From Bradyrhizobium prioriisuperbiae (GTDB lineage Bacteria; Pseudomonadota; Alphaproteobacteria; Rhizobiales; Xanthobacteraceae), in NCBI RefSeq assembly GCF_032397745.1, contig NZ_CP135921.1, forward strand, positions 868,001-932,000: a DNA stretch of 64,000 bases. The letters are read 5' to 3'. Shown here piece after piece: positions 1 through 64,000 of the stretch (position 1 is its first letter; every line of letters starts with the position of its first letter). The notes beneath the pieces are model-generated. The model was not told where the DNA came from and did no database searches. It was given only the letters and a program-made list of their open reading frames with translations. The position numbers and the translations under genes are program-made.

Positions 1-908
1 GCCCGGGAGCTCGAGGTATTCACCGCGATCGTTGAGGCGGGTGGCGTATCCGCAGGGGGGCGAACGGTGGGCCTCTCGCCGTCAGGGGCGAGCCGAACGC
101 TTCAGCGACTCGAGTGCCGCTTAGGGGTGCGGCTGCTGGTGCGTGCAAGCCGGGCGTTTCGCCTCACCGATGAAGGTGAGAGCTACTATCGGTCCGGCCG
201 CCGCATATTGAACGACCTTGATGAGGTCGAGCAGACGCTTGGCGATCAAGCAGTGCCGCACGGGAGATTGCGAGTCTCATCGTCGATCACCTTCGGCCGA
301 GTCGCTATTCTTCCGGCGCTCGGCACGTTCCAGCACGCATATCCGGGCATCTCAATGGAGTTGAGTCTCAGCGATCACATCGCCGATCTCAGCGCCGGAG
401 AGGCGGATCTCGCCGTGCGGGTCGGCGATCTTCCCGACAGCGATCTCAAGGCGCGCAAGCTTGGGGAAAGCCGTCGCATCCTCGTGGCTTCGCCGAATAT
501 CTCGCTCGCAGCGGCACACCTATCACTCCAGAAGATCTGACCCATCATAACTGCCTTCGGTTTAGCTTTCGCACCCTACCCGCGACATGGCCATTCCGCC
601 GAGGCGACGAAAACGTCGACATCGACATCGTCGGGAATATCGCTGTCGATAATGGTGACGCAATAATGCAGCTCGCGTTGGCTGGGCATGGCATCGCACG
701 TGTCGGCCATTTCCATGTTAAGCGCGAACTAGAGGCTGGTCGACTCGTGCCTCTGCTTGAGGACTTCGACGCCGGGGAGACTGAGTCCTTTCATGCGGTT
801 TTTGTCGCCGGACAAACTATTCCAGGGAGAGTGCGCGCCTTCGTGGATTTTTTCGCGGGCGCGTTGGGCACCCATGAGCGTGGACGAACGTCGGGATGGC
901 CTCTGTGA
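1..908 (+). pseudogene. LysR-family transcriptional regulator, frameshifted, 5' end outside window
   Basis: A DNA-binding LysR regulator. The first frame, open from base 1, reads a winged helix-turn-helix (EVFTAIVEAGG, then SPSGASRTLQRLE) and the start of the effector domain, and ends at a TGA at 538-540. The rest of the protein continues in the next frame from about base 495: EYLARSGTP, TPEDLTHHNCL, then the C-terminal LALAGHGIAR and RAFVDFF, stopping at 906-908. One missing base (a G at 495/496) accounts for the break, because restoring it gives the expected SPEYLAR. Both halves match the family, so this is either a decayed gene or a single-base sequence error. Its targets are unknown; it could once have controlled the genes further right. 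Confidence 0.85.
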
Positions 909-959
909 GGCAGACGGCTCCTCATCGTGATCTGAATCCAGAGAATAGCGTGTGAACTC

Positions 960-1095
960 AATGCCCCCCCTCGGTGGGCGCACGAAGCGCCTCTCTCCAG
1001 ATTGTCCAACGATGCAGTCCTTTTGCCTGAGAGTTTCCCCGGAGTTGCCCTTCGGCGCCGGCGCGGGAAAGGCCCCTCGCCGATCTCTCCCAACA
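960..1095 (-). promoter_or_regulatory. Glycine riboswitch, first aptamer intact, second aptamer truncated, no downstream gene
   Basis: On the minus strand the sequence has the hallmark glycine-aptamer order: GGGAGAG (about 1085-1091), GCGCCGAAGGGCAAC (about 1045-1059), GGAAACTCTCAGGCAAAAGGAC (about 1018-1039) and CTGGAGAG (about 993-1000). This is the typical alphaproteobacterial form normally found ahead of gcvT. A GGCGC-TTCG-GCGCC hairpin and ACCGAGGGG (about 968-990) look like the start of the second aptamer of a tandem riboswitch, but it breaks off there. Reading leftward, no minus-strand gene follows; the next DNA is the antisense of the broken LysR gene. It is best read as a stranded remnant. 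Confidence 0.82.
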
Positions 1096-1253
1096 TCGTC
1101 TGATCGGACGTTGCGTATTTTCGCGGTGTCGTGTCGTCGTCCCTCCTTGGCAATGGAGCTAGATTGTCGGTCGAGACGAGCGGGTGGAACCACCGCAGGT
1201 TTGGCAGCGAGAGAGTAATACGTCGGCGACTCACATCGGCGATCACATAGCCC

Positions 1254-1736
1254 TTACCTGTCGACCATCCCGTGCTCGCTCGAGAGGTTGAGCCTCATGA
1301 AGACGCTATTCGGATCGAGAATATAGTCACCGAATGGTCCGCAGTTGAGGAATCCGAAGCGAGCATAAAGCGCGCGAGCGGACGCGAACATATCCATCGA
1401 ACCCGTTTCCAGGCAGACACATTGATAGGAACGGGACCGCGCTTCAGCAATCATGTGCGTCAGCAAGGCAGCCGCCACTCCACGACGGCGATGCTCCGCA
1501 GCCGTGTGCATTGACTTTATCTCACCATGAGATCGGTCGAGCTCCTTGAGAGCGCCGCACCCCAGTAGACTTGCCCCATCCCATGCCGTCCAGAGCGTAA
1601 CCTCCGGTGATCGCAGATAACTCAACTCCAGCGCATGAGCGCTTTCAGCGGGCGACCACCTTCTGCAATGCTCGAGGTGCGCCCGAAGAAGCGCAGTCAC
1701 TTCGGAGCTTTGCAGGTTGTCAACGCGGATCTTCAC
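1254..1736 (-). CDS. GNAT-family N-acetyltransferase
   Basis: A 160-residue single-domain acetyltransferase expected to move an acetyl group from acetyl-CoA to an amine. The acetyl-CoA binding motif A is clear (EIKSMHTAAEHRRRGVAAALL, near residues 72-92), followed by ARALYARFGF and a C-terminal DPNSVFMRL typical of the YsnE-like branch. A GTG at 1736 was chosen as the start because AGGAAGG lies 5-6 bases upstream and the protein then begins VKIRVDNLQ like its relatives; longer in-frame starts add a low-similarity tail. It stands alone between the riboswitch remnant and a dehydrogenase on the same strand. Substrate unknown. Confidence 0.8.
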   Translation of the reverse strand: MKIRVDNLQSSEVTALLRAHLEHCRRWSPAESAHALELSYLRSPEVTLWTAWDGASLLGCGALKELDRSHGEIKSMHTAAEHRRRGVAAALLTHMIAEARSRSYQCVCLETGSMDMFASARALYARFGFLNCGPFGDYILDPNSVFMRLNLSSEHGMVDR

Positions 1737-1843
1737 GCTACCTTCCTCGGGCACGGTCAGTATGCGCTCTTCAGATTCATCACATCTCATGAGGGCATAT
1801 TCCGTTCGTGATGTGAATATTGATGAGCAAGATTCCGGACATA

Positions 1844-2695
1844 TCAAGCGAGCTGCTCGTAGACTTGTACAACCGCGGAATCATCGGCTTCTGCAAGTCC
1901 GCGCACGACGGCTGCCTGGAATACCTGCAATGCCGTGGCAGCCAGGAAGGCGGGAACGCCGGCGTCACGCGCAGCATTCAAAACGATCGCAAGATCTTTT
2001 GTGAACAATTTCATTGCGCTTTTGGTGGTAAAGTCGTTGTCGCGCATGCGTGGCGCGCGGGTGGTAAACATAGATGACTGAGCGGCTCCCGCGCCGATCA
2101 CTTCCATCAGCATATCGGGATCGACCCCGGCGGATCTGGCGAACGCAAACGCCTCGGCCGCGGCGACGATATGTACGCCGCACAGCAACTGGTTCACGGC
2201 CTTAACTAGACTTCCTTGTCCGACCTCTGACCCGACATAATAGATCCGCCCGAGGTGCTGTAAAACCGGTGTGGCCTTGGCCAGGGCTTGATTGCTGCCG
2301 GAAGCCATAATGGCGAGGCGACCACCTTCCGCTCCCGCGACGCCGCCGCTCACTGGCGCATCCAAGAAGAGATGGCGGGGTAAAAGCTTCGCCAGCGCAC
2401 GCGCATCGTGTGGCGAGACTGTAGCACCAAGAATCACGAGTCCTTCCGGCGCGAGCCGACCGGCCATTGAGGCGACGACAGCATGGGCTTGGGCCACGTT
2501 GGTTACCATGACGATCGCAACGTCGGCGCCGTCGGCGGCGTTAGCAACAGAATCGGCAGCATGACCGCCAGCGTCCACGAGCGCGGCACATCGGCGATCT
2601 GCAACATCAAAGCCGGTCACGGCAATACCTGCTTGTAGCAGCCTCTTCGTCATTGGAAGGCCCATCGCGCCAAGTCCGATCATCGTGCATTTCAT
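1844..2695 (-). CDS. NAD(P)-dependent beta-hydroxyacid dehydrogenase (3-hydroxyisobutyrate dehydrogenase family)
   Basis: A 283-residue cytosolic oxidoreductase that would oxidise a 3-hydroxyacid to the aldehyde or keto acid, or reduce a tartronate-type semialdehyde. The N-terminal Rossmann motif is MIGLGAMGLPMTKRL. The substrate motif DAPVSGGVAGAEGG (near residue 118) and the catalytic-lysine region GQGSLVKAVNQLL (near 165) are both present. ATG 2695 was chosen because GAGGG sits 6 bases upstream and the Rossmann fold then begins at residue 4. It diverges from an FAH-family enzyme at 2995, suggesting a shared pathway for a small hydroxy or keto acid. The exact substrate cannot be told from sequence; L-threonate and 2-hydroxy-3-oxopropionate types are alternatives. 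Confidence 0.82.
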   Translation of the reverse strand: MKCTMIGLGAMGLPMTKRLLQAGIAVTGFDVADRRCAALVDAGGHAADSVANAADGADVAIVMVTNVAQAHAVVASMAGRLAPEGLVILGATVSPHDARALAKLLPRHLFLDAPVSGGVAGAEGGRLAIMASGSNQALAKATPVLQHLGRIYYVGSEVGQGSLVKAVNQLLCGVHIVAAAEAFAFARSAGVDPDMLMEVIGAGAAQSSMFTTRAPRMRDNDFTTKSAMKLFTKDLAIVLNAARDAGVPAFLAATALQVFQAAVVRGLAEADDSAVVQVYEQLA

Positions 2696-2994
2696 CGTGT
2701 GCCCTCGCATCGCGTCAGAAACGCTACGCGCAGATGGGACAGCCGTCTGCGATCGCGGGAGGAAGTAAACACTCAGGATCCCAATATTTTGCGTGGAATC
2801 GATCGCGACCAATTGGTCAATTGGGATGGTCGGGCAATCAGAACCGGGAACGAGACCAAAATTGGCATTGGCTGCGTCGAGGACGCGCAAGGCATTCTAA
2901 CGACGACCAAAACGCAGCGGCCGAATTCGGTTCCCAATAGCGCCCTTTGCGCGTTGAATCCAGTTCGATTGGCTGTGAGCAATGGAGAACAACA
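2696..2994. promoter_or_regulatory. Divergent promoter region with palindrome GACCAATTGGTC
   Basis: The 299-base space between the divergent dehydrogenase and FAH genes holds no gene. A perfect 12-base palindrome, GACCAATTGGTC, lies at 2807-2818, with a further CAATTGGG just after it. Its central position suggests a regulator site serving both genes, but no adjacent regulator is obvious. The -10 and -35 boxes are not clear. Confidence 0.4.
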
Positions 2995-3846
2995 ATGAAG
3001 CTCGTTCGCTTTGGAAAGTCCGGGTTCGAGCGCCCGGGTGTGCTGATGGGTGATGGGTCGATCCGCGACGTGTCGAATCTCGTTCCCGACTTTGACCCGG
3101 TAAGTTTCCAGTCCGGTGCCTTGGAGAAGCTGCGGTCGGCCGATCTTTCGACTCTCCCCGTCGTCGATCCGACTGTGCGCCTGGGGGCGCCGGTCGCCAG
3201 GCCCGGCAAGCTGATCGGCGTCGGCCTCAACTATGCAGATCATGCCGCAGAAGCCGGGCACGAGATTCCGCCCGAGCCGATCTTCTTTCTCAAAGCCACG
3301 AGCGCAATCAACGGGCCCCATGATCCGATCGTGCTGCCGCGCAACTCGCGGAAGGCCGATTGGGAGATCGAGCTGGCATTCGTTGTCGGAAAGACGGCGC
3401 GCTACGTCGAGGTGGCCAATGCGCTCGAACACGTGGCCGGCTACACGCTGCTGAACGATGTCTCTGAACGCGAAATGCAGCTCGAACGCGGCTCGCAATG
3501 GACCAAGGGGAAGAGCTGCGACACGTTCGCGCCGCTCGGACCCTGGCTGGTCACGCCGGAGGACATCGCCGACCCGCAGGCGATCGACTTGCAACTGGCT
3601 GTCAACAACATACCTCGTCAGACCGGCTCCACACGGACCATGGTCTGGAGCGTGGCAGAGCTCGTCTCGTTCTTGAGCACCATCTTCACCCTGCATCCCG
3701 GAGACGTCGTCGGTACGGGAACGCCCCCTGGAGTTGGAAACGGTATGAAGCCGCCGGTTTATCTGAAGGCCGGCGATGTCCTGACCGTCAAAGGTGCCGG
3801 CTTGGGTGAACAACGCTCCGCAGTTTGGGACGAGACGAACTCTTGA
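2995..3846 (+). CDS. Fumarylacetoacetate hydrolase (FAH) family protein
   Basis: A 283-residue metal-dependent enzyme of the FAH/MhpD fold, which cleaves or isomerises C-C bonds of beta-diketo or 2-hydroxydienoic acids. Visible family motifs are GVGLNYADHAAE (near residue 77), GPHDPIVLP, DWEIELAFVVGK with the two acidic metal ligands, NDVSEREMQ, KSCDTFAPLGPW and the C-terminal GTPPGVGNG. ATG 2995 has GGAG eight bases upstream and begins MKLVRFG like relatives. It is followed by transporter genes on the same strand, so its substrate is probably imported by one of them. Family members include hydroxyhepta-diene-dioate isomerase and diketo-deoxy-sugar-acid hydrolase; the specific reaction is not resolved. 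Confidence 0.85.
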   Translation: MKLVRFGKSGFERPGVLMGDGSIRDVSNLVPDFDPVSFQSGALEKLRSADLSTLPVVDPTVRLGAPVARPGKLIGVGLNYADHAAEAGHEIPPEPIFFLKATSAINGPHDPIVLPRNSRKADWEIELAFVVGKTARYVEVANALEHVAGYTLLNDVSEREMQLERGSQWTKGKSCDTFAPLGPWLVTPEDIADPQAIDLQLAVNNIPRQTGSTRTMVWSVAELVSFLSTIFTLHPGDVVGTGTPPGVGNGMKPPVYLKAGDVLTVKGAGLGEQRSAVWDETNS

Positions 3847-3985
3847 TGCGAACCTGGTGCCTCGCGGACGAATATCCGTACGGCACCAAGTAGCTCGGGT
3901 ACCGAACTTCATCGTTGGTACGCATCTTGCTACGATTCGCTCTGTCCATTTGGGGGGCGGAGAGGTCCAACTTGTAGGTGAGGTC

Positions 3986-4783
3986 ATGAACCGCTTTCAT
4001 CGATCTGGAATGGCAATTGTTGCCGTATGCACGCTGCTCAGCTTCGCGATTTCGGCCGCTTTGGCGCAAACTCCGGACGATATTGCGAAGAAGGGAAAGC
4101 TTGTCGTCGGAATGCTGGTTGATGCGCCACCTTTTGGCACCACCGATAAAAACCTTGAGCCGGATGGCTTTGACGCCGATCTCGCGAAGAGACTTGCCAA
4201 GTTTCTCGGCGTCGCCATTGAAATCGTTCCCCTGACGCCGCCCACGCGAATCCCGGCCCTCACCAGCGGGCGCATTGACATTCTTGTCGCAAGTTTTGCC
4301 GTCACACCCGAGCGGGCGAGGCAGGTGTGGTTCACCAATCCCTACAACGCGCTCGATATGGTCCTGCTCGCGCCGAAGAGCCGACCGATCCGGTCGGCAT
4401 CCGATCTGGCGGGATTGAAGATTGGGACAACGCGCGGCAGCCTTCATGAGGCATTGATCACCAAGCTGGCGCCGCAGACATCCCAAATCATTCGCTTTGA
4501 CGACGATGCGACTGCCTATCAGGCGCTGCTGGCGAAACAGGTTGATACCCTCGGCATCGCTGGAGCACTTGCGGCAGAAGTCATGAAAGCCAATCCGGCC
4601 GCAGATCTGGAAACCAAGATTCTGCTTCAGCGCACGCCCGTCAGCATGGCCATTCGGCGTGGCGAAACCGAATTGCTGCGTTGGCTCAACAGCACCATTT
4701 TCGCCATGAAGAACAACGGTGAGCTGGACGAACTGCATCGCAAATGGCTCGACAGCCCATCGCCCGACCTGCCGAGTTTCTGA
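3986..4783 (+). CDS. ABC transporter substrate-binding protein, amino-acid type (SBP_bac_3)
   Basis: A 265-residue periplasmic binding protein with an N-terminal signal peptide (residues 1-27, ending AALAQ). The mature part begins with the family pattern GKLVVGMLVDAPPFG, then EPDGFDADLAKRLAKFLG and FAVTPERARQV, which belong to the amino-acid binding class. ATG 3986 has GGTGAGG just upstream and puts the signal peptide at the N-terminus. It has exactly the length of, and clear similarity to, the binding protein at 8715-9512, so the two are paralogs. No ABC permease lies next to it; the permeases at 10421-11782 could serve both. Confidence 0.85.
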   Translation: MNRFHRSGMAIVAVCTLLSFAISAALAQTPDDIAKKGKLVVGMLVDAPPFGTTDKNLEPDGFDADLAKRLAKFLGVAIEIVPLTPPTRIPALTSGRIDILVASFAVTPERARQVWFTNPYNALDMVLLAPKSRPIRSASDLAGLKIGTTRGSLHEALITKLAPQTSQIIRFDDDATAYQALLAKQVDTLGIAGALAAEVMKANPAADLETKILLQRTPVSMAIRRGETELLRWLNSTIFAMKNNGELDELHRKWLDSPSPDLPSF

Positions 4784-5155
4784 TCGACGTTCCAGCGACA
4801 GATTGGGCGAAATGTCGCGCTTGCTGCACGCGTAGGCGATGTCATGAGATGATGCTCCGTGCGGTTGTCGTCCCGATCCATCATGAACTCCTCCGCCGCG
4901 TCCGGTCCGGTCATGGCCCGGGCGATCGCAATATTTTCTTCGAGCGCAATCGTCACCAAGAGGCTTGGCCCTGGTCGTAGGCCGAAGCTCCTGAGAACCA
5001 ATCCCTCGATTGGCTGCGGCTAATTCCCCCTAACGTTCTACCGATGCGATGGAATGGACCTTCACATCGGCATTTGCCCTGCCTTGCACGCGCATCACAA
5101 TGAGAGATCGGCCACTGGATGGTCGTTTCACCATAAGCGCGTGAGAGAGCCCGCA
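4784..5155. other. No gene seen (372 bases)
   Basis: I see no convincing coding region here. Open frames on the minus strand run antisense into the binding-protein gene and have no recognisable family pattern. No clear terminator or tRNA was found. A purine-rich Shine-Dalgarno sequence near 5143-5149 belongs to the next gene. Confidence 0.4.
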
Positions 5156-6160
5156 ATGAAGCGTTCCCGTCGAAAGTTCATGCTTGGTGCGGTTGCCACC
5201 GCCGTCGCAGCTCACGGTCCTACGTCGAGCGCCGCAGAGATGACATTCAAGTTCGGCAACAGCCTGCCGGCGGGGCATCCAGTGAACCAGGGTCTTGCGA
5301 AGGCATCGGAACGCATTGCCGCCCTCACCAATGGAATCGTCAAGATACGCATATTTCCCAACAATCAGTTGGGGTCGGACACCGACATGCTCAGCCAGGT
5401 GCGTTCCGGCGCGTTAGAAATGCTGAGTACGTCGGGTATCTCGCTTGCGGCGTTCGTCCCGGTCGCCGCGATCGGGGCCACCGGCTTTGCTTTCAGCGGC
5501 TATGAGCGCATTTGGCCGGCGATGGATGGCGCGCTGGGCGCATACGTTCGCGACGAAATCGCCAAGGTCGGGGTCACACCCATGCGGCGCATGTGGGACA
5601 ACGGAATCAAGCACATTACGACCCGCGGCCGCCCGGTGCATGAGCCCAAGGATCTCGAAGGCCTCAAGTTGCGCGTTGTCGTTTCACCGATCACGACGTC
5701 ACTATTCCAGTCGCTCGGCGCGGCACCGCTGGCGATCAACTTCGGAGAGGTCTACTCGGCGCTCCAAACCGGGATTGCAGACGGCCAAGACAATCCGCTG
5801 GCAACGATCGAGATTTCGAAATTCTATGAAGTACAGAAATACCTCGCCATCACGGCGCACAACTGGGACGGTTTCTGGCTGATTGCCAATCGCCGTTTCT
5901 GGGACCGGTTGCCGAGCGACGTGCGAGCCATCGTCGGCGACGAGCTCGATAAGTCGGCACTGGAGCAGCGCCAGGCGCTGCAGTCCATTGCCGTCTCGCT
6001 CGAGGCAACGCTGTCGGATCGCGGGATGATCGTGACAAGGCCGGAGAGAGCGGCGTTCGAAAACAAGCTGCGTCACTCGGACTATTACTCTGGTTGGAGG
6101 GACCGCTTTGGAGCAACGGCATGGCGCATTCTTGAGAGCGCCGCCGGCGTCGATCTGTAG
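5156..6160 (+). CDS. TRAP transporter solute-binding protein, DctP family
   Basis: A 334-residue periplasmic component of a tripartite ATP-independent transporter, which captures an organic acid and feeds an ion-driven permease. It carries a twin-arginine type leader (SRRKFMLGAVATAV, residues 4-17), common in this family. Mature motifs include FKFGNSLPAGHPVNQG, GIVKIRIFPNNQLGSD and DLEGLKLRVV, with the conserved arginine that binds a carboxylate, followed by INFGEVYSALQTGIADGQDNP. ATG 5156 follows GAGAG and starts the leader; an upstream in-frame start would add 34 unrelated residues. Its permease partner follows six bases downstream. Confidence 0.92.
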   Translation: MKRSRRKFMLGAVATAVAAHGPTSSAAEMTFKFGNSLPAGHPVNQGLAKASERIAALTNGIVKIRIFPNNQLGSDTDMLSQVRSGALEMLSTSGISLAAFVPVAAIGATGFAFSGYERIWPAMDGALGAYVRDEIAKVGVTPMRRMWDNGIKHITTRGRPVHEPKDLEGLKLRVVVSPITTSLFQSLGAAPLAINFGEVYSALQTGIADGQDNPLATIEISKFYEVQKYLAITAHNWDGFWLIANRRFWDRLPSDVRAIVGDELDKSALEQRQALQSIAVSLEATLSDRGMIVTRPERAAFENKLRHSDYYSGWRDRFGATAWRILESAAGVDL

Positions 6161-6166
6161 CTTACG

Positions 6167-8038
6167 ATGAGTACAACAGCGGGCAAGGTGGTCGCCCCGG
6201 GGACGCTCTATGAAGGCGGCATCCGCCGGACAGCCGACGTCGTCGACCGCGCTCTTTCCCGCCTGTTGAGCTCCGTCTGCTCGGCTATCCTGCTCGTGGA
6301 AATTGTGGTTCTGCTGGCCGGCGTGGCTTTTCGATATCTCTTGCATCAGCCGCTAATCTGGTCCGACGAGCTCGCATCAACGCTGTTCCTGTGGCTTGCG
6401 ATGCTGGGCAGTGTGCTCGCAATGCAGCGCAGTGGCCATATGCGAATGGGCGCTATTGTGTCTCGGACGTCCGGCACCGTCAGAGAGATCCTGGAAGCCA
6501 TGACTCTAACACTGGCGTTGGTATTTTCCGGTGTCATGGTTCTGCCGTCGCTCGAATACGTTGTTGATGAAGCTGTTTTGACGACAACGGCGCTGCAGAT
6601 ATCCGGCGCGTGGAGAATTGCGGCGTTGCCGGCCGGCTTTGCTCTGTTCAGTCTGGCCACGGTCCTGCGGATGATATTGACCTGCCGGCGCGGCAACCTG
6701 TTGAAGGCAGCAGCGATTGCCGCGGCAGTGGTCACCTGCCTGTCGTTCTCGGCGCCCGTGCTTGACTGGCTCGGAGACTGGCGTCTTGCCTTTTATTTTG
6801 GCGTTCTCGCCCTCGGCCTCGTGCTGGGTGGTGCGCATATCGCGGTTGCGTTCACGCTCTCCAGTTTCGCATATTTGTCGATCTCCACCGATGTGCCCCT
6901 GACTGTCGTGGCCAGTCAGATGGGCGAGGGAATGACGCCGATCATCCTGTTGTCGGTGCCGTTGTTCATCTTTCTCGGCCTGTTGATGCGCAGCACCGGG
7001 CTTGCCGGTACGTTGGTGGATCTGCTCGTCAAGCTGATCGGCCATTGGCGCGGCGGCCTTTCCTATGTTCTTCTGGCGGCAATGTACCTGGTCTCGGGAA
7101 TCTCCGGCTCCAAGGCCGCGGACATGGCGGCTGTCGCTCCCTCGCTCGTCCCCGGCATGCGCAGCCGCGGGACACGACCGGCCGACATTATCAGCCTGCT
7201 CGCCGCTTCCGGAGCGATGTCGGAGACGATACCGCCGAGTCTGGTTTTGATCGCGCTCGGATCCGTGACGGGTATTTCGATTGCTGCCCTGTTTACCGCC
7301 GGGCTTCTCCCTGCGCTCATTCTCGCTGGCAGCCTTTGTATGATCGTCTGGCTCAAGCATCGGCGTGACGTGCGAATGGAACCGGCAGGCGGCCGGACAC
7401 TCCCACTCGTGGTGGCTGCCCTGCCCTGTTTGGTCCTGCCATTCCTGATCCGCTTCGCCGTTGTCGAAGGGATTGCGACGGCGACCGAGGTCTCTACGCT
7501 CGGCATTCTCTACACACTGGTCGCGGCGCTATTACTGAGCTACCGGCCGCGATGGCGGGAGATCGAGGATCTTCTGGCTGAGACCGCCGCGTTATCCGGC
7601 TCCATCTTGATCATCTTCGGTGCGGCAACGGCGATGTCCTGGGCTTTGACGCAATCCGGCTTCTCCGAAGGTCTCGCCGCGACGATGCACGGACTACCCG
7701 GAGGCGCGGTCAGCTTCATGACAGCATCCCTGATCCTGTTCATTGCCCTTGGCAGCATACTCGAAGGCATACCGGCGCTGATTCTGTTTGCCCCGCTACT
7801 CTTGCCGGTTGCGAAGGATCTCGGGATTCACGAGGTCCAGTATGGGATCTTCATCGTTCTAGCCATGGGGCTCGGGTTGTTCTCGCCGCCGTTCGGCGTC
7901 GGCTACTACTATGCCTGCGCCATCGCCGGTATCGATCCAGATGAGGGACTTGGAACGGTGTGGATGTACATGGCGGCCATGCTGGTCGGCACCGTTCTGA
8001 TCGCGCTGGTTCCGTGGCTGTCGATCGCGTTTCTTTGA
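6167..8038 (+). CDS. TRAP transporter permease, fused DctQ-DctM
   Basis: A 623-residue inner-membrane protein joining the small (DctQ) and large (DctM) TRAP permease subunits in one chain. Residues 1-190 have four hydrophobic spans and a DctQ pattern (WSDELASTLFLWLAMLGSVLAMQ). From about 200 on, a DctM domain has many spans and the signature GMTPIILLSVPLFIFLG, then GGLSYVLLAAMYLVSGISGSKAADMAA. Unfused DctM proteins are about 430 residues, so the length fits a fusion. It lies six bases after the DctP gene and would be co-translated. The substrate, from context, is probably a carboxylate related to the FAH enzyme nearby. Confidence 0.92.
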   Translation: MSTTAGKVVAPGTLYEGGIRRTADVVDRALSRLLSSVCSAILLVEIVVLLAGVAFRYLLHQPLIWSDELASTLFLWLAMLGSVLAMQRSGHMRMGAIVSRTSGTVREILEAMTLTLALVFSGVMVLPSLEYVVDEAVLTTTALQISGAWRIAALPAGFALFSLATVLRMILTCRRGNLLKAAAIAAAVVTCLSFSAPVLDWLGDWRLAFYFGVLALGLVLGGAHIAVAFTLSSFAYLSISTDVPLTVVASQMGEGMTPIILLSVPLFIFLGLLMRSTGLAGTLVDLLVKLIGHWRGGLSYVLLAAMYLVSGISGSKAADMAAVAPSLVPGMRSRGTRPADIISLLAASGAMSETIPPSLVLIALGSVTGISIAALFTAGLLPALILAGSLCMIVWLKHRRDVRMEPAGGRTLPLVVAALPCLVLPFLIRFAVVEGIATATEVSTLGILYTLVAALLLSYRPRWREIEDLLAETAALSGSILIIFGAATAMSWALTQSGFSEGLAATMHGLPGGAVSFMTASLILFIALGSILEGIPALILFAPLLLPVAKDLGIHEVQYGIFIVLAMGLGLFSPPFGVGYYYACAIAGIDPDEGLGTVWMYMAAMLVGTVLIALVPWLSIAFL

Positions 8039-8156
8039 ATGACGTGATCGCGCTTCGATGGTCCATGGCGCATCGAAGCGCGACGCTTGCGCGCAGATCA
8101 GGACGGTGGAGACCATGCCGCTCCGTCGAGTTGAAGGCGCAAGCAGGTGTTGGCCG

Positions 8157-8666
8157 TCAGGGTCGAACCTGAACGGTGAGTTCAGCCTCGACCGGCGCAT
8201 TCATCGAAAGATCCGGCTGATAGAGCGCTGCCCGCGCATGGGACCCGATCTCGGGGCCGAAGGCGGCCACGAGGAGATCGGAGGCGCCATTCAAGACCAG
8301 CGGCGCCTGGATGAATCCCGGCGCCGCGTTGACGTAGCCGACCATCTTTAGAATTCGGACAACGCGGTCGAGGTCCCCGAGCACGGCCTTCATCATGGCG
8401 ATGTGGTTGATGGCCATCGTCCGCGCCGACGCATAGCCGTCCTCGATCGACAACTCCGCGCCGAGCTTGCCCTGGATCTCCTGGACGTCCGAATCATCGG
8501 CACCGGGGACGGTTCCCGTCGCACCAGAAAGGTAGAGAATCTCGCCCGCGACGACCCCCGCGACATAATTTCCCACGGGACGTCCGTGCGTTGGGTGGGG
8601 ATGCGGTCGCGGTGCTCGCGGCAGCTTGATCGACAGTTCGGCCAGTCGGCGTTCGATGAGGGACAT
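8157..8666 (-). CDS. RidA family protein (YjgF/YER057c/UK114)
   Basis: A 169-residue member of the RidA fold, which hydrolyses reactive enamine or imine intermediates to keto acids and ammonia or has related roles. Visible patterns are GEILYLSGATG (near residue 41), a helix region with ASARTMAINHIAMMKAVLGDLDRVVRILKMVGYVNAAPGF, and the C-terminal GSHARAALYQPDLSMNAPVEAELTVQV. The SHAR arginine and the closing acidic residue are conserved in the wider family. It is the third gene of a minus-strand operon after a cupin protein and a binding protein, 48 bases from the latter. It is one of three RidA genes here and closest to the longer, two-subgroup RidA-like forms. Confidence 0.87.
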   Translation of the reverse strand: MSLIERRLAELSIKLPRAPRPHPHPTHGRPVGNYVAGVVAGEILYLSGATGTVPGADDSDVQEIQGKLGAELSIEDGYASARTMAINHIAMMKAVLGDLDRVVRILKMVGYVNAAPGFIQAPLVLNGASDLLVAAFGPEIGSHARAALYQPDLSMNAPVEAELTVQVRP

Positions 8667-8714
8667 GACAAGCTCTCAGATAGCGTTAACGGATGAAGAC
8701 AAGCAGCGCGCGGA

Positions 8715-9512
8715 TCAGAAATACCCGAGGTCGGCAGGAATACCGGATCCCAGGAACTTCCGATGGAGGATGTCGAACTCGCCGGTGACACGGCGATGAT
8801 AGTAGATCCAGGTGTTCAGCCATTGCAGAAGCTCCGGATCGCCTTTTCGGACGCCGATCGAAAATGGCGCCTCGCTCAAGCGGAATTTGATCTCCATCGG
8901 CTTGCCGACGCTCTTTGAAATGACTTCTCTGGCAGTTGGTTCGGCCATCGCCGCCAGGTCGACCTGTCCAGACGCGAGGGCTGCGTGGGCCGTCGCGTCG
9001 TCGTCGTAGCGCTGTATCTGCGTGCCGGATGGGGCGGCTTTCGTGAGGAACATGTCCTGGAAGCTGCCGCGGGACACGGCGACGCGCTTTCCGACGAGAT
9101 CGACAATGGTGGCGGCGTGCACCCCTGTTCCACCGACAATGATGTGGTTGAGCGTTCCGTACGGCGAGGAAAACGCAACCGACAAGGCCCGCTCGGGAGT
9201 TACCGAGAATGCTGCCATGATCAGGTCCACACGGCTCGATTGCAGATAGACAACCCGGTTCGGGACGGTGGTCTGCACGAACTCGACATCGACCCCGAGG
9301 TCCTTTGCCAGCTTCCGCGCCACCTCGACATCGTATCCGGTAGGCTCCATTTTCTCATCGAGCATGCCGAATGGCGGGCCATCAAGCAGAACGCCAATGA
9401 TGACCTTCTTTCGCTGACGAATGGCGTCGAGCGTATTTGTTTGCGCAAGTGCGGCATCGGCAAACGAAAGCAGCGAGACTGCAATACAAAAGTATTGAAT
9501 GAGTCGTCTCAT
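8715..9512 (-). CDS. ABC transporter substrate-binding protein, amino-acid type (SBP_bac_3)
   Basis: A 265-residue periplasmic binding protein with a signal peptide (residues 1-23, ending ADAALA). The mature protein has RKKVIIGVLLDGPPFG, EPTGYDVEVARKLAKDLG and FSVTPERALSVAFSSPY. GGAGAGG lies just upstream of ATG 9512. It is the middle gene of a cupin/binding protein/RidA operon, divergent from two permeases and an ATPase at 10421-12482, and is very likely the binding subunit of that importer. It is a paralog of the gene at 3986. Confidence 0.88.
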   Translation of the reverse strand: MRRLIQYFCIAVSLLSFADAALAQTNTLDAIRQRKKVIIGVLLDGPPFGMLDEKMEPTGYDVEVARKLAKDLGVDVEFVQTTVPNRVVYLQSSRVDLIMAAFSVTPERALSVAFSSPYGTLNHIIVGGTGVHAATIVDLVGKRVAVSRGSFQDMFLTKAAPSGTQIQRYDDDATAHAALASGQVDLAAMAEPTAREVISKSVGKPMEIKFRLSEAPFSIGVRKGDPELLQWLNTWIYYHRRVTGEFDILHRKFLGSGIPADLGYF

Positions 9513-9608
9513 CGATCCTCTCCATCAGCTGTGCAAGGTGAAAAGTCCAATCCCGCGTCCAGCCATCACGAACCTGCGTTCGGCAATCCTGCTGGTCGCA
9601 TCGCTCAT

Positions 9609-10052
9609 TCAGTCGCGGAGCACGAGCGGTATATTTGCGCTGTTCAGGAATTCCACCGCCACGAAACCGAGAGGCCTATCTCCAATGTTTTCCAGATCGT
9701 GGATGAACCACCCGTCCTTCTCGACCCGGAAATGCCTGGTATCTCCGAGCTTGTAGTCGGACTCGACAACGCGGCCGTCCCAGAAATGGGAGCGTCCGCG
9801 GCCGGCGCTTGTGGTCGTCCAGAAGTAATCGAGAACGTGCCTGTGAAAGGGCAGCCGTTCGCCAGGCAGCAACCAGATATTCCAGACGCGCGCGCGTTCG
9901 CTTTCCGAGGCGAGAAAGCCGCCGACGCGGCCGTTTCGCGTATTGAGCCGCAGTTCATCGTGGCGCCAAAGCGGCCATTCGGGCGACGGCTTCAACACAC
10001 CAGCGTCATCGGGATCGGGCAATCGGGGAATGAGAATTGCAGCCTCGGCCAT
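9609..10052 (-). CDS. Cupin-fold protein of unknown function
   Basis: A 147-residue protein read as a cupin-like small barrel. Motif evidence includes LLPGERLPFHRHVLDYFWTTTSAG, which resembles cupin motif 1 with two histidines, followed by an aromatic-rich strand region (GRVVESDYKLGDTRHFRVEKDGWFIHDLENIGDRP) typical of cupin motif 2. A good Shine-Dalgarno, AGGAG, lies seven bases before ATG 10052. It heads the operon with the binding protein and RidA. The function is not recognised; a metal-dependent isomerase, dioxygenase or small-ligand sensor are possible. Confidence 0.7.
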   Translation of the reverse strand: MAEAAILIPRLPDPDDAGVLKPSPEWPLWRHDELRLNTRNGRVGGFLASESERARVWNIWLLPGERLPFHRHVLDYFWTTTSAGRGRSHFWDGRVVESDYKLGDTRHFRVEKDGWFIHDLENIGDRPLGFVAVEFLNSANIPLVLRD

Positions 10053-10291
10053 CCGCGTCTCCTGAGTTACGGCCGACGCGCATCAAACTTCGGGACACAC
10101 AAGCGTCTCGGTGACCGCATCTTCAGCCTAGGACTGATTTTGACGATACCAGTCGCGGCGGGGCTCACGGCGCTCCCGCCGCACGTGAAGTTGTCATTGT
10201 AGTCGAGCAACTTACGCGGTGCGCCGCGAAACCTATCCTGAGATTGGGAGCACTATCGCGCGGTCGCGGCGAGATAACGGAAGCCATTTTT

Positions 10292-10313
10292 ATACCAATT
10301 TGTACATTGGTAT
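10292..10313. promoter_or_regulatory. Operator-like inverted repeat ATACCAAT-N6-ATTGGTAT
   Basis: Two perfect 8-base arms (10292-10299 and 10306-10313) separated by six bases lie in the divergent region between the cupin operon and the permease operon. The repeat ends five bases before the -35 box described next, a usual place for a regulator. The GntR regulator at 12577 is the natural candidate. A looser version (GAGCCAAT and ATTGACTC) lies upstream of the related GntR gene at 36412. Confidence 0.6.
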
Positions 10314-10317
10314 TCAT

Positions 10318-10346
10318 TTGAATCAAACAAGCCATTGATATATATA
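10318..10346 (+). promoter_or_regulatory. Sigma-70 type promoter for the ABC permease operon
   Basis: TTGAAT at 10318-10323 and TATATA at 10341-10346 are separated by exactly 17 bases, in a strikingly AT-rich patch. Transcription would start near 10353, giving a leader of about 68 bases to the ATG at 10421. The rest of the 10053-10420 interval contains no gene I can support. Confidence 0.6.
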
Positions 10347-10420
10347 GAATAAATTAACGGGCGGCCGCCGGCCGCTGAGCTTCGAAGCGGTGCTTAGTGA
10401 GCTGTCCTAACAACTGAGGC

Positions 10421-11101
10421 ATGGCTGTGGATTATCGCTTCGACTGGTCGGTGCTTCCGCATCACGCTGATGCATTGCTACGGGGCGCCTTGCTGACACT
10501 CCAGTTGACGTCAACGACGATCGTGCTCGGATTTTTCCTGGCGGTGGTCTGTGCAGGCCTGAGGGGGAGCGGTCCCGTTTGGGCGCGCACGCTTGTCGGA
10601 ATTTATGTCGAGGTCATCCGCAACACGCCCTTTCTCATTCAACTCCTGATCATCTTCATCGGCCTTCCCAGCGCCGGCATCCGCCTCAATGCCAATGCCG
10701 CCGCCACGCTGGCGATGACCCTGAATTTCGGCGCCTACGGATGCGAGATCGTGCGCTCCGGCATCGAAGCCGTCCCCTATGGCCAGATCGAGGCAGGCCG
10801 CGCTCTCGGCCTCGGTCGTCTGAACATCTTTCGGCATATCGTTTTTCCGCAGGCGATCCGGGCCTGCTACCCCGCGCTCGCGAGCCAATTCACGATCGTC
10901 ATGCTGGGCTCCAGCGTTGCCAGCGCCATCGGCGCGGATGAATTGAGCGCGACGGCAAACATCGTTCAATCCCAGACCTTTCGAAGCTTCGAGATCTATC
11001 TGGCGGTCACCGGCATGTACCTGGTCTTGGCCCTGACGATGCGGCTGATCCTTCGTGTCATCCACAAAATGTTCTTTGAGCGATCCAATGCAATCGCTTG
11101 A
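10421..11101 (+). CDS. Amino-acid-type ABC transporter permease (HisM/HisQ family)
   Basis: A 226-residue inner-membrane permease of the polar amino acid class. It has several hydrophobic spans, VEVIRNTPFLIQLLIIFIGLPS near residue 65, and the EAA loop IEAGRALGLGRLNIFRHIVFPQAIR (near residues 124-148) that contacts the ATPase. The start ATG 10421 follows GAGG. It is the first gene of a four-gene plus-strand run, with a second permease 12 bases downstream. Confidence 0.92.
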   Translation: MAVDYRFDWSVLPHHADALLRGALLTLQLTSTTIVLGFFLAVVCAGLRGSGPVWARTLVGIYVEVIRNTPFLIQLLIIFIGLPSAGIRLNANAAATLAMTLNFGAYGCEIVRSGIEAVPYGQIEAGRALGLGRLNIFRHIVFPQAIRACYPALASQFTIVMLGSSVASAIGADELSATANIVQSQTFRSFEIYLAVTGMYLVLALTMRLILRVIHKMFFERSNAIA

Positions 11102-11113
11102 GGTACCACACAC

Positions 11114-11782
11114 ATGATCCGCACGTTTGGCTGGAACGAAATCTGGTATCTGTTGCTGGCAGCTCGCTGGACGATTGCCCTGGCGCTCATGGCGTTCACC
11201 GGAGGCATTGTCGGCGGCTTGCTAATCGCGATCCTTCGAACGTCCCCGTTTCGCCTGCTGCGATGGCTGGCTGTGGGGTTCATTCAGCTCGTGCAAGCCA
11301 CGCCGCTGCTGATGCAATTGTTCATATGGTACTACGGCGTCAATCTATTCGGCCTTCGGGTCGACGCCTGGACGGCCGTCGCACTCGGAATGACGTTTTA
11401 TGCGAGTGCGTTCTTTGGAGAGATCTGGCGGGGCGCACTGCAGGCCATTCCCAAGACACAGTGGGAAGCTTCTGCGGCCCTTTCCTTGAATTACCTGCAG
11501 CAACTCCGTTACGTGATCGCGCCTCAAGCCTTGCGCATGTCTCTTCCGCCCACCGTCGGCTTCCTGGTACAGATCGTCAAGAGCACCTCTCTCGCAGCCA
11601 TCGTTGGCTTTACCGAACTCACCAAGGCCGGGCAACTCATCAACAACGTGACGTTCAGTCCGCTAAGCACCTTTGGGATGGTGGCGCTAATCTACTTTTT
11701 GATTTGCTGGCCTCTTTCGATGACAGCTCGCTCCTTGGAGAGAAAACTAGATGTCCTACATGGCCATACGCGACGTCTCTAA
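11114..11782 (+). CDS. Amino-acid-type ABC transporter permease, second subunit
   Basis: A 222-residue inner-membrane permease homologous to the preceding gene and expected to form a heterodimer with it. It shows the leading helices, FIQLVQATPLLMQLFIWYYG and the EAA loop in the WEASAALSLNYLQQLRYVIAPQALR region. Its 3' end overlaps the start of the ATPase gene by 32 bases, so the two are translationally linked. Confidence 0.92.
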   Translation: MIRTFGWNEIWYLLLAARWTIALALMAFTGGIVGGLLIAILRTSPFRLLRWLAVGFIQLVQATPLLMQLFIWYYGVNLFGLRVDAWTAVALGMTFYASAFFGEIWRGALQAIPKTQWEASAALSLNYLQQLRYVIAPQALRMSLPPTVGFLVQIVKSTSLAAIVGFTELTKAGQLINNVTFSPLSTFGMVALIYFLICWPLSMTARSLERKLDVLHGHTRRL

Positions 11783-12482
11783 ATACTATGCCACCACGAA
11801 AGTTCTCGACGGCGTATCCCTGGACATCGAGCCGGGAGAGGTCGTTGCGCTTATCGGGCGTAGTGGCTCGGGGAAGAGCACCCTACTTCGCTGCGTGAAC
11901 GGATTGGAGTCGATTGACGACGGCGACATCAAGATCAACGGACGTTCCGTGCGAGACGGGGCCGCGGCGATCCGAGGCATTCGTCGCGAGGTCGGCATGG
12001 TCTTCCAGAGCTTCAATCTGTTTCCACACCTCACGGTCGGCGAGAATGTGATGCTTGCTCCGACCATTCTGAAACTTCGGACTCGGCCGGAAGCGCGGGA
12101 AATCGCCAAGGAGGTGCTGGCGCGCGTCGGGCTCGCGGATAAGTTTGCGGCCTATCCGGCAACCCTGTCGGGCGGCCAGCAGCAGCGCGTCGCCATTGCC
12201 CGCTGCCTCGCCATGTCTCCAAAGGCGCTGCTGCTCGACGAAATCACCTCAGCGCTCGATCCCGAACTCGTGGGAGAAGTGGTGCAGGTGCTTGAACAGC
12301 TCGCCAGTCAGGGAATGACGATGCTGCTGGTGACCCATGAAATGGGCTTTGCCCGCCACGCCGCCAGCCGGATGTTGTTCATGAACAAGGGCCGGATCTG
12401 GGAGAGCGGTGCGCCGGAAGTGCTGTTGCGGGAGCCGAAGACGGACGAAATGCGACAGTTCGTGAGCAGTATGCGTCACTGA
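11751..12482 (+). CDS. Amino-acid-type ABC transporter ATP-binding protein
   Basis: A 243-residue cytosolic ATPase that powers the two permeases. Walker A is GRSGSGKST (near residue 36), the signature is LSGGQQQRVAIARCLA and Walker B is ALLLDEITSALDPE. ATG 11751 is preceded by GGAGAG at a normal distance; an ATG at 11760 is the only close alternative. The overlap with the upstream permease gene is 32 bases. Confidence 0.94.
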   Translation: MSYMAIRDVSKYYATTKVLDGVSLDIEPGEVVALIGRSGSGKSTLLRCVNGLESIDDGDIKINGRSVRDGAAAIRGIRREVGMVFQSFNLFPHLTVGENVMLAPTILKLRTRPEAREIAKEVLARVGLADKFAAYPATLSGGQQQRVAIARCLAMSPKALLLDEITSALDPELVGEVVQVLEQLASQGMTMLLVTHEMGFARHAASRMLFMNKGRIWESGAPEVLLREPKTDEMRQFVSSMRH

Positions 12483-12576
12483 TCCCTGCACCTGCCAGAT
12501 CGGCTTCCGGAAGGCTCCGCAAAAGCGACGATGTCACCGAAGCGGATAATTCACAGATTGCAGAAGAGAGGCGTGC

Positions 12577-13413
12577 ATGTCCTCAAGCAAACCCCCTGTC
12601 CAACCGGCTTCCGGTCCACCAGCGCGCCCTGACAGGCCGAAGCTCCGCTATCGCCGGGGCTACGAGGTCCGGCAGCGAACACGAAAAGAGTCCCCAATGC
12701 TAATGACCACCGTCCAGCGCATCCGGACGATGATCGAAACGGGGCAGTATCCGCTTCACAGCCAGCTACCGTCGGAACGAGAGCTGTCGGAGCTTCTCGG
12801 GGTCGGGCGTGCCACGATCCGGCGTGCCCTGACGATGCTGGAAGATGAGGGTCGCGTCTGGCGTCATGTTGGTCAAGGGACCTTTGTCGGCGGCCAGCCT
12901 GGATCGGTCGTCTCCAATCTCAAGACGCTCAGCGCTCGCACGAGCCCGTCCGAGATTTTTGAATTGAGGCTTCTTCTCGAACCAGGCATCGCGCGGATGG
13001 CTGCGATGCGCGCAAGCAGCACGAATATCAACTATCTCAATTTCTGCATCAGGAAAGCGGATGAAGCCAAGGACTGGGAGACCTACGAGCTCTGGGACAA
13101 CACATTCCATCGCACCATCGCGGAATGCACCAAAAGCGTCCTGCTCATCACCATTGTCGACATGATCGGGCAACTCCGGCGTCTGGCTCCTTGGGGACGA
13201 CTGCGGGACGCGACGTTTTGCCAAGCCAACTACAAGCAGGGTCGAAGCTTCCACAAATCGCTCGTCGGCGCGATTACGACACGCGATTTGGCGGGAGCAG
13301 AAAAGATCATGAGAAAGCATATCGAGACGGCCCGCAGCAAAATGATGAATGCAGGAGAACGAATTAAATTCGAGGAGAAGAAAGTTACCCTGCTTCAAAA
13401 CGAAAATGACTAG
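12577..13413 (+). CDS. GntR-family regulator with FCD ligand domain (FadR type)
   Basis: A 278-residue transcription factor. Residues about 45-105 form the winged helix (RIRTMIETGQYPLHSQLPSERELSELLGVGRATIRRALTMLEDEGR) and the wing GQGTFVGG. A helical FCD domain follows (FELRLLLEPGIARMAAMRAS, then WDNTFHRTIAECT), whose histidines often bind a metal and an organic acid. The first 40 residues are proline- and basic-rich and may not be folded. It lies 94 bases after the ATPase gene and immediately before the gamma-glutamyltransferase, and probably controls this importer through the inverted repeat at 10292. It is related to the regulator at 36412. Confidence 0.88.
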   Translation: MSSSKPPVQPASGPPARPDRPKLRYRRGYEVRQRTRKESPMLMTTVQRIRTMIETGQYPLHSQLPSERELSELLGVGRATIRRALTMLEDEGRVWRHVGQGTFVGGQPGSVVSNLKTLSARTSPSEIFELRLLLEPGIARMAAMRASSTNINYLNFCIRKADEAKDWETYELWDNTFHRTIAECTKSVLLITIVDMIGQLRRLAPWGRLRDATFCQANYKQGRSFHKSLVGAITTRDLAGAEKIMRKHIETARSKMMNAGERIKFEEKKVTLLQNEND

Positions 13414-13441
13414 CGTCTTCTCTGAAGTGACGGATCTGAAT

Positions 13442-15028
13442 ATGAGAGATTTTCATCATCCTGGCCGCTCTGCTGTTTTCGGCACGGAAGCAATGATCGC
13501 GACCTCGCATCCAACGGCTTCATTCGTCGGGCTGGAACTGATGCGCCGTGGTGGCAGCGCCGTCGACGCGGCCATTGGCGCCTGTGCCGTGCTGTGTGCG
13601 GTTGAACCCGGGCAGACAGGTATCGGCGGAGACTGCTTCGCGATCATCGCAGAAAAGGGACAGCCGATCAGGTCGCTCAACGGCTCGGGTCGCGCGCCTG
13701 CGGCCGCATCGCGGGAGGCGCTGACAGACAGAGGCTTCACCGCGATTGCCGACGATTCCCCCTTTGCGGTCACGGTGCCAGGAGCCGTCGACGCATGGTG
13801 CCGACTTCATCGAGATTACGGCAAGCTGCCGTTGCAGGAGGTTCTCGAGCCTGCGGCCACAATCGCCGAGCACGGATATGTCATTGCTCCCCGGGTCGCG
13901 TTCGACATCAAGGCTCAGAGCGCGCGGCTTGCTCGCCACGCCGGAGCCGCCGCACTGTTCCTGCCTGATGGCGAACCTCTGAAGGCCGGAGACCGCCATG
14001 CACAACCGCGACTCGCCGCGACATTACGCAAGATCGGCAAGCACGGGCGCGGTGCGTTTTACGACGGCGAGGTGGCTGACGAGATCGTCTCGCTGCTCCA
14101 AAGTCACGGCGGCCCACATGTCATCGATGATTTCCACATCCAACGCTCGGAGTATATTGCGCCGCTGCGCATGCCCTATCGCGGTTACGAGTTGCTCGAA
14201 TGCGCGCCGAACGGCCAGGGCGCGATCGCAATGCTGATTCTTGCAGCGCTCGGCAGAATGAGCGAGTGGCAGCAGGCGCGTCATTCGGACGCGGCGCGCG
14301 CCCGGATGTTCGTGCAGGCCTCCCGGGCGGCCTACTATCTTCGTGACCGCTTTCTTGCCGATCCGCATGCGATGAAGCTGCCGCCGGATAGTTTCTTCCG
14401 AGCACCGGACATGATCGACTTCGTTCGCGAGCATGCCCTTGCTGGTGGCCCGATGCGGCTGGACTTTCACCGTCCACAAAGCGAGACCGACACGATCTGC
14501 CTCTCGGCCGTCGACCGAGACGGGTTGAGCGTCTCCTTCATCAACTCGCTCTTCACACCATTCGGCGCCACGCTGTTGACGCCGCGCAGCGGCATTATGC
14601 TGCATTGCCGCGGAAGCAGCTTCACCCTGGAAGCCGGTCATGCGAATGTTCTGGCAGGCGGCAAGCGCCCAATGCACACGATTATCCCGGGGATGCTCGC
14701 GACCGGAGACGATGCGGTCATGCCCTTCGGCGTCATGGGCGGACAATACCAGGCCGCCGGGCATGCTAATCTGCTTATTCAGATTCTCGAAATGGGGATG
14801 GATGTGCAGGCCGCGATCGACGCGCCCAGGCTATTCGGATACGACAAGGTGCAAGTCGAGCGAGGAATCTCCCAGGGGATCATTGAACATCTCGAACGAG
14901 CGTCACACTCCATCGAGCGCGTGCATATCCCGATCGGCGGCGCACAGTTGGTGTGGATCGACCGCGAGAAGGGTACCTTGATCGGTGCTTCCGATCCCCG
15001 AAAAGATGGCTGCGCACTCGGATATTGA
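13442..15028 (+). CDS. ggt: Gamma-glutamyltransferase family protein
   Basis: A 528-residue Ntn-hydrolase that cleaves or transfers gamma-glutamyl groups, made as a precursor that cuts itself before a threonine. The start of the fold is HPTASFVGLELMRRGGSAVDAAIGACAVLCAVEPGQTGIGGDCFAI. The likely self-cleavage threonine is in TDTICLSAVD near residue 350, and the C-terminal GGKRPMHTIIPGM and GVMGGQYQAAGH are typical. ATG 13442 fits relatives that begin MRDFHLPGR; ATG 13406 overlaps the GntR stop codon by eight bases and is also possible. No signal peptide is seen, so this form may be cytosolic. With the neighbouring importer it suggests use of gamma-glutamyl compounds. Confidence 0.85.
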   Translation: MRDFHHPGRSAVFGTEAMIATSHPTASFVGLELMRRGGSAVDAAIGACAVLCAVEPGQTGIGGDCFAIIAEKGQPIRSLNGSGRAPAAASREALTDRGFTAIADDSPFAVTVPGAVDAWCRLHRDYGKLPLQEVLEPAATIAEHGYVIAPRVAFDIKAQSARLARHAGAAALFLPDGEPLKAGDRHAQPRLAATLRKIGKHGRGAFYDGEVADEIVSLLQSHGGPHVIDDFHIQRSEYIAPLRMPYRGYELLECAPNGQGAIAMLILAALGRMSEWQQARHSDAARARMFVQASRAAYYLRDRFLADPHAMKLPPDSFFRAPDMIDFVREHALAGGPMRLDFHRPQSETDTICLSAVDRDGLSVSFINSLFTPFGATLLTPRSGIMLHCRGSSFTLEAGHANVLAGGKRPMHTIIPGMLATGDDAVMPFGVMGGQYQAAGHANLLIQILEMGMDVQAAIDAPRLFGYDKVQVERGISQGIIEHLERASHSIERVHIPIGGAQLVWIDREKGTLIGASDPRKDGCALGY

Positions 15029-15318
15029 TATGCGCAAGTTCGCCCTCCTGCGGCTACCGACCTGCTCGCCGAATGCCGCATCCTCGGCGCAGACGAGTTT
15101 TCGGCAATCCGGCGGTTTCGCTATTTCCCAATGGCGATGCGACCAACATTGTCTGCACCTCGACGTGCGCGTACGCGGTTCGGAGTCTGAGGCACAGAAG
15201 CTCAGCAATCCGATTCAGCGATCTTGCCTCTGCGAGACGTTAAGATTGTCTTGGGACAGCACAACTGTAACACGACCACGCCAGGCATCATCGGGAATCG
15301 CCGACGCGAATCCTAGAC
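15029..15318. other. No gene seen (290 bases)
   Basis: The stretch between the gamma-glutamyltransferase gene and the truncated LysR gene has no open frame with a family pattern and no clear hairpin terminator. Confidence 0.3.
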
Positions 15319-16083
15319 ATGAATGACCAATCCGATTCGAGGAACACGCTGTGCCAGCGCCGGTCAGCGAAAATTGACCTGCAGCATCTGCACTGTGCCG
15401 TGGCGGCGGGAGACTGCGGAAGCTTTCGAGGGGCGGCCGAAGCGTTGCTAATGCGGCAATCAACGCTCAGCCGCCGCATCCGTCAACTTGAACAAGCGGT
15501 TGGCGTAATTTTGTTTGACAGGTCAAGTGGCGGTGTCCGGGCAACCGAGGCAGGCCGTAATTTCCTCCGCAACGCTCGATCAATCCTTGAGGAGATGGAC
15601 GCACTCGTCTCAAATGCGCGCAGCGCCGAACACGGAGAAGCCGGCCGATTGACGGTCGGCTTCTCCACATCGCTTTCTGCCGGCAATTTGCGCGCCACGC
15701 TAACTGATTTTAAGCAGCGGTTTCCTCAGATCGAACTAGGAATGGCCGAGCGATCGCGGGCACGCCTCATAACGGCGCTGCGGAACGGCGCTTTGGACAT
15801 TGCGATTGTCACCGGCGATGCACCAATTCTAGATAACAGAGCGCGTTCTCTGTGGAGCGAACGCACCCTGGTCGCATTGCCCGAGGGTCACTCGCTAGCT
15901 AATCGAGAGGCGGTCTACTGGACCGATCTACGAAGCGAGACTGTGCTGGTAAGTCACCGTGATCTAGGCCGCGAATTTGAAAATATGTTGATGTCCAAGC
16001 TGGGGTCTCCCGAGGACAGACCCAGAATCGAACGTCATGATGTGAGCCGCGGCATTATCGACAGACTCCAAGGTCGAAAATGA
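15319..16083 (+). pseudogene. LysR-family regulator lacking its C-terminal end
   Basis: A 254-residue LysR-type protein with the N-terminal helix-turn-helix in full (IDLQHLHCAVAAGDCGSFRGAAEALL, then RQSTLSRRIRQLEQAVGVILFDR) and most of the effector domain (GRLTVGFSTSLSAGNLRATL, then LWSERTLVALPEGHSLA). It ends ERHDVSRGIIDRLQGRK, whereas the family continues for about 45-50 residues after the SRGII stretch. The tail DRLQGRK looks unrelated. Truncation by rearrangement is the simplest reading, but a short functional protein cannot be excluded. It sits in a mosaic area between the transferase and the VOC/M19 block. Confidence 0.6.
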
Positions 16084-16235
16084 ATGTCCCAGCGACGGTG
16101 ACGATCCATTGCTTCAATCCGGTGACCGATGTTCGCGTCTTCTCGGCGCTCTGCATTCAGCCTCCGAGTTGTAGTTTAGTGGGACCATATCGATGAAGCA
16201 CGCCTTGGCTCCGCCATGATCGCATCACCTTCTCG

Positions 16236-17168
16236 TCAGCGATGTTCGACGAACTCAATCAGGGTGTTGCACGCGAGATCCCGCGGAACGGCAATTCCAT
16301 TATCACTCCTGAGGAAATGTACGCCGCTTCTTGTCAACACTTGCTGTACGGTTTCCATTGACGATACAGCGAACGTCGCACTCGTAGTATGCGGCAAGAT
16401 TCGCTCACGACTAAAATCAAGCCCAGGAAAGATTGATGCAAACCCCTGCGGTGTAACAATTCGCAAGAAAATGTCGCGGCGCTTGATCACCGCAACGTCG
16501 TCACTCAACCAGTTGACATCAGTGTCGAAAATATTTCGGGCCATGAACTCCGCGTCACGACGGATGTTCTTCGTGACGCCCGTCACTCCCGCCATATAGA
16601 GCGCGGAGTTCTCATGAACGGTCCACGGCTCATATCGGTACCCCTCCAATGTGGAGGTCTCATAGGGATCGAACTGAAATGGAATCTGTCCGAAGACCGG
16701 AACACAAGGGCGCGCCTGGATACGAACGAACTTGTTTCGCTCAGCGTCAAACCACCCTGACTCGTAGTCAAGAGGCGGCGCAGTCTGGATACCCAGAGCG
16801 GTCATCGCTTCTCTGGTTTTCATTACATCCTTCGTATAGCCGACGATGGTCCGCGGACCTTCGCTGTCCAGCAAGAACGAAAATAACTGAGTGACTTCAG
16901 GCGCTGTGTTCAGTTGATCGGGGATGCAATAGATGTTGAGAAAATTGGCAACGTCGGTCCTCCCCGGATATGGCTTGAAAATAATCTGCCTTCCAGTAAC
17001 GGACGACGTTCTCGGCTTGGCCTCCCCGGCAGCGAAACCCGTTCCCGCCTTACTGTCACGCATCGGAGTAACGGTGAACCCGAGTCCTTCGTAAACTCTC
17101 GCGGCTTCATCGAGATCCGATGCTCGGATCATCAAATGATCGATATCCACTATGCCAAGCGAAGTCAT
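16236..17168 (-). CDS. VOC-superfamily (glyoxalase/dioxygenase-like) protein, copy 1
   Basis: A 310-residue protein with two VOC modules. The first starts MTSLGIVDIDHLMIRASDLDEAARVYEGLGF, with the metal-binding histidine in DIDHLMIR. The second ends ACNTLIEFVEHR, with the typical terminal glutamate ligand. The family covers glyoxalases, extradiol dioxygenases and lyases, and the reaction here is unknown. GAGAGAGA precedes ATG 17168. It is the last gene of a minus-strand VOC-M19-M19-VOC run and is a paralog of the protein at 19674; both carry a GRQIIFKPYPGR/NNRHIIFKAYPGR stretch and an EGP[RK]T motif. Confidence 0.82.
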   Translation of the reverse strand: MTSLGIVDIDHLMIRASDLDEAARVYEGLGFTVTPMRDSKAGTGFAAGEAKPRTSSVTGRQIIFKPYPGRTDVANFLNIYCIPDQLNTAPEVTQLFSFLLDSEGPRTIVGYTKDVMKTREAMTALGIQTAPPLDYESGWFDAERNKFVRIQARPCVPVFGQIPFQFDPYETSTLEGYRYEPWTVHENSALYMAGVTGVTKNIRRDAEFMARNIFDTDVNWLSDDVAVIKRRDIFLRIVTPQGFASIFPGLDFSRERILPHTTSATFAVSSMETVQQVLTRSGVHFLRSDNGIAVPRDLACNTLIEFVEHR

Positions 17169-17266
17169 TCTCTCTCTAGCCTCTTGATAGTTCCATCATC
17201 TGTGACAACCGCATGCACTTCGAAAAGCGAACGACTCCGGATCGACTTTCCGCCGTAACGAACATT

Positions 17267-18412
17267 CTACCGAAGGCACGATCGCGACATGAATTTGAGC
17301 CAATTGCCGCCGACAATGCCTTCCACTTCATGATCCGAGTATCCTCTGTCCATCAGCGCAGCGGTAATGTTTGGCCACGATTCCCACGAGTCCAGTTCAG
17401 GTATAATATCTCCGAATTCAGGCAGCTCTTTCTTGCTAAAACCGTGGCTTGCTAGCTGTGCACGCGCTCGTTCTTTTATCTCGTTCGGAAAATCTGCGCA
17501 CCAAGGGCCCCAATCCGTCCCTATGCCCACTCGATCTATTCCCACGATGTTTGCTGCATGCTCCACGTGTTGCACAATGGTCTGCAGCTTTGCACCCCCT
17601 TCTGGCTTCAGAAAGAAAGGAACAGCCAATACGCCAAAGTAGCCATCGCCGTCACGAAGAGCGCGAAGTTCATCATCGGATTTAGCGCGTGGATGGTCCG
17701 TAATCGAGCGGCAACTGGAATGTGTAATCGCTATAGGACAAGACGACACCTTGATTGCATCAAGAGTCGTGCGTGAACCTGAATGGGACACATCAACAAT
17801 GATTCCCAATTCGTTCATCCGCTTGACGACTTCAACGCCGTAGGTACTCAGACCTGATTGCTCACGCTCGGTGCAACCATCACCAATGTAGTTACGATGG
17901 TTGAACGTCAACTGAATAACGCGTACTCCAAAATTCTTGAGCACCTGCAATCTGTCGATCTCTTTTTCGATCGCACTCGCATCTTGCAGACCCAGAACAA
18001 GACCTACCCTGTTCGAACCCGCCGCAAGGAGCAGATCGTCGACGGAACAACAGATCGACATGTCATCGGATACACAAACCCGTCGATACCAATGGGCAAT
18101 GTCTCGCAGGATGGCATTCCAGTCGCCTGGATTGAACTCGATACCCCCCAATGTGACTTGAACTCCGTTTACCCCTGATCCAACCCATGCCGCCCTTATT
18201 TTTTCTCTGACGTCGACGTTCGTCTCAAGTTCATCGAGCCGGTCGTTCATCATTCTACGCAGAACCTGCGGCGTCGGGAGACTAGCCTCTAGAGCCGACC
18301 GCATGACCTTCGACTGACGATCGGTCATAACGAAAGGCTCACCCAACGGTACGAAATCAAACACGAATGCCTTGCGATGGAGTTCGGTGATCCGCTCCTT
18401 GGATACGTTCAT
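17267..18412 (-). CDS. M19 (membrane dipeptidase-like) amidohydrolase, copy 1
   Basis: A 381-residue TIM-barrel protein of the peptidase M19/renal dipeptidase family. Recognisable family stretches include GVRVIQLTFNHRNYIGDGC (near residue 170), VDVSHSGSRTTLDAI and AITHSSCRSI, which keep the two histidines of the second metal site. The usual HNDLP first-metal motif is absent: the matching place reads FVFDFVPLGE. The bridging glutamate in GVEGG is replaced by glutamine in LGLQDA. ATG 18412 was chosen because the family alignment starts there; upstream in-frame residues are basic and unlike the family. Its close copy lies immediately upstream. Confidence 0.83.
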   Translation of the reverse strand: MNVSKERITELHRKAFVFDFVPLGEPFVMTDRQSKVMRSALEASLPTPQVLRRMMNDRLDELETNVDVREKIRAAWVGSGVNGVQVTLGGIEFNPGDWNAILRDIAHWYRRVCVSDDMSICCSVDDLLLAAGSNRVGLVLGLQDASAIEKEIDRLQVLKNFGVRVIQLTFNHRNYIGDGCTEREQSGLSTYGVEVVKRMNELGIIVDVSHSGSRTTLDAIKVSSCPIAITHSSCRSITDHPRAKSDDELRALRDGDGYFGVLAVPFFLKPEGGAKLQTIVQHVEHAANIVGIDRVGIGTDWGPWCADFPNEIKERARAQLASHGFSKKELPEFGDIIPELDSWESWPNITAALMDRGYSDHEVEGIVGGNWLKFMSRSCLR

Positions 18413-18515
18413 AGCAAGCTGGTCTCCATCCTGTTGCACGTTAGTTCTCCCGATCGGCGGCCGCTCTTTTAACCCGCTCCATACCGCTTGCTCATTACCG
18501 TAAACGCGCGCACGT

Positions 18516-19677
18516 CTAGGCAGCATCGTGGCGCTGCATAAATGACAGCCAGTTGTTGCCGATCAGCCCCGCTACTTCGGCCTCCGAATACCCGCGTGCC
18601 AGAAGTCCAGCGGTGATGCGCGGCCACGATGTCCAGGCGTCAAATTCGGGAATGATCTCACCAAAGCTCAATTCGCCCTTTCTGAAGCCATGGCTCGCGA
18701 GTCTCGCCTGTGCGAGCATCTGGAGCTCAGCCGGGAAATCCGGAGACCAGCCGCCCCAGTCCGCGCCAATTCCGACGTTGTCGACGCCCACGATCTCGAC
18801 CGCATGATCAATGTGGCGCAGGAAGTCTTCGAGGCCGGCTCGACCCTGCGGCTTGATGAAAAATGGGCAACAGAGGATTCCGATGTAACCGTTGGCGTCC
18901 TTCAACGCCTTGAGCTGCTCATCCGATTTGGCGCGCGGGTGCCGTGCGATTGCTGCGCACGACGAATGGGTTATCGCGATCGGCCGCTTGGAATAGCGAA
19001 TAGCGTCGAGGGTGGTCTGATAGCCGGAATGCGAAACATCGATAATGATATTGAGTTCATTCATACGATGAACAAGTTCGATCCCGTAGGTACTTAGACC
19101 GGACTGCTCCCGCTCAGTGCAGCCGTCGCCCACGTAGTTTCGCGTATTAAAGGTCAACTGAATTACCCGTGTGCCGAAGTCGCGAAGCATATCGAGCTTA
19201 CCCAAATCCTTGCCGATTTTGAGTAATGTCCTGCATGCCGAGTACGATACCAACTCTCCCCTCGGCCTGCGCTCGCTTCAGATCCGACACCGATTCGCAG
19301 ATCAACATGTCGTCCCCGGCGCGAACTCTTCTGACCCAGTGCGCAGCATCCCACATCGTCGAATCCCAGTCGGAGGGGCTGAGAGACAGTCCACCCAACG
19401 TTACCAACACGGCTTTGACGCCTGATTTGCGCCAGACCTGACGCACCTCGTCACGGACGAGCGCGTTGGTCTCCAGCTCTCTTATGCGCGCATCGAGCAT
19501 GGCGCGAATAATCTTTGGAATTGGAGATAGGGCGGCGAGCTCGCACCTCATCGCCGCAATCGTGCCCTCGGTCATGATAAAGGGTTCACCGAGTGGAGAA
19601 AAATCAAACACGAAATTACGGTGATGAACGCGCTCGATAACATCGGCTGGCACATCTTTCCAGCTTGCAAAATTCAC
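18516..19677 (-). pseudogene. M19 (membrane dipeptidase-like) amidohydrolase, copy 2, frameshifted
   Basis: A second M19-family gene, broken by one extra base. The N-terminal part (19677 down to about 19225) reads FVFDFSPLGEPFIMTEG, then VLVTLGGLSLSPSDWDS and VGIVLGMQDI, and ends early at TAA. The rest continues in the next frame (LKIGKDLGKLDMLRDFG, DVSHSGYQTTLDAI, AITHSSCAAI) to 18516. Removing one base in GACATTACTC (19221-19230 on the plus strand) gives a spacing identical to copy 1 (17267). It has the same missing HNDLP motif and glutamate-to-glutamine change. It overlaps the upstream VOC gene by four bases (ATGA), a sign it was once translated in this operon. A sequencing error is possible. 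Confidence 0.85.
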
Positions 19678-20630
19678 TTGATTTCTCCTGCTGTAGCTAC
19701 GAATTCAAGCAAAGTGTTGCAGGCTACTTCGGGGCTGATGCAGACTCGGTCGCCAAAATCGACATGGTCAACGGCATTTGCTCGCAGAATGGATTTTAAG
19801 GCGGGCAGGGAATCCACTGCAACGGTTGCGCCGATTGTGGCGAGGAGCAGCCGCACATCACTGTAGTGACACCCGGGATACCGACTCGCGAAGCCGGTCG
19901 GACTGAAGAAGCGCCACTCAATATCCCGTGGGCGGATCACGCAAGCATGCTCGTCGAGCCATCGCGGCTCCACGTCCAAAATTCTGGAAGCCATGAATTC
20001 GACGTCAGAGCACAGGTTCTCGGTTACGCTCATGACTCCTTTCACATACCTCGCTGTGTTCGGATGCGCAGTCCACGGTGTGTATTGGTAATTGTCAATC
20101 GTGCTGGTTTCGTAGCAGTTCATTTGAAATGGCATCTGGCCCGGCAGAGGTACAAAAGGTCGCGCCTCTATACGCACGAACGTTCCCCGCTCTGTGTCGT
20201 CCCAACCCGTCTCGAACGGAATGGTGGGAGGGGATTCAAAGCCGCGACGTTTGAATTCCGCGACCGATGCATTGATGTCGGGCGTCAGGCAAACCACGGT
20301 CTTCGGGCCTTCGCTGTCTCCTAGAAAGGCCATCAGCTGCGTGACCTTGGACGGGGTAGCGAGCGGATCCTCGATACACATGAACTCCAGGAAGTTCGCC
20401 ACGTCCGAGCGGCCTGGATAGGCTTTAAAAATAATGTGGCGATTGTTGAGCGTGGCCTTTGGTGCGTTCGCTTGGCTGCGGAAGCCGTCGGCGAACGCAG
20501 ACATCTCGATCCTCTTGCGCGGCGGGCAGACGAAGAATCCTAACCGCTTATACGCTTGGGCGGCGTGATCGAGGCTTCTTGTTCGGATCATCAAATGATC
20601 GATGTCGATGATCCCAAGCCCGCGCTCCAT
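19674..20630 (-). CDS. VOC-superfamily (glyoxalase/dioxygenase-like) protein, copy 2
   Basis: A 318-residue two-module VOC protein, paralog of the gene at 16236. It begins MERGLGIIDIDHLMIRTRSLDHAAQAYKRLGFFV and ends ACNTLLEFVATAGEIK. The metal-binding histidine and terminal glutamate are kept. AAGGGA lies upstream of ATG 20630. It follows the ABC permease gene by 21 bases and overlaps the M19 copy by four, so importer and enzymes look like one operon. Function unknown. Confidence 0.82.
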   Translation of the reverse strand: MERGLGIIDIDHLMIRTRSLDHAAQAYKRLGFFVCPPRKRIEMSAFADGFRSQANAPKATLNNRHIIFKAYPGRSDVANFLEFMCIEDPLATPSKVTQLMAFLGDSEGPKTVVCLTPDINASVAEFKRRGFESPPTIPFETGWDDTERGTFVRIEARPFVPLPGQMPFQMNCYETSTIDNYQYTPWTAHPNTARYVKGVMSVTENLCSDVEFMASRILDVEPRWLDEHACVIRPRDIEWRFFSPTGFASRYPGCHYSDVRLLLATIGATVAVDSLPALKSILRANAVDHVDFGDRVCISPEVACNTLLEFVATAGEIK

Positions 20631-20651
20631 GAGCGTCTTCCCTTCTCGTCG

Positions 20652-21554
20652 TTAGGAGTTGGCAAACCGGCGCGCCCGACTTTCGAAGGCGACAGGTGCT
20701 GCGAGTGTCAGCAGGACGAAGAGGCCCGTCGCCAATTTAAGATCGGATGGGCCGATCCCGGTCGCAAGCGCGGCCGAGATGAGTTGGTAGTAGATAAGGG
20801 ATCCAACAACGGGCGCGAGCAGTTGCCGCCCGATTGTCCGAGTGCCTATCAACGTTTCGCCGATGATCAGAGCTGCCAAGCCATTGATGAGGATGCCGAA
20901 GCCCATCGTGACATCGGCATAACCCTGCGCCTGGGCTGCGAGTGCGCCGCCGAGCGCCACCAACGCGTTCGCAATCCCGAATCCGACGAGGACGTTGCGG
21001 CGTAGATTGATGCCGAGGGCCGGGCTGAGGCGCTGGTTCGTTCCGACGCAGCGAAACCGAAGGCCGACCTCGGTGCGGAGTCCGCGGTCGAGGGCGAGGA
21101 CACCGCCCCCCAGGAAGATGGCCGTGACCGCCATTTGAAAAACGATGTCATTCACAAGGGACGGATTAATCGCGCCGAATAGTGTGCTGTTGGCGTCAAC
21201 GGGAATGTTTGGCCTCCCCATTACGCGCAGATCGACACTCCACACGATGGTAAAGAGGATGATGCCGGCCAACAGGGTGTGAATCCGGAATTTGAGGTGG
21301 ATATAGGCCGTGCAGACGCCCGCGGCGAACCCGATGATAACGGCGGCCGCCGTACCCGCTGTGGGGCTAAGCCCCGCGGCCGCCGAGGCCGCGAACATAC
21401 AGCCCCCGAGCGGAAAGCTCCCCTCGCAGGTCAGGTCGGGCAAGTCGAGTAGCCGAAACGGAATCATCAGCCCGAGTGCGACAAACGCATAGATCAGGCT
21501 CTGCGCAACCGTGGTCGGGATGAGGGAATAAAAGCTCAGAAAGAAGTCGTGCAT
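20652..21554 (-). CDS. ABC transporter permease (uncharacterised TrpY/LivH-like family)
   Basis: A 300-residue inner-membrane permease with about eight to ten hydrophobic spans. It starts with a short FFLSFYSLIPTTVAQSLIYAFVALGLMIPFRLLDLPDLTCEG pattern, seen in permeases partnered with PF04392-type binding proteins. LGINLRRNVLVGFGIANALVALGGALAAQAQGYADVTMG is the typical coupling region. It follows its ATPase gene by 11 bases. Relatives include TrpY-type permeases for aromatic amino acids, but the substrate here is not known. Confidence 0.87.
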   Translation of the reverse strand: MHDFFLSFYSLIPTTVAQSLIYAFVALGLMIPFRLLDLPDLTCEGSFPLGGCMFAASAAAGLSPTAGTAAAVIIGFAAGVCTAYIHLKFRIHTLLAGIILFTIVWSVDLRVMGRPNIPVDANSTLFGAINPSLVNDIVFQMAVTAIFLGGGVLALDRGLRTEVGLRFRCVGTNQRLSPALGINLRRNVLVGFGIANALVALGGALAAQAQGYADVTMGFGILINGLAALIIGETLIGTRTIGRQLLAPVVGSLIYYQLISAALATGIGPSDLKLATGLFVLLTLAAPVAFESRARRFANS

Positions 21555-21565
21555 GGCTTTGCTCT

Positions 21566-22345
21566 CTAGGCCGACAGCAGCATTTTATCGTCGGACAGGC
21601 TGAAGCGTGCGATCAAATCGGGAATCGTCAATCGTTTCTTCTCGCTCGCGTCAATGTCGGCGCGCAACTCTCCCTTATCCATCATCAGCAGGCGGGTACC
21701 TGTGTCGATCGCATGCCGCATATTGTGGGTGACCATAAGGGCGGTCAGTCCGAACGTCGTGATCGCGTCGATCGTTGCGCGCATCACCAGCTCGGAGGTA
21801 TGCGGATCGAGCGCAGCCGTGTGCTCGTCGAGCAACAGCAATCTGGGTTCGTTGAGCGTCGCCATGGTGAGAGCGAGGGCCTGGCGCTGGCCGCCCGAAA
21901 GTAGGCCGACGCGAGACTGAAGCCGGTCCTCCAGACCGAGTTGCAAGAGCGCGAGCCGGTCACGGAACAACCGGCTTCGCGCCGAAGAGATCGCGGCACG
22001 CCAGCCTGGCTTGCGATCGCGTAATGCAGCAAGGGTCAAATTCTCTTCGACCGTCAAATGCGCTGCAGTGCCCAGCATTGGATCCTGGAATACCCGAGCG
22101 ATATGGCGGGCACGCCGCTCTTCGCTGTCGCCCGTGATATCGGCGTCATCAAAGCGAATCGACCCACTATCCAGCCTGATCGACCCGGCGATGGCGTTGA
22201 GCAGCGTGCTCTTGCCAGCACCGTTCCCACCGATGACGATCACAAACTCCCCACTGGTGAAATTGAAGGAAACGTCATTGAGCGCAACGCGCCGATCCGG
22301 TGTTCCGGGTCCAAAGATCTTTCGTACGCGCGCGAGAGAAATCAT
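21566..22345 (-). CDS. ABC transporter ATP-binding protein
   Basis: A 259-residue ATPase partner of the permease downstream. Walker A is GGNGAGKST, the signature is LSGGQRQALALTMA and Walker B is LLLLDEHTAALDPH. The start ATG 22345 was chosen because the nucleotide-binding domain begins MISLARVRKIFG there; in-frame residues further upstream lie within the binding-protein gene. It starts ten bases after the end of the binding-protein gene. Confidence 0.9.
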   Translation of the reverse strand: MISLARVRKIFGPGTPDRRVALNDVSFNFTSGEFVIVIGGNGAGKSTLLNAIAGSIRLDSGSIRFDDADITGDSEERRARHIARVFQDPMLGTAAHLTVEENLTLAALRDRKPGWRAAISSARSRLFRDRLALLQLGLEDRLQSRVGLLSGGQRQALALTMATLNEPRLLLLDEHTAALDPHTSELVMRATIDAITTFGLTALMVTHNMRHAIDTGTRLLMMDKGELRADIDASEKKRLTIPDLIARFSLSDDKMLLSA

Positions 22346-22355
22346 GGCTGCACCG

Positions 22356-23396
22356 TCAGCGCTTGACGAGACAGTTGCACTGTTCGAGCGTCGGCGGCAA
22401 CCGAAGGCCAAGAGCGGCAAGCTGCTCGGCGCTGATCGTCGGCTGCAGGTCAGCGGGGCTCGGCCGCCACGGAGGGAGTTCCTTGAGCGGCATCCCTTTA
22501 AGCAGCTTGCCGACCATGATGCCAGCCTTCTCGCCGACCTTGTCGTAGGATGCCGAATAAGCGGCGAGGGCCAGATGCTGCTTGACCGGCCCCGGCACCG
22601 TCCCGACCAACGGCAATCGCGCACGCGTCGCGACAGCGGCGATTGCCGGGGCCGCGCCCTGAACTCGGCCCGAAGCCGACATGATCAGCACATCGGCACG
22701 GCCAACGATCGACTGTACACGCTGCGGTGCTTCACTTGGAGCGTCCATCCCAACTTTTATGAGCGCAAGACCTCTTCGAGTCATGGGGGCGTCGATTGCC
22801 GCAAGGTCGATCGAGGAACTCTCGTCGCCCGTGTCGTAGATGAACGCGAAACGCTTGGCATCGGGCAACAACGTGGCGAAGAAGGCAACGACCGCGTCCC
22901 AATCCGGCAGATTTGAGGTGCCGGTAATGTTGTCACCTGGGCTGCTCCATGAAGGAACAAGACCAACTGCGATTGGGTCACCGACGGGCGTGAATACGAT
23001 TGGAAAACGCCGTTCGCGCAGCGCCTTGAGCGCGGTCTGCGACACTGGCGTTGCGATCGTGACCATCACGTCCGGATTGAGCGACGAGAGCCGCGCGAGC
23101 ATCTGCGGGATGATTGCCCGATCGAAATTCACGTTGGCCTGCTCGATCGCAAGGTTTTTTCTGGATGTGAAACCCTCGCTCTCAAGTCCTCGCAAAAGGC
23201 CAGCCACCGCTTCGTCCAGCGAGGAATGCGGCCCCCATCCGGCGATCACGATTTTCTTCGGCGCTGGTTGCGCATTCGAGGCGACTGCACAGAGCGTCCA
23301 GAGAACGATCAGGGCTGCAGCGCGCGAAATTCGGTACAATCGACCCACACAACCCCCTGGCCGCGGCATGCCGTCGACACGCATCGCTTGCGCCAC
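22356..23396 (-). CDS. ABC transporter substrate-binding protein (PF04392-like, TrpX type)
   Basis: A 346-residue periplasmic binding protein. A signal peptide lies in about residues 10-43 (YRISRAAALIVLWTLCAVASNAQPAP), then KKIVIAGWGPHSSLDEAVAGL, ANVNFDRAIIPQMLARLSSLNPDVMVTIATPVSQTALKALRERRFPIVFTPVGDPIAVGLV, a pattern of the ABC_sub_bind family. The start at 23396 or at the methionine nine residues later is uncertain. It is the first gene of a minus-strand operon running through the importer, VOC and M19 genes. Its promoter must lie in or near the 3' end of the GntR gene. Confidence 0.85.
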   Translation of the reverse strand: MAQAMRVDGMPRPGGCVGRLYRISRAAALIVLWTLCAVASNAQPAPKKIVIAGWGPHSSLDEAVAGLLRGLESEGFTSRKNLAIEQANVNFDRAIIPQMLARLSSLNPDVMVTIATPVSQTALKALRERRFPIVFTPVGDPIAVGLVPSWSSPGDNITGTSNLPDWDAVVAFFATLLPDAKRFAFIYDTGDESSSIDLAAIDAPMTRRGLALIKVGMDAPSEAPQRVQSIVGRADVLIMSASGRVQGAAPAIAAVATRARLPLVGTVPGPVKQHLALAAYSASYDKVGEKAGIMVGKLLKGMPLKELPPWRPSPADLQPTISAEQLAALGLRLPPTLEQCNCLVKR

Positions 23397-23434
23397 TTCG
23401 GGATCGTCACAGATCCCATGGAGGTGGAGCCTAG

Positions 23435-23450
23435 TTCTAAATTTTTAGAA
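23435..23450. promoter_or_regulatory. Operator-like inverted repeat TTCTAAA-N2-TTTAGAA upstream of the ABC operon
   Basis: A 16-base inverted repeat with 7-base arms lies 39-54 bases before the binding-protein gene and overlaps the final codons of the GntR gene. A further TTTTAGAATTCCAT-like element at about 23475-23488 resembles the palindrome at 24219. The TTTT(A/G)GAA half-site is common to them, suggesting that one GntR protein controls both sides. Confidence 0.45.
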
Positions 23451-24189
23451 GGTCAATATCATATTTTTCTATCTTTTTAGAATTCCATACAGGTGACTGA
23501 AGGTTTAATTCGGAGAGGCCCGGCAAATTCATTAGTCGCTCGTATACCTGACGCTGCCCGTCGCGCAGTAGCCGCAACAGGATCGACTTCGCAGCCTCGG
23601 CGTCGCTCTTTTCTATGGCGACGATCAGTTCGTCATGGCCTTCACTCCACGCCTCCGAGGTCGTTTCCGATCGCAGCGCCAGCCACATGATGCGGATTGC
23701 GAGATCGTGCAGCCGACCGATCCAGTCCGCCAGCAGGTCATTACCGCTCGCCGACGCAAGTTCGAGGTGAAAGGCGCGGTTCGCTGCCAAGAGGCGAAAT
23801 TCGTCGTCGGCGTTCCCAGCGCGAATCGGTTTGGCACAGGCTTCGTTGAGTTCGCGCAGGCGCGTCAGCGACACGCGGCCCGTCGCCAAACGCACCGCCT
23901 CGGGTTCCAGCAGATTGCGCAGATCGAAGATATCGCGGACGCCCTTCAGCGTCAGCGGTGCGACGATCTGGGTCTTGGGTGCGGCCTGCACAATCAGATG
24001 TTCCTGCTGGAGTCGCGCGAGAGCGACCCTCACCGGTGCCTTGCTTGTCTTGTGGGACGCAGCAAGCGCGCTTTCCGACACCCGTTCGCCCGGGCGCAGC
24101 CGGTGGGTAACGATGTCGCGCTTGATCCGTTCATAGACCTGACTTGCCAAAGTGGCAGAATCGCCGCGCTCCACGGGCTTGCGCTTCAT
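23437..24189 (-). CDS. GntR-family regulator with FCD ligand domain
   Basis: A 250-residue transcription factor with an N-terminal winged helix (LASQVYERIKRDIVTHRLRPGERVSESALAASHKTSKAPVRVALARLQQEHLI) and an FCD domain (DLRNLLEPEAVRLATGRVS, AFHLELASASGNDLL). ATG 24189 has AAGGAG seven bases upstream; a 10-residue longer frame lacks this. It diverges from the demethylase operon at 24260 and precedes the importer operon on the minus strand. Operator-like palindromes on both sides of it suggest that it represses both and itself until a small-molecule inducer binds. Confidence 0.88.
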   Translation of the reverse strand: MKRKPVERGDSATLASQVYERIKRDIVTHRLRPGERVSESALAASHKTSKAPVRVALARLQQEHLIVQAAPKTQIVAPLTLKGVRDIFDLRNLLEPEAVRLATGRVSLTRLRELNEACAKPIRAGNADDEFRLLAANRAFHLELASASGNDLLADWIGRLHDLAIRIMWLALRSETTSEAWSEGHDELIVAIEKSDAEAAKSILLRLLRDGQRQVYERLMNLPGLSELNLQSPVWNSKKIEKYDIDLLKI

Positions 24190-24218
24190 TTGAAACTCCT
24201 TATTGTATAATAATTGCA

Positions 24219-24236
24219 ATTTTGGAATTCCAAAAT
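24219..24236. promoter_or_regulatory. 18-base perfect palindrome, probable GntR operator
   Basis: ATTTTGGAATTCCAAAAT is a perfect 18-base palindrome in the 70-base space between the divergent GntR and DgcA-like genes. A TATAAT box at 24206-24211 lies just left of it. Position, symmetry and the two gene starts make it a strong candidate operator for the neighbouring GntR protein. Confidence 0.7.
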
Positions 24237-24259
24237 AGCTGGCTTACAGGTGTCTTCTT

Positions 24260-26302
24260 ATGGCGCAATATCGGGCGCTACTCCAGCCCCTTCGCATCAA
24301 AGGCGTGATCATCCCAAACCGGATTATGAGCACCGCTCATACTTCGGGCGCGAGCGAGGACGGCAAGCCCAAGCTGCGTTACCAGCTCTATCACGAAGAA
24401 AAGGCCCGCGGCGGCATCGGGCTGACGATGATCGGGGGATCCACAGCTGTTGCCGAGGACACGCCGGGCGCCGATATGATGCATCTCGATGCGTCGAACG
24501 ACGACATCGTGCCTTATTATCGCGAACTGGCGACGCGCATCCATCGATATGATACGGCGGTATTTGCCCAGATCGCCCACATGGGCCGCCGCTCGAATTG
24601 GGACAATCAGCATTGGCTGGCACCAATTTCGCCGTCCCGCGTGCGCGAGCCTGCACATCGCAGCTTTCCCAAGCAAATGGAGGATTGGGATTTCGATCGT
24701 CTGCTCGAGGCCTTTGCGCGTGCAGCTGCGCGGGTCCGTAAGGGCGGAATCGATGGCGTAGAGCTGTCTGCCACCCATGGCCATCTCCTCGATCAATTTT
24801 GGTCGCCGAAAAGCAACCGACGTTCCGATCATCATGGCGGCTCGCTGGAGAACCGGCTCCGCTTCACACTCGAGATCCTCGCCGCCGTACGGCAGAGCGT
24901 CGGCGACGATTTCGTCGTCGGCCTGCGGATGTCGGGCGATGAACTGGTCGACGGCGGGCTGACGCCGAACGAGTGTGTTGAAATCGCGCGTATTCTTGCG
25001 GAACGCGGCGGGGTTGACTATCTGAGTGTGCTCGGTGCGTCCGCGGATGATCTTCCATCACATGCAATGATCTTCCCCGGAATGGATTTTCCCGCAGGGC
25101 CCTACTTACAACTGGCGAGCGCAATCAAGCGAAACGTCGGAATTCCGGTCTTTCACGCCCAGCGCATGGGCAATTTGGCGACCGCGGCTCGCGCCATCGA
25201 GGAAGGCCATGCCGATATGATCGGGATGACGCGCGCGCATCTGGCCGATCCGCATATCATGCGGAAGCTCGTCGAAGACCGCGTTGACGACATTCGTCCA
25301 TGCATCGGCGCAAACTATTGCATCGACAGACTCTATTCGGGTGGGCAAGCCTACTGCCTGCACAATCCCGCTTCCGGGCGGGAACAACTGATTCCGCATA
25401 TTGTTTCGCCGGCTCCTAACCGACGTCGCGCGGTCGTCGTCGGCGCCGGTCCAGCGGGCCTCGAAGCTGCACGAGTCCTTGCAGAGCGCGGGCACGCCGT
25501 CGTCCTGCTCGAACGCAACGATGTGGCGGGTGGTCAGGTTCGGCTCGCGGCTCGCGTCGCCTGGCGCGAGTCGCTGCTGATGATTACCGGCTGGCTGGAG
25601 CGCCAGCTCAGGAATAAGCGAGTCGATTGCCGTTATGGCTGCGCCGCGACCGTCGCTCTGATCCAGGAGCTCGAGCCGGATCTCGTTATTATCGCCACAG
25701 GCGGCGTGCCGGACAAAGGATGGATTCCGGGCAGCGAGCTTGCCGCGACGATCCCCGACGTGCTGCAAGAGAGCGTGCGTCCGGCCGAACGCGTATTGAT
25801 ATTCGACGATAATGGTGCCGAACCTGCCTTTTCATGCGCTGAATTCATTACCGAGCGCGGCTCGCAGGTCGAATTCGTTAGCGCCGATCGTCATCCCGCA
25901 CCGTTGCTCGAACGCACGACGCGCCCGACATTCATGCGGCATCTTTATGAAAGAGGCACGCTGTTCACCAACGATATGCGACTGACCGGCGTGTATCGTG
26001 AGGAGAACAAGCTCATTTGCGTGCTCAAGAACGAATATACGCTGGTGGAGGAAGAGAGGGAAGTCGATCAAGTCATCATCGATTATGGGACTAAGCCCGT
26101 CGACGCGCTCTATTTCGAACTGAAGGAGCAGTCGATCAATCGTGGCGCATGGGACTATTCCGCGCTGGTGAACGGCAGGCCGCAGGCCATTCGCTACTGC
26201 GACGGAGGCGGTTTCCAACTGTTCCGCATTGGGGATGCGGTCGCGAGTCGCAACATCCACGCAGCGCTGCTCGATGCGCGTCGACTTTGCAAGGATTTGT
26301 GA
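24260..26302 (+). CDS. FMN/FAD-dependent N-demethylase-like oxidoreductase (DgcA/trimethylamine dehydrogenase family)
   Basis: A 680-residue protein with an N-terminal old-yellow-enzyme barrel (residues 1-340: PNRIMSTAHTSG, AQIAHMGRRS, GVELSATHGHLLDQFWSPKSNRRSDHHGGSLENRLRF) and a C-terminal FAD/NAD-binding half (RAVVVGAGPAGLEAARVLAERGHAVVLLER, residues 388-417). Family members oxidise N-methyl amines such as dimethylglycine or proline betaine, passing electrons to DgcB or ETF. The iron-sulfur region is CIGANYCIDRLYSGGQAYC; the usual CxxCxxxC spacing is not present because the second cysteine position is alanine, which may be normal in this branch. First of six linked genes. Substrate unknown. 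Confidence 0.85.
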   Translation: MAQYRALLQPLRIKGVIIPNRIMSTAHTSGASEDGKPKLRYQLYHEEKARGGIGLTMIGGSTAVAEDTPGADMMHLDASNDDIVPYYRELATRIHRYDTAVFAQIAHMGRRSNWDNQHWLAPISPSRVREPAHRSFPKQMEDWDFDRLLEAFARAAARVRKGGIDGVELSATHGHLLDQFWSPKSNRRSDHHGGSLENRLRFTLEILAAVRQSVGDDFVVGLRMSGDELVDGGLTPNECVEIARILAERGGVDYLSVLGASADDLPSHAMIFPGMDFPAGPYLQLASAIKRNVGIPVFHAQRMGNLATAARAIEEGHADMIGMTRAHLADPHIMRKLVEDRVDDIRPCIGANYCIDRLYSGGQAYCLHNPASGREQLIPHIVSPAPNRRRAVVVGAGPAGLEAARVLAERGHAVVLLERNDVAGGQVRLAARVAWRESLLMITGWLERQLRNKRVDCRYGCAATVALIQELEPDLVIIATGGVPDKGWIPGSELAATIPDVLQESVRPAERVLIFDDNGAEPAFSCAEFITERGSQVEFVSADRHPAPLLERTTRPTFMRHLYERGTLFTNDMRLTGVYREENKLICVLKNEYTLVEEEREVDQVIIDYGTKPVDALYFELKEQSINRGAWDYSALVNGRPQAIRYCDGGGFQLFRIGDAVASRNIHAALLDARRLCKDL

Positions 26303-26304
26303 AG

Positions 26305-28158
26305 ATGGGACCGCTCAGCTTCACACAGGCGCTTGCGATTACGCTTGGCGGCGCGCTCGCCGTCGGCACCATGGGCATTGGCTGGCGCGCCAGACTCTGG
26401 CGGCGGGCAAAACCCGCTCCCGTCGATGTTCTCGCCGGGCTTATCGATCTTCCACGCCGCTATCTCGTTCACGTCCACGGCGCGGTCATACGCACGCCGC
26501 GGGCCGCGCGCATGCATGTTCCGGTCGCATCTGGCTTCGTCCTGTTGATCGCTGGCTTCACGATTGCTTGGATTTCGGGAGATCTAGCAGCGGTCGTCGT
26601 CCTAACCGGCGCGATACTGCTCGCCGCAGGTAGCGCACTCGATCTATTGCGCCGCGCACAGGAGGCCGCGCATCTCACGCGGAACTGGTATGCTGCGTTT
26701 CCATGGTCGTTGCTCAGCCTGTCGCTCGCGGCCGCACTTGGCGCGATGGCAGATCTTTGGGGGTGGACTTATTCAATTCTTGAGGTCTTCCTCGCGATTC
26801 TGCTACTGTTGCCGGTCGTCCATCTGAGCTGGGGATTGGCAGCGGGACCGCTTCGTCACGCATTCGTCGGCACGCTTCATCTGATCTTCCATCCACGTCC
26901 CGAACGATTCACCCATCCCGCGCGCGGCGCCGCTCTCCATTCCATCGATATTGCGAACCCGAAACTCGGAGCGGCGGCTGCGCCGGATCTGGCGTGGAAT
27001 GCCGTCCTTGGCGTCGATGCTTGCGTTCAATGCGGAAAATGCGAGGCCGCCTGCCCGGCCCTCGCCGCCGGACAGCCGCTCAACCCAAAAGCATTGATTG
27101 CCGATCTCGCCGCTCAAGCATCGCTCGACTGGCAGCCTTATGCGGGCCGCCGGCACACTGAGGATGATCACCCTGTCGGCGTTATTCGCGATGAAACGCT
27201 GTGGTCCTGCACGACATGCCGCGCTTGCGTAGAAGCCTGCCCCATGCTGATCGAGCACGTCGATGCGGTCATCGACCTGCGGCGCTTCCGCGTGCTGGAG
27301 CAAGGCACGTTGCCTTCGCGTACGGATTCCGCGCTCACGGCGCTGCGCGAGACCGGCAATGCCGACAATTCCGATCCAAAGGATCGCGCGATCTGGACGG
27401 CAGGCCTCTCCATTAAGCGGCTCACGCCCGGTGAACAGGTGGATATCCTGCTGTGGCAAGGCGAAGGAGCCTTTCAGCCGCGTGGCCGGCGCGCCTTACG
27501 CGCGTTAGCCGAGGTACTCAGTGTCGCGCGCGTGTCTTTCGCGATCCTCGGCGAGGAAGAGATTGATTGCGGCGACCTCGCCCGCCGCGCCGGCGACGAG
27601 GCTTTGTTCATAGAAATGGCCTCACGTGTGATCGCGTTGTTAGCAGGTTATCGCTTCTGTCGAATCGTCACCGCCGATCCGCACGCTATGCATGCTTTGC
27701 GCAATGAATACCCCGCGTTGGGCGGCCATTGGCGCGTTCAGCATCATAGCGAGGTTCTGGCGGAACTCGTGGAGTGCGGCCTCCCCCTTCAGCAGCGCCC
27801 GCGCGTAGTAACGTATCATGATCCATGTTACCTGGCGCGCTACAATCGGCAGGCCACGGCGCCGCGCGCCGTTCTCACAGCGTTGGGTTTCCATCTTGAA
27901 GAGATGATGCAGCACGGAACGTCGGCGCGCTGTTGTGGCGGTGGCGGCGCGGCGCCGCTTGCCGATATCCCCGGCAGGACACGCATTCCGGATTTGCGCA
28001 TGGCCGATGCCGCGCAGACCAGAGCCGAAAGCGTCGCCGTCGCCTGTCCCGGATGCGCCGCCATGCTGTCCGGCGTCACGGGTATTCCGCTTGACGTCAA
28101 GGATATTGCGGAGTTCGTCGCGGAAGCCCTGTTCGCCGGTAAGGAGACGGCCGCGTGA
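26305..28158 (+). CDS. Iron-sulfur membrane-bound electron-transfer protein (DgcB-like, heterodisulfide-reductase related)
   Basis: A 617-residue protein. The first 230 residues have about five hydrophobic spans with a histidine-rich loop pattern. Two 4Fe-4S motifs follow: CVQCGKCEAACPA and CTTCRACVEACPM. The C-terminal half has CCG-type cysteine regions (TYHDPCYLARY, RCCGGGGAAPLADIPG, ACPGCAAML) like HdrB and glycolate oxidase subunits. It would move electrons from the demethylase or ETF to the quinone pool. ATG 26305 was chosen because the first span starts there and it lies three bases after the stop codon of the previous gene. The next gene overlaps by four bases. Confidence 0.87.
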   Translation: MGPLSFTQALAITLGGALAVGTMGIGWRARLWRRAKPAPVDVLAGLIDLPRRYLVHVHGAVIRTPRAARMHVPVASGFVLLIAGFTIAWISGDLAAVVVLTGAILLAAGSALDLLRRAQEAAHLTRNWYAAFPWSLLSLSLAAALGAMADLWGWTYSILEVFLAILLLLPVVHLSWGLAAGPLRHAFVGTLHLIFHPRPERFTHPARGAALHSIDIANPKLGAAAAPDLAWNAVLGVDACVQCGKCEAACPALAAGQPLNPKALIADLAAQASLDWQPYAGRRHTEDDHPVGVIRDETLWSCTTCRACVEACPMLIEHVDAVIDLRRFRVLEQGTLPSRTDSALTALRETGNADNSDPKDRAIWTAGLSIKRLTPGEQVDILLWQGEGAFQPRGRRALRALAEVLSVARVSFAILGEEEIDCGDLARRAGDEALFIEMASRVIALLAGYRFCRIVTADPHAMHALRNEYPALGGHWRVQHHSEVLAELVECGLPLQQRPRVVTYHDPCYLARYNRQATAPRAVLTALGFHLEEMMQHGTSARCCGGGGAAPLADIPGRTRIPDLRMADAAQTRAESVAVACPGCAAMLSGVTGIPLDVKDIAEFVAEALFAGKETAA

Positions 28159-29195
28159 GCAATCTCGAGCGGTGTGATCCACGCACACGCGTCATCTGGC
28201 GAACTGGGCCAGACAATCGCCTTCGCGGCGTGCTTCGCAAGGCCAAGCAGGTCGGTAAGCGCATCGTTGAACCGTTGATGGCAAGCCGCATGCGTCGGCC
28301 GAACGGGCCGACGGTGGTTGCAATCATCGAGTCGGCCGGCGGACGAATAGGGGAAATAGATCGACAACTGCTCGGCGCCGCCCGGCATCTCGCGGATCAG
28401 CATGCAGGTGGCGTTCTGGTTCCAGCGTGGGCGGACACCGGCAGCGATGCCCTCGCCGCTTCGGGCGCGGATTACGTGGTTCGCGTCGACTATCCAGTCG
28501 ACGGCTGCGAACGCGAAGCGATGTCACAGGCGCTCATCGCAATCGATAATCGCTACGCGCCGATGCGCCTGATGTTTTGTGACGCGATTGGCCGCTCGGG
28601 GGATGTCGGCCGCCGTTTCACCGCCCGGTCTAGAGCAACGACAACGACCCACCGTCCCGACGATGGAGCTGTTGGTAACGGAGCTGCGCCAGAAGCGAGA
28701 GTGGTGTTCTTCCAAGACGAAGGTTTTGCGCCGTGCGCGCCCGGCGCGGGTGTGGCGCTTGAGCGAATCTTGATCGACGGAACCATCACTCGTTACACCG
28801 GCACCACCGAGCGCGACCAGTTAGATCTCGTTCTGCCGGAAGCATCGTTCATTCTTTCGGCCGGCACCGGAGTAGAGGACTGGCATACATTCACTGCTCT
28901 CGCACGTGCATTGAGCGCGACGATTGGCGCGACACGTGCCATCTGCGACACTGGATTGCTTCCGCGTGATCGTCAGATCGGTGCATCCGGTCAGATTGTC
29001 AGCCCGGCGTGTTATATCGCGCTCGGAATCTCCGGCGCCCCCCAGCATGTCCAGGGCCTGCGCGACTGCGAGCAGGTCATCGCAGTCAACACCGACCTGC
29101 ACGCCGCCATGATAAAGAGGGCCGACCTCGCGATCATCGCCGACGTCCAAAAGGTCATGCCGGCCTTGCTGGACGCTTTGAGGCCACGAAAATGA
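28155..29195 (+). CDS. Electron transfer flavoprotein alpha subunit (EtfA/FixB family)
   Basis: A 346-residue FAD-binding subunit that shuttles electrons from the amine oxidase to the membrane. The C-terminal FAD domain has the family pattern ASGQIVSPACYIALGISGAPQHVQGLRDCEQVIAVNTDLHA and DLAIIADVQKVMPALLDAL. The N-terminal part has TVVAIIESAGGRIGEIDRQLL. The start codon is GTG, 28155-28157, overlapping the DgcB-like stop; AAGGAG lies upstream. It is likely to pair with the next gene. Confidence 0.9.
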   Translation: MSNLERCDPRTRVIWRTGPDNRLRGVLRKAKQVGKRIVEPLMASRMRRPNGPTVVAIIESAGGRIGEIDRQLLGAARHLADQHAGGVLVPAWADTGSDALAASGADYVVRVDYPVDGCEREAMSQALIAIDNRYAPMRLMFCDAIGRSGDVGRRFTARSRATTTTHRPDDGAVGNGAAPEARVVFFQDEGFAPCAPGAGVALERILIDGTITRYTGTTERDQLDLVLPEASFILSAGTGVEDWHTFTALARALSATIGATRAICDTGLLPRDRQIGASGQIVSPACYIALGISGAPQHVQGLRDCEQVIAVNTDLHAAMIKRADLAIIADVQKVMPALLDALRPRK

Positions 29196-29980
29196 CACTG
29201 CGTGTCGCCGTATTGCTGTCATGCGGATGCCATCCGCTCAGTGGACGCACCCGAGGCGCGGCGTTCGACAGGCGCGCACTTGAACTCGCATTGCGGCTGG
29301 GGGATGTGGCGGCGGTGCATGTCGGTCCGCAGCGGGAGGATCTGCGGTTCGACGATTATCTGGCCATGGGCTTACCATCCATCGACCATGTGGTGTTGGA
29401 CGAAGAATTCGACGTCGTCCCTGCCCTGATCGGGTGGCTTAGGGGGCGCGCGGTCGATCTGATCCTTGCCGGCATTCGCACCGAGACCGGCGAGCGCAGC
29501 GGAATCCTGCCTTATGTAGTGGCCCAAGCGCTGGCTTTGCCGGTCGTCGCCGACATCGCAGCCTGTCACGCAGAAGGCCGGACGCTCAACGTCGAACAGG
29601 CGGCACCTAGAGGCGGGCGGCGTCTACTCTGCTCGCCACTGCCTGCCATGGTCACAGTTGGCGAAGCGGGACCCGCACCTCGGTCAGGTAGCTTCCGACG
29701 CCGCAAAGTTGGAATAGTCAAGCCCGTCGAGCCGGACACCAGAACGACGTGGCGCTGCGCGCAACAATCTGACACCGCCACGCCGCCCCGGCAGTCGATC
29801 AAGACTTACCATCATGCACTCGCACGCCGACGCATCTCTGCGATCCGCGACCAGCCTGCATCAAATGGAAGGGTCGTCGTAAACCTCGGACCGGAAGCCG
29901 CGGCGTCCGAAATACTTTCGTTTCTACGAGAGCGGGATCTGCTCCCTTCGCTGTCATCTGAAAATGAGGAACCGAAATGA
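29192..29980 (+). CDS. Electron transfer flavoprotein beta subunit (EtfB/FixA family)
   Basis: A 262-residue subunit of ETF, the partner of the alpha subunit. Family patterns include LRFDDYLAMGLPSIDHVVLDEE, VDLILAGIRTETGERSGILPYVVAQALALPVVADI, and GGRRLLCSPLPAMVTV. The ATG overlaps the alpha stop codon (ATGA). The final 90 residues are basic and longer than usual and resemble the divergent ETF beta subunits of DgcAB-type clusters. The next gene again overlaps by four bases. Confidence 0.85.
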   Translation: MTLRVAVLLSCGCHPLSGRTRGAAFDRRALELALRLGDVAAVHVGPQREDLRFDDYLAMGLPSIDHVVLDEEFDVVPALIGWLRGRAVDLILAGIRTETGERSGILPYVVAQALALPVVADIAACHAEGRTLNVEQAAPRGGRRLLCSPLPAMVTVGEAGPAPRSGSFRRRKVGIVKPVEPDTRTTWRCAQQSDTATPPRQSIKTYHHALARRRISAIRDQPASNGRVVVNLGPEAAASEILSFLRERDLLPSLSSENEEPK

Positions 29981-30324
29981 CGATCGAGAGATACGATACA
30001 AATGCGCGTTACGCCCAACTCGTCGCGTACGGCGATACGCTGTATATCGCGGGTCAGATAGCCAACGATTACGATGGCGATATCCGACAGCAAACCGCCG
30101 AGGCGCTTGCCAAGATTGATGCTTTGCTCGCGAAAGGCGGGTCAGGCCGAACCAAACTTCTGATGTGCCAGGTATGGATCAGGGATTTCGCGGATTACGG
30201 CGGCTACAACGAGGTGTGGGAGAAGTGGTTGCCGCCCGGAAGCCAACCCGCTCGCGCATCCGTCGGCGCGACACTGCTCGATCCGCGGCTTCGAATCGAG
30301 ATCGCGGCTATCGCAAGCCGGTAA
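29977..30324 (+). CDS. RidA family protein, in the demethylase operon
   Basis: A 115-residue RidA protein, the usual length. Motifs: YAQLVAYGDTLYIAGQIAND, QQTAEALAKIDALLAKGG, QPARASVGATLLDPRLRIEIAAIA with the conserved arginine in the LRIEI strand. Known members deaminate 2-aminoacrylate-type imines or enamines. Placement directly after ETF, with an ATGA overlap, suggests that it handles an imine product of the demethylase or amine oxidation. Confidence 0.9.
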   Translation: MTIERYDTNARYAQLVAYGDTLYIAGQIANDYDGDIRQQTAEALAKIDALLAKGGSGRTKLLMCQVWIRDFADYGGYNEVWEKWLPPGSQPARASVGATLLDPRLRIEIAAIASR

Positions 30325-30333
30325 GGGTATACT

Positions 30334-30711
30334 ATGACCATAACATTAGCTCAGCTCTTGAGCGAGGCGCGCACACAAGTCCACGAAATCGAAATTGCTG
30401 AAGCCAAAAGTATGTTCGGCGCTCCCGGCGTCGTGGTTCTCGACGTTCGGGACTCGAAGGAACTCAACTCGGGTATGATTCCCGGAGCTCAGCATGCCCA
30501 ACGCGGGATGCTCGAATTTTATCTCGATCGCGAGTCCGACTTGTTTCTTCCGGCGTTACGGGACCAGACAGCTCTGGTGATGGTCTGCGGCAGCGGTGGG
30601 CGTGCCACGCTGGCCGCCAGGCTGGCCGCGGACATGGGGTGGCATGCCCTCGTCCTCAAAGGCGGTATGAAGGCTTGGCGCGCAGCGAACCAGGATTTGG
30701 TGTTCCCATGA
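30334..30711 (+). CDS. Rhodanese-like domain protein
   Basis: A 125-residue single rhodanese domain that could carry persulfide sulfur. GVVVLDVRDSKELNSGMIPGAQHAQRGMLEF is the CH2A-like region and VCGSGGRATLAARLAADMGW holds the catalytic-loop cysteine (near residue 86). It lies nine bases after the RidA gene and ends the operon. Its role here is unclear; it is not a normal part of dimethylglycine clusters. A 33-codon open stretch begins within its stop codon (30708) but runs into the IS element and is not a convincing gene. Confidence 0.85.
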   Translation: MTITLAQLLSEARTQVHEIEIAEAKSMFGAPGVVVLDVRDSKELNSGMIPGAQHAQRGMLEFYLDRESDLFLPALRDQTALVMVCGSGGRATLAARLAADMGWHALVLKGGMKAWRAANQDLVFP

Positions 30712-30807
30712 CCCCGAACGATAGGTCACGCCTCGAAGCGGAATTTTCGAACGCGCCATATGAATTCGCCAGATGCGCGCATCTGCGCAATCAAGACGGA
30801 CAGCCTA

Positions 30808-31987
30808 GTACCCGGAATCATAGCTGAGTGATACGCGATCCTCTGCGGAAGAAGGGGCTTCTCTTGCTAGTACCCACTTTCCCTGGGAAGTGAGTCATGA
30901 TTCAACATCGGGATGATACCCGAAGCAAGAGAAGTCCACCTTTCGAAGAAAGATCGCAAGGTGCTTGAAGAACGTTGCCGCTCACCGGTGACGTTGCAGC
31001 GCGATTTGAAGCGGGCACGGATCGTTCTTTTGGCCGCTGCCGGTCGTAGCGCCCGATCGATCGCGAAGGAGGTTGGAGTCCAGCCGCGGATTGTCAGCCT
31101 TTGGCGGCATCGCTATGCGGATCATGGTCTTGAAGGTCTGCAAAGCAAGCCCCTGCCGGGCAAGCAGCCGATCTATACCAAGGCCACCGACAAACGGATT
31201 CTAAAGTTGCTCGATAAGTCGCCTCCCGCGGGATACGCGCGCTGGACTGGGCCTCTGCTGGCAGGGGAACTTGGCGATGTCGACGTGCAATATGTCTGGC
31301 GGTTCTTGCGCAGCAACAAGATCGATCTGGCGGCTCGCAAGTCCTGGTGCGAGAGCAACGACCCGCAGTTTACGGCCAAAGCCGCCGACGTGGTTGGCCT
31401 CTATGTCGCCTCGCCCAAGAAGGCCATCGTCCTATGCGTGGACGAAAAGCCCTCGATCCAGGCGTTGGAACGAGCGCAAGGCTATCTGAAGCTGCCCAAT
31501 GGCCGCGCCTTGACCGGCCAGAGCCACGACTACAAGCGGCACGGCACGGCCACGCTGTTTGCAGCGCTGGAAGTCGCCACAGGGAAGATCCTTGCGACGC
31601 ATTCGAAACGACGTCGCCGGGTCGAGTTTCTCGACTTCATGGATCGCCTCACCGCAGCATTTCCGAACCGCCAGCTTCACGTCATTCTCGACAACCTCAG
31701 CACCCATAAGAAGAACGAGGAATGGCTCAAGGCACATCCCAATGTGAAGTTTCATTTCACGCCCACCAGTGCGTCCTGGCTCAATCAGGTCGAGGTGTGG
31801 TTTTCGATCTTACAGGGGCAGTCGTTGAGCGGCGCCTCATTCACAAGCCTCAAACAGCTCGAGCAGCACATCAATGCCTACATCAAGGCCTATAACGACA
31901 GAGCCGAGCCCTTCGTCTGGACCAAGAAAAAGGTCCGCCAGCGCCCCTTCAAAGGCCGACGTATCACCCAGCTATGATTCCGGGTAC
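30808..31987 (+). mobile_element. IS630-family insertion sequence, complete
   Basis: An approximately 1,180-base element with 28-base terminal inverted repeats, 30808-30835 and 31960-31987, matching at 27 of 28 positions (GTACCCGGAATCATAGCTG at each end). It is flanked by TA on both sides within CTAG, giving an original target CTAG and a TA duplication, as IS630-family members do. It lies in the convergent gap between the rhodanese gene and the PhzF gene and interrupts no clear gene. The single transposase frame is intact, so it may still move. Confidence 0.93.
30913..31977 (+). CDS. IS630-family transposase
   Basis: A 354-residue DDE transposase. The N-terminal helix-turn-helix domain has RSARSIAKEVGVQPRIVSLWRHRYADHGLEGL. 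The DDE triad is seen in LCVDEKPSIQ, VILDNLSTHK and LNQVEVWFSILQG. The right terminal repeat overlaps the last codons. No frameshift is needed, unlike many IS630 relatives that use two frames. Confidence 0.93.
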   Translation: MIPEAREVHLSKKDRKVLEERCRSPVTLQRDLKRARIVLLAAAGRSARSIAKEVGVQPRIVSLWRHRYADHGLEGLQSKPLPGKQPIYTKATDKRILKLLDKSPPAGYARWTGPLLAGELGDVDVQYVWRFLRSNKIDLAARKSWCESNDPQFTAKAADVVGLYVASPKKAIVLCVDEKPSIQALERAQGYLKLPNGRALTGQSHDYKRHGTATLFAALEVATGKILATHSKRRRRVEFLDFMDRLTAAFPNRQLHVILDNLSTHKKNEEWLKAHPNVKFHFTPTSASWLNQVEVWFSILQGQSLSGASFTSLKQLEQHINAYIKAYNDRAEPFVWTKKKVRQRPFKGRRITQL

Positions 31988-32000
31988 TAGATAGCCACCG

Positions 32001-32924
32001 CTAAGCCTCGACCTCGATTGTCCCCCTGCCGACGATTACGGCACTACCGCCCACCCGCACGGACGACAAGACTCCGTCTGCCAGATCGATTTCGAGGTCG
32101 ATCAGGCTGGGACGGCCCATATCAACACCCTGATGGATGCTCCAGCGCCAGCCGGCACCCGATGGCTTTTGATCATCGTTCAGGAATCCTGCGAGCGCGA
32201 CCGCGGCAGCACCGGTGGCGGGGTCTTCCGGGATACCCATCGCGGGAGCGAACATCCGTGCGTGCAGTTCGCCGAGGGTCACAAGGTAGACAGCGAGAAT
32301 ATGCGGCGCTGCGCTACCCTTGAAATGCGTCGCCCAGGTCGCGGTGTTGAACTGTAACCTGGATAGCGCGTCGCGCGAATGCAGCGGAATGATCGTGAAG
32401 GGAACACCGGCGGAGTAGGCACGCGTTTTGGTCTCAACTGCGAGATCCGCCTCCTGCAGCCCGAGAAGCTCAGCCTCGATCGCGACGCCCGGGCCCTCAC
32501 CTATCCTGGCTGGAATACGTGGGCTGGTCAAAACGGCACGGCGCACCCCGCCGCTTGCCGACAGGCGCACCGATACCGGGCCCACGCCTTCGCCGAGCAC
32601 AATGTCCGACGTAGAGACGTCGACCCGGCTGACGTTGCGCGCATGATTCAGCGCGCCAACCGCTTCGAGCACGAGTGCGGTCCCGATCGTGGGATGGCCG
32701 GCAAAAGGCAGCTCCGCGCCGGGCGTGAATATCCGGATCGAAAAGGAAAGATCGGCCGAGCCGGGAGGAAAAACGAACACGGTCTCGCTGAGGTTCAGCT
32801 CACGCGCGATCGCCTGCATGAGCTCCGTCGGCAGGTCGCGCATTTGCGGGAACACAGCGAGTTGATTGCCACCAAACCTTCGATCGGTGAACACGTCGGC
32901 AAGGACATACTCTAGCGACTTCAC
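32001..32924 (-). CDS. PhzF-family isomerase/epimerase-like protein
   Basis: A 307-residue diaminopimelate-epimerase-like fold. Motifs: VLADVFTDRRFGGNQLAVFP, ELNLSETVFVFPP with the family acidic residue, PFAGHPTIGTALVLE and EDPATGAAAVALAGFL. PhzF of phenazine synthesis performs an isomerisation, but most family members are of unknown role. GTG 32924 was chosen because GGAGAAG lies nine bases upstream; a TTG two codons earlier is possible. It is convergent with the IS and followed at 33014 by an ABC importer on the same strand. Confidence 0.85.
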   Translation of the reverse strand: MKSLEYVLADVFTDRRFGGNQLAVFPQMRDLPTELMQAIARELNLSETVFVFPPGSADLSFSIRIFTPGAELPFAGHPTIGTALVLEAVGALNHARNVSRVDVSTSDIVLGEGVGPVSVRLSASGGVRRAVLTSPRIPARIGEGPGVAIEAELLGLQEADLAVETKTRAYSAGVPFTIIPLHSRDALSRLQFNTATWATHFKGSAAPHILAVYLVTLGELHARMFAPAMGIPEDPATGAAAVALAGFLNDDQKPSGAGWRWSIHQGVDMGRPSLIDLEIDLADGVLSSVRVGGSAVIVGRGTIEVEA

Positions 32925-33013
32925 GATCAACTTCTCCAGACGAATGGCCCCAGTCAGCCATTCACAGCCAACCTCGATCCCGAATCAACAAATCGCCCCG
33001 AACAGGCAACCTT

Positions 33014-34036
33014 TCATGCACCTACCATACTTCCGTCGAACACGTCACCGAGGCTGAAACTCTTGTCAAGAATGCCATTTATCTTGAGAACAGCCTGAGT
33101 CGTGTCAAATTCTTCCGCCGTTACCTTGCCGCTCGCGGATACCGCCGGCTGGATTCGCTTGACCGAATCCAGGAGAACGGCGTCGCCTAGGCTCTCCAGT
33201 GTCGGCTTGAGCGACGCGACGATCGCTTCAGGTGTCGACTCGCGGATAAACTGCGATGCCTTCTTGTAAGCACCGACCGCGGCGGCGATGGTTGCACGGT
33301 TCGCCGCCAGATACTCCGGCGTCGCCCACAGGCCTTCCATCAGGAAGTTCGACAGCTTCGGATCATCGCCCTTGGCGTTGTTGATGAAGGAAATCGCCTT
33401 GCCTTCCCCGACGAGTTTCTCGCCGATCGGCATGGAAATGTACATGACGTCGATGGCGCCGTTGTCGAGCGCCGCGGCCAACGCGGGCGGCCCTCCGACC
33501 GCCACGACCTGGGCATCCTTGTCCGGATCGAGGCCAGCGGATACGAGGTTGAAGCGGGCAAGTTGCCAGGTCAGCGCGCCGGCGCGGGTGACGCCAATCT
33601 TCAGGCCCTTCAGCAGCTTTATCCTTTCCTTGAAAGTCATAGTTTCCGTGAGCCCGATTTTTTGCGCCGCGGCCTTGCTGATAGTCGCATTGACGATCGA
33701 TCTGTTGAGGAGGCCGAGAACGCAGACCAGCTTCTGGCCCTGCGCAAGCGCCGGCAGAATCTGTGCGCCGTCATTGACTGTCAGTTCGGCGCGGCCGCTA
33801 AGAACCAGCTGCACGTCAGGCCCGCCGCCACCGGCGTCGATGATCTGGGGGGCAAAGCCGGCTTCCCGGAAGTAGCCGTTCTGCTGGGCGATATAGCTCT
33901 GCATGTAAGCGAGCGAGGTGACCGCGTGGGTGATGCGCAGCGGCTTGCCCGCACCCTGCCCCAATACGATGGTCGGGCTGACGCCGGCCGAGAGAAGTGC
34001 CGCTCCAATTCCGGTGATGACCTCGCGACGCTGCAT
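33014..34036 (-). CDS. ABC transporter substrate-binding protein, NitT/TauT (SsuA/THI5-like) family
   Basis: A 340-residue periplasmic binding protein with a signal-type start MQRREVITGIGAALLSAGVSPTIVLG (a twin-arginine-like leader with basic pair). The mature part has LRITHAVTSLAYMQSYIAQQNGYFREAGFAPQIIDAGGGG and GRAELTVNDGAQILPALAQG, typical of the nitrate/sulfonate/taurine class. ATG 34036 has AGGAG nearby. Permease and ATPase follow upstream on the same strand (34071-35749), so the operon order is ATPase, permease, binding protein. Substrate unknown. Confidence 0.87.
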   Translation of the reverse strand: MQRREVITGIGAALLSAGVSPTIVLGQGAGKPLRITHAVTSLAYMQSYIAQQNGYFREAGFAPQIIDAGGGGPDVQLVLSGRAELTVNDGAQILPALAQGQKLVCVLGLLNRSIVNATISKAAAQKIGLTETMTFKERIKLLKGLKIGVTRAGALTWQLARFNLVSAGLDPDKDAQVVAVGGPPALAAALDNGAIDVMYISMPIGEKLVGEGKAISFINNAKGDDPKLSNFLMEGLWATPEYLAANRATIAAAVGAYKKASQFIRESTPEAIVASLKPTLESLGDAVLLDSVKRIQPAVSASGKVTAEEFDTTQAVLKINGILDKSFSLGDVFDGSMVGA

Positions 34037-34070
34037 GGCGCATACTCCTGCGTGGGTTGGACTCTGGTTG

Positions 34071-34901
34071 CTATTGGTTGGGCGCCACACCGTAGCGCGA
34101 GGCGGGCTGCCAGCGAAGCAACCGGCGCTCGGCGACGGCGAGCAAAGAATTCATCGCCACAACGATGAACATCATGACGATCAGCCCCGCCATCGTGCCC
34201 GTCGTGTTGTACAGGCTGGTCTCCATCTGGATTTTCCAGCCGAGACCGGCCGACGAGGCGACGAACTCGCCGATGATCGCGCCGATCAGCGCATAAGGAA
34301 TGGACAGCTTGATACCGAGAAAGATGTGCGGCATCGCCGCCGGCAGAACGACCTTCGCGAACAGATCCTTCTCGCTGGCGCCCATCACAAAGGCAAGATC
34401 GGTATACCTGCGTTCCACGCTCTTGATGCCGGCATAGGTGTTATAGAAGATCACGAAGAACACCAGCGTGAAGACCAGGATGATCTTCGGCAGCATGTCG
34501 ATGCCGAACCACACGACGAAAAGCGGGGCGAGCGCGACGCGCGGAATGCCGTTGATCGCGATCAAAAACGGGTCGAGCACATCTGCAACGAATTGGGTAC
34601 GGCTGAGGATAACGCCCGCGGTAAGCCCCAGCAGTGTGCCCATGGCAAATCCCGCAAGCATCGCACCGAACGTAAAAGACATCTGATAGAAGAAATCCCC
34701 GACCGTCATCCACTTCCAGATATAGGCCGCAATCAGCGACGGCTTCGAAACCCAGAACGCCGAAAACCATCGGCCGGATGCAAATTCCCAGGCTCCGAAA
34801 ATGAGTGCGACCAGCACGACGCGCGCAATGGCCACGTTGGCGCGATGGCTGAGCGCCCCGCGCTCCGATTTGGCTTCCAGATCGATCGTCTCGGTGCTCA
34901 T
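34071..34901 (-). CDS. ABC transporter permease, NitT/TauT family
   Basis: A 276-residue inner-membrane permease with six hydrophobic spans. Family features: VVLVALIFGAWEFASGRWF, FAMGTLLGLTAGVILSRTQFV, then the EAA loop region VMGASEKDLFAKVVLPAAMPHIFLGIKLSIPYALIGAIIGEFVASSAGLG. Its start codon overlaps the ATPase stop by one base, so translation is coupled. Confidence 0.9.
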   Translation of the reverse strand: MSTETIDLEAKSERGALSHRANVAIARVVLVALIFGAWEFASGRWFSAFWVSKPSLIAAYIWKWMTVGDFFYQMSFTFGAMLAGFAMGTLLGLTAGVILSRTQFVADVLDPFLIAINGIPRVALAPLFVVWFGIDMLPKIILVFTLVFFVIFYNTYAGIKSVERRYTDLAFVMGASEKDLFAKVVLPAAMPHIFLGIKLSIPYALIGAIIGEFVASSAGLGWKIQMETSLYNTTGTMAGLIVMMFIVVAMNSLLAVAERRLLRWQPASRYGVAPNQ

Positions 34902-35749
34902 CAGTGATCTCCCGCCTGGACCTGGATCTCTTCCGCCAGTTCGTCGCCGATGCGCGAAAGCAGACTGCGGAAGGTCGCATTCTCGTGCAGATGGCGCAGG
35001 TTGCGCGGCCGCGGAATATCGACCGGATGGACCGACTTGATGCGGCCGGGCCGGGCCGTCAGCACGGCGACGCGATCGCCCAGGGCAATCGCTTCCTGCA
35101 GATCATGGGTGATGAAGATCACCGTCTTGCGCTCGTCGGCCCACAATTCCAGCAGCAGGTTCTGCAACAGAAGCCGCGTCTGCGCATCCAACGGACCGAA
35201 CGGCTCGTCCATCACGAGGATTCGCGGCGAGAAGCACAACGCCCGCACGATGTTGCCGCGCTGACGCATTCCTCCCGATAGTTCGTAAGGGTAGCAATCG
35301 GCAAAATCCTGCAACCGGACCTTCTCGAGATAATACTGGCTGGTCTTGCGCCGCTCTGCCGCCGGCACTCCGCGCAGTTCGAGCGGAAACTCGACATTCT
35401 CGCGGAGCGTTCGCCAGGGATAGAGATTGTCGTTCTGCATCACATAGCCAACCGCCTTGCGATCGACCGATTCTGCGCCGTCCAAAAATATCTCGCCGCG
35501 CGAGGGACGTTCGAGCCCCACGAGGATGTTGAGGAGGGTCGACTTGCCGCAACCGCTGGGGCCGACCAGTGTCAGAAACTCCCCTTCCCTGACGTCGATC
35601 GAAAAGCCGTTGAGGGCGGTCACCGAACCGCGCTCGCTGCGGTAGGTCTTCACCACGTCCTTGAACTGGAGAATCATCTGGCGATCCGACTGGTCGGAAA
35701 CAATGAACGACCCAATGGCCAACGCAGTTTTGAGAGCCGGCTCTGTCAT
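34901..35749 (-). CDS. ABC transporter ATP-binding protein, NitT/TauT family
   Basis: A 282-residue ATPase. Walker A is GPSGCGKST, the signature LSGGMRQRGNIVRALC and Walker B ILVMDEPFGPLDAQ. ATG 35749 is preceded by AAGGAAG at five bases. Residues 1-24 are an extra tail before the nucleotide-binding domain, which begins MILQFKDVVKTY; an internal start at 35677 is possible. It lies 53 bases after the RidA gene in the same direction. Confidence 0.91.
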   Translation of the reverse strand: MTEPALKTALAIGSFIVSDQSDRQMILQFKDVVKTYRSERGSVTALNGFSIDVREGEFLTLVGPSGCGKSTLLNILVGLERPSRGEIFLDGAESVDRKAVGYVMQNDNLYPWRTLRENVEFPLELRGVPAAERRKTSQYYLEKVRLQDFADCYPYELSGGMRQRGNIVRALCFSPRILVMDEPFGPLDAQTRLLLQNLLLELWADERKTVIFITHDLQEAIALGDRVAVLTARPGRIKSVHPVDIPRPRNLRHLHENATFRSLLSRIGDELAEEIQVQAGDH

Positions 35750-35802
35750 GGGACTTCCTTCGGATCGATCGACCTCGACTTGGGCAACTCGTTTGGGGCA
35801 GT

Positions 35803-36201
35803 TCAGGACTGCAGCGCGACGGCCTCTATCTCGATGTCGAACTCCCAGGGCCAGGCGCCAACCGTGCAGAACGTCCGCGCGGGAGGATCCTTGGGGAAAT
35901 ACTCGGCATAGATCGCGTTGATGTCGGCGAAGTAGGCGCAGTTGACCGCATAGATCGTGACCTTCAGCACCTTGTCGAGCGAAGACCCCGCAACTTCGAG
36001 CGCCGCCTTCACGTTCTCAAGACATTGGCGCGTCTGCACCAGGATGTCGCCGCGAACCAGCTCGCCCGTGACGTGGTTGACCGGCGGCAGGCCGGAAACG
36101 AAAACGAAACCGTTGCCGCTGGTGACCGCGGACAAGGGAATTTTGCGTTCACCGGCGATCGCGCCGGACAATTTTCCAACCACGTAGGTCTTCTTTTCCA
36201 T
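35803..36201 (-). CDS. RidA family protein
   Basis: A 132-residue RidA protein, the third in the window. Motifs: GNGFVFVSGLPPVNHVTGELVRGDILVQTRQCLENVKAALEVAGSSLDKVLKVTIYAVNCAYFADINAIYAEYFPKDPPARTFCTVGAWPWEFDIEIEAVAL. The usual RidA arginine and final glutamate are at PPARTFCTVGAWPWEFDIEIEAVA. It is the first gene of the ABC operon running leftward and is divergent from the GntR regulator. It may process a nitrogen-containing substrate brought in by the importer. Confidence 0.9.
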   Translation of the reverse strand: MEKKTYVVGKLSGAIAGERKIPLSAVTSGNGFVFVSGLPPVNHVTGELVRGDILVQTRQCLENVKAALEVAGSSLDKVLKVTIYAVNCAYFADINAIYAEYFPKDPPARTFCTVGAWPWEFDIEIEAVALQS

Positions 36202-36245
36202 CGGACTTTTCCTTTCGCACGCCCTCGAATTTCAGAACCAAATCG

Positions 36246-36269
36246 GAGCCAATTTGCTTGTATTGACTC
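36246..36269. promoter_or_regulatory. Operator-like inverted repeat GAGCCAAT-N8-ATTGACTC
   Basis: The 8-base arms (36246-36253 and 36262-36269) match at seven of eight positions. They lie in the divergent space between RidA (36201) and the GntR gene (36412), within an AT-rich patch that runs to TATTGGTATATATAAGG (36271-36287). The CCAAT/ATTG spacing resembles the repeat at 10292, upstream of the operon with a related GntR gene. Confidence 0.45.
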
Positions 36270-36411
36270 GTATTGGTATATATAAGGTCGACAGAGTCAA
36301 GCGTACGACTGCTTAAATGTAGGCTTGGAAAAATATACTTGGTCCCTAATTGGTTCTGGATAAGGAGCCCGCGCCCTGCGCAAGCCGGGCAATTTGATTT
36401 TGAGGTCGAGA

Positions 36412-37167
36412 ATGCGAGAGAGAGTCGACGGCAATCTGCGTGACCGTGCCCATGTCGCGATGGGTGAGATACGCCGCTTCATTGAAGCCGGCATCGACAA
36501 GCAGTTGTTCCGGCCGGGCGACAAGCTGCCGACGGAGCGCGTGATCGCGGCCCAGTTCAGGACCGGCCGCAACACCGTTCGAAAGACGCTCGAGGCGCTG
36601 GAACAGGAGGGCGCCATCATCCGGGAGATCGGACGGGGCACCTATATCAAGGAGGCCCTGTCGCCCGGTGCTGTCGTGAGGGCGGCGGTGCCGAGCCTCG
36701 CAAACGGCCTGGCGGGATTGAACCTCGCGCAATCGGCGAGTCCGCGGGACCTGATGGAGTTTCGGCTTTCGCTGGAGCCCTTCATTGCTGAGCTATCCGT
36801 CGAGCGGGCCAACAGCACGGACATTGCGCAGATGCAGAAGGCGGTCGATCGGTCCAGAGTCGCAAAGAGCCTGCAGGCATTCGAGGATTGCGACGACCTG
36901 CTTCACCACACGATCGCGATTTCGACCCGCAATCCGCTGTTTGCCGCCTTTGCCGCCGTCGTCACCAAAATCCGCAATCAAGGCGACTGGGGCGCGCTGA
37001 AGAAGCAGACCCTGAACGAAAAGATGCGCGAGGTTCATACCGCCGAACACGTTCGCATCGTCGATGCGATCCGTCGCCGCAACGGGCCGGGCGCACAAAG
37101 CGCGATGAAGGCGCACCTGCAGAGCGTGCAGGCCATGATGTTCAAGGAAGAACGTTCACAAAAATGA
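36412..37167 (+). CDS. GntR-family regulator with FCD ligand domain
   Basis: A 251-residue transcription factor related to the one at 12577. The winged helix is RAHVAMGEIRRFIEAGIDKQLFRPGDKLPTERVIAAQFRTGRNTVRKTLEALEQEGAIIREIGRGTYI. The FCD part has EFRLSLEPFIAELSVERANSTDIAQMQKA and DDLLHHTIAISTRNPLF. ATG 36412 has GAGG eight bases upstream; a TTG six codons earlier is a weaker alternative. It diverges from the RidA/importer operon and is followed 22 bases later by an FAH-family enzyme, so it probably controls both. Confidence 0.88.
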   Translation: MRERVDGNLRDRAHVAMGEIRRFIEAGIDKQLFRPGDKLPTERVIAAQFRTGRNTVRKTLEALEQEGAIIREIGRGTYIKEALSPGAVVRAAVPSLANGLAGLNLAQSASPRDLMEFRLSLEPFIAELSVERANSTDIAQMQKAVDRSRVAKSLQAFEDCDDLLHHTIAISTRNPLFAAFAAVVTKIRNQGDWGALKKQTLNEKMREVHTAEHVRIVDAIRRRNGPGAQSAMKAHLQSVQAMMFKEERSQK

Positions 37168-37189
37168 GTGCCGGGGAGGAGTATTTGTC

Positions 37190-38134
37190 ATGCGGTTCGT
37201 CAGTTACGCAGGCCATGGCGGGGAATGCCTTGGAATCCTCATCCGGGATCAGATCATCGACGCGCAGGAATGTGCACGGCATCGCCGGCTCGACACGTCA
37301 ACCGTTTCCGATCTGGTCCGATTGATCGAGGCCTGTGTTCACGACGGACTGGATGTCGGCGCATTGTTCGACGATCCACCGGCCAGCGCCGTACATGATG
37401 CTTCGTCGGTCCTGCTGCGCGCGCCACTCCGGCCGTCGACCATACTGTGTGCGGGCAGCAATTATCGCGCGCACAATCTCGAAAAGGCCAATACGCCGCT
37501 GTCGGGCAAGGAACCGGAGTTTTTCGTCAAGACCGCCGATTGCGTGATTGGACCGGATGATGGCATCGTCTCGGACCGCAAGCTCACGAAGAAGCTCGAT
37601 TGCGAAACCGAGCTCGCCATCGTCATCGGCAAGCCGGGCCGTCACATTCCGGTCGAGCACGCGCTGGATCACGTCTTCGGCTACACCATCGTCAATGATG
37701 TGACGGCGCGCGACCGCCAGGTGCGAACCGCTCCCAGCGGAACCGTCTGGTACGAACTTGGGCGAGGAAAGGCCTTCGATACAAGTGCGCCGCTCGGACC
37801 CGTCGTCGTGACGTCGGACGAAATCGCCAATCCACAAGCGCTGCATATTTCGATGCGGATCAATGGCGAACTGCGCCAGAGCAGTTCGACATCAGACATG
37901 ATCTGGTCATGCGCCGATCTCATTCATTTCTTTTCGACCAATTTCACGCTGAAACCCGGAATGGTCATCATTACCGGCTCGCCGGCCGGAACGGCATGGT
38001 CGACCGATCGCGAATTGGGCGGCACCTGGACGCCGGCCCCCGGTCTCATTCCGGCCTCCCGCTATTGCTTACCCGGGGATCTGATCGAGTGCGAGGTCGA
38101 GAAGATTGGAATACTCAAGAATTATGTCTTGTGA
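37190..38134 (+). CDS. Fumarylacetoacetate hydrolase (FAH) family protein, second copy
   Basis: A 314-residue FAH-fold enzyme. Motifs: ILCAGSNYRAHNLE, GKEPEFFVKTADCVIGPDDGI, KLDCETELAIVIGK with the acidic metal ligands, NDVTARDRQ, KAFDTSAPLGPVVV and IITGSPAGTAW. It differs from the gene at 2995 in length and in the final third, so it is a distinct enzyme rather than a recent copy. GGGGAGGAG lies before ATG 37190. It lies directly after the GntR gene. Confidence 0.85.
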   Translation: MRFVSYAGHGGECLGILIRDQIIDAQECARHRRLDTSTVSDLVRLIEACVHDGLDVGALFDDPPASAVHDASSVLLRAPLRPSTILCAGSNYRAHNLEKANTPLSGKEPEFFVKTADCVIGPDDGIVSDRKLTKKLDCETELAIVIGKPGRHIPVEHALDHVFGYTIVNDVTARDRQVRTAPSGTVWYELGRGKAFDTSAPLGPVVVTSDEIANPQALHISMRINGELRQSSSTSDMIWSCADLIHFFSTNFTLKPGMVIITGSPAGTAWSTDRELGGTWTPAPGLIPASRYCLPGDLIECEVEKIGILKNYVL

Positions 38135-38429
38135 CGGTAGCCATCACGCGAAGCATTCTCACGCTCGGTTCAGCAGCTACTCACGTTGGTTGTCCCTGGA
38201 TTTATTTCATTGATTTCCCGGTACGCCCATCGTGCACACGCCACCTTCGAACTAACTGAAAAAACTGAATCAATGGCTGTAACGGCGAGGCCTCACCCGA
38301 TCCTGTGCGAATTGGCAAGCCAACATGGGGGCAATGCCGAGCGGCCTGTGTGCTCGACCCATTATCGAGCGGGGGTAGCACTCCCCAACCGGAGGCGTAT
38401 CGTACAGTGTAGTAGAGTATCGTGGACTT
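38135..38429. other. No gene seen; junction next to tRNA-Glu
   Basis: These 295 bases separate the accessory-like region from the tRNA. I find no family pattern, no integrase and no obvious second copy of the tRNA 3' end. If the left part is an island integrated at this tRNA, its attachment site should be in this stretch. Confidence 0.35.
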
Positions 38430-38504
38430 TGGCGCTCCCTAGGGGAATCGAACCCCTGTTTCAGCCTTGAGAGGGCCGCGTCCTAACCGCTAGACGAAGG
38501 GAGC
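38430..38504 (-). tRNA. tRNA-Glu (anticodon CTC)
   Basis: On the minus strand, 75 bases including an encoded CCA fold as a tRNA: acceptor stem GCTCCCT (38498-38504) with AGGGAGC (38434-38440), the D loop TCGTCTAGCGGTTAGGACG, the anticodon loop CTCTCAA, and a T arm with GGTTCGATTCC. The loop reads C-T-CTC-A-A, so the anticodon is CTC, decoding GAG (Glu). The 3' end faces the accessory-like region to the left. Confidence 0.95.
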
Positions 38505-38615
38505 GTTGCGGCAGGGAATAACCGCGAATGGGCGCAACTGCAAGGTCACAATGCACCGGCGGCGGGACGAAAATGGCACTGAGACGCCGCCGATTCACCT
38601 TGGCGCAAAAAAGCC

Positions 38616-38948
38616 CTACGGCTCGCTGGCAAATTTCAGGCGGCCGGCGGGTTTCAGGGTGCGGGCGTCGAAGGTGCGGATTTCGGTGGTTCCGCCGATC
38701 TCCAGGGTGACAACCAGGCGGTCGCCGGAGATCCCGGTGGCCACAATTTTGGCGCCCCGCGGCAGGGTCGCGGTCAGGTCAGCGATGGGCGCACTTCCCT
38801 CGCTCTTGAAAAGACGGTAGCCGATGGCAATGAACACCGCCGCGATGCCGAGGCCGGTGGTGAGCCCCGCAATCAGCATCATGCGCCGCACTTTGGCGGC
38901 CATCAGCGCGGTTTGTTCCGGATTTGGGTCGGTTACGGTCTCGGTCAT
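38616..38948 (-). CDS. Small single-span membrane protein, DUF6476-like
   Basis: A 110-residue protein with one hydrophobic span (MMLIAGLTTGLGIAAVFIAIGYRLF, residues 23-47), an N-terminal basic cytosolic end and an outward C-terminal domain (PIADLTATLPRGAKIVATGISGDRLVVTLEIGGTTEIRTFDARTL). A small DUF6476-type protein next to an RluA synthase is what I recall from related genomes. It is divergent from that gene with 25 bases between the starts. Function unknown. Confidence 0.7.
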   Translation of the reverse strand: MTETVTDPNPEQTALMAAKVRRMMLIAGLTTGLGIAAVFIAIGYRLFKSEGSAPIADLTATLPRGAKIVATGISGDRLVVTLEIGGTTEIRTFDARTLKPAGRLKFASEP

Positions 38949-38973
38949 GCGGCCCCTTCAAGCAGGTTTGGCG

Positions 38974-40020
38974 ATGAGTGACAATGCGCTTCAGGACGAC
39001 GACGATTTGCCCGAGGGCGCGGGCTCGGTCGTCGGTCCACGGCAGGTGATCGTCGCCGGCGACGAGAAGGCGTCGCGGCTCGACCGCGTGCTCGCCGTGC
39101 GCAGCCCGGACCTGTCGCGCTCCCGGCTGAAGGCGCTGATCCTGGCCGGCCAAGTCTCGATCGGCGGCCAGCCGATACGCGATCCCTCCCATCAGGTCAC
39201 GGCGGGCACGACCATTATCGTTGACGTGCCGCCGGCGGTGGCGCCGGAGCCCGAAGGCGAAAACATCCCGCTCGATATCGTCTACGAGGACGACGACCTC
39301 ATCGTCCTCAACAAGCCGAAGGGCCTGGTGGTGCACCCCGCCGCCGGCCACGAAACCGGGACACTTGTGAACGCGCTGATCGCCCATTGCGGCGCCAGTC
39401 TTTCAGGCATCGGCGGGGTGCGCCGGCCCGGCATCGTGCATCGCCTGGACAAGGATACCACCGGTCTGATGGTGGCGGCGAAGAACGACCGCGCCCATGC
39501 CTCGCTCACCGCCCAATTCGCCGACCACGGCCGCACCGGGGCGCTGCGCCGTGGCTACATGGCGTTCGCCTGGGGGGCGCCGAACCGCCATCGCGGCACG
39601 GTCGACGCGCCAATCGACCGCCATCCCCATGCGCGGGAAAAAATGGCGGTGCGCGAGAGCGGCCGCCACGCCATCACCCATTGGGAGGTGATGGAGAGCT
39701 TTACAGGGCGTGACGGCAAGCCTGTGGCCTCGCTGCTCGCCTGCCAGCTCGAGACCGGGCGGACCCATCAGATCCGGGTCCACCTCGCTCATATCGGCCA
39801 CCCGCTGATGGGTGACGACGTCTATGGCTCGGGCTTCAAGACCAAAGCCAAGCAGCTTGAGCCGGCAGCCCAAACCGCCCTGGAGGCCCTCGGCCGCCAA
39901 GCGCTACACGCATACCTCTTGACCCTGGAGCATCCGAAAACCGGGGAAATTTTGCACTGGGAGGCGGCCTTTCCGGAGGATTTGCTTCTCCTGCAAAAAG
40001 CCCTCGGCGCGGCGGGATGA
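38974..40020 (+). CDS. RluA/RluD-family pseudouridine synthase
   Basis: A 348-residue enzyme that makes pseudouridine in ribosomal RNA, usually 23S. It has an N-terminal S4-like domain (RLDRVLAVRSPDLSRSRLKALILAGQVSIGGQPIRDPSHQV) and the catalytic motif HRLDKDTTGLMV. The loop LETGRTHQIRVHLAHIGHPLMGDDVYG is typical. ATG 38974 was chosen because the S4 domain starts soon after, and the upstream in-frame residues are antisense to the DUF6476 gene. Next to rpoH, a common order in this group. Confidence 0.9.
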   Translation: MSDNALQDDDDLPEGAGSVVGPRQVIVAGDEKASRLDRVLAVRSPDLSRSRLKALILAGQVSIGGQPIRDPSHQVTAGTTIIVDVPPAVAPEPEGENIPLDIVYEDDDLIVLNKPKGLVVHPAAGHETGTLVNALIAHCGASLSGIGGVRRPGIVHRLDKDTTGLMVAAKNDRAHASLTAQFADHGRTGALRRGYMAFAWGAPNRHRGTVDAPIDRHPHAREKMAVRESGRHAITHWEVMESFTGRDGKPVASLLACQLETGRTHQIRVHLAHIGHPLMGDDVYGSGFKTKAKQLEPAAQTALEALGRQALHAYLLTLEHPKTGEILHWEAAFPEDLLLLQKALGAAG

Positions 40021-40241
40021 CGCAGGCCTTCTTGAAAACGACCAAGATTACAATAGTTTAAGGCGTGTCACAGCAACGTGACAGGTCAGTATCCTTCCCC
40101 TAACGGCCCCCGTTCGTGTATTGTGCACCTGCGCTGGATGTCCCAGCGCGGAACATTGCAGTCCTACTGGCTTTGACACAGCAGCAGGCCCTGCCTGACC
40201 CGCCGCTATCGGGGGTCTGAAACACTCTGGAGGGCGCAAGA

Positions 40242-41147
40242 ATGGCCCGAGCAGCATCATTACCGGTTCTCAGCGGAGAATCCGGTCTTGCACATTACCT
40301 CGCCGAGATCCGCAAATTCCCCATGCTGGAACCCCAGCAGGAGTACATGCTTGCACGCCGTTGGCGCGAGCATGACGATCGCGACGCGGCACATCAACTC
40401 GTCACCAGCCATCTCCGGCTCGTCGCCAAGATCGCCATGGGCTATCGCGGCTACGGCCTGCCGATCGCCGAGGTCGTCTCGGAAGGCAACGTCGGCCTGA
40501 TGCAGGCGGTGAAGCGCTTTGAGCCGGAAAAAGGCTTCCGTCTGGCCACCTACGCTATGTGGTGGATCAAGGCGTCGATTCAAGAATACATCCTGCGGTC
40601 GTGGTCGCTCGTGAAAATGGGCACCACCGCGAACCAGAAGAAGCTGTTCTTCAACCTGCGTAAGGCGAAGAGCAAGATTTCGGCCCTGGAAGAAGGCGAT
40701 ATGCGCCCCGACCAGGTCAAGCTGATCGCGAAGCGCCTCGGCGTGACGGAACAAGACGTTGTCGACATGAACCGCCGTCTCGGCGGCGATGCGTCGCTCA
40801 ACGCGCCGATCCGTGACGATGGCGAACCGGGCGAATGGCAGGACTGGCTGGTCGATAACTCGCCGAGCCAGGAATCCATCATGGCCGAGAGCGAGGAATA
40901 CGATCATCGCCGCGACGCGCTGCAGGGCGCGATGGGCGTGCTCAATCCGCGCGAACGCCGCATCTTCGAGGCCCGTCGCCTTGCGGATGACCCGATGACG
41001 CTGGAAGACCTCGCCGCCGAATTCGGCGTGTCGCGCGAACGCGTGCGGCAGATCGAAGTCCGCGCCTTCGAGAAGGTGCAGGCGGCGGTCAAGTCGACCA
41101 TCGCCCGGCAGCACGATCAGACCCGCGAGCTCGCGCACGCGCACTGA
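40242..41147 (+). CDS. rpoH: RNA polymerase heat-shock sigma factor RpoH (sigma-32)
   Basis: A 301-residue sigma factor directing RNA polymerase to heat-shock promoters. Region 2 contains LVAKIAMGYRGYGLPIAEVVSEGNVGLMQAVKRFEPEKGFRLATYAMWWIKASIQEYI; the RpoH box QKKLFFNLR is at residues 132-140; region 4 has MTLEDLAAEFGVSRERVRQIEVRAFEKVQ. It is followed by a strong terminator. Upstream, a 6-base-arm inverted repeat TGTCAC-AGCAAC-GTGACA lies at 40066-40083 and might affect its expression; promoter boxes were not clear. Other RpoH copies are common in Bradyrhizobium. Confidence 0.95.
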   Translation: MARAASLPVLSGESGLAHYLAEIRKFPMLEPQQEYMLARRWREHDDRDAAHQLVTSHLRLVAKIAMGYRGYGLPIAEVVSEGNVGLMQAVKRFEPEKGFRLATYAMWWIKASIQEYILRSWSLVKMGTTANQKKLFFNLRKAKSKISALEEGDMRPDQVKLIAKRLGVTEQDVVDMNRRLGGDASLNAPIRDDGEPGEWQDWLVDNSPSQESIMAESEEYDHRRDALQGAMGVLNPRERRIFEARRLADDPMTLEDLAAEFGVSRERVRQIEVRAFEKVQAAVKSTIARQHDQTRELAHAH

Positions 41148-41174
41148 TCCGACGCGAGAGAGCAACAGATGACG

Positions 41175-41202
41175 AAAAGCCGGCGGTGACGCCGGCTTTT
41201 TT
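41175..41202 (+). terminator. Rho-independent terminator after rpoH
   Basis: AAAAGCCGGCG and CGCCGGCTTTTTT form an 11-base stem with a GTGA loop (41186-41189), followed by a T run ending at 41202. It lies 28 bases past the rpoH stop. Confidence 0.93.
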
Positions 41203-41236
41203 GTTGGGGGTGAACGCAACGCGATTGCTGTGTGTG

Positions 41237-41270
41237 GCCCGGATGAGCGCGCAAGCGCGATATCCGGGGC
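41237..41270. repeat. REP-like palindrome (GCCCGGAT-GAGCG type)
   Basis: GCCCGGAT and ATATCCGGGGC at the two ends flank a GAGCGCGCAAGCGCG core. It belongs to the same family as the repeat at 41892-41973. The whole 41148-41506 interval lies between rpoH and a small gene and has no other gene; a second terminator is at 41399-41425. Confidence 0.65.
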
Positions 41271-41398
41271 CGATGCAAACCCGGGTATCGCTTCCGCCTT
41301 CGCGCTCTGCGCTTCGGCGGATTCTCGCCCGCCAAAGCGCGAACAGCGAGCGCAGGCGGGTCGCTCACCCGGGCGACGAAGTGTGACGAATCTCACAG

Positions 41399-41425
41399 AA
41401 GCCGACGGTAAAGCCGGCTTTTTTT
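41399..41425 (+). terminator. Second, weaker terminator-like hairpin
   Basis: AAGCCGAC and GCCGGCTT pair with one mismatch around a GGTAAA loop, and T7 follows. It is similar in sequence to the terminator just after rpoH, and may be a derived copy. Confidence 0.65.
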
Positions 41426-41506
41426 ATTGCGCCAACCGAAGCCGATCCGTGAACCCGTCTTTTCGACAGGTCGACTAATCGGAAAGTGCAGCCGTTGGAG
41501 GCCACC

Positions 41507-41845
41507 ATGTCCATCATACTTCGCAGCAGTGTCGGCGCGTTTGACGAAGCTTTTCTGCGCAGGCTTCCAGCGATTGAAAAAGCGCTAACGGCCCGTGGCC
41601 TCGCGCCCTCGCGATTCCTGATCTCAAAAGACCGTTCGCTCGCCGATCCCCCGAACTGGGACTACACCATCTTCCTCGACGATGAATTCTGCCGGGTGAC
41701 GCAGCCGGACGACATCACGCTGCTGGATTATTTCGACGCGTGCGGCCGGGTGCTGGACGACGAAGCCGCTTCGCTGCACACGACGGACAGCGAGTACATG
41801 GCGGCGAACCTGTTGCGCTGGATCGAGCTGCTGGCGGTCGTCTGA
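41507..41845 (+). CDS. Small hypothetical protein
   Basis: A 112-residue protein not recognised as a known family. It starts MSIILRSSVGAFDEAFLRRLPAIEKALTARG and continues ILDDEFCRVTQPDDITLLDYFDACGRVLDDEAASLHTTDSEYMAANLLRWIELL. It is acidic with no hydrophobic span. ATG 41507 has GGAGG five bases upstream, and a leader ATG earlier in the frame is not better. A short palindrome with a T-run (41896-41930) follows and may stop its transcript. Confidence 0.6.
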   Translation: MSIILRSSVGAFDEAFLRRLPAIEKALTARGLAPSRFLISKDRSLADPPNWDYTIFLDDEFCRVTQPDDITLLDYFDACGRVLDDEAASLHTTDSEYMAANLLRWIELLAVV

Positions 41846-41891
41846 CCACGCAGATCGACCTGTCGCGAACACTTCCGAGATCCAACATCAT

Positions 41892-41973
41892 GTAGCCCGG
41901 ATGAGCGTCAGCGACATCCGGGACTTTTTTGACCGCGCACGCCCCCGGATATCGCTCCGCTCATCCGGGCTAC
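41892..41973. repeat. REP-like element with 16-base inverted arms
   Basis: GTAGCCCGGATGAGCG (41892-41907) and its exact reverse complement (41958-41973) enclose two sub-hairpins, CCCGGAT-ATCCGGG and CCCCGGAT-ATCCGGG-like arms. The first is followed by six T. Such REP or BIME-like repeats are scattered through Bradyrhizobium genomes between genes. It sits between a plus-strand small gene and the garD gene. Confidence 0.78.
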
Positions 41974-41984
41974 GTCAGAATCGC

Positions 41985-43535
41985 CTAGGTCACCGGCCCG
42001 GGATTGAACAGCGCCAGTGCGTTGTGGATGCCCCAGTGATCGGCCCAGGTGGTCTTGCGGCCGCTGGCGACATCGAGCATCAGGCGAAAGATCTCCCAGC
42101 CCACCTCTTCGATGGTCGCTTCCCCCGTGGCGATGGTGCCGGCGTCGATGTCGATCAGATCGTGCCAGCGCTTCTTGAGGTCGCTGCGGGTCGACACCTT
42201 GATCACCGGGGCGGCCGCTAAACCATAGGGCGTGCCGCGGCCGGTGGTGAAGACGTGCAGGGTCATGCCGGAGGCCAGTTGCAGCGTGCCGCAGACGAAA
42301 TCGCTGGCTGGCGTCGCGGCAAAAATCAAACCCTTCTCGCGCACGCGCTCGCCCGGCGCGAGCACGCCGGCGATCGGGCTGGTGCCCGACTTGATTACCG
42401 AGCCCATCGCCTTCTCGACGATGTTGGACAGGCCGCCCTTCTTGTTGCCCGGCGTGGTGTTGGCGCTGCGGTCGGCGGCGCCGGTTTCGAGATAACGGTC
42501 GTACCAGTCCATCTCGCGGATCAGCGCATCGGCGACGCTCTGGTTGACCGCGCGCGGGGTCAGCAGGTGGATCGCATCGCGCACCTCGGTGACTTCCGAG
42601 AACATCACCGTGCCGCCGGCGCGCACCAGCAGATCCGCGGCAAAACCCAGCGCGGGGTTGGCGGTGACGCCGGAGAACGCATCGCTGCCGCCGCACTGCA
42701 TGCCGACCACGAGATCGGCCGCGGGGCAGGTTTCGCGCTGCCTGCGGTTGAGCACCTCGAGCCGCTGTTCGGCCATGGTGACGATGCTGGTGACGATCTC
42801 GTTGAAACCCGTCAGCCGCTCGTCCTGCATACGGACGATGTCGTCGGAATCCTCCACGATCCCTTCCGGCAGCAGCAGCTCTGGCTGCAGCTTCTCGCAG
42901 CCGAGGCTGACCACCAGAACCTCGCCGCCGAAATTGGGATTGCGGGCGAGATTCTGCAAAGTGCGAATCGGCACCGCAGCGCCGGGGGCATTGATGGCGA
43001 CACCGCAGCCATAGGCGTGGGTGACGGTGACCACGTCGTCGACATTGGGATATTTCGGCAGCAACTCTTCGCGGATCCGCTTCAGCGCGAATTCGACGGT
43101 GCCGGCCACGCACTGCACGCTGGTGCTGATGGCCAGGATGTTGCGGGTGCCGACCGAGCCGTCGGCATTGCGGTAGCCCTCGAACGTATAGCCTTCGAGC
43201 GGCGGCTGCGCGGAGACCGTGCCACGCGACTTCGGCAGGTCGCTCAGCCGCGGCGCATCCGGCATCACCACCAGGGATTCCTTGACCCAGCTGCCCCTCG
43301 CGATGTCGGCGGCGGCATGGCCGATCACCTCGCCATAACGCCGGATGATCTCTCCCTCCGCGATGTCGTCCAGCGCCACCTTGTGTCCCTGTGGAATCTG
43401 CTCGACCAGCCGCAGCCCGCCGGCGAATTCGGCGCCGGGATGAAGACCGCCGCTGTTGGCGACGATGGCGACATTGTCGTCATCGCGCATGCGGATGTAG
43501 AGCGGCTTGCCGGAGGACGGTTGCAGCTGCGCCAT
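41985..43535 (-). CDS. garD: Galactarate/altronate dehydratase (UxaA/GarD family)
   Basis: A 516-residue iron-dependent dehydratase. The N-terminal SAF domain lies in residues 8-85 and the UxaA body has [65 protein letters not shown] and FNPGPVT at the end. These are characteristic of galactarate dehydratase GarD (converting galactarate to 5-keto-4-deoxyglucarate); altronate dehydratase is a close alternative. It fits with the decarboxylating dehydratase KdgD next to it, which uses that product. Confidence 0.87.
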
Positions 43536-43597
43536 GGTCTTCTCCCGTTTTGCGCGCCTTGTTCGAACGGCGCACCTGCGATCACCTTAGTTCGATA

Positions 43598-43631
43598 TAG
43601 AGATTTCGCTCCAATTGGAACGAAATCTCTA
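43598..43631. promoter_or_regulatory. 34-base near-perfect palindrome upstream of garD
   Basis: TAGAGATTTCG, then TCCAATTGGA and CGAAATCTCTA form a 34-base palindrome with one mismatched pair, 63 bases before the garD start. It lies in the 179-base space between garD and kdgD. No T-run follows in the transcription direction, so an operator is more likely than a terminator. The binding protein is not known. Confidence 0.7.
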
Positions 43632-43714
43632 CATATTATTTTGACGCGTTTTCTTCACGCGAACCGGTTTCCACTTCGCTCGAAAACGCCTTGTACAACG
43701 CTAACCCGGCGCCG

Positions 43715-44650
43715 TCAGGCCGCCTTCTGCTGTTTGATCAAACCCTGCACCAGCGCCTCGAGCTCGGCGATCTCGGCAGCGGTGAGGTCGGTCAACGGCG
43801 GCCGCACCGGGCCGGAATCGCGGCCGATCACCTTCATGCCGGCCTTGATGATGGAGACCGCATAACCCTTCTTGCGGTTGCGGATCGCGATCAGCGGCAG
43901 GATGAAATCGCGCAGACCGGCCTGGACGGCGGCGCGGTCCTGGCGGCGCACCGCGGCATAGAAGGAGGTGGCGAATTCGGGCACGAAGTTGAACACCGCC
44001 GAGGAATAGGTGGTGACGCCCATCTCCAGATACGGCAGCGCGAAGGTTTCCGCCGTCGGCAGCCCGCCGATATAGGTGAGACGATCGCCCAGCCGGATGT
44101 GGACGCGCGTCATCAGTTCGACATCGCCGACGCCGTCCTTGTAGCCGACCAGATTGGGGCAGCGGGCGCAGAGGGCTTCCAGCGTCGCCTCGTTCAACAG
44201 CGCATTGTCGCGATTGTAGAAGATAACGCCGAGCTTGGTGGCGGCGCAGACGGCTTCGACATGGGCCGCCAGCCCGTCCTGCTCGGAGTTCATCAGATAC
44301 GGCGGCAGCAGCAACAGACCGTCGGCGCCTGCCTTCTCCGCCGCCACCGCCATCTCGGTGGCGATCGCGGTGCCATAACCGGCGCCAGCCAGCACCGGCA
44401 CGCGTCCGCGCGTCTCGGCTACGGCGATGCCGACCACGCGGGTCACCTCGGCCGGGGTCAGCGAAAAGAATTCGCCGGTGCCGCCAGCGGCGAACAGGCC
44501 GGCGACGTCATAGCCGCACAGCCAGTCGAGGTTGTCGCGATAACGCTCCTCGTCGAACGACAGATCCGCCTTGAACGGCGTGACCGGAAACGACAGCAGC
44601 CCGCTCCCGATCTGGCGAGCCATTTCCTGCGGCGTCATCTTGCTGGTCAT
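43715..44650 (-). CDS. kdgD: 5-dehydro-4-deoxyglucarate dehydratase (DapA family)
   Basis: A 311-residue cytosolic enzyme that converts 5-keto-4-deoxyglucarate to alpha-ketoglutarate semialdehyde with loss of CO2 and water. It belongs to the DHDPS/NAL barrel family: [23 protein letters not shown], the conserved FYNRDN (tyrosine near residue 145) and the Schiff-base lysine in VGYKDGVGD (near 171). ATG 44650 has AGGAG upstream. It follows a LysR gene by 146 bases on the same strand and is upstream of garD. No alpha-ketoglutarate semialdehyde dehydrogenase is seen in this window. Confidence 0.9.
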
Positions 44651-44754
44651 GTGAACATCTCCTGTCGGTCTTGCGGCTGGGCATCGCGCGTGAGCGCGTT
44701 TCATGTCCGGTGATAGGCGCCGCATTGCCCGTGGTCCAAGCCAAAGGCTGGGTC

Positions 44755-44779
44755 GATCGATGCAGATTCTGCATCGATC
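44755..44779. promoter_or_regulatory. 25-base palindrome with ATCGATGC half-sites upstream of kdgD
   Basis: GATCGATGCAGA and TCTGCATCGATC are perfect 12-base arms with a one-base centre, about 105-129 bases before kdgD. The same ATCGATGC 8-mer and related half-sites occur about 107-141 bases before the MFS gene (47370-47404). The shared spacing suggests one regulator, perhaps the LysR protein encoded immediately to the right. Confidence 0.6.
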
Positions 44780-44796
44780 AGACATCCATTGGACGC

Positions 44797-45687
44797 TCAG
44801 GTGAGCGCGATCTCGCGACCGACTTCCACCACGGTCGGCAGCAGCGGATTATCGCCGTCGCGGCGCCAGACCAAAAACATCTCCACGGGCCGCGGCGCCT
44901 TGATGCGCAGGGGACGCAGCACGATCCCATCCATGCGCAGTCCCTCCGCCGTCTCCGGCACCACCGCAAGCCCGAGACCGGCGCGCACCAGCGACAGAAT
45001 CGAATGGATCTGGCTGAGGTGCTGCACATAACGCGGCAGCACCTTGGCGCGTGCGAACTCGCTTACCAGCAGGTCGTAGAAATAACGCGACTCGTAGGGG
45101 GCATACATGATGAAGGGCTGGCCATCGAGGTCGTTGAGCGCAAGGCTCGGCCGGCCAGCCAGCGGATGGCCGGCGGGGACCGCCGCGACCAGCGGCTCGG
45201 CGACCACACGCAGGGAATCGAGTTCCGGGCGGCCGACCGGCGGGCGCAGCAGGCCGATGTCGATCTCGCCGGAGCCGAGCGCCTCCAACTGATCGACGCT
45301 GACCATCTCCTTGAGCGACAGGTCGACCTCGGGCAGGCGGTGGCGCATCGCGGTGACGAGCTGGGGCAGGAAGGAATAGGCGCCGCCGGCGGTGAAGCCG
45401 ATCCTGATGCCGCCGGTCTTGCCGGCGGCGATGCGCTTGGCGGCGGCGGAGGCTGAGGCCGCGAGTTTCAGGATACGCCTTGCCTCCGGCAGGAAGCTGC
45501 GCCCGGCGGGCGTCAGCCGCACGGCGCGGCTGGTGCGCTCCAGCAGCGGCGCGTCGATGATCCGCTCCAGCACCTGGATCTGCCGGCTCAGCGGCGGCTG
45601 GGTCATGTTCAGTCGCGCCGCGGCGCGGCCGAAGTGCAATTCCTCGGCGACCGCCACAAAACATCGCAGCTGCATAATGTCGAACAT
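44797..45687 (-). CDS. LysR-family regulator of the galactarate/glucarate module
   Basis: A 296-residue LysR regulator: [48 protein letters not shown] is the helix-turn-helix, and a full effector domain follows to EVGREIALT. This branch resembles catabolic activators that bind aromatic or sugar acids. ATG 45687 was chosen so that the protein begins just before the HTH; longer in-frame starts add a 45-residue tail. Its position between kdgD and the MFS transporter suggests that it responds to a sugar diacid and controls both. Confidence 0.85.
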
Positions 45688-45925
45688 CGATGCCAATTCG
45701 CTATTGATCGAGGCTGTCCGACGCGCCTCTAGCATGGATCGATCGGAGGCGACAACGCCGGGCGGCGCAGTCCTGCTGCGCGCCGCCGGCTCAGGTTCAA
45801 CATCATCAAAGCGCAAGATCAAAACCTGCGTTGCGCTGGTCCGGACTCTTTCGGCCCGGTTCCCGGCGTGGACACATCAAAAATCAAAAAAGCCGAAAAT
45901 ATGATCCGTTCGAAGCCTGCGAGGC

Positions 45926-47263
45926 TCACGCCTTGCGCAATTCGACACGGCGGATGTCGCCGACAAGAAACAGATACGCCGCCATGGCGACAAAGGCGTT
46001 GATGCCGACAAACACCAGCGCGCCATTGAACGAGCCGGTGTGCTGGATCATGTAGCCGATGATGATCGGCGTGGTGATGCCGGCGGTGTTGCCGAACATG
46101 TTGAACAGGCCGCCGCTGAGGCCGCCGATTTCCTTCGGCGAGGTGTCGGACACCACCGCCCAACCCAGCGAGCCGACACCCTTGCCGAAGAAGGCGATCG
46201 CCATCACCACCACCACGAGGGTGGGCGAGGAAACGTAATTGCAGATGATGATGGTCATTGACAGCAGCATGCCGCCGATGATCGGGAGCTTGCGGGCCAG
46301 TGTCAGCGAGCCTGTCCGCCGGTACAGCGCATCGGAAATCACGCCGCCGAGCACGCCACCGATGAAGCCGCACAACGCCGGCAGCGAGGCGACAAGGCCG
46401 GCATTGAGGATCGACAGCCCCCGATCCTTGATCAGATAGAGCGGGAACCAGGTCAGGAAGAAGTAGGTGATGACGTTGATGCAGTGCTGGGCGATGTAGA
46501 CACCGAGCAGCATCCGGCTGCCGAGCAATTGCCTGAGATCTCTCCAGGCGAAGGGACGATGCCGGCCGGAGGCCTCGGCGCCGTCCATCTGCATCAGCGC
46601 GCCACCGCGTTCCAGATGGGTGATCTCGGCATCGCTGATCGCCGGGTGCTCGCGCGGACCGTGCATCAGCCGCCCCCACAGCACCCACATGATCGCGCCG
46701 ATGATGCCCATGACGAAGAACGAATAACGCCAGCCGAAACTCTGGGTGATCCAGCTGACCAGCGGCGCGAACAAAACCGGCGCGAAATACTGCGCCGCAT
46801 TGAAGATCGCCGACGCCTTGCCACGCTCGGCGGTCGGAAACCAGGCGGCGACGATGCGCGCATTGCCGGGGAAGGACGGCGATTCCGCGATTCCCATCAG
46901 AAAGCGGAACACGAACAGCCAGACGATGGCGGCGCCGCCACTGAAGAAGCCAACCCAGCCTTGCGTGAAGGTAAAGACCGACCACAGCAGGATGCTCCAG
47001 GCATACACCTGCTTCGAACCATAACGATCGAGCAGCCAGCCGCCGGGAATCTGCGCCGCCACATAGGACCAGCTGAACGCCGAGAAGATATAGCCGAGCG
47101 CCACCGGACTGATGTCGAGATCCTTCGACAGCGGCGCGCCGACAATCGACACGATGGCGCGATCGGCGTAGTTGATCACGGTGACCGCGAAGATCATGGC
47201 GATGATCTGGTAACGCACCCGTCCGCTGCTGCTTGCTGTCTCCGTCTGGGGGATCGACACCAT
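45926..47263 (-). CDS. MFS transporter, probable sugar-acid (glucarate/galactarate) uptake, GudP-like
   Basis: A 445-residue inner-membrane major-facilitator protein with about 12 spans. Features include VINYADRAIVSIVGAPLSKDL in the first helices, GGWLLDRYGSKQ as the MFS loop 2-3 motif, FLMGIAESPSFPGNARIVAAWFPTAERGKASAIFNAAQYFAPVLFAPL and GVISDALYRRTG. These fit the anion:cation symporter (ACS) group used for hexarates. ATG 47263 has AAGGGA upstream; a start 12 residues earlier is possible. It probably imports the substrate of GarD. Confidence 0.87.
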   Translation of the reverse strand: MVSIPQTETASSSGRVRYQIIAMIFAVTVINYADRAIVSIVGAPLSKDLDISPVALGYIFSAFSWSYVAAQIPGGWLLDRYGSKQVYAWSILLWSVFTFTQGWVGFFSGGAAIVWLFVFRFLMGIAESPSFPGNARIVAAWFPTAERGKASAIFNAAQYFAPVLFAPLVSWITQSFGWRYSFFVMGIIGAIMWVLWGRLMHGPREHPAISDAEITHLERGGALMQMDGAEASGRHRPFAWRDLRQLLGSRMLLGVYIAQHCINVITYFFLTWFPLYLIKDRGLSILNAGLVASLPALCGFIGGVLGGVISDALYRRTGSLTLARKLPIIGGMLLSMTIIICNYVSSPTLVVVVMAIAFFGKGVGSLGWAVVSDTSPKEIGGLSGGLFNMFGNTAGITTPIIIGYMIQHTGSFNGALVFVGINAFVAMAAYLFLVGDIRRVELRKA

Positions 47264-47369
47264 GGTTGTTCCCTTCCCGAACATCGTCGCGCGACACACT
47301 CGGTCGCAAGACGAACCCTTGCTTGTTGGGACGGGACACTAGGGACGTGGTCGATGCCGGACCATTTTA

Positions 47370-47404
47370 GACTGGGCATCGATCGATACAGTCTGGGTAT
47401 TGAT
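47370..47404. promoter_or_regulatory. Direct repeats GACTGGGCATCGAT and GTCTGGGTATTGAT upstream of the MFS gene
   Basis: Two 14-base repeats, 11 of 14 positions matching, begin 21 bases apart (two helical turns), at 47370-47383 and 47391-47404. They share the ATCGATGC (reverse strand) half-site with the palindrome upstream of kdgD. Likely LysR-type binding sites; no direct evidence. Confidence 0.55.
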
Positions 47405-47473
47405 GGGGGGTGGGATCGACGCGTTGCCTCTTCCAACGTTGTGGCCTGGAGCGTTTCCTCACACTCCGTGTCA

Positions 47474-47616
47474 TCGCCCGACTTGATCGGGCTATCCAGT
47501 ACCCGGGGTATCAAGAGCTGGAACGATGAGCTGCAAAACCGGTGGCCACCGTTACAAGCGCCGTCATCTCATCATGAACTTCGCCGCCTACTGGGTCGCC
47601 CGATCAAGTCGGGCGA
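47474..47616. repeat. Inverted pair of CGCCCGACTTGATCGGGC repeats
   Basis: TCGCCCGACTTGATCGGGC (47474-47492) and its exact reverse complement (47598-47616) are 105 bases apart in the 404-base gap between the MFS gene and the formyltransferase-like gene. The core itself is partly palindromic. The family resembles repeats common between genes in Bradyrhizobium. No gene is seen elsewhere in the gap. Confidence 0.75.
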
Positions 47617-47667
47617 CGACAGCAGTGGGTGGCGAAACGCAGCGCGTTTTGATCAGTCGCTGTCAGT

Positions 47668-48261
47668 TCAGTGCGGCGACAGCGCAGGCGCCTGGGTGGC
47701 GAACGCCTCGTCCTGCGGCTTGGACGGCAGTGAGCCGAACGCCTTGGCGTGATCGATCGCTTCCGCCAGCAGCTTGAGACCGAGCGGCGCCAGCGCGCGC
47801 TCCCACAATTCGCGGGCGGTCTCGCCCTTTTTCACGAAGCACCAGTCCTGCATCACGATCGCACCGGCATCCATGCGGTCGGCGAGGTGATAGATGGTGC
47901 CGCCGGCGATCGAATCGCCTTCCTTGATGGTCCATTCCACCGCGGCCATGCCGCGATGGCGCGGCAGCAACGAGGGGTGATAACCGATGCCGCCGAATTT
48001 CGCGGTGGCGAGCGCCTCGCGGCTGACACGGGCGTGGCTGTGGGCGGTGATGATCAGATCGGTCGCGGGCGCGATTTCCGAGGCCGCCACGATCTTCGGA
48101 TTGGCCTGCACGGTGACCTCGACATTCGCCTTGCGAGCCGCCGCAGCCAGCCGATCCTCGCCATCGTGCACCACGACGCGCGCGACGCCGAAACCGTGCT
48201 GATGCAGCATGTCGAAAACGGTCACGCCGAAATGGCGGGAGCCGACGAGCGTGATCCGCAT
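47668..48261 (-). CDS. Formyltransferase-like protein (GART/FMT N-terminal fold)
   Basis: A 197-residue protein with the formyltransferase N-terminal fold: MRITLVGSRHFGVTVFDMLHQHG, then IITAHSHARVS, FGGIGYHPSLLPRHRGMAAVEW and AGGTIYHLADRMDAGAIVMQDW. The canonical catalytic N-x-H of the family reads G-Y-H here, so the asparagine is absent, but the histidine and the later aspartate remain. It may have another acceptor or activity. It is shorter than methionyl-tRNA formyltransferase (about 310) and lacks its C-terminal domain. Confidence 0.8.
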   Translation of the reverse strand: MRITLVGSRHFGVTVFDMLHQHGFGVARVVVHDGEDRLAAAARKANVEVTVQANPKIVAASEIAPATDLIITAHSHARVSREALATAKFGGIGYHPSLLPRHRGMAAVEWTIKEGDSIAGGTIYHLADRMDAGAIVMQDWCFVKKGETARELWERALAPLGLKLLAEAIDHAKAFGSLPSKPQDEAFATQAPALSPH

Positions 48262-48330
48262 TCCTTACCTACCCCGAGCCCTGTTGTGTCCGAATATCAA
48301 AATCGCTGGCTTCAAATCACTGGCCCCAAC

Positions 48331-49884
48331 TCACTGCCCCCAAGCCGCGAACGCATCGTTGAACGCGCGCTCGCCGGGTGCACCCTTCTCGACCGCCAGG
48401 ATGGCGCGCCGCTGGTTGGTGTAGACCAGCGGAATGTCGAACCAGGAGCGCTCCTTCAGCAACTGGATGTTGCGCGACTTGTCGGCGTCGACATTCGACA
48501 GCCCGACCAGGAAAAAGCCGTCGGTGACCTTCACTGCCAGGCCTGCCAGCGGCGTGCCCTTGGTCTGCTCGGCGGATTTCATCAGCACACCCGGCACATT
48601 GGCGACGCCGCCGCCGCTGAAGTCCGGCGGCAAGGTGAATGTCAGCTCGGCAGTGTGGCTCGCCGGCAGCGACGCATCGTTGTTGCGGCGGATGGTCAGC
48701 GTCATCTTCAGCTTGCGGTCGGGCACGTCGACATCGGCTCGGATCGCGAGATCCGGCGGCTGGCCGGCCGCGCCGGCGATCTGGTCGACGCGCCACACCA
48801 CGGTGCCCTCATAACGCCGGCCCTCCTGCACGGAGGGGTCCTCGTCATAAAGCACGACCTTCTGCGCCACCGGCGCGATCTGCGAGCCGGGCTGGCCGAC
48901 GCGGTCGGCGATCTTGGGCCGGCTGCCACTGTCGGTGGCCGGCGTTTTCGGCGCTTCCGCGACCGGCTGCGACTTCATCATGCCGCGGATGGTGGTCCAT
49001 GCCTTCGGGCCGACCAGGAAACCGACGCCGGCGAGAATCAGCACCACGCCGAGGATCAGCAGGGATTTCAGCGGAAAACGGCTCGGCACCCGTGCCGGCT
49101 TCGGCGGCTTGGCCGGCCGCGGCCCCGGACCGGGCATGCCCTGACTAGATTTGGCGCCGCGCGCGACCGGCGGGCGATCCTGGTAGCGGGCGTGATCGTC
49201 GGCCGCATCGTCATAGCCGTAAGGCGCCTCCGACATCGGATCGACGCGATTCTCCAGGCTCGGCTCGATGCGGTCGAACTCGGACGACGGCGAAGGGACG
49301 TTGGCGTAGGTGCGGCGCGCGGAGCGATTGGCCTGCGCCGCGGCGGCGCCGAGGTCGTCGGCATCCGCCACCACGTCGCGAAAGCCGCGCATGCCGGGCT
49401 GCGCCGGACGCTGTGGCGCGCCGGCGGGGCGCGGCGGCTGCGGCCGCGAGGTGTCGCGACTGACCGGCGGAGGGGCCGATGGCGGCGGGTCGGGACGCAG
49501 GTTGCGCGGCGGGCGCGGCGCCTCGTCCTCGGGCGACGGACCACGTGGGGCTGGGCGGCCGGCCGCGTTGGGATCGGTGGGATTCGCACGGGCGCGCACG
49601 CTGGAGCGCAGGGCATCACCCGGGCGGGTGCGCGACAGAGGGTCGGGCTTCGGTGCCTCGATGCGGGCGCGCTGGGCGGCCTCGGATTCGACCTTGCGGA
49701 CGGCCTCCTCCAGCGCCAGCCGTTCGCGGGTGATCTCGCTTTCGGTCAGCGGCGGCTGCACGCTGCGCAGCTGCGCGATCAGCGCGGTGCGCGCCCGCTC
49801 ATACAGTGCGCGACGCGCCTCCCCGGGCGCCCCGGGATCGAGGCCGGAAATCGCACGAGCGATCAGCGGGTAGTAATCAGCCAT
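48331..49884 (-). CDS. Hypothetical protein with proline-rich region and single membrane span
   Basis: A 517-residue protein. Residues 1-85 are helical and charged (SITRERLALEEAVRKVESEAAQRAR-like), 90-250 are proline/arginine/alanine rich and probably unfolded, one span lies near 273-292 (LLILGVVLILAGVGFLVGPKAW), and residues 340-517 form a beta-rich domain (YEGTVVWRVDQIAG, RADVDVPDRKLKMTLTIRRNNDASLPASHTAELTF). I do not recognise a family function. It lies 39 bases downstream of purA on the same strand and occurs beside purA in Bradyrhizobium-like genomes as far as I recall. Confidence 0.72.
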   Translation of the reverse strand: MADYYPLIARAISGLDPGAPGEARRALYERARTALIAQLRSVQPPLTESEITRERLALEEAVRKVESEAAQRARIEAPKPDPLSRTRPGDALRSSVRARANPTDPNAAGRPAPRGPSPEDEAPRPPRNLRPDPPPSAPPPVSRDTSRPQPPRPAGAPQRPAQPGMRGFRDVVADADDLGAAAAQANRSARRTYANVPSPSSEFDRIEPSLENRVDPMSEAPYGYDDAADDHARYQDRPPVARGAKSSQGMPGPGPRPAKPPKPARVPSRFPLKSLLILGVVLILAGVGFLVGPKAWTTIRGMMKSQPVAEAPKTPATDSGSRPKIADRVGQPGSQIAPVAQKVVLYDEDPSVQEGRRYEGTVVWRVDQIAGAAGQPPDLAIRADVDVPDRKLKMTLTIRRNNDASLPASHTAELTFTLPPDFSGGGVANVPGVLMKSAEQTKGTPLAGLAVKVTDGFFLVGLSNVDADKSRNIQLLKERSWFDIPLVYTNQRRAILAVEKGAPGERAFNDAFAAWGQ

Positions 49885-49923
49885 GAACGTCCGACTTGGG
49901 GCCTCACGGCCCGGGTTTAGGTG

Positions 49924-51216
<1,293 letters not shown>

Positions 51217-51510
51217 TTCGCAAAAGTCCCCTGAAATCCGTCAACAGGATGGGTTTGGAACGACTCACTTTGCGGCCGGGGCCGCTCGCATGTGAGACAA
51301 ATCAACCGGATAAAGGATGCGGGCGGATGACGCAAGCCAAATGGGCGATTTCCGCATGGGCGCGATGCAGCCAAACCATTGATATCCCCTGAAAATCCTT
51401 CATTGTTGCTGTCATCGGGGTCGCTGCCCCGACAATCCGGCGGCGCAATCCGTTTAGAACCTGCCCGGAGCCCCGGCGCTCCCCACCACAGCCACCGAAG
51501 TACCGCAAAA

Positions 51511-52428
51511 ATGACGGCTTCCGATCTGCCCCGTGGGCCCTCGCCGATCGGCTGGCTGGGCCAGCAACCCTACCTGCTGCTAAGCCTGACCTCGCTGTTC
51601 TGGGCCGGCAATATCGTTGTCGGGCGCCATCTCGCGGGCGTGGTGCCGCCATTCACCCTGTCGTTCATCCGCTGGGCCGGCGCGACGCTGATCATCCTGC
51701 CGCTGGCCTGGCCACATCTTACCGCCGACTGGCCCGCCATCCGCAGGCAGATCGGATTGATGCTGTTCCTGTCAGTCAGCGGCGTCGGCATCTACAACAC
51801 GCTGGCCTATTACGGCCTGCAATACACCCAGGCCCTTAACGCGCTGCTGCTGCAGTCCGCGGGGCCGCTGTTCGTGGCGCTCTGGTCGCTGGTGCTGCTT
51901 GGGGTCCGGCTGAGCTGGCTGCAGGCCTTCGGGATCGCGGTCTCGCTGGTCGGCGTGCTGACCATCCTGACCCGAGGACACCTTGAGACGCTTGCCGGAA
52001 TCCAGTTCAACCGCGGCGACCTGTTCTTCACCGCCGCGCTGGCGATCTTCGGCGTCTATTCGGCGCTGTCGGTGAAGCGGCCGCCGATCCACAATCTGTC
52101 GTTTCTGGGATTCACCATGGGCTTCGGCGCGCTGTCGCTGATCCCGCTGGTGATCTGGGATGCGTTCTACAGTCCGCCCGTCGAGGTCTCCACATCGAGC
52201 CTGCTATCGCTCGCCTATGTGGTGATCTTTCCCTCCACGCTCGGCTACCTCTGCTTCAACCGCGGCATCCAGTTGATCGGGGCCAACCGCGCCGCGCCGT
52301 TCTTTCATCTGATCCCGGTGTTCGGCGCCGTCATGGCGATCGCCTTTCTCGGCGAGCGGCCGGAATTGTTCCATCTGGTGGGCTTCGCACTGGTGCTGGC
52401 CGGGGTGTTTATCGCGGCACGAAAATAG
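51511..52428 (+). CDS. EamA/DMT-family membrane transporter, copy 1
   Basis: A 305-residue ten-span inner-membrane protein of the drug/metabolite transporter superfamily. It has two EamA halves (QPYLLLSLTSLFWAGNIVVGRHLAGVVPP; GDLFFTAALAIFGVYSALSVKRPPI). ATG 51511 precedes MTASDLPRG and was chosen over an earlier in-frame start that adds 44 residues antisense to purA's upstream region. It is clearly related to the gene at 58215 (QPYLLLSLTSLFWAGN repeats exactly). Substrate unknown. Confidence 0.87.
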   Translation: MTASDLPRGPSPIGWLGQQPYLLLSLTSLFWAGNIVVGRHLAGVVPPFTLSFIRWAGATLIILPLAWPHLTADWPAIRRQIGLMLFLSVSGVGIYNTLAYYGLQYTQALNALLLQSAGPLFVALWSLVLLGVRLSWLQAFGIAVSLVGVLTILTRGHLETLAGIQFNRGDLFFTAALAIFGVYSALSVKRPPIHNLSFLGFTMGFGALSLIPLVIWDAFYSPPVEVSTSSLLSLAYVVIFPSTLGYLCFNRGIQLIGANRAAPFFHLIPVFGAVMAIAFLGERPELFHLVGFALVLAGVFIAARK

Positions 52429-52486
52429 GGGATCATCCACCGTTCGGACGCGCCCCAATAATCAGAATTCCGGAAAGGTCTCGCCC

Positions 52487-53107
52487 ATGATGATGACGCT
52501 TTATTTCGCTCCCCACACCTGTGCACTCGCCTCGCACATCGCGCTTGCGGACGCCGGCGCGGACTATGTTGCCGAGATCGTCGACTTCAAGACAAACCAA
52601 CAGCAGAGCCCGCAATACCTGGCCATCAATCCCAAGGGCCGCGTGCCGGCGCTGGTCACCGACCGCGGCATCCTGACCGAAACCCCGGCCATCCTGGGCT
52701 TCATCGCGCAGAGCTTTCCGCAGGCCCGGCTTGCGCCGGCCGATCCCTTTGCATTCGCGCAAGCGCAGTCGTTCAACAACTATCTGTGCGCCACGGTGCA
52801 TGTGGCGCATGCCCATGGACCGCGCGGCCGTCGCTGGGCTGACGAACCCGAGGCGATCGCCGCCATGCAACGCAAAGTGCCGCAGACCATGACCGCGTGC
52901 TTCGACCTGATCGAAAACGGCATGCTCAAGGGGCCGTGGGTGATGGGCGAGAGCTATTCGATCTGCGATCCCTATCTGTTTACGCTGACGACGTGGCTGG
53001 AAGGCGACGGCGTCGACCTCACCCGCCTGCCGCGGGTGATGGATCACCATCGCCGCATGGCCGAGCGAGCCGCGACACGCAAGGCGCTAGCCGAGCAACT
53101 GGGATGA
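52487..53107 (+). CDS. Glutathione S-transferase family protein
   Basis: A 206-residue cytosolic enzyme with an N-terminal thioredoxin-like domain (MMTLYFAPHTCALASHIALADAGADY, NPKGRVPALVTDRGILTETPAILGFIA with the family TET/ES pattern) and a helical C-terminal domain (FDLIENGMLKGPWVMGESYSICDPYLFTLTTWL). It conjugates glutathione to electrophiles or has a related thiol role. GGAAAGG lies upstream of ATG 52487; a second ATG follows immediately. Confidence 0.87.
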   Translation: MMMTLYFAPHTCALASHIALADAGADYVAEIVDFKTNQQQSPQYLAINPKGRVPALVTDRGILTETPAILGFIAQSFPQARLAPADPFAFAQAQSFNNYLCATVHVAHAHGPRGRRWADEPEAIAAMQRKVPQTMTACFDLIENGMLKGPWVMGESYSICDPYLFTLTTWLEGDGVDLTRLPRVMDHHRRMAERAATRKALAEQLG

Positions 53108-53152
53108 TCGATCGACGATAAGGCAGGCATTCTTGAAGACAGGCGCGCTTGC

Positions 53153-54493
53153 TCAGTTGGTGAGGTGTGCTTGCGCCACGGCTTTCTGAAACAGCGCGGT
53201 CATGGCATCGGAAATGCCCTGGGTCGGGCTCACCTCGAAATAGAAGCCCGGCGACGCACAGCTCTGCATGTTGGTGGCGATCTCGCTCGAAAACGGCGCT
53301 ATCCAGGTGTTGTACCAGGAATTGGTCGGCAGCGGCAGATAGGTGGTGTAAAGCACCGCGATCTGGATGCCACGTTTCTTGATCGCCGTGCAGGTCGCCA
53401 CGGTCAGTGGTTCCTGGCAACGGCCTCCGGTGGTTTTCTTCGTGCACGTCGACGGATAGTACGCATCGGCGACACCGTCGGAGACGAAGAACAGAAATTT
53501 CTGCGGAGCCGACGAGGCGCCGGATCCCGGCGTTGCGATCGCATTGTTCATCGCAGCCAGGACATTGTCGTAGTCGGTACACTGGTCGCTGTTGTAGTTC
53601 TGATAGGGCGTGGTCATCAGATCGATGGCGTTGGCCGCCGTCTTGGCGCTCGACAGGCTCGCCGTCAATGCCGTGATCGTCGTCAGTGAAGTGCCGTTGC
53701 AAGACGGCCCGAACGTATAGATCGCCATCCGGAACTGGTCGGGCACGATCGCCGTCGCGGTCGCCGTGTCCATCAGCGACTGTGTCGCCTGCCGGACCAC
53801 GTCGATGCGCATCGTCACGCCGAGCTTCTTCGCGAGCTTGTAGTAGTCGTTGGAATTCGACAGGTCATGGCACGCAAACGCGCATTTGTCGGAGGTGTTG
53901 GCGACCATCGTCGCAACGTCGGTCGGCGTGGCGGCGACCCCCATCGACGGAGTGTTGTCGAGCAGCAGATGGAAATCGATATAGGTCGGCAGCGCGGATG
54001 CCGCCGTCGAAGTGCCGGCCACCGTCATGGTGTTGAAGCCGGCCAGCTTCATGAGCTGGGTCGGCATTTCCGCCGAATAGTTGACGGTCGCGGTGCGGCC
54101 GTTGGCGCTGTCGCTGACGCTGACCGAGGCGCTTTTCGACGAAACCCAGGCGACGTCCGATTGCGCGTCGAACATGTTCGACGCAACCGTTTGAGCCACC
54201 GACGTGCTCAACGACAGCGCCCCACGATTGACGGCGGACAGCGCGGCCGCATCCGCAGCCGCATCAAGTTTGACCTTGGCCGCCGTGGCAAGGGCGTAGT
54301 CGATGGCGGCACCGACCAGACAGAGCAGCACCAGCAGCGACACCCCGAACAGCATGGCGATGCTGCCGCGCCGGTCGCGTCGAAAGCTGTGCAGCAGGTC
54401 TCCGGCCGCGCCGATGGCGCGAGCCACCGACCATCGCCTCGTCACGGGAAAACTACTCTCTCTGCACGTTTCCGGATATTTCAGCCAGGGCAT
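53153..54493 (-). CDS. TadG-like protein: pilus-assembly N-terminus plus von Willebrand factor A-like domain
   Basis: A 446-residue secreted or membrane-anchored protein. Residues 34-66 contain RDRRGSIAMLFGVSLLVLLCLVGAAIDYALATAAKVKLDAAADAAAL, the TadE/TadG N-terminal span. The remainder looks like a VWA domain (DFHLLLDNTPSMG, MAIYTFGPSC, FLFFVSDGVADAYYP), where the usual DxSxS metal motif is DNTPS. TadG helps Flp-type pilus or adhesin assembly. No other tad gene is visible here, so it may act alone. ATG 54493 was chosen as the most upstream plausible start; the first 20 residues are uncertain. Confidence 0.8.
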   Translation of the reverse strand: MPWLKYPETCRESSFPVTRRWSVARAIGAAGDLLHSFRRDRRGSIAMLFGVSLLVLLCLVGAAIDYALATAAKVKLDAAADAAALSAVNRGALSLSTSVAQTVASNMFDAQSDVAWVSSKSASVSVSDSANGRTATVNYSAEMPTQLMKLAGFNTMTVAGTSTAASALPTYIDFHLLLDNTPSMGVAATPTDVATMVANTSDKCAFACHDLSNSNDYYKLAKKLGVTMRIDVVRQATQSLMDTATATAIVPDQFRMAIYTFGPSCNGTSLTTITALTASLSSAKTAANAIDLMTTPYQNYNSDQCTDYDNVLAAMNNAIATPGSGASSAPQKFLFFVSDGVADAYYPSTCTKKTTGGRCQEPLTVATCTAIKKRGIQIAVLYTTYLPLPTNSWYNTWIAPFSSEIATNMQSCASPGFYFEVSPTQGISDAMTALFQKAVAQAHLTN

Positions 54494-54765
54494 GCCTGTA
54501 TCTCGTATTGAACGCCGCGCCTAATTTTCGGGCTGCCCGTTTGGCCTTCGCCGCTCTGCTCGGCGATTTCCCTACGGTACTATCTTCCGGAAATCTTAAT
54601 GACGGCGATATTCCACCCGTGCCAAGGCACGCAGCCGGCGGCTCCGTCAATTACCCGGCGGAAACCACGCGACTGAAATTTCGCCATCCAGATCGCTGGA
54701 GAATCTTGATATGTTCGACCGCTTCGCGAGCGCTCGTCAGCCGGCGGACAGCATCAGGATTTGAC

Positions 54766-55782
54766 GTGCTCCTCGCCAATTACCCAGAATGCCGATCAGG
54801 TGACGCCGACGAGATCGAAAGCCTGTTGATCGCCAATGCCGGCGGCACGCATTTCGATGTGGATCGGGAGCGAGCGAATTTCGTCTTTCACGTCAACATG
54901 GTTCGGCTGAACGATGTCGCGCTGCTGTGGTCGACCTGTAATACGGCGATCCACATCGATCATGGACCGGTGAGTTATCTCCGCCATGTTTTTCCAATTG
55001 AGAAATCGAGCCGGATCGAGATCGACGGCCGGCCGGCCACCAGCGGATCGCACTTGTCGGGATCTCTGGTCCCCAACGGCAGATCATGGCGCATCGACAA
55101 CGAGGCCGATTTTCAAAACCTGAGCCTGCGCATCGAAGCCGGCGCTCTCAAGCGAAAATTGTGGGCAATGACCGGCATCGAGCCCGCAGGCGACCTGGAA
55201 TTTCAGCCATCGGACAACGATAGCCGCACGCTGTTGCTGCGAGACGCCGTATTCCGGTTTGCCCACGACATCCAGGCCATGGGACCGCACCTCCCGGCTC
55301 GCAGTATGCTGGAGCTCGAACAGGTGCTCGTCGTCGGGTATCTGCTCTGCAACCGACACAACTACAGCCAACTGCTGCAATTGCAGCCTGCGGCGCCAAG
55401 CCTCGCACAGGTGAGGCGCGTTGAGGATTTTATCGCCGCGAACTGGAACAAGCCGCTCGATATCGAAGTGCTCGCGGCAGTGGCTGATGTCAGCGTCCGA
55501 AGTTTATTCCGGAGTTTTCGAAACCTGCTGGACTGTTCCCCGCAGGCTTTCGTCAAAAAGATCAGGCTGAAGCAGGCGAGGACGCTGCTGCGCCGGGGCG
55601 GAGACTCGACCTCGGTGATGGCAATCGCCCTGCAATGCGGCTTTCACAGCCTCGGCCATTTCGCGCGGTCCTATCGCGATCTGTTCGGCGAGTTGCCATC
55701 GGACACCCTGCACCACAGCCGGCCCTCGATCCATATCGAGCCCTCTGAGCAAATCAACGGATCCAGCCCAAAGACGGCTTGA
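54766..55782 (+). CDS. AraC-family transcriptional regulator
   Basis: A 338-residue regulator with an N-terminal AraC_binding_2-like domain (ADEIESLLIANAGGTHFDVDRERANFVFHVNMVRL) and a C-terminal double helix-turn-helix (VEDFIAANWNKPLDIEVLAAVADVSVRSLFRSFRNLLDCSPQAFVKKIRLKQARTLLR, then SVMAIALQCGFHSLGHFARSYRDLFGELPSDTL). The start is doubtful: the open frame runs back to 54508 with only TTG, while GTG 54766 has AGGA seven bases upstream and gives the usual length. An ATG at 54711 in another frame ends at a stop codon just before; a frameshift is possible. The 258 bases before it hold nothing else. Confidence 0.8.
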   Translation: MLLANYPECRSGDADEIESLLIANAGGTHFDVDRERANFVFHVNMVRLNDVALLWSTCNTAIHIDHGPVSYLRHVFPIEKSSRIEIDGRPATSGSHLSGSLVPNGRSWRIDNEADFQNLSLRIEAGALKRKLWAMTGIEPAGDLEFQPSDNDSRTLLLRDAVFRFAHDIQAMGPHLPARSMLELEQVLVVGYLLCNRHNYSQLLQLQPAAPSLAQVRRVEDFIAANWNKPLDIEVLAAVADVSVRSLFRSFRNLLDCSPQAFVKKIRLKQARTLLRRGGDSTSVMAIALQCGFHSLGHFARSYRDLFGELPSDTLHHSRPSIHIEPSEQINGSSPKTA

Positions 55783-55919
55783 TCGGGTCTCGCCATTTTG
55801 CAGCGTCGAAGGTGCCTTGCCCAACCGCGTCGCACTTTGCACTTGCGGGTCCCATCGAGTCCGGACCATGCTCTCCATCACGCTGGCGAACGGGCGACCA
55901 GGGGGACTGCGTCGAGATC

Positions 55920-57965
55920 ATGAAGCGGCCGAGTTGCCTGATTGCACATGTTCCGATTGCGCTTGCCTTGGTTGCGCTCGCCCTGATCCCGCTCGCGCCT
56001 GCGACCGCCTGGCAGCATTGGGGCGGCGATGGCGGCGGCACGCGGTTCTCGCCACTCGACAAGATCACGCCGGCCAATGTCGATGGCATGGTCAGGGCCT
56101 GGGAGTTCCGCACGGGCGACCTGCAAAACAAGTCACCGGCGCTGATGGCGCGGACCAAATTCCAGACGACGCCGCTGCTCGTCGAAGACAGTTTGATCTT
56201 TTGCACGCCCTTCAACGACGTGGTCGCGCTCGATCCGGGCACAGGCGCACAAAAGTGGCGCTTCGACCTGAACATCAGCACCGATCTGCGGCCGGCCAAC
56301 CGCTGGAACTGCCGCGGCGTCGCCTATTGGCGCGATGATGCCCGTGCAGCGGATGCGGCATGCCGCAGCCGTATCTTCATGGGCACCAACGACGCCCGGG
56401 TGATCGCGCTCGACGCGCGCACCGGACGCCGCTGCGCGGAGTTCGGCAGCAATGGCGAGGTCCGGCTCGATCCGGGCGTGCCGCTGGATTGGCCGGGCGA
56501 ATACCAGATCACCTCGCCGCCGGTGGCGAGCCACGGCGTCGTGGTGGTGGGATCGGCCATCGCCGACAACCGCCGCGTGAGCGCGCCGCGCGGGTCGGTG
56601 CATGGCCTCGACGCGCGGACCGGCGCCCTACGCTGGACCTGGGATCCGCTGCTTCATGACGGCGTCGATGCCGGCCATGCCAATGTCTGGGCGCCGATGT
56701 CGGTCGATGAAGCGACCGGTGTGCTGTATCTGCCGACATCGTCGCCGAGCCCGGATTTCTGGGGCGGCAAGCGTCCCGGCAACAATACGCACGCCAACTC
56801 CGTTGCTGCGCTGCGCATCGAAAGCGGTGAGCTGATATGGGCCTACCAGACCGTGCATCACGATGTCTGGGATTACGATCTGCCGGCGCAGCCGACACTG
56901 ACGCGGATCGACACCAGCAGCGGCCAGCGCGATGTGGTGATCCAGGCCACCAAGCAGGGCTTGCTGTTCGTGCTGGACAAGACCACCGGTCAACCGGTGT
57001 GGCCAGTCGAGGAAAGGCCCGTGCCGCAGAGCGGCGTGGACGGCGAGCTGTTGTCGCCGACCCAACCGTTCCCAACCCACCTGCCCGCATTGGTGCCGCA
57101 ACGTCTGTCGGTGGACGATGCCTTCGGCGTGCTTCCATTCTGGGATCGTCCCGGCTGCCGCGCCCAGTTCGCCAGCAGCCGCAATGACGGCCTCTACACG
57201 CCGCCGTCGACCCAGGGCACCCTGCTGTTTCCAATGACCGGCGGGGGCGTCAACTGGGGCGGCGTCGCCTTTGATCCGGTCAACCAGATCCTCTACGCCA
57301 ACACCAGCCGCGCGGTGCAGCGCGTCACTTTGATTCCACGTGCGGCGGTCGGCGACGATTTCAAGGCGCCGCCTGGCCATGATTACGGACCGCAGCGTGG
57401 CGCGCCGTTCGCGATGACGCGCTCGCTGGTGGCCTCGCCTCTCGGCATGCCCTGCAACAAGCCGCCGTGGGGCGCGCTGGTCGCGGTCGATTTGAAGGCC
57501 GGCAAAATTCTCTGGCAATCGTCGGTCGGAACCACCGAAGACCGCGCGCCGCTCGGCATCCCCTTCGCGTTCGGCACCCCGCTCGTAAATGGCGTCCTGG
57601 TCACCAAAGGCGGGCTCGTTTTCACCGGCGCGATGGATGCGTATCTGCGTGCCTACGACGCGAAGTCGGGCGCAGAACTCTGGCAGGGTCGCCTGCCGGT
57701 TCCCGGCATCGCCAATCCGATGACTTATCTCTGGAACGACGAACAGTATGTGGTGATCGGAGCGGGTGGCAATTCCGAGTCCGGCGCGACGATCGGTGAC
57801 AGCCTGGTGGCGTTCCGCCTGGCGCGCGCCAGCGAAGCACCGTCGCTGTGGTCGCGGACCATCGATCGGCCCGGTGGGCGCTTCTGGAGCGGCACCATCG
57901 GCATCGTCGTCGCACTCGCTTGCCTGCTCGCCATCGGTGTCACGTGGCGGCGGCGGCGCATCTGA
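55920..57965 (+). CDS. PQQ-dependent dehydrogenase (quinoprotein glucose/quinate dehydrogenase family)
   Basis: A 681-residue enzyme with an eight-bladed propeller and a signal or anchor at residues 8-30 (AHVPIALALVALALIPLAPATAW). Family patterns: HWGGDGGGTRFSPLDKITPANVDG, TPFNDVVALDPGTGAQKWRFDLNI, NRWNCRGVAYW, FMGTNDARVIALDARTGRRC, VHHDVWDYDLPAQPTL and NTHANSVAALRIESG. The C-terminus has a hydrophobic span (GTIGIVVALACLLAIGVTW) then RRRR, so the enzyme is probably held in the inner membrane facing the periplasm. ATG 55920 was chosen because the signal peptide follows; upstream in-frame residues overlap the AraC gene's downstream region. No pqq genes or cytochrome partner nearby. Confidence 0.9.
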   Translation: MKRPSCLIAHVPIALALVALALIPLAPATAWQHWGGDGGGTRFSPLDKITPANVDGMVRAWEFRTGDLQNKSPALMARTKFQTTPLLVEDSLIFCTPFNDVVALDPGTGAQKWRFDLNISTDLRPANRWNCRGVAYWRDDARAADAACRSRIFMGTNDARVIALDARTGRRCAEFGSNGEVRLDPGVPLDWPGEYQITSPPVASHGVVVVGSAIADNRRVSAPRGSVHGLDARTGALRWTWDPLLHDGVDAGHANVWAPMSVDEATGVLYLPTSSPSPDFWGGKRPGNNTHANSVAALRIESGELIWAYQTVHHDVWDYDLPAQPTLTRIDTSSGQRDVVIQATKQGLLFVLDKTTGQPVWPVEERPVPQSGVDGELLSPTQPFPTHLPALVPQRLSVDDAFGVLPFWDRPGCRAQFASSRNDGLYTPPSTQGTLLFPMTGGGVNWGGVAFDPVNQILYANTSRAVQRVTLIPRAAVGDDFKAPPGHDYGPQRGAPFAMTRSLVASPLGMPCNKPPWGALVAVDLKAGKILWQSSVGTTEDRAPLGIPFAFGTPLVNGVLVTKGGLVFTGAMDAYLRAYDAKSGAELWQGRLPVPGIANPMTYLWNDEQYVVIGAGGNSESGATIGDSLVAFRLARASEAPSLWSRTIDRPGGRFWSGTIGIVVALACLLAIGVTWRRRRI

Positions 57966-58214
57966 CGTGCCGCCTGACCATTCGATATGCAGGTGTCGTT
58001 TTCACGTGCAGATGACCGCACCGCGCGCAATTCCACATAGGACGGTCCCGGCATTGGGTGTTGTCGCTGCGCGCGAAGTGGGACACATTTAGAGCGTCAG
58101 AATTTGCAAACTTGCCGCTCAGTTTCGCAGTTGTGGCTTTGCTGAATTTCAAGCTCCAGCGCCCGTCGCGCACTTGTGTGCTCACATGCGCGTTCACAGC
58201 CATTTCCGATCCAT

Positions 58215-59135
58215 ATGACCATCGCCGAACGTCCATCGTATCGATCATCCGTGTTGCAGCGACTGAACAACCAGCCGTATCTGCTGCTCAGCCTGACGTC
58301 GCTGTTCTGGGCCGGCAACCTCGTGCTCGGACGCTTTGTGGTCGGGCACATCCCACCCCTGACAATCTCGTGCATCCGATGGGCTGGTGCGGTGCCGATC
58401 ATCCTGCCGATGGCTTGGCCTTATCTGCGGCGCGACTGGCCGGTGATCCGCAAATCCCTGCCGATGTTGCTGCTGCTGTCGCTCACCGGTTATGCGGCCA
58501 ACAATGTGCTGGCGTATTACGGCCTGCACTACACCCAGGCGCTCAATGGATTGCTGATCCAGTCGTCCGGACCGCTGTTCGTGGCGTTGTGGTCTCTGGT
58601 GCTGTTCGGGGTGCGGCTGACGCTGGCGCAAGCCGCAGGCATCGCCATCTCGCTGACCGGCGTCTTCACCATCCTGCTGCACGGCGACCTCGGCGCCATC
58701 GCGCGGGTCCACTTCAACAAGGGCGACATCATGCTGACGCTCGCCCTGGTGGTGTTCGGCATTTATTCGGCGCTGATGCCGAAACGTCCGCCGATCCATC
58801 CGTTCTCGCTGTTCGCCTGCACCGTCACCGGTGGCGCACTGTTGCTGACGCCGCTGATGATCTCGGAAATCGCCGCCGGCCAGTATCCCGTGTTCGATCT
58901 GACCACGGTCCTGTCGCTGGGATACGCCATCCTGTTTCCGTCGATCCTGGGTTATCTCTTTCTCAACCGCGGCATCGTGCTGATCGGGCCGAACCGGGCG
59001 GCGCCGTTCATTCACCTGATCCCGGTGTTCGGCTCGGCGATGGCGATCATCTTTCTCGGCGAGCGGCTCGAGCTGTTTCACATCGTGGGTTATGCGCTGG
59101 TGCTGGGCGGCATCTTCATGGCGTCTCGGAAATGA
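58215..59135 (+). CDS. EamA/DMT-family membrane transporter, copy 2
   Basis: A 306-residue ten-span protein, paralog of the gene at 51511. Features: LLLSLTSLFWAGNLVLGRFVVGHIPP, YGLHYTQALNGLLIQSSGPLFVALWSLVLFG and PNRAAPFIHLIPVFGSAMAIIFLGERLELFHIVGYALVLGGIFMASRK. ATG 58215 (MTIAERPS) was chosen rather than an earlier in-frame start 13 codons upstream. The 249 bases before it, after the PQQ dehydrogenase, contain no gene. Confidence 0.88.
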   Translation: MTIAERPSYRSSVLQRLNNQPYLLLSLTSLFWAGNLVLGRFVVGHIPPLTISCIRWAGAVPIILPMAWPYLRRDWPVIRKSLPMLLLLSLTGYAANNVLAYYGLHYTQALNGLLIQSSGPLFVALWSLVLFGVRLTLAQAAGIAISLTGVFTILLHGDLGAIARVHFNKGDIMLTLALVVFGIYSALMPKRPPIHPFSLFACTVTGGALLLTPLMISEIAAGQYPVFDLTTVLSLGYAILFPSILGYLFLNRGIVLIGPNRAAPFIHLIPVFGSAMAIIFLGERLELFHIVGYALVLGGIFMASRK

Positions 59136-59144
59136 CTGCCGCAA

Positions 59145-60350
59145 CTATTTGACCAGCGGACAGCCGCCTTCGCTGAGTGGACGGAACGCCTGCTCGGCGG
59201 GAATCTTCGCCACCAGCTTATAGAGATCCCACTCGGACTTGGACTCCTCGGGCTTCTTGACCCGGAACAAATACATGTCACGCAGCACGCGGCCATCGAT
59301 CCGCAGCCTGCCGCCGTGGGTCATGACATCGTTGACCGGCATCGCCCGCATCTGCGCCATCACCTGGTCGGCGTCGCGGGTACCGGCCGCCTGCACTGCC
59401 TTCAGGTAGTGCAGCACGGCGCTGTAGGCGCCGGCCTGGGTCATGCTCGGCATCCGCTTGGTCCGCGCAAAAAACCTTTGCGACCACGTCCGCGTCGCCT
59501 CGTCGAGATCCCAGTAGAACGCCTCGGTCAGCATCAAGCCCTGGGCATCCCTGAGGCCGAGACTGTGGATATCGCTGATGAACGCGACCAGCGCCACCAG
59601 CTGGGTGCCGCCCTGGGGCAACCCGAACGCGACCGCCTGCCTGATGGCGTTGATGGTGTCGGAGCCGGCGTTGGCGAAACCGACAATGTTGGCGCGCGAT
59701 CCCTGCGCCTGCAGAAAGAACGACGAGAAATCCAGGGTGCCGAGCGTATGGCGCACCGCACCGTGAACCCGCCCGCCGTTGGCGACCACCACCGCCGCCG
59801 CGTCCCGCTCGAACGCCTGGCCGAAGACATAATTGGCGGTGATGAAGAACCAGTCCTTGCCGCCGCGCTTCGCGATGCTGTCGACGGTGCCGTGCGACAT
59901 CGCGTAGGTGTCCCAGGTCCAGTGAGCGGCATAGGGCGAGCAGGATTTGCCGGTGATGTCGGAACTGCCGGCGCTGGTCACCAGCGCGATCTTCTTCCGC
60001 TCTCGCGCCAATTGCATGACGGCCACAGCGACATCGGAGGTCGGAATGTCGGTGATGACATCGACGCCGGAATCGTACCAGTCGCGCGCAATCTTCGACG
60101 CCACGTCCAGGCTGTTGCGACCATCCGCCGATACGATCTCGATCGGCTTGCCGAGAGCCTTGCCGCCGAAATCCTCCACCGCCATTTTCACGGCCTCGAC
60201 CGAGCCCTGGCCGCCGATATCCGCCAGCGCCCCGTTCACATCGGCAAGCACGCCGATTTTGATGGCATCCGCCGTCTGCCCGAACGCCTGCGGAGACAAA
60301 ACCGCAACCAGCATGAGTGCAGCGATGGAGCGAACGCCGAGCGAGCGCAT
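59145..60350 (-). CDS. ABC transporter substrate-binding protein, branched-chain amino acid/amide type
   Basis: A 401-residue periplasmic binding protein of the Leu/Ile/Val type. Signal peptide: residues 1-24 (MRSLGVRSIAALMLVAVLSPQAFG). Mature protein: IKIGVLADVNGALADIGGQGSVEAVKMAVEDFGGKALGKPIEIVSADGRNS and GVDVITDIPTSDVAVAVMQLARE. ATG 60350 follows GGGAGG. No permease or ATPase lies next to it; the neighbour to the left is the EamA gene on the opposite strand, nine bases away. It may supply an importer encoded elsewhere. Confidence 0.9.
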   Translation of the reverse strand: MRSLGVRSIAALMLVAVLSPQAFGQTADAIKIGVLADVNGALADIGGQGSVEAVKMAVEDFGGKALGKPIEIVSADGRNSLDVASKIARDWYDSGVDVITDIPTSDVAVAVMQLARERKKIALVTSAGSSDITGKSCSPYAAHWTWDTYAMSHGTVDSIAKRGGKDWFFITANYVFGQAFERDAAAVVVANGGRVHGAVRHTLGTLDFSSFFLQAQGSRANIVGFANAGSDTINAIRQAVAFGLPQGGTQLVALVAFISDIHSLGLRDAQGLMLTEAFYWDLDEATRTWSQRFFARTKRMPSMTQAGAYSAVLHYLKAVQAAGTRDADQVMAQMRAMPVNDVMTHGGRLRIDGRVLRDMYLFRVKKPEESKSEWDLYKLVAKIPAEQAFRPLSEGGCPLVK

Positions 60351-60493
60351 CTCGAGAGCCTCCCGAACAATGTTCCTTATCGGTGCAGGGTGCTGCACCT
60401 TTGTGCAAAGTCTAGCAGGAAGCCCTACCGGAATGTAGAGCGCAACCTGAAACACGAATCTTCACAGCGAGCGAAAAGTCCCAGGCTTTCCGA

Positions 60494-61693
60494 TTGCGAT
60501 CGGGGGCCAGCCGGATTACCAAGGGCCCGGTTGTTCTCACCATCGAGATTGCACGGACCATCAGCTTGCCGACCATCAGTAAACTCGTGTGGCTGCGGAT
60601 CCGGCTCCATCAGCGCCGGGGACAGCTGATTCTGGCGCTCCGGATCACGATCTCGGCGCTGCTGTCGCTGGCACTGGCCCTCGCTCTCAAGATGCCGCTG
60701 CCGCTGTGGGTGGTCATGACCGCGCTGATCCTGACCCAGGCGAGTGTCGGCCGCTCGCTGCGTGCGGTCACCGATTACATGATCGGCACGCTCGGCGGCG
60801 CGATCTATGGCGGTGCCATCGCCGTGCTGATCCCGCATGAAAGCGAGATCGCGTTGCTCGCCGTGCTGGCGCTGGCGGTGGCCCCGCTGGCGGTGCTGGC
60901 CGTCTTCAACCCGCGCATGAACATCGGACCGGTGACTGCCGTGATCGTGCTGCTGCTGCCGGCCGTCACCCATCACACCCCGCTGGAGTCCGCCATCTAC
61001 CGCGTGCTCGAGGTGATGCTCGGTGCGTCGACCGGACTTGCGGTGTCCCTGCTGGTATTCCCCTCCAGCGCGCACGATCAGGCGATCGAGGCGGCGGCAC
61101 GCACCCTCAATCTGATGGCGAAAGCGTTCAGCAAACTGGTCTCTGACATCGCTCATGGCCGCGACGTGGACTCGCTGCACGAAATTCAGGACGGCATCGG
61201 CAAGGCGCTGGTGCGGCTCGACACGGTCGCGGCGGAAGCAGCGCACGAACGATCGGCAAAACTCGCCTCCGAGCCCGAGACCGGCCCGCTGTTGCGTACA
61301 TTGCTGCGGCTGCGCCACGACCTCGTGATCATGGGACGCGCGGTGGCGATGCCGCTGCCCGACGTGCTGCAGACCCACCTCGATGCGCCCATGGCGCAGG
61401 TGAGCGACGCCTTCACCGATTACATGCGCGGCTGCGGCAATGCGCTGGTAGCGCGGGGCAACCCGCCGCCGCTGGATGCGGTGCGCCTGGCCCTGGAAAC
61501 CTATGCCGTGGAGGTCTCGGTCGTGCGCCGCGAGGGACTGACGCGAGATTTGCCGGCAGATGACGCCGAGCATTTCTTCGCGCTGGGATTCGCGCTGGAC
61601 CAGATCCACCAGAACTTCCGGGATCTGGAGCGTTGCGTCACCGAATGGTCGCAGACACCCACGCCAACGACCACCAAAACGATCGCGAAATAG
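60494..61693 (+). CDS. FUSC-family inner-membrane protein
   Basis: A 399-residue protein with a membrane domain of about six spans (ITISALLSLALALALKMPLPLWVVMTALILTQASVGRSLRAVTDYMIGTLGGAIYGG, then LAVLALAVAPLAVLAVFNPRMNIGPVTAVIVLLLPAV) and a cytosolic helical C-terminal half. The FUSC group includes fusaric-acid resistance and aromatic-acid efflux proteins (AaeB-like). The start is uncertain: TTG 60494, TTG 60566 or GTG 60587; none has a strong ribosome-binding site. Usual family members are longer, about 650, so this is a short form. Confidence 0.75.
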   Translation: MRSGASRITKGPVVLTIEIARTISLPTISKLVWLRIRLHQRRGQLILALRITISALLSLALALALKMPLPLWVVMTALILTQASVGRSLRAVTDYMIGTLGGAIYGGAIAVLIPHESEIALLAVLALAVAPLAVLAVFNPRMNIGPVTAVIVLLLPAVTHHTPLESAIYRVLEVMLGASTGLAVSLLVFPSSAHDQAIEAAARTLNLMAKAFSKLVSDIAHGRDVDSLHEIQDGIGKALVRLDTVAAEAAHERSAKLASEPETGPLLRTLLRLRHDLVIMGRAVAMPLPDVLQTHLDAPMAQVSDAFTDYMRGCGNALVARGNPPPLDAVRLALETYAVEVSVVRREGLTRDLPADDAEHFFALGFALDQIHQNFRDLERCVTEWSQTPTPTTTKTIAK

Positions 61694-61702
61694 GCCGGTC
61701 GG

Positions 61703-62527
61703 CTATTTCACGCCGCGGCCGAGATAGGCATTGAACGTCAGCGTCACGGCGCCCTCGCCGAGCGCGCCCTGCAACCGTTCGAAGACGCCGCGCGCGACCT
61801 TGTCCCAGGTCTGCTCGCCCAGCTTATGACGCAGCAGGACGATCGGCGCCGTCGTGCGCTGGATCATGCTCCAGCATTCGGAGAGTGACGATGCCGTCGA
61901 GCTGTGACTGACGGACTCGATCCTGACCTCGCGGAAGCCCGCTGCCGTCATTTCATCCGCGAATGCGCTGGGGTCGCCCAGCGGCGCCTTGCCTTCCCCG
62001 AACGGCAGGTTCGGCAACATGGCCCGGACGCTCTCCATCACCAACGCAAACGGCCGATCGAAAGGTGCCCAGCTGCTCACCACGGCACGCCCGCCCGGCC
62101 GCAACACGCGTCGCATCTCCTGCAATCCCTTCGCGCGATCCGGAAAGAACATCAGGCCGAACATGGAAAAGGCCCCGTCGTAGGTATCGTCCGCGAACGG
62201 CAGGGCTTGACCATCCCCAAGCCGCGCATCGATGGCCGTCCCGGCTTCGACGGCGCGGCGGTTGAGATTGGCGATCATCGTTGGCGAGAAGTCGATCGCA
62301 CTGACTGTGGCACCGGTCTTGGCCGCAAGCATGGCCAAGGTGCCGGGACCGGTGGCGACATCGATGACGCGCCCCCCTGCCGGCAGGGCGGCAATCCGTA
62401 ACGCATCGGTCGCGAACAACTCGAATTGCGGCACCAGTTCAGCCGCATAGGCATCGGCCACCAAATCCCAGGGCTCCGGGCTCGCCAGAGGGCTAGTGGG
62501 CGGGGTTTTCTCGACGGCGTCCTGCAT
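61703..62527 (-). CDS. Class I SAM-dependent methyltransferase (UbiE/COQ5-like)
   Basis: A 274-residue cytosolic enzyme. It has VIDVATGPGTLAMLAAKTGATVSAIDFSPTMI (SAM-binding motif I and acidic end of strand 2), GDGQALPFADDTYDGAFSMFGLMFFPDRAKGLQEMRRVLRPGGRAVVSSW. The methyl acceptor is unknown. ATG 62527 (MQDAVEKTPP) was chosen; a longer in-frame start adds 34 residues with no family similarity. It converges with the FUSC gene nine bases away. Confidence 0.86.
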   Translation of the reverse strand: MQDAVEKTPPTSPLASPEPWDLVADAYAAELVPQFELFATDALRIAALPAGGRVIDVATGPGTLAMLAAKTGATVSAIDFSPTMIANLNRRAVEAGTAIDARLGDGQALPFADDTYDGAFSMFGLMFFPDRAKGLQEMRRVLRPGGRAVVSSWAPFDRPFALVMESVRAMLPNLPFGEGKAPLGDPSAFADEMTAAGFREVRIESVSHSSTASSLSECWSMIQRTTAPIVLLRHKLGEQTWDKVARGVFERLQGALGEGAVTLTFNAYLGRGVK

Positions 62528-62711
62528 GGGTGACGGTCCTCTGGTCGAAATTGAAGCGGCGCCACTTGTGTAGGGACCTTGTGGCTTTTTCACATCTCCC
62601 GAACAGGAGATCGAGGCGGAGGGCGCCAAAGAAGCATGACTGCAAATTGAACCGGGATGTGAGAGGCTCTAACCTCGCGACAAACGAGGCCTGCCGGACC
62701 CATCGATCGAC

Positions 62712-63776
62712 ATGACCCTTGCCACCATCGACCTTGCCCTGCGAGTCGGCACCACGGCGCTGCTATTGCTGCTGGCGATGGTGCTGCTGCGCGACGTCGG
62801 CCACACCACAGCGGGACGGCTGGCCGCCGCCTTCGCGCTGGGATCCGCAGCCTACGCGCTGAGTTCGGCAGCCGGTTTCGCTGAGCCTGTGACGTGGTCG
62901 CGCGGACTGCTGATCGCGCTGTCGACCGGCAATGTGGTCGTATTCTGGCTGTTCGCACGGGCGTTGTTCGACGACGGCTTTGTCGTGCGCGGATGGCATG
63001 CCGCGGCCTGGGCGGCGATGGTCAGCCTGAGCATCCTGAACTGCGCCGTGCTGGCACCCGACCATGGCCCGGGCAACCGCATACTCGGTCCGGCCCTGAC
63101 CCTGGCCGCCCTCACATTCATCGTGCTCGCGGTCGGCCAGAGCGTCGCATCGTGGTCCGCCGACCTGGTGGAGGGCCGTCGCCGGCTGCGGGTGTTCATT
63201 GTGGCCGCCACCGCAATCTATGGCGGGATCAACACCGCTCTGCAGTTGCTTCCCGCCAGCGACCCGCCGTCGATGCTGTTCAGCACCATCAACGCCCTGG
63301 CTCTGGCCGGGATTGTCGCCGTCATCACGGTCTCGATGATGCGGGCCGCGGGTGACGACGTGTTCGTGACGCCCACCCCTGCCCGTCACGCCGGCCCTCC
63401 GCCGGACGAGCCCGCGCACGTCACCGATCGGAAACTCGCCGACGCGCTGGCGCGGCTGATGTCGGAGGAGCGGATCTATCGCCAGGAAGGCGTGACCATC
63501 GGACTGCTTGCCACGCGACTCAGTGTTCCCGAATACAAGGTACGGCGACTGATCAACCAGCAGCTCGGCTACCGCAACTTCAACGTATTTCTCAACAACT
63601 ACCGGATCGAAGAGGCCAAGGCGGCGCTGGCCGACCCGGCTCAGGCTGCCGTGCCGGTCACGACCATTGCGCTCGATGCCGGCTTCCAGTCGCTGGGACC
63701 GTTCAACCGCGCCTTCAAGACCGAGACCGGCGTGACGCCGACGGAATATCGTCGCGCTCGGACATCGGCAGCATAA
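62712..63776 (+). CDS. Membrane-embedded AraC-family regulator
   Basis: A 354-residue protein. Residues 1-220 contain about six or seven hydrophobic spans (ALRVGTTALLLLLAMVLLRDVG, AAWAAMVSLSILNCAVLAP, LALAGIVAVITVSMM). Residues 235-350 are an AraC-type helix-turn-helix (VTIGLLATRLSVPEYKVRRLINQQLGYRNFNVFLNNYRIEEAKAALAD, VPVTTIALDAGFQSLGPFNRAFKTETGVTPTEYRR). The architecture suggests a regulator that senses at or in the membrane. It is the last complete gene in the window, on the same strand as a signal-peptide gene starting 144 bases later. Confidence 0.87.
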   Translation: MTLATIDLALRVGTTALLLLLAMVLLRDVGHTTAGRLAAAFALGSAAYALSSAAGFAEPVTWSRGLLIALSTGNVVVFWLFARALFDDGFVVRGWHAAAWAAMVSLSILNCAVLAPDHGPGNRILGPALTLAALTFIVLAVGQSVASWSADLVEGRRRLRVFIVAATAIYGGINTALQLLPASDPPSMLFSTINALALAGIVAVITVSMMRAAGDDVFVTPTPARHAGPPPDEPAHVTDRKLADALARLMSEERIYRQEGVTIGLLATRLSVPEYKVRRLINQQLGYRNFNVFLNNYRIEEAKAALADPAQAAVPVTTIALDAGFQSLGPFNRAFKTETGVTPTEYRRARTSAA

Positions 63777-63920
63777 ACTTCTGATTTCCAGCTGAAATTT
63801 CGAATTCGGCCAGCCGTTTCCAGCTTTCGGTCAGGCCGATTCCAGAATCGGCGAGCGGCCGCTGCACGCACCGGGCTTGTATCCCTCCACGCGCTCAGGC
63901 GCAGCAACGGGAACGAGCCG

Positions 63921-64000
63921 ATGAAAAAAGCCAACATGTTGATCCTGGCAACAGTCAGCGCGACAGCACTGGGCGTCGCCACTCTGACCGCGGCCTGGCC
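63921..64000 (+). CDS. Start of a secreted protein, cut by the window edge
   Basis: Twenty-six codons from ATG 63921 (after GGGAACGAG) read MKKANMLILATVSATALGVATLTAAW, a signal peptide. The rest lies beyond the window, so the product is unknown. Confidence 0.55.
   Translation, partial: MKKANMLILATVSATALGVATLTAAW

Follow-up and report, generated by a model that had tools for sequence, protein, structure and literature searches.

In an intact glycine riboswitch, binding of glycine by the aptamers alters the fold of the RNA ahead of the gene. A published survey (PMC6944388) reports 782 singleton glycine switches, 305 of them untyped, and takes as the target whichever gene on the same strand is nearest, up to a distance of 500 bases. 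The same source proposes that tandem switches degrade to functional singletons with the P1 of the lost aptamer, and its treatment of horizontal transfer reports limited evidence for aminomethyltransferases and symporters behind glycine switches, neither of which is the dadA group discussed below. A literature search pairing 'glycine riboswitch' with 'D-amino acid dehydrogenase' found no paper under that wording.

The element analyzed here lies on the minus strand of a window of 64,000 nucleotides (the whole stretch of DNA under study) and is a glycine riboswitch of the known family RF00504. A covariance search of the 64 kb placed an RF00504 match at window positions 1102-1006 (45.2 bits, E = 5.2e-06; curated gathering score, 32 bits), which confirms the first-pass annotation of a glycine riboswitch aptamer on this strand. 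The aptamer (aptamer 1, 1006..1102, minus strand) is preceded by a leader (1103..1110, minus strand) with GTCC at 1109-1106, which could pair with the GGAC of the inter-aptamer linker; the letters for the leader-linker pairing of a tandem switch are present. When the element was aligned with ten relatives, the leader GTCC was present in nine (G207 differs) and the linker GGAC in all ten, and both P1 strands of aptamer 1 were retained. Identity to the five closest relatives, counted out of 50 per ten-base bin, was 24 at 1120-1111 and 14 at 1130-1121, so that similarity fades above about 1110. The recognizable element spans about 1110 to 967, not 960 to 1095 as proposed at first.

Aptamer 1 carries two single-base lesions: an additional T next to P1, and a deletion of one base from the GGAGCAA part of its core. 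As the reference for this core we used GCCGA(A/C)GGAGCAA, the pattern of first aptamers in the bacterial family of the host, which is present in 282 of 391 family genomes; the variant with the deletion was found in one, the host genome itself, and in none of the other 390. Across loci L001-L056 the normal core occurred 32 times and the variant once, at the window element. The score of aptamer 1 was also below those of all 17 comparison first aptamers (54.4-70.9 bits, from 16 loci), and low scores occur elsewhere too, the sole RF00504 match of genome G406 reaching 43.1 bits. Given the low score and the core lesions, we infer from the sequence that decay of the remaining aptamer has begun; as the leader, linker and P1 letters are kept and the score is still far above the cut-off, this decay would be recent or incomplete. 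The single-base lesions could also be assembly errors.

The second aptamer was compared with a model of our own (R1), as RF00504 misses most second aptamers of the 16 comparison loci (six above the cut-off, versus 17 first aptamers); for the same reason, the missing RF00504 match for aptamer 2 was dropped as an argument. R1 describes a dadA-type aptamer 2 and the hairpin that follows it; of 27 relatives, 16 went into the model, most of them among the more compact. With the sequence cut at 967, R1 positions 1-37 of 121 matched 1003-967 on the minus strand (44.5 bits, E = 6.4e-13). On second aptamers outside the model, R1 gave 69.1-73.6 bits for three switches of the same genome (one dadA, two SBP5) and 32.9-56.7 bits for six other left-out loci (L011, L015 and L137-L140; 42.2 for L011, a gcvT switch). 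The 5' part of aptamer 2 (967..1003, minus strand) contains the 5' strand of P1, the P3a hairpin and the start of P3 (...CACCGAGGGG), and is then cut. The window element does not have the two complete aptamers of a tandem switch; as first described, its second aptamer begins and then stops.

The point at which it stops was located by comparison with the same five relatives. Identity per bin of 50 was 43, 43 and 49 over 1110-1081, 23 and 22 across the loop region 1080-1061, 50 at 1060-1051, 30 at 1050-1041, and between 40 and 50 in each bin of 1040-971; it then dropped from 45 at 980-971 to 20 in every bin of 970-941. Among the genome matches listed, those of the five best relatives end at 966, whereas many weaker ones already stop at about 986-988. 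Of 48 matching plasmid records, ten were listed; seven of these matches end at 966 and three at 963. Comparison shows a breakpoint at about 966, and this end of similarity to intact switches, at 966 or 963, supports the early proposal that the partner gene was lost by rearrangement.

Alternatively, aptamer 2 might have decayed in place, leaving a degenerate full-length tandem switch that lost its gene alone. With filters off over 700-1300, R1 can be aligned end to end over 1003-887 (40.3 bits), and identity to the five relatives recovers to 30 of 50 at 940-931. Moreover, when the sequence below the breakpoint (the tail) was aligned with the two nearest relatives (L022 and L023) under the two scorings with milder gap costs, it fell in register with p values that, out of 80 comparisons in all, were 0.057-0.073 at length 50, 0.010-0.023 at 60 and 0.017-0.043 at 80 (together 0.010-0.073), and 0.060-0.100 at 100. 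These values could hint that the 3' half decayed and was not deleted. However, the two harsher scorings gave 0.080-0.350 for the same relatives, and p was 0.097-0.870 for L024-L026. A hidden, decayed 3' half was attractive by eye, but shuffles of the mean and best scores over 25 relatives gave p values of 0.14-0.46, and the tests for such a half were not consistent in its support.

Other comparisons bear on the same stretch (909..966, minus strand), which contains no recognizable 3' half of aptamer 2 and no expression platform. A profile of the 3' half gave no match there; with the five nearest relatives as its source, 165 and 100 of 400 shuffles scored at least as high, and with 16 relatives the counts were 378 and 349 of 400. 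The R1 score falls from 44.5 to 35.6 bits when 42 further bases are included (cut at 925, same filters), so that inclusion of the tail costs score. In 601-966, the best matches to ACAGATGGGG, the conserved 3' strand of aptamer 2 P1, carry mismatches at 4 of 10 positions. Together with the fall in identity at 970, these results make decay in place unlikely. In a separate comparison of the tail with the element, no inverted or direct repeat was supported (p 0.13-0.82).

The closest relatives among the matches listed (L022-L026) share 81-86% identity with the element over about 1110-966 and are complete tandem switches in which both CTCTCAGG cores are present. A frame for a dadA-like D-amino-acid dehydrogenase stands behind the switch in L023-L026, and in L022 such a frame starts before the contig ends. 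In L026 (genome G236), where the tandem switch is intact, this frame is interrupted after 220 codons, possibly as a pseudogene or through an assembly error in G236. When the leader, aptamer 1 and the retained piece of aptamer 2 are aligned, the element shares 122 of 142 bases with G243 and 120 of 142 with G168 (5 gap columns each); the values for switches of its own genome are 101/141 for the dadA switch (36 gap columns) and 105/141 (22) and 98/142 (21) for the two SBP5-type switches. The G168 dehydrogenase protein matches Pfam DAO (2.3e-75). The same arrangement, with two CTCTCAGG cores ahead of a gene annotated as D-amino acid dehydrogenase, occurs on the plasmids pWSM4875 (Mesorhizobium, typed as conjugative) and pNK83 (Caballeronia), and on both (L155 and L156, respectively) the switch and dehydrogenase adjoin malate synthase G or RidA genes. 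As the cassette is present on plasmids, its arrival in the host genome and later loss of the gene are plausible. No remnant of the dehydrogenase was found near the element: six matches lie in the host genome and none in the window.

The first-pass annotation had suggested, as one of two possibilities, that a gene of the gcv type was lost. This candidate was rejected, as gcvT is present elsewhere in the genome, at 5.54 Mb together with gcvH and behind its own tandem switch, and as the closest relatives of the element precede a dadA-like gene. The lost partner was probably not a gcv gene.

The host genome contains four other tandem switches, before gcvT/gcvH (5.54 Mb), two SBP5 genes (6.617 and 8.548 Mb) and dadA (8.550 Mb). 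At G000:C1:8546663-8552122 (L002, L004, L013), two tandem switches stand about 2.2 kb apart before the SBP5 and dadA genes, and a third similar copy is found upstream of the other SBP5 gene (6.617 Mb), as if one switch subtype had been duplicated and re-used at transporter genes. We also observed nine RF00504 matches in this genome (9.08 Mb), as compared with two each in its congeners G001 and G002 (about 5.9 and 6.3 Mb).

These copies raise another possible origin, in which the element formerly served the SBP5 transporter gene at genome positions 863607-865175 (minus strand) and was parted from it by regulators and an epimerase-like gene. On the strand of the element, that gene comes about 3.8 kb further down, and two of the genome's own switches do precede SBP5 genes. 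However, the element is closer to a dadA-type switch of another genus (G243) than to either SBP5-type switch of its own genome, and identity between the local SBP5 protein and the switch-linked ones is 28-33%, which makes this origin highly improbable.

Directly below the element, where a tandem switch would have its same-strand gene, lies the antisense of a LysR-type regulator gene (1..908, plus strand, start just left of the window; Pfam LysR_substrate and HTH_1), the 3' end of which faces the riboswitch. LysR homology reaches position 881, and tblastn finds two frames that meet in a single frame change near 495-498, which could reflect a pseudogene or an assembly error. The initial view that no minus-strand gene follows directly, and that a broken LysR gene stands there instead, therefore holds. 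A minus-strand frame over LysR (729-1193), the sole such frame submitted, had no Pfam match. The next minus-strand gene found is epimerase-like (genome 867000-867914, about 1.05 kb below the element); as it lies left of the window and is divergent to LysR, it is unlikely to be a target. Upstream, on the same strand as the riboswitch, are a GNAT acetyltransferase gene (1254..1847, minus strand, start codon uncertain; Pfam Acetyltransf_1, 6.7e-14) and a 3-hydroxyisobutyrate-dehydrogenase-like gene. The best match of the GNAT protein (73%) is an entry labelled as a betaproteobacterial MAG. Synteny by way of the GNAT gene was tried and set aside: of 164 loci with relatives of this gene, the best 80 were compared, and none of them has the switch core motifs. 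Among the matches listed, only the window's own covers the switch together with LysR.

Two terminator-like sites were found on the minus strand, at 633-617 (inside LysR) and at 1386-1371 (2, versus 0.5 expected), and none from 634 to 1370. The lack of a predicted promoter was dropped as an argument: a simple scan finds none here and none in an intact relative, so that the scan is uninformative.

On the survey's model, the element could be a functional type-1 singleton, in which aptamer 1 binds glycine, the piece of aptamer 2 is the ghost aptamer, and the switch controls a minus-strand RNA antisense to LysR. In favor of this, GTCC in the leader, GGAC in the linker and the P1 of aptamer 1 are retained, and there is the terminator-like site at 633-617; a 5-bp AUCUG/CAGAU pairing (1002-998 with 934-930) is also possible by sequence. 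However, the conserved 3' strand of the second P1 was not found in 601-966, the core deletion of aptamer 1 is absent from the 390 other genomes, the region close downstream yielded no gene on the same strand, and the LysR gene is broken. We therefore consider a functional singleton quite unlikely.

Likewise, the first-pass annotation raised co-option as a transcription attenuator or antisense RNA, which is possible but unsupported: no terminator-like site stands between 634 and 1370, LysR is broken, the aptamer core is damaged and the fold is ordinary. The aptamer was no more than ordinarily stable (z = -1.03; 27 of 200 shuffles at least as stable), and the fold of 880-1115 was not unusual (z = -1.41; 17 of 200). 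The predicted P1 probability was 0.18 without the tail, 0.27 with 45 tail bases and 0.00 with 60 or 90; the tail was rejected as a new competitor of P1, with equally low probabilities in 7% and 12% of shuffles. That aptamer 1 still senses glycine and, now fused to a new downstream sequence, regulates either an RNA that runs antisense to LysR on the minus strand or the GNAT transcript at its 3' end is very unlikely; if true, it would be a riboswitch caught during co-option away from its own gene.

Together, these analyses lead us to conclude, with a probability of roughly 85%, that the element is what remains of a dadA-type tandem glycine riboswitch, truncated, without a target and probably without function. 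The starting state would have been a tandem glycine riboswitch before a gene for a dadA-like D-amino-acid dehydrogenase. A rearrangement with one end at about 966 would then have taken away the gene, the expression platform and the part of aptamer 2 beyond the breakpoint, where an unrelated LysR gene now has its 3' end. The remaining piece would have nothing left to switch, so that no function is likely, and its decay would be under way.

The locus is a clear example of riboswitch orphaning, with a breakpoint inside aptamer 2 that can be placed to a few bases; beyond this, the finding changes little. Relics like the window element could be present among the untyped singletons of the survey.

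Three systems serve for comparison. The gcvT switch of the same genome (G000:C1:5543206-5543394) belongs to the same RNA family and, unlike the window element, has both aptamers, with gcvT and gcvH behind them. The type-1 singleton that PMC6944388 describes, with its ghost aptamer, resembles the element in having one recognizable first aptamer and 3' remains of a second; the element differs from it in that a homologous second P1 strand is lacking, with just a possible 5-bp substitute, and in that no close downstream gene was found. Finally, as compared with the dadA-type tandem switch (L022-L026, pWSM4875, pNK83), the window element lacks everything beyond the start of aptamer 2 (the remainder of that aptamer, the expression platform, the gene) and has the core deletion and the extra T in aptamer 1, whereas its leader, aptamer 1 and first third of aptamer 2 align with those of this switch.
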